A stretch of DNA of 15,403 nt from Bacteroidota bacterium. GTDB lineage: Bacteria > Bacteroidota > Bacteroidia > NS11-12g > UBA9320. The translations under genes and the position numbers were made by a program. Location of the stretch: positions 1 through 15,403 of the forward strand of contig DNBZ01000215.1 in assembly GCA_003484585.1 (NCBI GenBank), given 5' to 3'. The notes under the pieces are model-generated. The model was not told the origin of the DNA and did not search any database. It saw only the letters and a list, made by a program, of their open reading frames with translations. This document shows, piece after piece, positions 1 to 15,403 of the stretch (its first letter is position 1; every line of letters starts with the position of its first letter).

Positions 1-48
1 CTCGTTCTGCACCTTGAACTGCTGCAGCAGTTCAAGGTGCAGAACGAG
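1..48. repeat. Perfect 48-bp palindrome at the window edge (probable fold-back artefact)
   Basis: Bases 1-24 are the exact reverse complement of bases 25-48, with no spacer and the centre at CTGCTG/CAGCAG. The right arm fits the downstream coding frame: from base 25 every codon is open into the giant gene. The left arm breaks that frame with a TGA at 15-17. This is what is expected if only the right arm is genuine and the left arm is a self-primed or assembly fold-back copy at a contig end. A true palindromic terminus (hairpin telomere or an inverted terminal repeat) would look similar but is hard to reconcile with an arm that is ordinary coding sequence. The palindrome itself is certain; its interpretation as an artefact is inference. 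Confidence 0.9.
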
Positions 49-143
49 ATTATAGTAACTTTATAACTCGAGGTTTAACAGGCATAGAAGATTATGCTAG
101 AGAAATTGCTCCCATATATATAGAAGACGATCAGCCTGGTATC
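25..143 (+). CDS. In-frame 5' extension of the giant gene (start missing)
   Basis: The frame that begins with ATG at 144 is open upstream through base 25 and gives about 40 further residues with the same codon style as the rest of the gene (AGA for Arg; ATA, TAT and GAA frequent). It includes the short stretches YSNFITRG and YAREIAPIY, which look like ordinary protein. No ATG, GTG or TTG occurs in frame in this stretch, and the only stop upstream (15-17) lies in the left arm of the palindrome. No ribosome binding site precedes the ATG at 144. I infer that the gene begins beyond the window and that residue 1 in the numbering used here is an internal methionine. Confidence 0.7.
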
Positions 144-3100
144 ATGTCAGGAGACTGGTGGCTTCAAAACTTAGACCAAGTTCTTAGATCTGCAGGTTAT
201 TTAGTTCCAGGATCAATAGCATTCAAAGGAGCTAGTTTAGTTGGTAAGCAAATCATAGGACAGACATCTAAGGTTATGTCCAATGCTATTACAGGACAGA
301 AAGCAGCTCAAGTATTAAACGCAGGATCGGCTTTAGGATCTGCAACTATGCTTAACTACTCAGAGCATGCTAAATCTGCAGAGATGCACATAGCAGATAA
401 CCTAGAAGAACTTACACAGTTCTATGTAACTCAAGGGCAAGACTTTGAGCAGGCAAGAGGGCAGGCGTCTAAAGTGTTGTCAGGGCAAGCAGCAGATATA
501 ATAAAAGGCGGTAGAGTAAATATTCTATGGCAATCCATATCACAAGCAAATTTATTTAGAGGAGTAGCACACAGTAGAAAGTTTGGCATACTTAAAGAAG
601 GTACTAAAAACAGAACAGCTAAAGATGCATTCCAAAAACTAGCAGTAGAGGTTCCTACAGAAGCTGCAGAAGAAGTTACAACTGGTTTCTTTGAGACAGA
701 GGCTGAGTATGAGCTAGCTAGAGAGATGGATAAAACTCCTGCAGACTACAGACCGGCGTATGAAAGATTTGCAGAGCATGTTACAAGTTATAGAGGTATA
801 ACGGAAGGACTATTGGGTGCGCTAGGTAGTGTACCTTTAAGTGTTGGTTCTTCTATAATGCAAAAGAAATCTAACATTGATGCACTAGACCAAATTAAAA
901 AAACAAAAACAGCTTTAGGTGCATCTGGAGAAGAGATACGAAATCTTAATAAACAACAAGTTAGAGAGCATGCAATCTTTAATTCTCTTAGAGGTACAAT
1001 GGGTAACTTTATGGAGATACTTGAAACCTATAAAAACGCTAGCGCAGAAGAAGCAAGCGATTTAGGATTTGAGTCTAACTATAAAGAACTAGCCGATGAG
1101 TATACAGCAGATGCTAAGTTTATAGAAGACGTTATAAATAACGAATTAATGAACCCGCTTAGAAATAATGAGGCGGAAGCATTTATACTAGTAAATAATA
1201 GGCTAAATGAGTATTATGCTTTAGAGCAAATTCAAAAGTATAAGAACGAAATAAACGAACTAGAGGCAAAAAGAGAAAAGCTATTCTCAGACATTGAAAA
1301 CAATGTAGAGGATAGAGCGCTCCATGATATGCGTAACGCAGCTATCCAAAGAGGGGCCCTAGAAAGAACTATTCAGCAATTTAAAGATGGTATAACTGAA
1401 TTAGAAAAGGAAAATCGCCCACATACAAAAGAATATAACGAAACTCTTCAAGGAGAACAAAAGAACTTAAAAGACGCTGAAGCAAAATTAAAAGCGCTTG
1501 AGGCTACTTTAGTAAAAAATATAAATGACTATTCTAACAGTAATGATATAACAGCTCAGGAGACTGCAGCAAAGATAGCAGAGCTAGAAAGTGCTGGTGA
1601 TATAGATTCACAAGTAGAGTTATATAAAAGTATGTTAGAAGGCGCTAAAATACGCCGTAAAAACAATACTGAGAGGTACGAAGAACTAGTTGCTAACCCT
1701 GACATATTAAAACAAGAGGGGGAGAAAGCTATTAAGGAAGCTCAGAAACAAAAAGAAGAGGAAGAAAAGGCTAGAAAAGCTAAACAAAAAATTAAAAGGA
1801 AGCAGGAAAACAAAGCTGCAGAAGAAAAGACTAAGCAAGAGGATGCTATAAAACAAAAACAAAGCGGGCAACCTAAGTCGGATGCTCAAGCTATGGCAGA
1901 TCAAGAAGCTCCTCTAACAGCAGGTGCACCATTTGGTGCTCCGGCAGAAGGCTCTCCAGTAGTAGATAAAGCATCTGATCTAGAACAAAAAAGGCAAGAA
2001 GAACTTGAAGCTTTATCATTTGATAAAGCCACTCAAATGCAATTAGATTCTTATAAGAAAAAAGACAAAGCAAGGTATACAAGAGAATTAATTAATGCCG
2101 CTAACAAATCTGCAAAAGGAAGTAAAATAGTTAATAAATATGCAGCACAAATAAAATTATTAGATCCTAATGCTACTATAGCAGAAAGGGTAATGGCTAA
2201 AAAGTTCTTAGAAGATGGAGGAGCTTATAGTCTTGCTGAATTGTCACAAATTGAAGGAAGTATTAACAATATTTTAAGTGAAGAGATAAATAGTGACTAT
2301 GATAATCTAGTAAAAGCATTCTATGATGCAGAGGTAAAGGCTGCAGCTGAAAAAGAATCTGTCAGTCCAGATCAGCCTCAAGCATTCTCTTCTCCTGTCT
2401 TTGACGGAGACGTAAATAATGGTGGAGAAGACTTAGAGGGTAGCAGTGAAATAAACCAAGATAATAGCAATATAACTCCTAAGTCGTTTAACCCGTACTT
2501 TGAGGTAAACGAAGAAAACCAAAAAGGTAGACAAACAAACTCTTCATCCTCAGTGGCATACTTATCTGTTCCTTATAGAAGAGTAGATATTGATGGGACG
2601 GTAGAGAATAGAAGTTTATCTAATACTAAGACTGAAGACTCTAAACTAGTTGAATCTAGCACAGCACTACCGCCTGGCTCTGAGGTTACACTTAAGTTAG
2701 TAGATGGTTCAGATGTTCCGGTAACTAAGGACAGACTCAAGGCAATGAAAGATGAGGATGTAGATAAGTTAGCGGTTGCTATATATCAAAATGGTAAGAA
2801 AGTAGGCTCTCTACACACTACAAAGTGGATAGAAGCTAAAGATACTGGGGGTAACTTAATTAATACTGCGCCTGGTAATCTTGAGCAAGAACTACAGAAA
2901 GCTAAAAATATCCGTAGAGCTATAGCTAGAACTGCAGATGAAAATAGCGAGATTAAAACAAAGGTTGCTTTTAAAGGGCACGGTAAAGTATTACCTCTCT
3001 ATGCAGAAGACTCTACTACAGGTAACTTACTACTAATAGATGGAAATCTACAAAAGATAAATAAGTCAGTTGATGCAGCTTTCCCTGATGCAGATAATGT

Positions 3101-6100
3101 ACAACTAGGTGTTGTAAATGGTGGTAATATATATGTTGGGGAGTTTGCGCTAAAAGAAGAGACTGTAATAGATCTTAACGACGGTAACTATACTGACGGT
3201 AGAGTAGTTGCAAACCTTCCTACGCCAAACGGAAAAGTATTCCCAACAATATTATTTGTTGACAACATAACAGAAGGACAAGCAAATACTATTATAGGTG
3301 CTGCAACTTCTTTCCAAAACCAACAAACAGAAACCTACGACACTATAACTGATGAAACAGGTATACAGTTTGGTAGAGAAGGAGATGCAGAGGGGCTGCA
3401 TAAGTTTGTTAATAGATATGTGCACTCTAAGAAATCATTCTACCGTTTAGATACAACCGAAGAGGGTAGATTAGCACAAGGATCAATATTAGTCCACACT
3501 CCGCAGTTAGCTGCGTCACAGTCTGGGCAAGTACAAGGTATGCTACAAATTATAGATGTAGATAACAGAATTATGTACACTAATGATCCTTTGTTCTTTG
3601 AAAACAATCCTCAGTTTGTAACAAACAACAAGATACTTCAAATAAAAGATCTTAGAAAAGAAGCAGACTCACAGGAGGCTTCAAAGCTTTTACAACAAAA
3701 GCTTGCCAACGTTAAGAGCGATGCCATAAACAAACCTGGTACATTTAAAGATGTATCTCTAAATATTGATGGTAGTGTAGATGGCGTAAGTACACACTCA
3801 TCTTACAATGCATTCAAAGCACAACAGTTAAAGACTGATATAAACGGTACAAACTTTATTCAGAAGAACGACGGCACTAGAGAGTATACATATATGACTC
3901 AGCCAATAGTTGTTTTAGATACTTCGTTTGCTGAAGACAATGGTGTACGAGAAGATTCAGAAGATGCAAACGACTCTGCTTCAGAGTTATCATTTGCTTC
4001 ACCTGTATTTGAAGGGCAGAGCGAAAGAGATGATGAAGCTCAGATAGAAAACTATAAAGATGATGCTATAGCCAAAGCTATGCGGGAGCAGTTATCTGAA
4101 AGATTCTTTGATACAAAGATTATCAGTTTGACTCAGCAGGTAGAGGCAATAGACTCTATGTTTGCAACCTACTCTAAAAACATAACTAATCATAGCTTCC
4201 AAGCAATCTCTAAACTTATAAAAGCAGAGTTGCAAAAAGAAGTTGACAAGCTTAAGATACAAACTAAAAGAAAGTTAGCACTACAACACCTTCTTGAGAA
4301 CTACGATGCTAAAGCTGGAAAAGTTACAGTAGAAGGAATAATGCTAGAGAAACTAGCAAAGCTGAGTATACTACCAATAAAAGAAGGGTTTAGAAGTAAG
4401 GATCTTACAGATGCACAGATAGATGAAATATTTGCAGAGGCATTAGACTCAGACGGGTTTACGCAAGAAGACTTTGTAAAAGAAATCTATGACTTTGAGT
4501 TTTATAAGACAAACAAAAAGATGACTGCGTCGTCTAGTATAAAACTTTTACTATCCGGTGTAACTAAAAACGAAAAGTCTTGGCTAGGTAAAAACTTTAA
4601 GAAAGGTGTAGCTTACCAAGAAAGTTATGATACTCTAAAAGCTACATTAGCAAGAGTACCAGGAACATTTAAAGATCAGTTGCAGGCAATACAAAAAAGG
4701 GCCCAAGACTCTAACAACCCTGTATACGATAAAGTACTTAAGTTGCTAGAAGGTGTAAATACATCAGAGAGTTTAAAGCGGCAGTTTGTTGTAGCAATGT
4801 CTGGTACAAGATTAAACTTTGTATTTTTAAAAGTAGAGCCAACTGTTCTAGGCGGTAAGTCTAGAGTGATGGAAGTGGATAGATATAATACCACAGTTAA
4901 CATTAAAAACAAATGGTTTAGCAATCTACTAGATTCTAAACTTACAAAGACAATGTCAGTTGGAGGTATTCCTGAAGTTATAATTAACCAGGCTTACAGA
5001 GAAAAGCTACAAAGTGACTACAGAGAGCAGTTTATCAAGTATAGAAATTCAAACCAACTTAACTCAGATGAGTTTGTTAGGATAGTACAGAAGTACTTGA
5101 ATGAAATGGGTATAGAGGTTCCATTTGAAGGACTTAAATTCCTAGCTAATCCTAAGACAACCGCTAAGGATAGAAACATTTACTTAAGAAGAAGCTCAAA
5201 GTGGTCTTCTCACGTAGACCCAGACTTAACTACAGGGGGAGCGCCTAAAGGTATGATGTCTTCACTATTTAAATCTTTTAGAATAGACGAAGCTTTGTTC
5301 TCTGAGCAGCAGTTAAAAAAATTAAAGACTGATAAACAAACTAGACAAGAGCTAGAAGAAAATAAAGAAGCTTTTGAAACTCTAGTAGAGGCAGAAAAAA
5401 GAGGTGGATTTATATACACAACAAACCCTTATGATGGTCCTAACTACGAAAAGGTAGTCTACGGATTGTTAGGGCTTACAGTAGACTTTGAAGGGGCTAT
5501 CTACGGAGATAGCTTTAGAGACTCTAAAGGTAACATGATTTACCCATACCAAAATCACTTTGGTATTAGTAGAATGCTATCTGACTATGTAACAGATAAA
5601 GAGCAGCTAGACAGCTTACTAAAGTTAAGCTACAACCAAAACTCTGTGTGGGGTAAAGGATTACAGAATGACAGTAATTACTTAGAGGTTGTAATGTTTG
5701 ATGCAACAAACTTTAACAATAATGTTACTAATAGAAACGAGCAAGGTAAATTCTTACAAGAGGTAAGTTTCTTTAATGCTTTTGCAAACCAAGGTAATGC
5801 AGACGGATATTTCTTCCCTATAACTACGGCGGATAAAGATGTTGCACCTTTAATAAAAGCTCCTAAGCTTAAAGATATTGCTGCAAACCTAGTGGTACAA
5901 GAGGGCCAGGTTATAGATATAAATGAGCAGATACTTGAGCAAATATATGGATACGCCTTTGATGAGTACAATAGAATAAAGAATTACAAAAAGATAGAAG
6001 GTGTAAACAGGGGCCCTTATGAACAAGGTGCTGAATACTTTTACATGTTTAACTACCTGAACGCTTATACAGCAGAGTCTAAGGATGTGATGGACATGAC

Positions 6101-9100
6101 TACGGCGGAAGCAGAGGCGTACATACGTGAGACTGTAAAACAAAATGTCATAGCTCAAATAAACTCTCACATAGCAAGATTAAAGGAACTTGGCGTAGAA
6201 ACTAAATTCTTAGATCAAACATATATAAGAAAGAACTTTGCACAGCAGACAGCTTTATATAAAACAAAAGAAGATAGACTTGCAGGAGCTATTGCTGATT
6301 ACAACTTAAACTACATTGTGTCAAACAATGAGATTGTTAAGTTATTTGGTAATGACCCGGCACATGCTTACAAGAGAAGTAAGAAAGATGGGGCAACATT
6401 AAAAGATCATATAAAAGAAACGCTTAACAATTACGAAAAACGTAAAGCAGATCTAATATCTCCTGCATCTACTCCTCAATATACAACTCCTAATGTAACT
6501 ATTGCTACAGCAATGGATGCAATTAAAGACGGTATAGAAAGAACCGATGCACAAGAGTATGGTACTATTAGCGAACTTATAGAATCTAAGCTATCTTCAG
6601 GTAAACTGCCAGAAGAAGTGGCAAATAGAATTCTAAAAGCTTATAAAGACGCTATAGCAGACCCTAATAATCCAAGAAACTTCTTTAAACTTAAAGATGT
6701 ACTAACTGAACAGGAAATAGAAAAGTATAAAAAAGTACTAATGGCTGATAAGCCTGTATTTGTACAAAATGATATACGTCCAGATCAGGATAGTAATAAC
6801 AGACTGTTTAGAAAGTCTCACATAAGATACTTATGGCCTGAAGAAACCACAGCACTTGGATTAGATGATCTACGTGTTGCTATGGAAACTGTAGGTATAG
6901 ATAGATTAGGACACTTAAGTTCTGATAAAACAGGAGCTGTAAATCCAGTTGAGATCTATGATGCAACTGGTAAAGTTAAGCCGTTAGAAGAAGTTATAGA
7001 ACTGTTAAAGACTGGCTCTCGAGTAATTAAAAGAGCAGGACTAGGTATACAGCAAGAAAAAGGTGCAGCTGATGGAGCAATAAGCTTCTCTACACAGTTA
7101 GATGTATTACTATTTGATGATATGCTAGGTAAGACTTTGTCTACAGGTGAATCTTACGCTGATTTAAGAGATCAGAAAGAAGCGTTGATGATTAGATTCA
7201 TGAAGCTAGGAGCTAAGAAGTTATTCAACAAGTTAGGTATACAGCAAAATGAAGACGGCTCTACTTATATTCCTAATCCTACAACTCTTGCAAAGATGCT
7301 TAAGGAAGAGGCAATATCTCGTAACTGGAGCTTCAAAGATATATCAGAACTAGAGTTAAAAGATGTACAGGAAGCTGTAGAAAGAGTATTTAAATCTCCT
7401 CTTACGTTTAACCACGCTAGGAAAAACATAGACTCTTTAGTACTGTCTTTAATAAACAAAGAAATCACCAAGATTAAACTACCAGGTGAGTCTTTAGTGC
7501 AGGCGTCATCTGCAGGATTTGAAGCTAGAGGTGGATCTGGATGGGATGGATTTGTATCCGACGGAAGTTTTGATAAGATTAGAAATGGTATAACTTTCTT
7601 AGAAACAGAAAATGCATTTGATGAATCTGTAGGGTTACAGGGTACTAGAGTAAAGAATGGTAAGGTATTGTCAGCACAGATACTTCTTAGTCCGGTATTT
7701 ACAGATTCAAAAGCTAATACAATAGATTTAACTTCTAAAAAGTATACAACAATAAAGAATGGTGTTAGATACTTAAAAGCAGATATGCTTCCACAAGAGC
7801 TGCGAGAGAGAATATTGTATCGTATACCTGGACAAGGTAAGCCATCTGTATCTCCAGTAGAGATAGTAGGGTTCTTACCTAGATCTTCTACATCCACAGT
7901 GATTGTACCTGACTCTGTTATAGATCAAATGGGTAGTGACTTTGACTGGGATACTGCTTACACTTATATGAAACAATATGAGGTAACTGAAGATAATAAA
8001 ATAGTTGTAAAGTCTGAGATCTCTGAACTAGAGCAGTTGCAAGATGAGTACTATGAGTTATTCAAAAAAATAATATTTGATAAGACAACGGTAAACGCTA
8101 CAACTAAACTAGATAACTTAGATCTTAAAACTACTGCAGATATTGTAGATAATATTGTAGGTGAAGAGTCTATGATAAACGATCCTTCATACGTAACTAC
8201 AAATATTGACAATACTATCAGTCAAAGAACAGGTAAACAACTTATTGGCCCGGCTTCTTTAGCGGCAGTTATGCATGCAGCATTACAAGGTAAAGGTATT
8301 ACTATAAATATATCTAGTAAAACTTTGCAGCCAACTCCATTTGTATTCTTTGAAGGGGGATCTAAAAATAAAACATTAGAACTAACTACTATATCTTCTT
8401 ATGGAGGTAAGTCTACACCAACAGCAGCACTTGCTGACGCCGTAAGAACAGCATCTGATAATATACGTACAATACAAAATGCTGCGGTAGATAATGCAAA
8501 CGAAGCTGTACTTGCTAGGGCTGGTATTAATAATGCAACTATTGATGTAGCATTATTTACACTGATGTATAAAGACACAACAACTGCAGACTCAATACAT
8601 GCAGAACAGTTAGTGTATTTCTTACGACAGGAAGCTATAAACATATACTCAGAGCAATTTGATTACTACTCTGCACAGATAGAAGGTGGATTTAGATCTG
8701 AGGAACAAATTAGAAATGATGCCTTTAATGCTACTATGACTAAGCTTGCAGAAAAAGCTGGTATAGACGCGGAAGAAGATTACACTAACTTTATAGATGA
8801 GTATAGAAAAGGAAGTGACGGAGAGTTTAGAACGTTTAGCTCTCAAGACTTTATAGATCAGCTAAGAACTAGTAATAAACCAAACCCAAGCTACTATAGA
8901 ACTCAAATGGCTATACTAGCAGGGTTTAAACAGTTACAGAACTCTTCTGACCCTATTAGAAAGCTACAAAGAGGTATCATGTCTCCAAGAACTAAAGGTA
9001 TTGGTAGTACAATCTTTGATGCTCAAAGAGCTATTGACAATATGGAGGAAATCTTTGACAAAGGGTTACGAAGTATTGGAGGACTAGAAAACTTACAAGG

Positions 9101-12100
9101 CGGGCAACTAGAAGAGATGTACAATCAGTTTGCAAAAGTATACGACAGCCTGTCTTCTATATTACCGTTCAGCAACAGAAGCCACAAACAAATGATAGGA
9201 TTGTGGCAACAGTTTACTGGAGTAGAAAATGTTAGTCAAAAGACTAGAGAAGAATTGTTTAATGCATTATTAAATAAATCATTCTCAAGAGCATTTGAAA
9301 AAACATTTAATGAGGATATTGTAGAAGCTAGACATAGACTTACAACAAACATTGAAAATAATATAGCAACAAGAGTTGCTGAGATACAAAAAACAGAGTT
9401 TGGTAAGAGAAACTTATTTATAAGTAGATTGATACCAATCAATGCTAACGCAGGTGTACCGGCTAGTATTAGTTATGTGAATTCTAAGCAGGATGATATT
9501 GCAGATCAAATGGCTGTAGACTTTGTAGCATTATACGAGTCTGTAATTCCAGGACACAGAGAATTGTTTGAAGACATTGTTAAGTATACCTACATTACAG
9601 GTGGTGTGCAATCTGCAGGTAACTTCTCTAAGTTCATGAACACTGCATATCTAGATCAGGTAGGATTCTATGACTCATTACGTCAAGAAGAGAGATTACT
9701 AAACTCTCCAACTTCTCCAGAAGCTCCAAATATTATGGAGGTAATGGTAGAATTTTTACAGCACAACCCTCACAGAGCTGTAACTTTATCTGAAAAAGAC
9801 TTTAAGAAAATGTCTGTATCTCCAATACAGACAATAGATTACAATAATAAAACTATAAACTACGAGTTTACACTTAAGCAGCCTGATGCTAGCCAAGAAC
9901 TGAACAGAATTCTGTATGCAGATGATGAAGGTACTAGACGGTATATAGAGGTTATAGCTATTGAAGGTAAGACAGAGAACGAGCTGTTCCAAAAGATGGG
10001 TGTAGATGAGAATGGTGATATTGTATTTAGAAGAATAGGTAAGAAAGGATTCCAGACATCTAGCTTTGTAAAAGTTAATGAGTATGCAGGAGTAGATAAG
10101 TTTACAAAAGATGGCATTAAGATCACTGAGCAGAGTGTACTCCCTCAGAACAATGTTCCTAAACCATTAGAAGTAGGTACAAGATTACCAGAAATATCTA
10201 AGGATACACCACCTGTAGATAAAAGTGTGCTAGGATTAGATCCTGTATCTATGACAGTTTCTTCGCCTGGTAGAGCCGGCGTAAAAGAAGTGCTTAACGC
10301 AGTTAGCGAAGAAACTACTTCTGAGACACAAGCTCTACTAAGTAAGATATTGCTATCTAATATAGACACAAAAGGTAGTGCAATAAAGCAAATAGTTATT
10401 GAGGATGGTATAAAAAATAGAGAGGGCAAGGGTGCCTACGGGGCTTACAGACCTAAGAGCGGTACTGTTTCTCTAGACAGAGATACCATTATTAGACACC
10501 CGCACAAATTGCAAGAAACCATACTGCACGAAATACTACACGGATTCTTAGTTGAAGAGATTGCTAATCCTGACAGTGAGTTTAGTAGAAAAATAAAATA
10601 TCTAACTAAAGCTGCAAACACTGCTTTTAAAGCAGCTGTAAAAAGAGGAGATATTGTAAAAGGAACTTTAGAATATAAAATTCTAGAGTATGCATTTAGC
10701 AACCCTCAAGAGTTTGTTACAAATGTAATGACTAAATCACAGGTGCAATCTTTCTTAAATACAGTGCCTGCTAAAAAGAACCTATTTACAAGATTCAAAG
10801 AGCTTGTAACAGAATTCTTAAACAGCATTGGAATAGATCTAGGAATAGATATAAACAAAGATAGTTTACTTGCAGAGGCTGTTAATGATATTATGACTTT
10901 TATAACAGAGACTCCTGCTTCTAACGAGGTTAAACAAGTTGTAAAGAAAGCAGAGGATAATGCTGCAGGAGTTCTACCGCTTAACCTTTATTTAGATGAA
11001 GCTGCCCACGTATTGGCTAGCTACGAAAAAATAAAATCAGGGGAATACACTCAAGAAGAGTTTAAAGAAGCAATGCAACAGTATAGGTATCAGCAATTGT
11101 TGTCTCCAGTATTTACTGGAAGAAAGCCTGACTTGCAAGCTAAGATAAGTACGGTAGAAGAGTTGCTATCTGTGTATAGAGAAAGAGCAGATAAACTTAA
11201 AAGTAAATTAACTGATAAAGTTCTTACAACCAAAGAAGGTAAAAAGATGCAAGAGCGTCTAAATAAATACGAAGATGAAATAAGCACATTGTCATCTAAC
11301 AAGGCCTTTGGAAGTTTAGAAAGAATAATATCTATTCATTTAGCGTTTGCTCAAAATATTGCATCAGCTAAAAATCCTACAAAGGTAGAGCTAAAAGAAG
11401 CTCTTAATATTGTAGACATGTATGACTACGGAAAGGTTACTAGTAAATACCTAGATGTAAAAGATAGAACTACAAGAAACAGATTCAATAATCTATTAAA
11501 AGAAAGTAGTGATGTTGCTAGTGGTATTAAAGTAAGACTTCTAGATAATCTTGTTGACATGGCTGTAGAGGTTATTAATGCAGAAATGCCAGAAACAGAG
11601 CAAGTAGTTAGAGAAGACTTAATAGCTATGGAAGGAGAGAATACTCTTAAAACTTCTTTCTTAGATCTTAGTAAATTCCAGCACCCAATCGTAAGAACTT
11701 TAGACAAGTTTTTAAAATCAGCTAATAGAAACTCAGATTCTGAAATACAAGCTAGATTTATGGAGATTGAGTCTGCAATGGACGACATAAGAAATAACCC
11801 TGCATTTAAAAAAGACCCTAATATATTCTTCCAAAAGAATGAAAAAGGAGAACTTACAGGATACTTTATATCTCCTTACAGCTCAAAGTATAATACAGTT
11901 AAAAACAAAGCATTTGCTAGATACTACAAAAGACTTCAAAATGCTAAAACTCCAGCTGCTAAGAATACAGCAACTGCATTACTATACAGAGATCTGAATA
12001 AGATAGAAGTAACAGTTGATATTAGATGGTTTATAGATGGAGTGGGTAAATTTAACTCTCCATTTAAATCTAAGGAAGAGTATATAGAATACTTGGACGG

Positions 12101-14420
12101 TCAAGTAGGAGGTGCAGAAGCTAGAGAAGAGTTGGTAGAGAACGCTATTAAAAAATACAATAAATATAAGATAGCTGAAGAGCAAAGAATGCTAGACATA
12201 GAGCTAGAAGTGTCTGGATCTGCAGGTAACTTACAAGAATTTCAAGAAGAGATAAATAGTAAACAAAGACAGTATAAAGAAAGACATAGTCCTATTTACT
12301 ATTTAAACGCTAGATATGGTGGAGGTAAAGCTCTTTCTAAGAACACAGGATACAAAGCAACGGTATCTGCTCCTGTAGGCAATAAACAGTACTACGATAA
12401 AAACTACCAGGAGATACAGAATAACCCTGAGCTTAAGAAGTTTCATGACTTCTACACAAATACAATGAAAGATTTAATGACATTGTTACCTGAAGGGTTA
12501 GTTTCAACTTTACCGGAAAACTTCTTCCCATATGCCCGTCGTGGATTTGTAGAGCAAGTTTCAAACGAAGGTGTTGACGCAATATTTTCAGCAATGAAAA
12601 AAACATCTATAAAAGATTACTTGTTTAATATAGACCAGGAAATTACTTTAGATCCTCAAATTGCTACAAAAGGTGTTAGAAATCCTGACACTGGGGAGAT
12701 AGAAAAGAATGTACCGGTTAGAATGTTAAAAGGAGATTCAAAGGAGAAGTCTTATGACATAGAGAAAGTAATGAAGATGTTTACAGCAATGTCTGTAGCA
12801 TATGATTACAAGTCTCAGGTAGAAGATAAAATCTTGTTACTTCAAAGAGTTCTTAGAGAGGCTGAAGAAATACAAATGGACTCCAAAGGAGATCCTATGA
12901 AAAGAAAAGTGGCTAGAAAACTTAAGCTAGACAGTAAAATAGGAGGTTTAAAAACTACTCAAGCAGCTGTAAAATACGCAATTGATTCTAAATTATATGG
13001 CGTAAGTACAGATATGGCAGAAAAAGGTATTGTATTCTCTAGAGAAGTTGCAGAAATCAAGCAAGAGTTTGAAAATCTCAAGACTAAGCTTGCAGCTGGA
13101 GAAATAGATGACAGTACATATTTACAAGAAAAATCAGTTCTTGATGAGCGCCTTAAAAAACTAGGTAAAAAACCTAAAAGTTTAAAAAAGCCTTTAGAAA
13201 GATTAGTTCAATATACGCAGTTAAAAGGATTAGGATGGAACCTAATGTCTGGGATAAACAACCTTAGTTTTGGTACGATAGCTAACTTTGTTCATGCGGC
13301 AGGTAATGAAGACTACACTACAGCCCAACTTACAAAGGCCTACGCGGTTATACTTAAACAACATGCGCCTGGAATAGCTAGTAAAGCTCAAAAACTTGCA
13401 GAAAAATATGGAATATTATTTGAGCAGTTAGATGCTTACTATGGTAAAAATAAAAATAGAACTAGGTTTAAGTTTATATCTAAGGTTGATCCATTCTATT
13501 TCCAAACAAGTACGGAATACATGAACCAGGTAGCTCCAATGGTAGCAAAGATGTACAACACAAAGATTGACGATAAAGGTAATACTTTGTATGACATGTA
13601 CGACGATGATGCAAACATCAAGCCTGAGTTTAAAGATGTAGCAGATGAGTGGACTAGTAAACTAGATGCAGAAACTAAAAATAAATTTACTGCGTTTAGA
13701 GATGCTACGATAGAAATGAATAAAGTAAACCACGGTAACTATGATCCAAACTCTGCTCTGCTAATTAAGAAAACTATTTGGGGTAGACTTGGTACTCAGT
13801 TTAGAACCTGGGCATTTGAAGGTATAAATACTAGGTGGGGAGAAAAAGTTTACAACGCTCAACTAGAAAGATATACTGAAGGTAGGTATAAAGCTTACTC
13901 TAAAGTAGGGTTTAAAGGATCTTTAGAAATGTTGATTAAAAGTATTTTAAATACATTAACTTTAGGATACGGAGTTTCTGACGCTAGTATGAGAGGAGAC
14001 ATAAAAGATGATCTTACTTTTGCAAATATGCGTAAGAATATGGCGGGTGTAAAATTCTATCTAGCTGTAACTGGAGCAGGAGCACTTCTAAAAGCTTTAG
14101 GAGAAGATGAAGATGATGAAGATACAGAGAAAACTCTAAGATTACTTCAAAATACATTCTTTAGACTAGAGCAAGATGGTGAGTTCTACATGAATCCAGG
14201 AACAGCTGCAGAAGTATTAAGAAATCCAGCGCCGGTAATGAAAACCATAAAAGATGCTACTAATGCAATAAGCGCTACGCAGGATTATATAATAGACAAA
14301 GAAGGATATGAAGATAGTAGGAGAGATCCTTTGAGTAAGAAATGGATGAAAGTAGTTCCATTTGGAAACTCAATTAGATCTATAGATTACTTAATGGAAA
14401 CTCAAATAGAAAAAGACTAA
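144..14420 (+). CDS. Giant crAss-like virion RNA polymerase multidomain protein (5' partial)
   Basis: This is a single frame of 4758 residues, probably more once the missing 5' end is added. In crAss-like phages proteins of this kind are packaged in the capsid and ejected with the DNA, and the polymerase part transcribes early genes. Visible layout: residues 1-250 mixed helical with hydrophobic stretches; 350-575 coiled coil, very rich in Lys and Glu; 590-770 and 1265-1300 acidic, probably disordered linkers; about 2290-2750 the RNA polymerase core with GIQQE, YRIPGQG (2559-2565) and GSDFDWD (2597-2603), the aspartates D2599, D2601 and D2603 being the expected metal ligands; about 3413-3550 a metallopeptidase-like domain with HEILH (3462-3466); about 4350-4758 the conserved C-terminal region of crAss-like giant proteins. 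It is far longer than the phi14:2 polymerase (roughly 2200 residues as I recall), so it appears to be a fusion of several ejected proteins. The four SPVF motifs are a special feature. The stop TAA overlaps the ATG of the next ORF. The polymerase assignment is firm; the roles of other regions are inference. Confidence 0.85.
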   Translation: MSGDWWLQNLDQVLRSAGYLVPGSIAFKGASLVGKQIIGQTSKVMSNAITGQKAAQVLNAGSALGSATMLNYSEHAKSAEMHIADNLEELTQFYVTQGQDFEQARGQASKVLSGQAADIIKGGRVNILWQSISQANLFRGVAHSRKFGILKEGTKNRTAKDAFQKLAVEVPTEAAEEVTTGFFETEAEYELAREMDKTPADYRPAYERFAEHVTSYRGITEGLLGALGSVPLSVGSSIMQKKSNIDALDQIKKTKTALGASGEEIRNLNKQQVREHAIFNSLRGTMGNFMEILETYKNASAEEASDLGFESNYKELADEYTADAKFIEDVINNELMNPLRNNEAEAFILVNNRLNEYYALEQIQKYKNEINELEAKREKLFSDIENNVEDRALHDMRNAAIQRGALERTIQQFKDGITELEKENRPHTKEYNETLQGEQKNLKDAEAKLKALEATLVKNINDYSNSNDITAQETAAKIAELESAGDIDSQVELYKSMLEGAKIRRKNNTERYEELVANPDILKQEGEKAIKEAQKQKEEEEKARKAKQKIKRKQENKAAEEKTKQEDAIKQKQSGQPKSDAQAMADQEAPLTAGAPFGAPAEGSPVVDKASDLEQKRQEELEALSFDKATQMQLDSYKKKDKARYTRELINAANKSAKGSKIVNKYAAQIKLLDPNATIAERVMAKKFLEDGGAYSLAELSQIEGSINNILSEEINSDYDNLVKAFYDAEVKAAAEKESVSPDQPQAFSSPVFDGDVNNGGEDLEGSSEINQDNSNITPKSFNPYFEVNEENQKGRQTNSSSSVAYLSVPYRRVDIDGTVENRSLSNTKTEDSKLVESSTALPPGSEVTLKLVDGSDVPVTKDRLKAMKDEDVDKLAVAIYQNGKKVGSLHTTKWIEAKDTGGNLINTAPGNLEQELQKAKNIRRAIARTADENSEIKTKVAFKGHGKVLPLYAEDSTTGNLLLIDGNLQKINKSVDAAFPDADNVQLGVVNGGNIYVGEFALKEETVIDLNDGNYTDGRVVANLPTPNGKVFPTILFVDNITEGQANTIIGAATSFQNQQTETYDTITDETGIQFGREGDAEGLHKFVNRYVHSKKSFYRLDTTEEGRLAQGSILVHTPQLAASQSGQVQGMLQIIDVDNRIMYTNDPLFFENNPQFVTNNKILQIKDLRKEADSQEASKLLQQKLANVKSDAINKPGTFKDVSLNIDGSVDGVSTHSSYNAFKAQQLKTDINGTNFIQKNDGTREYTYMTQPIVVLDTSFAEDNGVREDSEDANDSASELSFASPVFEGQSERDDEAQIENYKDDAIAKAMREQLSERFFDTKIISLTQQVEAIDSMFATYSKNITNHSFQAISKLIKAELQKEVDKLKIQTKRKLALQHLLENYDAKAGKVTVEGIMLEKLAKLSILPIKEGFRSKDLTDAQIDEIFAEALDSDGFTQEDFVKEIYDFEFYKTNKKMTASSSIKLLLSGVTKNEKSWLGKNFKKGVAYQESYDTLKATLARVPGTFKDQLQAIQKRAQDSNNPVYDKVLKLLEGVNTSESLKRQFVVAMSGTRLNFVFLKVEPTVLGGKSRVMEVDRYNTTVNIKNKWFSNLLDSKLTKTMSVGGIPEVIINQAYREKLQSDYREQFIKYRNSNQLNSDEFVRIVQKYLNEMGIEVPFEGLKFLANPKTTAKDRNIYLRRSSKWSSHVDPDLTTGGAPKGMMSSLFKSFRIDEALFSEQQLKKLKTDKQTRQELEENKEAFETLVEAEKRGGFIYTTNPYDGPNYEKVVYGLLGLTVDFEGAIYGDSFRDSKGNMIYPYQNHFGISRMLSDYVTDKEQLDSLLKLSYNQNSVWGKGLQNDSNYLEVVMFDATNFNNNVTNRNEQGKFLQEVSFFNAFANQGNADGYFFPITTADKDVAPLIKAPKLKDIAANLVVQEGQVIDINEQILEQIYGYAFDEYNRIKNYKKIEGVNRGPYEQGAEYFYMFNYLNAYTAESKDVMDMTTAEAEAYIRETVKQNVIAQINSHIARLKELGVETKFLDQTYIRKNFAQQTALYKTKEDRLAGAIADYNLNYIVSNNEIVKLFGNDPAHAYKRSKKDGATLKDHIKETLNNYEKRKADLISPASTPQYTTPNVTIATAMDAIKDGIERTDAQEYGTISELIESKLSSGKLPEEVANRILKAYKDAIADPNNPRNFFKLKDVLTEQEIEKYKKVLMADKPVFVQNDIRPDQDSNNRLFRKSHIRYLWPEETTALGLDDLRVAMETVGIDRLGHLSSDKTGAVNPVEIYDATGKVKPLEEVIELLKTGSRVIKRAGLGIQQEKGAADGAISFSTQLDVLLFDDMLGKTLSTGESYADLRDQKEALMIRFMKLGAKKLFNKLGIQQNEDGSTYIPNPTTLAKMLKEEAISRNWSFKDISELELKDVQEAVERVFKSPLTFNHARKNIDSLVLSLINKEITKIKLPGESLVQASSAGFEARGGSGWDGFVSDGSFDKIRNGITFLETENAFDESVGLQGTRVKNGKVLSAQILLSPVFTDSKANTIDLTSKKYTTIKNGVRYLKADMLPQELRERILYRIPGQGKPSVSPVEIVGFLPRSSTSTVIVPDSVIDQMGSDFDWDTAYTYMKQYEVTEDNKIVVKSEISELEQLQDEYYELFKKIIFDKTTVNATTKLDNLDLKTTADIVDNIVGEESMINDPSYVTTNIDNTISQRTGKQLIGPASLAAVMHAALQGKGITINISSKTLQPTPFVFFEGGSKNKTLELTTISSYGGKSTPTAALADAVRTASDNIRTIQNAAVDNANEAVLARAGINNATIDVALFTLMYKDTTTADSIHAEQLVYFLRQEAINIYSEQFDYYSAQIEGGFRSEEQIRNDAFNATMTKLAEKAGIDAEEDYTNFIDEYRKGSDGEFRTFSSQDFIDQLRTSNKPNPSYYRTQMAILAGFKQLQNSSDPIRKLQRGIMSPRTKGIGSTIFDAQRAIDNMEEIFDKGLRSIGGLENLQGGQLEEMYNQFAKVYDSLSSILPFSNRSHKQMIGLWQQFTGVENVSQKTREELFNALLNKSFSRAFEKTFNEDIVEARHRLTTNIENNIATRVAEIQKTEFGKRNLFISRLIPINANAGVPASISYVNSKQDDIADQMAVDFVALYESVIPGHRELFEDIVKYTYITGGVQSAGNFSKFMNTAYLDQVGFYDSLRQEERLLNSPTSPEAPNIMEVMVEFLQHNPHRAVTLSEKDFKKMSVSPIQTIDYNNKTINYEFTLKQPDASQELNRILYADDEGTRRYIEVIAIEGKTENELFQKMGVDENGDIVFRRIGKKGFQTSSFVKVNEYAGVDKFTKDGIKITEQSVLPQNNVPKPLEVGTRLPEISKDTPPVDKSVLGLDPVSMTVSSPGRAGVKEVLNAVSEETTSETQALLSKILLSNIDTKGSAIKQIVIEDGIKNREGKGAYGAYRPKSGTVSLDRDTIIRHPHKLQETILHEILHGFLVEEIANPDSEFSRKIKYLTKAANTAFKAAVKRGDIVKGTLEYKILEYAFSNPQEFVTNVMTKSQVQSFLNTVPAKKNLFTRFKELVTEFLNSIGIDLGIDINKDSLLAEAVNDIMTFITETPASNEVKQVVKKAEDNAAGVLPLNLYLDEAAHVLASYEKIKSGEYTQEEFKEAMQQYRYQQLLSPVFTGRKPDLQAKISTVEELLSVYRERADKLKSKLTDKVLTTKEGKKMQERLNKYEDEISTLSSNKAFGSLERIISIHLAFAQNIASAKNPTKVELKEALNIVDMYDYGKVTSKYLDVKDRTTRNRFNNLLKESSDVASGIKVRLLDNLVDMAVEVINAEMPETEQVVREDLIAMEGENTLKTSFLDLSKFQHPIVRTLDKFLKSANRNSDSEIQARFMEIESAMDDIRNNPAFKKDPNIFFQKNEKGELTGYFISPYSSKYNTVKNKAFARYYKRLQNAKTPAAKNTATALLYRDLNKIEVTVDIRWFIDGVGKFNSPFKSKEEYIEYLDGQVGGAEAREELVENAIKKYNKYKIAEEQRMLDIELEVSGSAGNLQEFQEEINSKQRQYKERHSPIYYLNARYGGGKALSKNTGYKATVSAPVGNKQYYDKNYQEIQNNPELKKFHDFYTNTMKDLMTLLPEGLVSTLPENFFPYARRGFVEQVSNEGVDAIFSAMKKTSIKDYLFNIDQEITLDPQIATKGVRNPDTGEIEKNVPVRMLKGDSKEKSYDIEKVMKMFTAMSVAYDYKSQVEDKILLLQRVLREAEEIQMDSKGDPMKRKVARKLKLDSKIGGLKTTQAAVKYAIDSKLYGVSTDMAEKGIVFSREVAEIKQEFENLKTKLAAGEIDDSTYLQEKSVLDERLKKLGKKPKSLKKPLERLVQYTQLKGLGWNLMSGINNLSFGTIANFVHAAGNEDYTTAQLTKAYAVILKQHAPGIASKAQKLAEKYGILFEQLDAYYGKNKNRTRFKFISKVDPFYFQTSTEYMNQVAPMVAKMYNTKIDDKGNTLYDMYDDDANIKPEFKDVADEWTSKLDAETKNKFTAFRDATIEMNKVNHGNYDPNSALLIKKTIWGRLGTQFRTWAFEGINTRWGEKVYNAQLERYTEGRYKAYSKVGFKGSLEMLIKSILNTLTLGYGVSDASMRGDIKDDLTFANMRKNMAGVKFYLAVTGAGALLKALGEDEDDEDTEKTLRLLQNTFFRLEQDGEFYMNPGTAAEVLRNPAPVMKTIKDATNAISATQDYIIDKEGYEDSRRDPLSKKWMKVVPFGNSIRSIDYLMETQIEKD
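1198..1875 (+). other. Coiled-coil, Lys/Glu-rich segment of the giant protein
   Basis: Residues about 352-577 contain three long helical stretches with heptad-like spacing of Leu/Ile (for example INELEAKREKL and KDAEAKLKALEATL), ending in an almost uninterrupted run of Lys, Glu, Gln and Ala around residues 524-575. Such segments commonly serve as oligomerisation or spacer rods in phage ejection proteins. No enzymatic motif is visible here. The antisense ORF opposite this run is a simple consequence of the purine-rich codons. Confidence 0.65.
7020..8400 (+). other. RNA polymerase catalytic core (double-psi beta-barrel region) within the giant protein
   Basis: Residues about 2293-2752. The segment GLGIQQE followed by STQLDVLLFDDML resembles the first conserved block of crAss-like polymerases, and YRIPGQG ... 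VEIVGFLP ... VIVPD ... GSDFDWD is the second. The DxDxD triad corresponds to the magnesium-binding aspartates of the beta'-like double-psi barrel shared with cellular polymerases and QDE-1-type RNA-dependent polymerases. TGKQLIGPASLAAVMHAAL, about 95 residues later, matches the block that follows the active site in this family. The middle position of the triad is Trp (W2602), where I expect a small or aliphatic residue such as Gly or Ile. Block boundaries are approximate. Confidence 0.85.
10380..10800 (+). other. Zinc-metallopeptidase-like domain within the giant protein
   Basis: Residues about 3413-3552. A GAYRPKSGTVSL strand precedes ETILHEILHG, giving the zinc-binding HExxH signature H3462, E3463, H3466. 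About 57 residues later NPQEF places E3523 where a third, glutamate zinc ligand would sit, and MTKSQVQSFL follows. The order of strand, HExxH helix and xxEF helix is the pattern of the metallopeptidase-like domains embedded in large phage polyvalent and ejection proteins. Both histidines and the glutamate base are intact, so activity is plausible. The substrate is unknown: self-processing, processing of other virion proteins, or attack on host components during entry are all possible. Confidence 0.65.
13190..14417 (+). other. Conserved C-terminal region of crAss-like giant proteins
   Basis: Residues about 4350-4758. The order KGLGWNLMSGINN, then TTAQLTKAYAVI, then a STEYMNQVAPMVAKM helix, then HGNYDP, then GRLGTQFRTWAFEGINTRWG is one I recognise from the C-terminal parts of giant proteins encoded beside crAss-like polymerases. 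A hydrophobic stretch at about 4633-4652 (GVKFYLAVTGAGALLKAL) is followed directly by an acidic run (EDEDDED), which could be membrane-interacting. A role in forming or passing through the ejection channel is inference; recognition rests on recall of family patterns, not on an alignment. Confidence 0.6.
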
Positions 14421-14584
14421 TGAAGATAGAATTTGGAATAAATTGGGCTAAGGGTCTAGTATTTGGAGTTAGGCACTTTAAGCCAGAGGAGCACGCTCCC
14501 TACTACGAAATACAAATTTTTTTAGGATTAATACAAATTTATACAATTATAGACAATGGCAACACTGACGATAACAGTAACTGA
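14420..14584 (+). CDS. 54-residue mini-protein, paralogue of the ORF at 15020
   Basis: This ORF was found by reading the gap between the two larger genes. It starts at an ATG that shares a base with the TAA of the giant gene (TAATG), which suggests translation by re-initiation or coupling, and ends at TGA 29 bases inside the next gene. From Gly12 to Asp45 it aligns without a gap to residues 10-43 of the ORF at 15020, with 10 identities in 34 positions and mostly conservative changes elsewhere: GxxxG, a basic-aromatic pair, Pro, then YxExQ and LG followed by alternating hydrophobics ending in Tyr. The last nine residues have no counterpart and lie in the overlap. Composition suggests beta strands. 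No function is recognised; such small ORFs occur between phage structural genes. Confidence 0.65.
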   Translation: MKIEFGINWAKGLVFGVRHFKPEEHAPYYEIQIFLGLIQIYTIIDNGNTDDNSN

Positions 14585-15020
14585 AGCAGTTACATTAGGA
14601 GACGGTAGTACAGACCGTGGGACAACAAATACCCAAACTGTAACAATAAATGAAGTAGATCACCGTATCATGGACATAACTACAACTGAAGTTGCAGTGC
14701 TTAAATTTGGAGGCAATAATGGTGCAGGTACATTTAAAAATGGTACAGTAAAATATCTACGGATTACAAATTTAGATAGCACTAACTTTGTAACATTAAG
14801 AATTCAAGGATCAGATGCAGAGTACTTTGTAAAACTAGAGCCAGAAGATCATTTTATACTAGGTAATACTCAAATGGATGCCCATGAAGACTCTGTAGAT
14901 CCTGCTAGAGATGTAGCCGGGACTAGTTTAGCGGCCGGGCTAGGAAATATAAATACTATATACGCAGACGCAGACACTGCAACTTGCCAAGTTGAATACT
15001 TTTTAGGATCTACAGACTAA
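14556..15020 (+). CDS. Beta-rich putative virion structural protein
   Basis: 154 residues starting MATLTITVTEAV, with no Cys in the first half, few Lys and many Thr, Val and Ile in short alternating strands. The centre (about residues 55-103) reads AGTFKNGTVKYLRITNLDS, then FVTLRI, YFVKLEPEDHFILGN, a pattern I associate with small conserved proteins near tail or capsid genes in marine and environmental phages. No signal peptide, membrane helix or catalytic motif is seen. Position directly after the giant ejected protein and on the same strand supports a particle component (decoration, fibre-associated or tail accessory). It begins 29 bases before the end of the preceding mini-ORF and its TAA overlaps the ATG of the next mini-ORF, so all four rightward genes are probably one transcript. 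No Shine-Dalgarno sequence is visible; the upstream region is very AT-rich. Confidence 0.85.
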   Translation: MATLTITVTEAVTLGDGSTDRGTTNTQTVTINEVDHRIMDITTTEVAVLKFGGNNGAGTFKNGTVKYLRITNLDSTNFVTLRIQGSDAEYFVKLEPEDHFILGNTQMDAHEDSVDPARDVAGTSLAAGLGNINTIYADADTATCQVEYFLGSTD

Positions 15021-15151
15021 TGGATATAGGAATTCGTGTCATACCGGGGTATTTATTAGGAATTAAGTATTATGGGCCTTCACTTGAGTATGAGTACAAC
15101 GAATTTCAAGTACACTTAGGTTTTGTATACTTATATTTTATCTGGGAATAA
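15020..15151 (+). CDS. 43-residue mini-protein, paralogue of the ORF at 14420
   Basis: ATG at 15020 shares its A with the TAA of the 154-residue gene, the same TAATG junction as at 14420. The product has a hydrophobic, aromatic-rich sequence with GxxxG near the start, IKYYGP, then YNEFQVHLGF and an ending LYFIWE. The alignment with the ORF at 14420 is ungapped over residues 10-43. Alternating polar and hydrophobic residues favour beta strands over a membrane helix. It is the last gene of the rightward block; its TAA merges with the A-tract of the terminator. No function is recognised. Similarity to a second copy 436 bases upstream is the main argument that this short frame is a real gene. Confidence 0.65.
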   Translation: MDIGIRVIPGYLLGIKYYGPSLEYEYNEFQVHLGFVYLYFIWE

Positions 15152-15178
15152 AAAAAAGGGAGGCGTTAGCCTCCCTTT
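15150..15178 (-). terminator. Rho-independent terminator between convergent genes, best suited to the minus strand
   Basis: AAAGGGAGGC at 15155-15164 pairs perfectly with GCCTCCCTTT at 15169-15178 around a GTTA loop, giving a 10-bp stem. On the minus strand the stem is followed by a run of U (complement of A 15150-15157), typical of an intrinsic terminator for the leftward glycosylase gene, whose stop lies 63 bases away. On the plus strand only three U follow the GC stem, so termination of the rightward block here would be weaker, but the hairpin could still serve both directions and protect 3' ends. Confidence 0.85.
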
Positions 15179-15241
15179 CACTCTGAAACAACCTGGGTAT
15201 ACAACAACAAGCTTACAACACAAATCTACCCAACTTGATTT

Positions 15242-15403
15242 TTACCAGTTAATCTCTGGTTTATCAAAATCTTTGAAATACTGATTCACCCAATTAAAGT
15301 GTCCACTACCGAAGAACCCTCTGTGTGCAGAGAATGGTGACGGGTGTGGTGACGTTAGAATTGGGTGTTTTTTATCTATGTATTCCTGATACTTCTGAGC
15401 GTG
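15242..15403 (-). CDS. ung: Uracil-DNA glycosylase, family 1, C-terminal part (runs off the window)
   Basis: Reading leftward from the window edge gives 53 residues and a TAA. They start HAQK, matching the family 1 segment (W)GxHAQ, and contain [13 protein letters not shown] followed by GHF, the family's second active-site motif (HPSPLS in Escherichia coli) with its catalytic His. The protein ends ...KPEINW, a usual family end point. Family 1 enzymes are about 220-230 residues, so roughly three quarters of the gene, including the GQDPYH water-activating motif, lies outside. The enzyme excises uracil from DNA; phages with it can limit dUTP incorporation or cytosine deamination damage. The residue after HPSP is Phe where the minor-groove leucine normally stands. 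The gene is convergent with the virion block and ends 63 bases before a terminator. Confidence 0.95.

Follow-up and report, generated by a model that had tools for sequence, protein, structure and literature searches.

The closest described counterpart of the protein discussed here is the virion RNA polymerase (vRNAP) cassette of the Crassvirales, which in PhiCrAss001 consists of gp47, gp50 and gp49 (referred to below as the A, B and C chains) and of which the B chain of phage phi14:2 has been solved as PDB entry 6VR4. The available text on crAss001 virions (PMC10172136), which gives masses of 262.5, 276.9 and 154.5 kDa for gp47, gp50 and gp49 (together near 690 kDa) and includes a non-reduced virion sample in its mass spectrometry, describes disulfide bridges that link tail proteins to one another and others in gp57; both crAss001 and phi14:2 are in culture. 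The accessible part of the account of Bayfield et al. records gp47, gp49 and gp50 as detected and reports no disulfide bridge between the cargo chains. How a multi-megadalton protein cargo is pushed in an ordered manner through a narrow phage tail is an open question.

The window, which is the whole 15,403-nucleotide stretch of DNA that was analysed, carries a giant ORF (144..14420; all coding features are on the + strand) encoding a cysteine-free protein of 4758 aa, as counted from the first ATG. The gene is already running at the contig edge, which leaves the true N-terminus off the contig, and residue numbers are therefore relative. The called ATG leaves the N-terminus 151-154 residues shorter than in the homologues; 31 of these residues are encoded in the window, by 31 in-frame codons directly upstream (51..143) that match the longer homologues. 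The first 48 bases of the contig (1..48, no strand) form a perfect palindrome of 24+24 bases, which is probably an assembly artefact.

When considering profile homology, this ORF is predicted to be the fully fused (A-B-C) form of the Crassvirales vRNAP cargo cassette. Residues 1375-3168 (4266..9647) are homologous to residues 217-2170 of crAss001 gp50, the vRNAP (B) chain (hhalign probability 99.3, E 4.1e-20), and include the sequence DFDWD (residues 2599-2603, 7938..7952), which is the DxDxD motif of crAss-type vRNAPs and which we take to be catalytic. Having both the homology to gp50-like proteins and this motif, the segment is a predicted Crassvirales-type virion RNA polymerase. Residues 3671-4699 (11154..14240) are homologous to a separate C protein, as shown by the profile match to the C chain of locus L005 (99.5%, beginning at its residue 630) and, for residues 3819-4698, by the match to crAss001 gp49-type proteins (99.6%, beginning at gp49 residue 551, which corresponds to residue 3819). 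Between these two segments there is a zincin-like segment with the motif HEILH (residues 3462-3466, 10527..10541), followed by NPQEF at residue 3520. It has no Pfam match, and it is homologous to a segment of p-crAssphage gp45, which is annotated as fused to a zincin protease. The Pfam and PHROGs scans of the whole protein gave nothing above threshold, Pfam finding neither a peptidase domain nor the named polyvalent-protein domains. When the family profile was searched against the PDB, six entries matched weakly (keratins, a designed construct and SNF5), and there was no match by megablast of the window against phages or by tblastn with the N-terminal 1,291 residues. The hhalign comparison of the window family with the Intestiviridae BC chains shrank to one or two aligned columns and is not used here, and two AlphaFold runs of six sequences each were poor (mean pLDDT 39.5 and 41.6).

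The contig of the closest relative (G001) encodes a major head protein matching mainly crass-like phages, together with a portal and a terminase named by PHROGs. The window itself carries the cargo gene only, and a head gene was not found in its own assembly (G000). It is fairly probable that the source phage is a divergent crass-like phage, this being judged jointly with the complete explanation given below, in which the cargo is fused here and held together by a head-to-tail disulfide staple in the split relatives.

Four copies of the tetrapeptide SPVF, at residues 750, 1286, 2516 and 3654 (bases 2391, 3999, 7689 and 11103), are carried by this single ORF, and a weaker SPVVD is found at residue 604 (1953..1967), all as listed in the preliminary description. 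The codons do differ among the four copies, which rejects a DNA repeat. Even one SPVF is indeed unexpected by composition, the expected number being 0.022, and SPVF is the sole 4-mer that occurs four times in the protein. For four copies of a fixed 4-mer the chance is 9.4e-9, or 0.0015 when corrected for the 160,000 possible 4-mers, and an equally improbable 4-mer was seen in 0 of 1,200 shuffles (400 each of the whole protein, of 200-residue blocks and of 50-residue blocks). Copy 3 (SPVFTD, residues 2516-2521, 7689..7706), earlier placed near the polymerase core, is located within the polymerase segment and precedes DFDWD by 83 residues; it aligns there, with low per-residue confidence, to an EPLM stretch of crAss001 gp50. 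It is best read as a fold sequence of the polymerase that is unrelated to the linker motif, and because of its position it is dropped from the set. With three copies the chance becomes 1.7e-6 x 160,000 = 0.28, and the significance is lost after correction.

It is possible, if somewhat doubtful, that the four copies are a coincidence, with one copy constrained by the polymerase fold and three copies drifting in linkers. This would agree with the corrected probability obtained without copy 3, and also with the homologues, in which exact copies never number more than two: there are 1, 1, 1, 0, 1 and 0 in P0002-P0007, of which P0006 and P0007 are partial proteins, and 2 in the L002 protein. By this comparison the four copies do not make up one conserved set, the set of four being specific to the window protein. 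The relaxed motif SP[VI][FYLM] argues against coincidence, as five of six proteins, among them the window protein, have it in excess (5, 4, 3, 3, 1 and 2 copies in P0001-P0006, where P0001 is the window protein and its fifth copy is SPIY at residue 4049, against 0.15-0.24 expected), and so does the conservation of copy 1.

Copy 1 (SPVFDG, residues 750-755, 2391..2408) and copy 2 (SPVFEG, residues 1286-1291, 3999..4016, upstream of the polymerase segment) are, as proposed, in acidic, probably disordered linkers, with a net charge of -9 and -10, respectively, over 46-residue stretches; both are coil in a low-confidence AlphaFold model, with a pLDDT of about 25. The copy 1 site is SP[VI][FL][DE]G in the window protein and in all six homologues that cover it, and the preceding residues drift. 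Near SPVVD, the sequence PLTA.SP[IL] occurs a few residues earlier in 5/6 homologues aligned there. Copies 2 and 4 are at linker positions where SPVF drifts in the homologues, the copy 2 site reading SPIM, SPIY (two), SPKF, SPKL and SIKI; copy 4 (SPVFTG, residues 3654-3659, 11103..11120) is between the zincin-like and C segments. The S-P-hydrophobic motif of these linkers is most likely an exposed spacer or contact element. A more specific role, in which copies 1, 2 and 4 would be docking motifs for a cargo-loading virion protein (portal, tail or chaperone), would be consistent with the probable exposure of copies 1 and 2 and with the conserved copy 1 site in all 7 proteins, but is unlikely when considering the drift at copies 2 and 4 and the two genes directly upstream of the giant gene on the relative's contig, which lack the motif. 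Among 76 ORFs of at least 90 aa on that contig, a single 247-aa protein has an exact SPVF besides the giant protein.

The split relatives differ from the window protein in their cysteines. At 35 of the 35 counted junctions between separate chains, a cysteine is present on both facing ends, the upstream chain having it among its last 11 residues and the downstream chain among its first 6 (28/28 in 23 phages and 7/7 in five loci examined once these windows were fixed); these are not 35 independent events, as the phages are related. The outer ends of the cassettes have none (0/19 and 0/22, and 0/3 and 0/5 in the later loci). In control ORFs, which were taken from loci other than L021, L022 and L035 because stop codons are recoded in these three, a cysteine is found in the first 6 residues in 6/214 and in the last 11 residues in 21/214. 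Interior cysteines make up 0.12% of cassette residues compared with 1.15% in the control ORFs; many are present in some chains (24 in cr7; the B chain of L027 has 22 in all). Phage phi14:2 has four cysteines in 5,398 residues, each of them at a junction, and the best 120 of 1,658 gp50-like matches all have both terminal cysteines (first 8 and last 12 residues). The only cysteine of Fpv1 gp33 is its penultimate residue, and of the two cysteines of gp34 one is residue 3 and the other is in the interior. The annotated start of the crAss002 BC chain lacks a cysteine, and a start 32 codons later gives MSC, as in its relatives. In the families seen, fusions join those ends that bear a cysteine when split. 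The window protein, with 0 cysteines in 4,758 residues, is fused and lacks the facing-end cysteines of a split cassette; among its giant homologues there are 0 in P0002, P0003 and the L002 protein and 1 each in P0004 and P0005.

For this count the chains were labelled A, B and C by position, length and DxDxD motif and, for some, by profile alignment. Left out were cr116 Ba|Bb (cysteine on the upstream end, not on the downstream end) and cr108 AB1|B2 (on neither end), which are pairs split by an intron or by frame, and also Leptolyngbya g1|g2 (on neither end; g1 is not shown to be a chain member), L025 (of DAC15 length, with a 100% match) and the fragment L028. The one-sided ends of cr10 AB, ctcc615 BC and L006 C were not counted as junctions, and all three conform; P0006, with an unrelated cysteine-bearing tail, and P0007, which starts mid-domain, were not used. 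Readthrough, frameshift or translational coupling is rejected as the origin of the terminal cysteines at A|B, since the five phages crAss001, DAC15, cr116, L026 and L027 encode A on one strand and B on the other. No report of the junction rule was found in the literature searched.

We infer from these positions that in the split relatives the single cysteines on facing chain ends may form head-to-tail disulfide bridges, by which A, B and C would pass from the capsid into the tail as one continuous thread, to separate in the reducing cytosol of the host. In the window phage the gene fusion would make the same thread, leaving cysteine unnecessary in its protein. More generally, it seems on balance probable that crass-like phages inject their vRNAP as a covalent daisy chain that is stapled by terminal cysteines and released by reduction, fusion and stapling being interchangeable; the rest of the string, being largely purged of cysteine, would leave the pairing unambiguous. 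Virion assembly takes place in the reducing cytosol, which counts against a staple. It is also conceivable, if improbable, that the terminal cysteines are metal ligands or thiol contacts of subunits that are held together non-covalently: the evidence concerns cysteine positions rather than bonds, and a shared metal site would likewise require both sides. Each joint, however, has two cysteines, near which no further conserved residue is visible by eye in the tails, and the low interior cysteine content fits the avoidance of mispairing.

In the stapled-or-fused arrangement, the linkers with copies 2 and 4 would be between or near formerly separate chains, and copy 1 would mark another inter-segment linker. 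The exact placement of the joints is not possible. The A|B joint is extrapolated to residues about 1158-1279 (3615..3980) from the projected N-termini of B proteins rather than from an alignment, and copy 2 is just outside this range. The B|C joint is certain just to the stretch between the B and C homology that must contain it (residues 3169-3670, 9648..11153). Read by Fpv1, in which the zincin-like segment is at the AB chain end (93%), it falls in the last 81 residues of this stretch (3590-3670), with copy 4 inside; read by phi14:2 (95%) and cr55 (92%), in which the segment belongs to the C chain, it is upstream of the segment and copy 4 is outside. In p-crAssphage the segment is at the end of A (96%). 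A chance SPVF copy in residues 3169-3670 is unsurprising (4 x 502/4758 = 0.42 expected), and 0.07 is expected in the stretch defined by Fpv1. The view that SPVF divides the polypeptide into segments thus survives for some copies, which are between segments separate in relatives, but not for copy 3.

A zincin-like segment that cuts at the linkers, replacing disulfide reduction, would be the main alternative role. Such polyprotein processing, in which this segment or another phage protease would cut linker SP[VI]F and regenerate A, B and C, could account for the position of copy 4, which does follow the metallopeptidase-like domain, 192 residues past HExxH, and which is within the B|C joint as read by Fpv1; HExxH is 184-222 residues before a chain end in the A chain of crAss001, in three A chains of Intestiviridae and in the AB chain of Fpv1, and also 209 residues before one in Rudgehvirus and 222 in FpV4, and the available text of PMC5512222 puts forward the processing of proteins of this kind by zincins. 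It is nevertheless quite unlikely, as other chains have a different spacing (147 residues in Dulem A, 255 in cr8 and 551 in cr271, with HExxH by pattern alone), HExxH is mid-chain in Suoliviridae AB chains (again by pattern alone), the segment moves between chains, the SPVF sites of copies 2 and 4 are not conserved, copy 3 falls within the polymerase, no such motif is present at the cassette chain ends of crAss001, cr111, cr55 and Fpv1, and Pfam finds no peptidase in the giant protein.

The staple-or-fusion reading explains the cysteine absence in the fused giant protein and places the SPVF-bearing linkers in a defined architecture. A covalent, reversible chain of virion proteins, if true, would provide an answer to the ejection problem for one of the most abundant human gut virus groups. 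The staple would not be general to giant ejected proteins, as those from other sources (P0134-P0139 and P0142-P0150) are cysteine-poor and have no terminal cysteine; P0131-P0150 have 0-4 cysteines each, and the Pfam accessions of several are presumably those of polyvalent-protein domains.

The window protein resembles the Crassvirales cassette of PhiCrAss001 in its homologous B and C segments, in the DxDxD motif and in the common N-to-C order A-B-C, the homology of the A part being weak (25%). It differs in having A, B, the zincin-like segment and C in one cysteine-free chain, whereas the zincin-like segment is found in differing chains of the split relatives. Among the split relatives, the highest score for the A-B part is that of gp33 of Flavobacterium phage Fpv1 (gp33/gp34, Fipvunavirus), which matches residues 1204-3589 (100.0%) and in which A and B are also fused, with the zincin-like segment before the chain end, as in the order seen here; unlike in the window, C is a separate, weakly matched chain, and both gp33 and gp34 bear cysteines. 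The polyvalent proteins (PMC5512222) and the N4-like vRNAPs (N4 vRNAP, PMC12633501) are likewise giant multidomain proteins that are ejected and contain zincin-like domains, but they have a different polymerase type and a different domain set.

The giant ORF (144-14420) dominates the window (G000:C86, bases 1-15403, one contig of a 376-contig assembly), and its product resembles the virion RNA polymerase (vRNAP) cargo cassette of the Crassvirales, whose parts are here called A, B (the vRNAP) and C (gp47, gp50 and gp49 of crAss001). In profile alignments, residues 1375-3168 match the gp50-type vRNAP of crAss001 (99.3%), residues 3819-4698 match gp49-type C proteins (99.6%) and residues 1204-3589 match gp33 of Flavobacterium phage Fpv1 (100.0%). 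The N-terminal part matches A proteins only weakly (25%). A DFDWD motif is found at residue 2599, and an HEILH motif at residue 3462 lies in a zincin-like segment (residues 3400-3600, window 10341-10943). Bases 51-143 are in-frame coding sequence upstream of the called start, and homologues extend 151-154 residues beyond this start; the contig starts inside the giant gene, of which the 5' end is truncated, and the perfect 48-bp palindrome at bases 1-48 is a probable assembly artefact. On the 3' side of the giant gene there is a 154-residue ORF (14556-15020), having no Pfam match and matching PHROGs at chance level only, and a 148-residue ORF occupies the same place in the related locus L002.

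Homologues were obtained by protein search (P0002-P0010) and from IMG/VR, where L002, on a 96-kb contig (G001), encodes a 4,898-residue homologue near P0003. G001 also encodes a portal protein and a terminase (PHROGs), and its major head protein, searched with tblastn, matches 149 phage records, most of them crass-like and none reaching 60% identity. The small-gene blocks at both ends of G001 (L007, 5417-8018, and L011, 12720-15252) are alike, as judged by first residues, and may reflect duplication of a module or redundancy of the ends.

The preliminary description reported a short motif, SPVF, at residues 750, 1286, 2516 and 3654 (bases 2391, 3999, 7689 and 11103; copies 1-4), with a weaker SPVVD at residue 604, and all these positions are confirmed. 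The codons vary among the copies, as described, which rules out a DNA repeat. The motif is indeed improbable by composition (0.022 expected in the protein): for a fixed 4-mer, four copies have a chance of 9.4e-9, which becomes 0.0015 when corrected for all 4-mers, and in none of 1,200 shuffles of the protein was any 4-mer as improbable. Without copy 3, the corrected chance of the remaining set is 0.28.

Copy 1 reads SP[VI][FL][DE]G in all seven proteins covering the site, the window protein included. In these seven, the site of copy 2 reads SPVF, SPIM, SPIY (two), SPKF, SPKL and SIKI, and that of copy 3 reads SPVF (four), SPVL, NPIF and SSVF, within a well conserved stretch; the site of copy 4 reads SPVF (two), SLNY (two), SPNF and SPML in six proteins, P0006 having no sequence there. 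The partial protein P0007 spans only the sites of copies 3 and 4, where it reads KPHF and SPAI, respectively. When compared over six proteins, conservation is highest at copy 1 (0.88; flanks 0.29 and 0.62), unlike copies 2 (0.67; flanks 0.60 and 0.68), 3 (0.83; flanks 0.80 and 0.83) and 4 (0.58; flanks 0.54 and 0.40), where it is near that of one or both flanks. Copy 3, first described as near the polymerase core, lies within the polymerase segment, in a stretch that aligns to crAss001 gp50; the per-residue confidence of this alignment is low at the motif.

Projecting the B N-termini by means of the alignment and their distance from DxDxD places the A|B joint at about residues 1158-1279; copy 2 is at 1286. 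Homology to B stops at residue 3168 (crAss001) and homology to C starts at 3671 (the C protein of L005, from its residue 630). The alignment of Fpv1 gp33 ends at residue 3589 with 68 residues remaining, which places the B|C joint in 3590-3670, near 3657, and copy 4 is at 3654-3659. The zincin-like segment ends the AB chain in Fpv1 (93%) and ends A in p-crAssphage (96%), and in phi14:2 (95%) and cr55 (92%) it is inside C, with no match above 10% in the other chains tested; judging by these alignments, it is mobile within the cassette. With the phi14:2 and cr55 placement, the B|C joint would fall upstream of the segment. Because the segment is mobile and the joint placement varies with the relative, the proximity of these two copies (2 and 4) to former joints is no more than suggestive. 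Copy 1 is in another linker, for which no counterpart border was identified.

It is possible that the zincin-like segment cleaves the window protein at SPVF; processing by zincin-like domains has been proposed by Iyer et al. (PMC5512222). The HExxH motif precedes the chain end by 184-222 residues in crAss001, Fpv1 and three Intestiviridae, and precedes copy 4 by 192 residues. However, this spacing varies (209 in Rudgehvirus, 222 in FpV4, 147 in Dulem, 255 in cr8 and 551 in cr271), and in the AB chains of the Suoliviridae HExxH is mid-chain.

The window protein, P0002, P0003 and the L002 protein have no cysteine, and a single one is present in each of P0004 and P0005; control ORFs of the relatives have 1.15% cysteine. 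Where the cassette is split, cysteines are found at the facing chain ends, counted over the final 11 residues of the upstream chain and the initial six of the downstream one. Both are present in 28/28 junctions of 23 phages (six Steigviridae, six Intestiviridae, seven Suoliviridae, two Fipvunavirus, Dulem virus 41 and Leptolyngbya phage Lbo-JY46), and the outer ends are without cysteine (0/19 A N-termini, 0/22 C C-termini). Among 214 other ORFs of the same loci, omitting three loci with recoded stops, 21 have a cysteine in the last 11 residues and six in the first six. Five loci examined after these counting ranges were fixed (L005, L026, L027, L029 and cr109) conform in 7/7 junctions, with cysteine at 0/3 and 0/5 of their readable outer ends, giving 35/35 combined (A|B 8, B|C 9, A|BC 6, AB|C 11, Leptolyngbya 1). 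The best 120 of 1,658 gp50-like matches, many closely related, also have cysteine at both ends. All four cysteines of phi14:2 (5,398 residues), both of L005 (5,608 residues) and four of the five of crAss001 (6,102 residues) are at junctions; interior cysteines are commoner in others, such as cr7 (24 of 26) and L027, where B has 22 in all. By eye, cysteine is the sole common feature of the chain tails. In crAss001, DAC15, cr116, L026 and L027, A and B are on opposite strands, and the joint is therefore protein-to-protein and not between messages.

In crAss002 gp33 (L019, 15088), the true start probably lies 32 codons after the annotated one, at an MSC like that of its relatives. In the distant giant proteins P0009 and P0010, which contain DFDVD, residue 3 and the very last residue are cysteines, the pattern expected of a middle chain; P0009 additionally gives matches to AAA and 2OG-Fe(II) oxygenase. 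Twenty giant phage-type proteins (P0131-P0150) have just 0-4 cysteines in 1,515-4,717 residues, and cysteine depletion may be general to ejected proteins.

The simplest mechanism for the junction cysteines would be a head-to-tail disulfide linking A, B and C. Such bonds would make the three chains a single thread in the virion, the few interior cysteines would limit mispairing, and the chains would be freed by reduction in the host cytosol. Against this mechanism, no bond has been observed and assembly occurs in the reducing cytosol. Thioredoxin-type genes are annotated near the cassette, within the fetched stretches, in 6/26 annotated records: cr111, p-crAssphage, cr8, cr108, Rudgehvirus and ctcc615 (L012, L020, L033, L034, L036 and L041). 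No report of the cysteine rule was found among the literature matches listed on crass-like phages, which cover few subscription journals, and a word search of PMC11054128, PMC12386605, PMC12633501 and PMC5512222 gives no mention of cysteine or disulfide; an earlier description elsewhere is possible.

Bayfield et al. (PMC10172136) expect the cargo protein gp45 to be ejected in the N-to-C direction and the cargo to be partly unfolded inside the tail; they describe disulfides both in tail proteins and in gp57, with none noted between cargo chains in the portions of that paper considered here. Most Steigviridae seen have three genes, A, B and C, with B interrupted in cr108 and cr116, whereas the Intestiviridae have A and B+C as two chains, the Suoliviridae and Fpv1 have A+B and C, and the window family has A+B+C in one chain. 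In the families seen, fusion unites the very ends that have cysteine when split, and the fused joints of the window protein have none.
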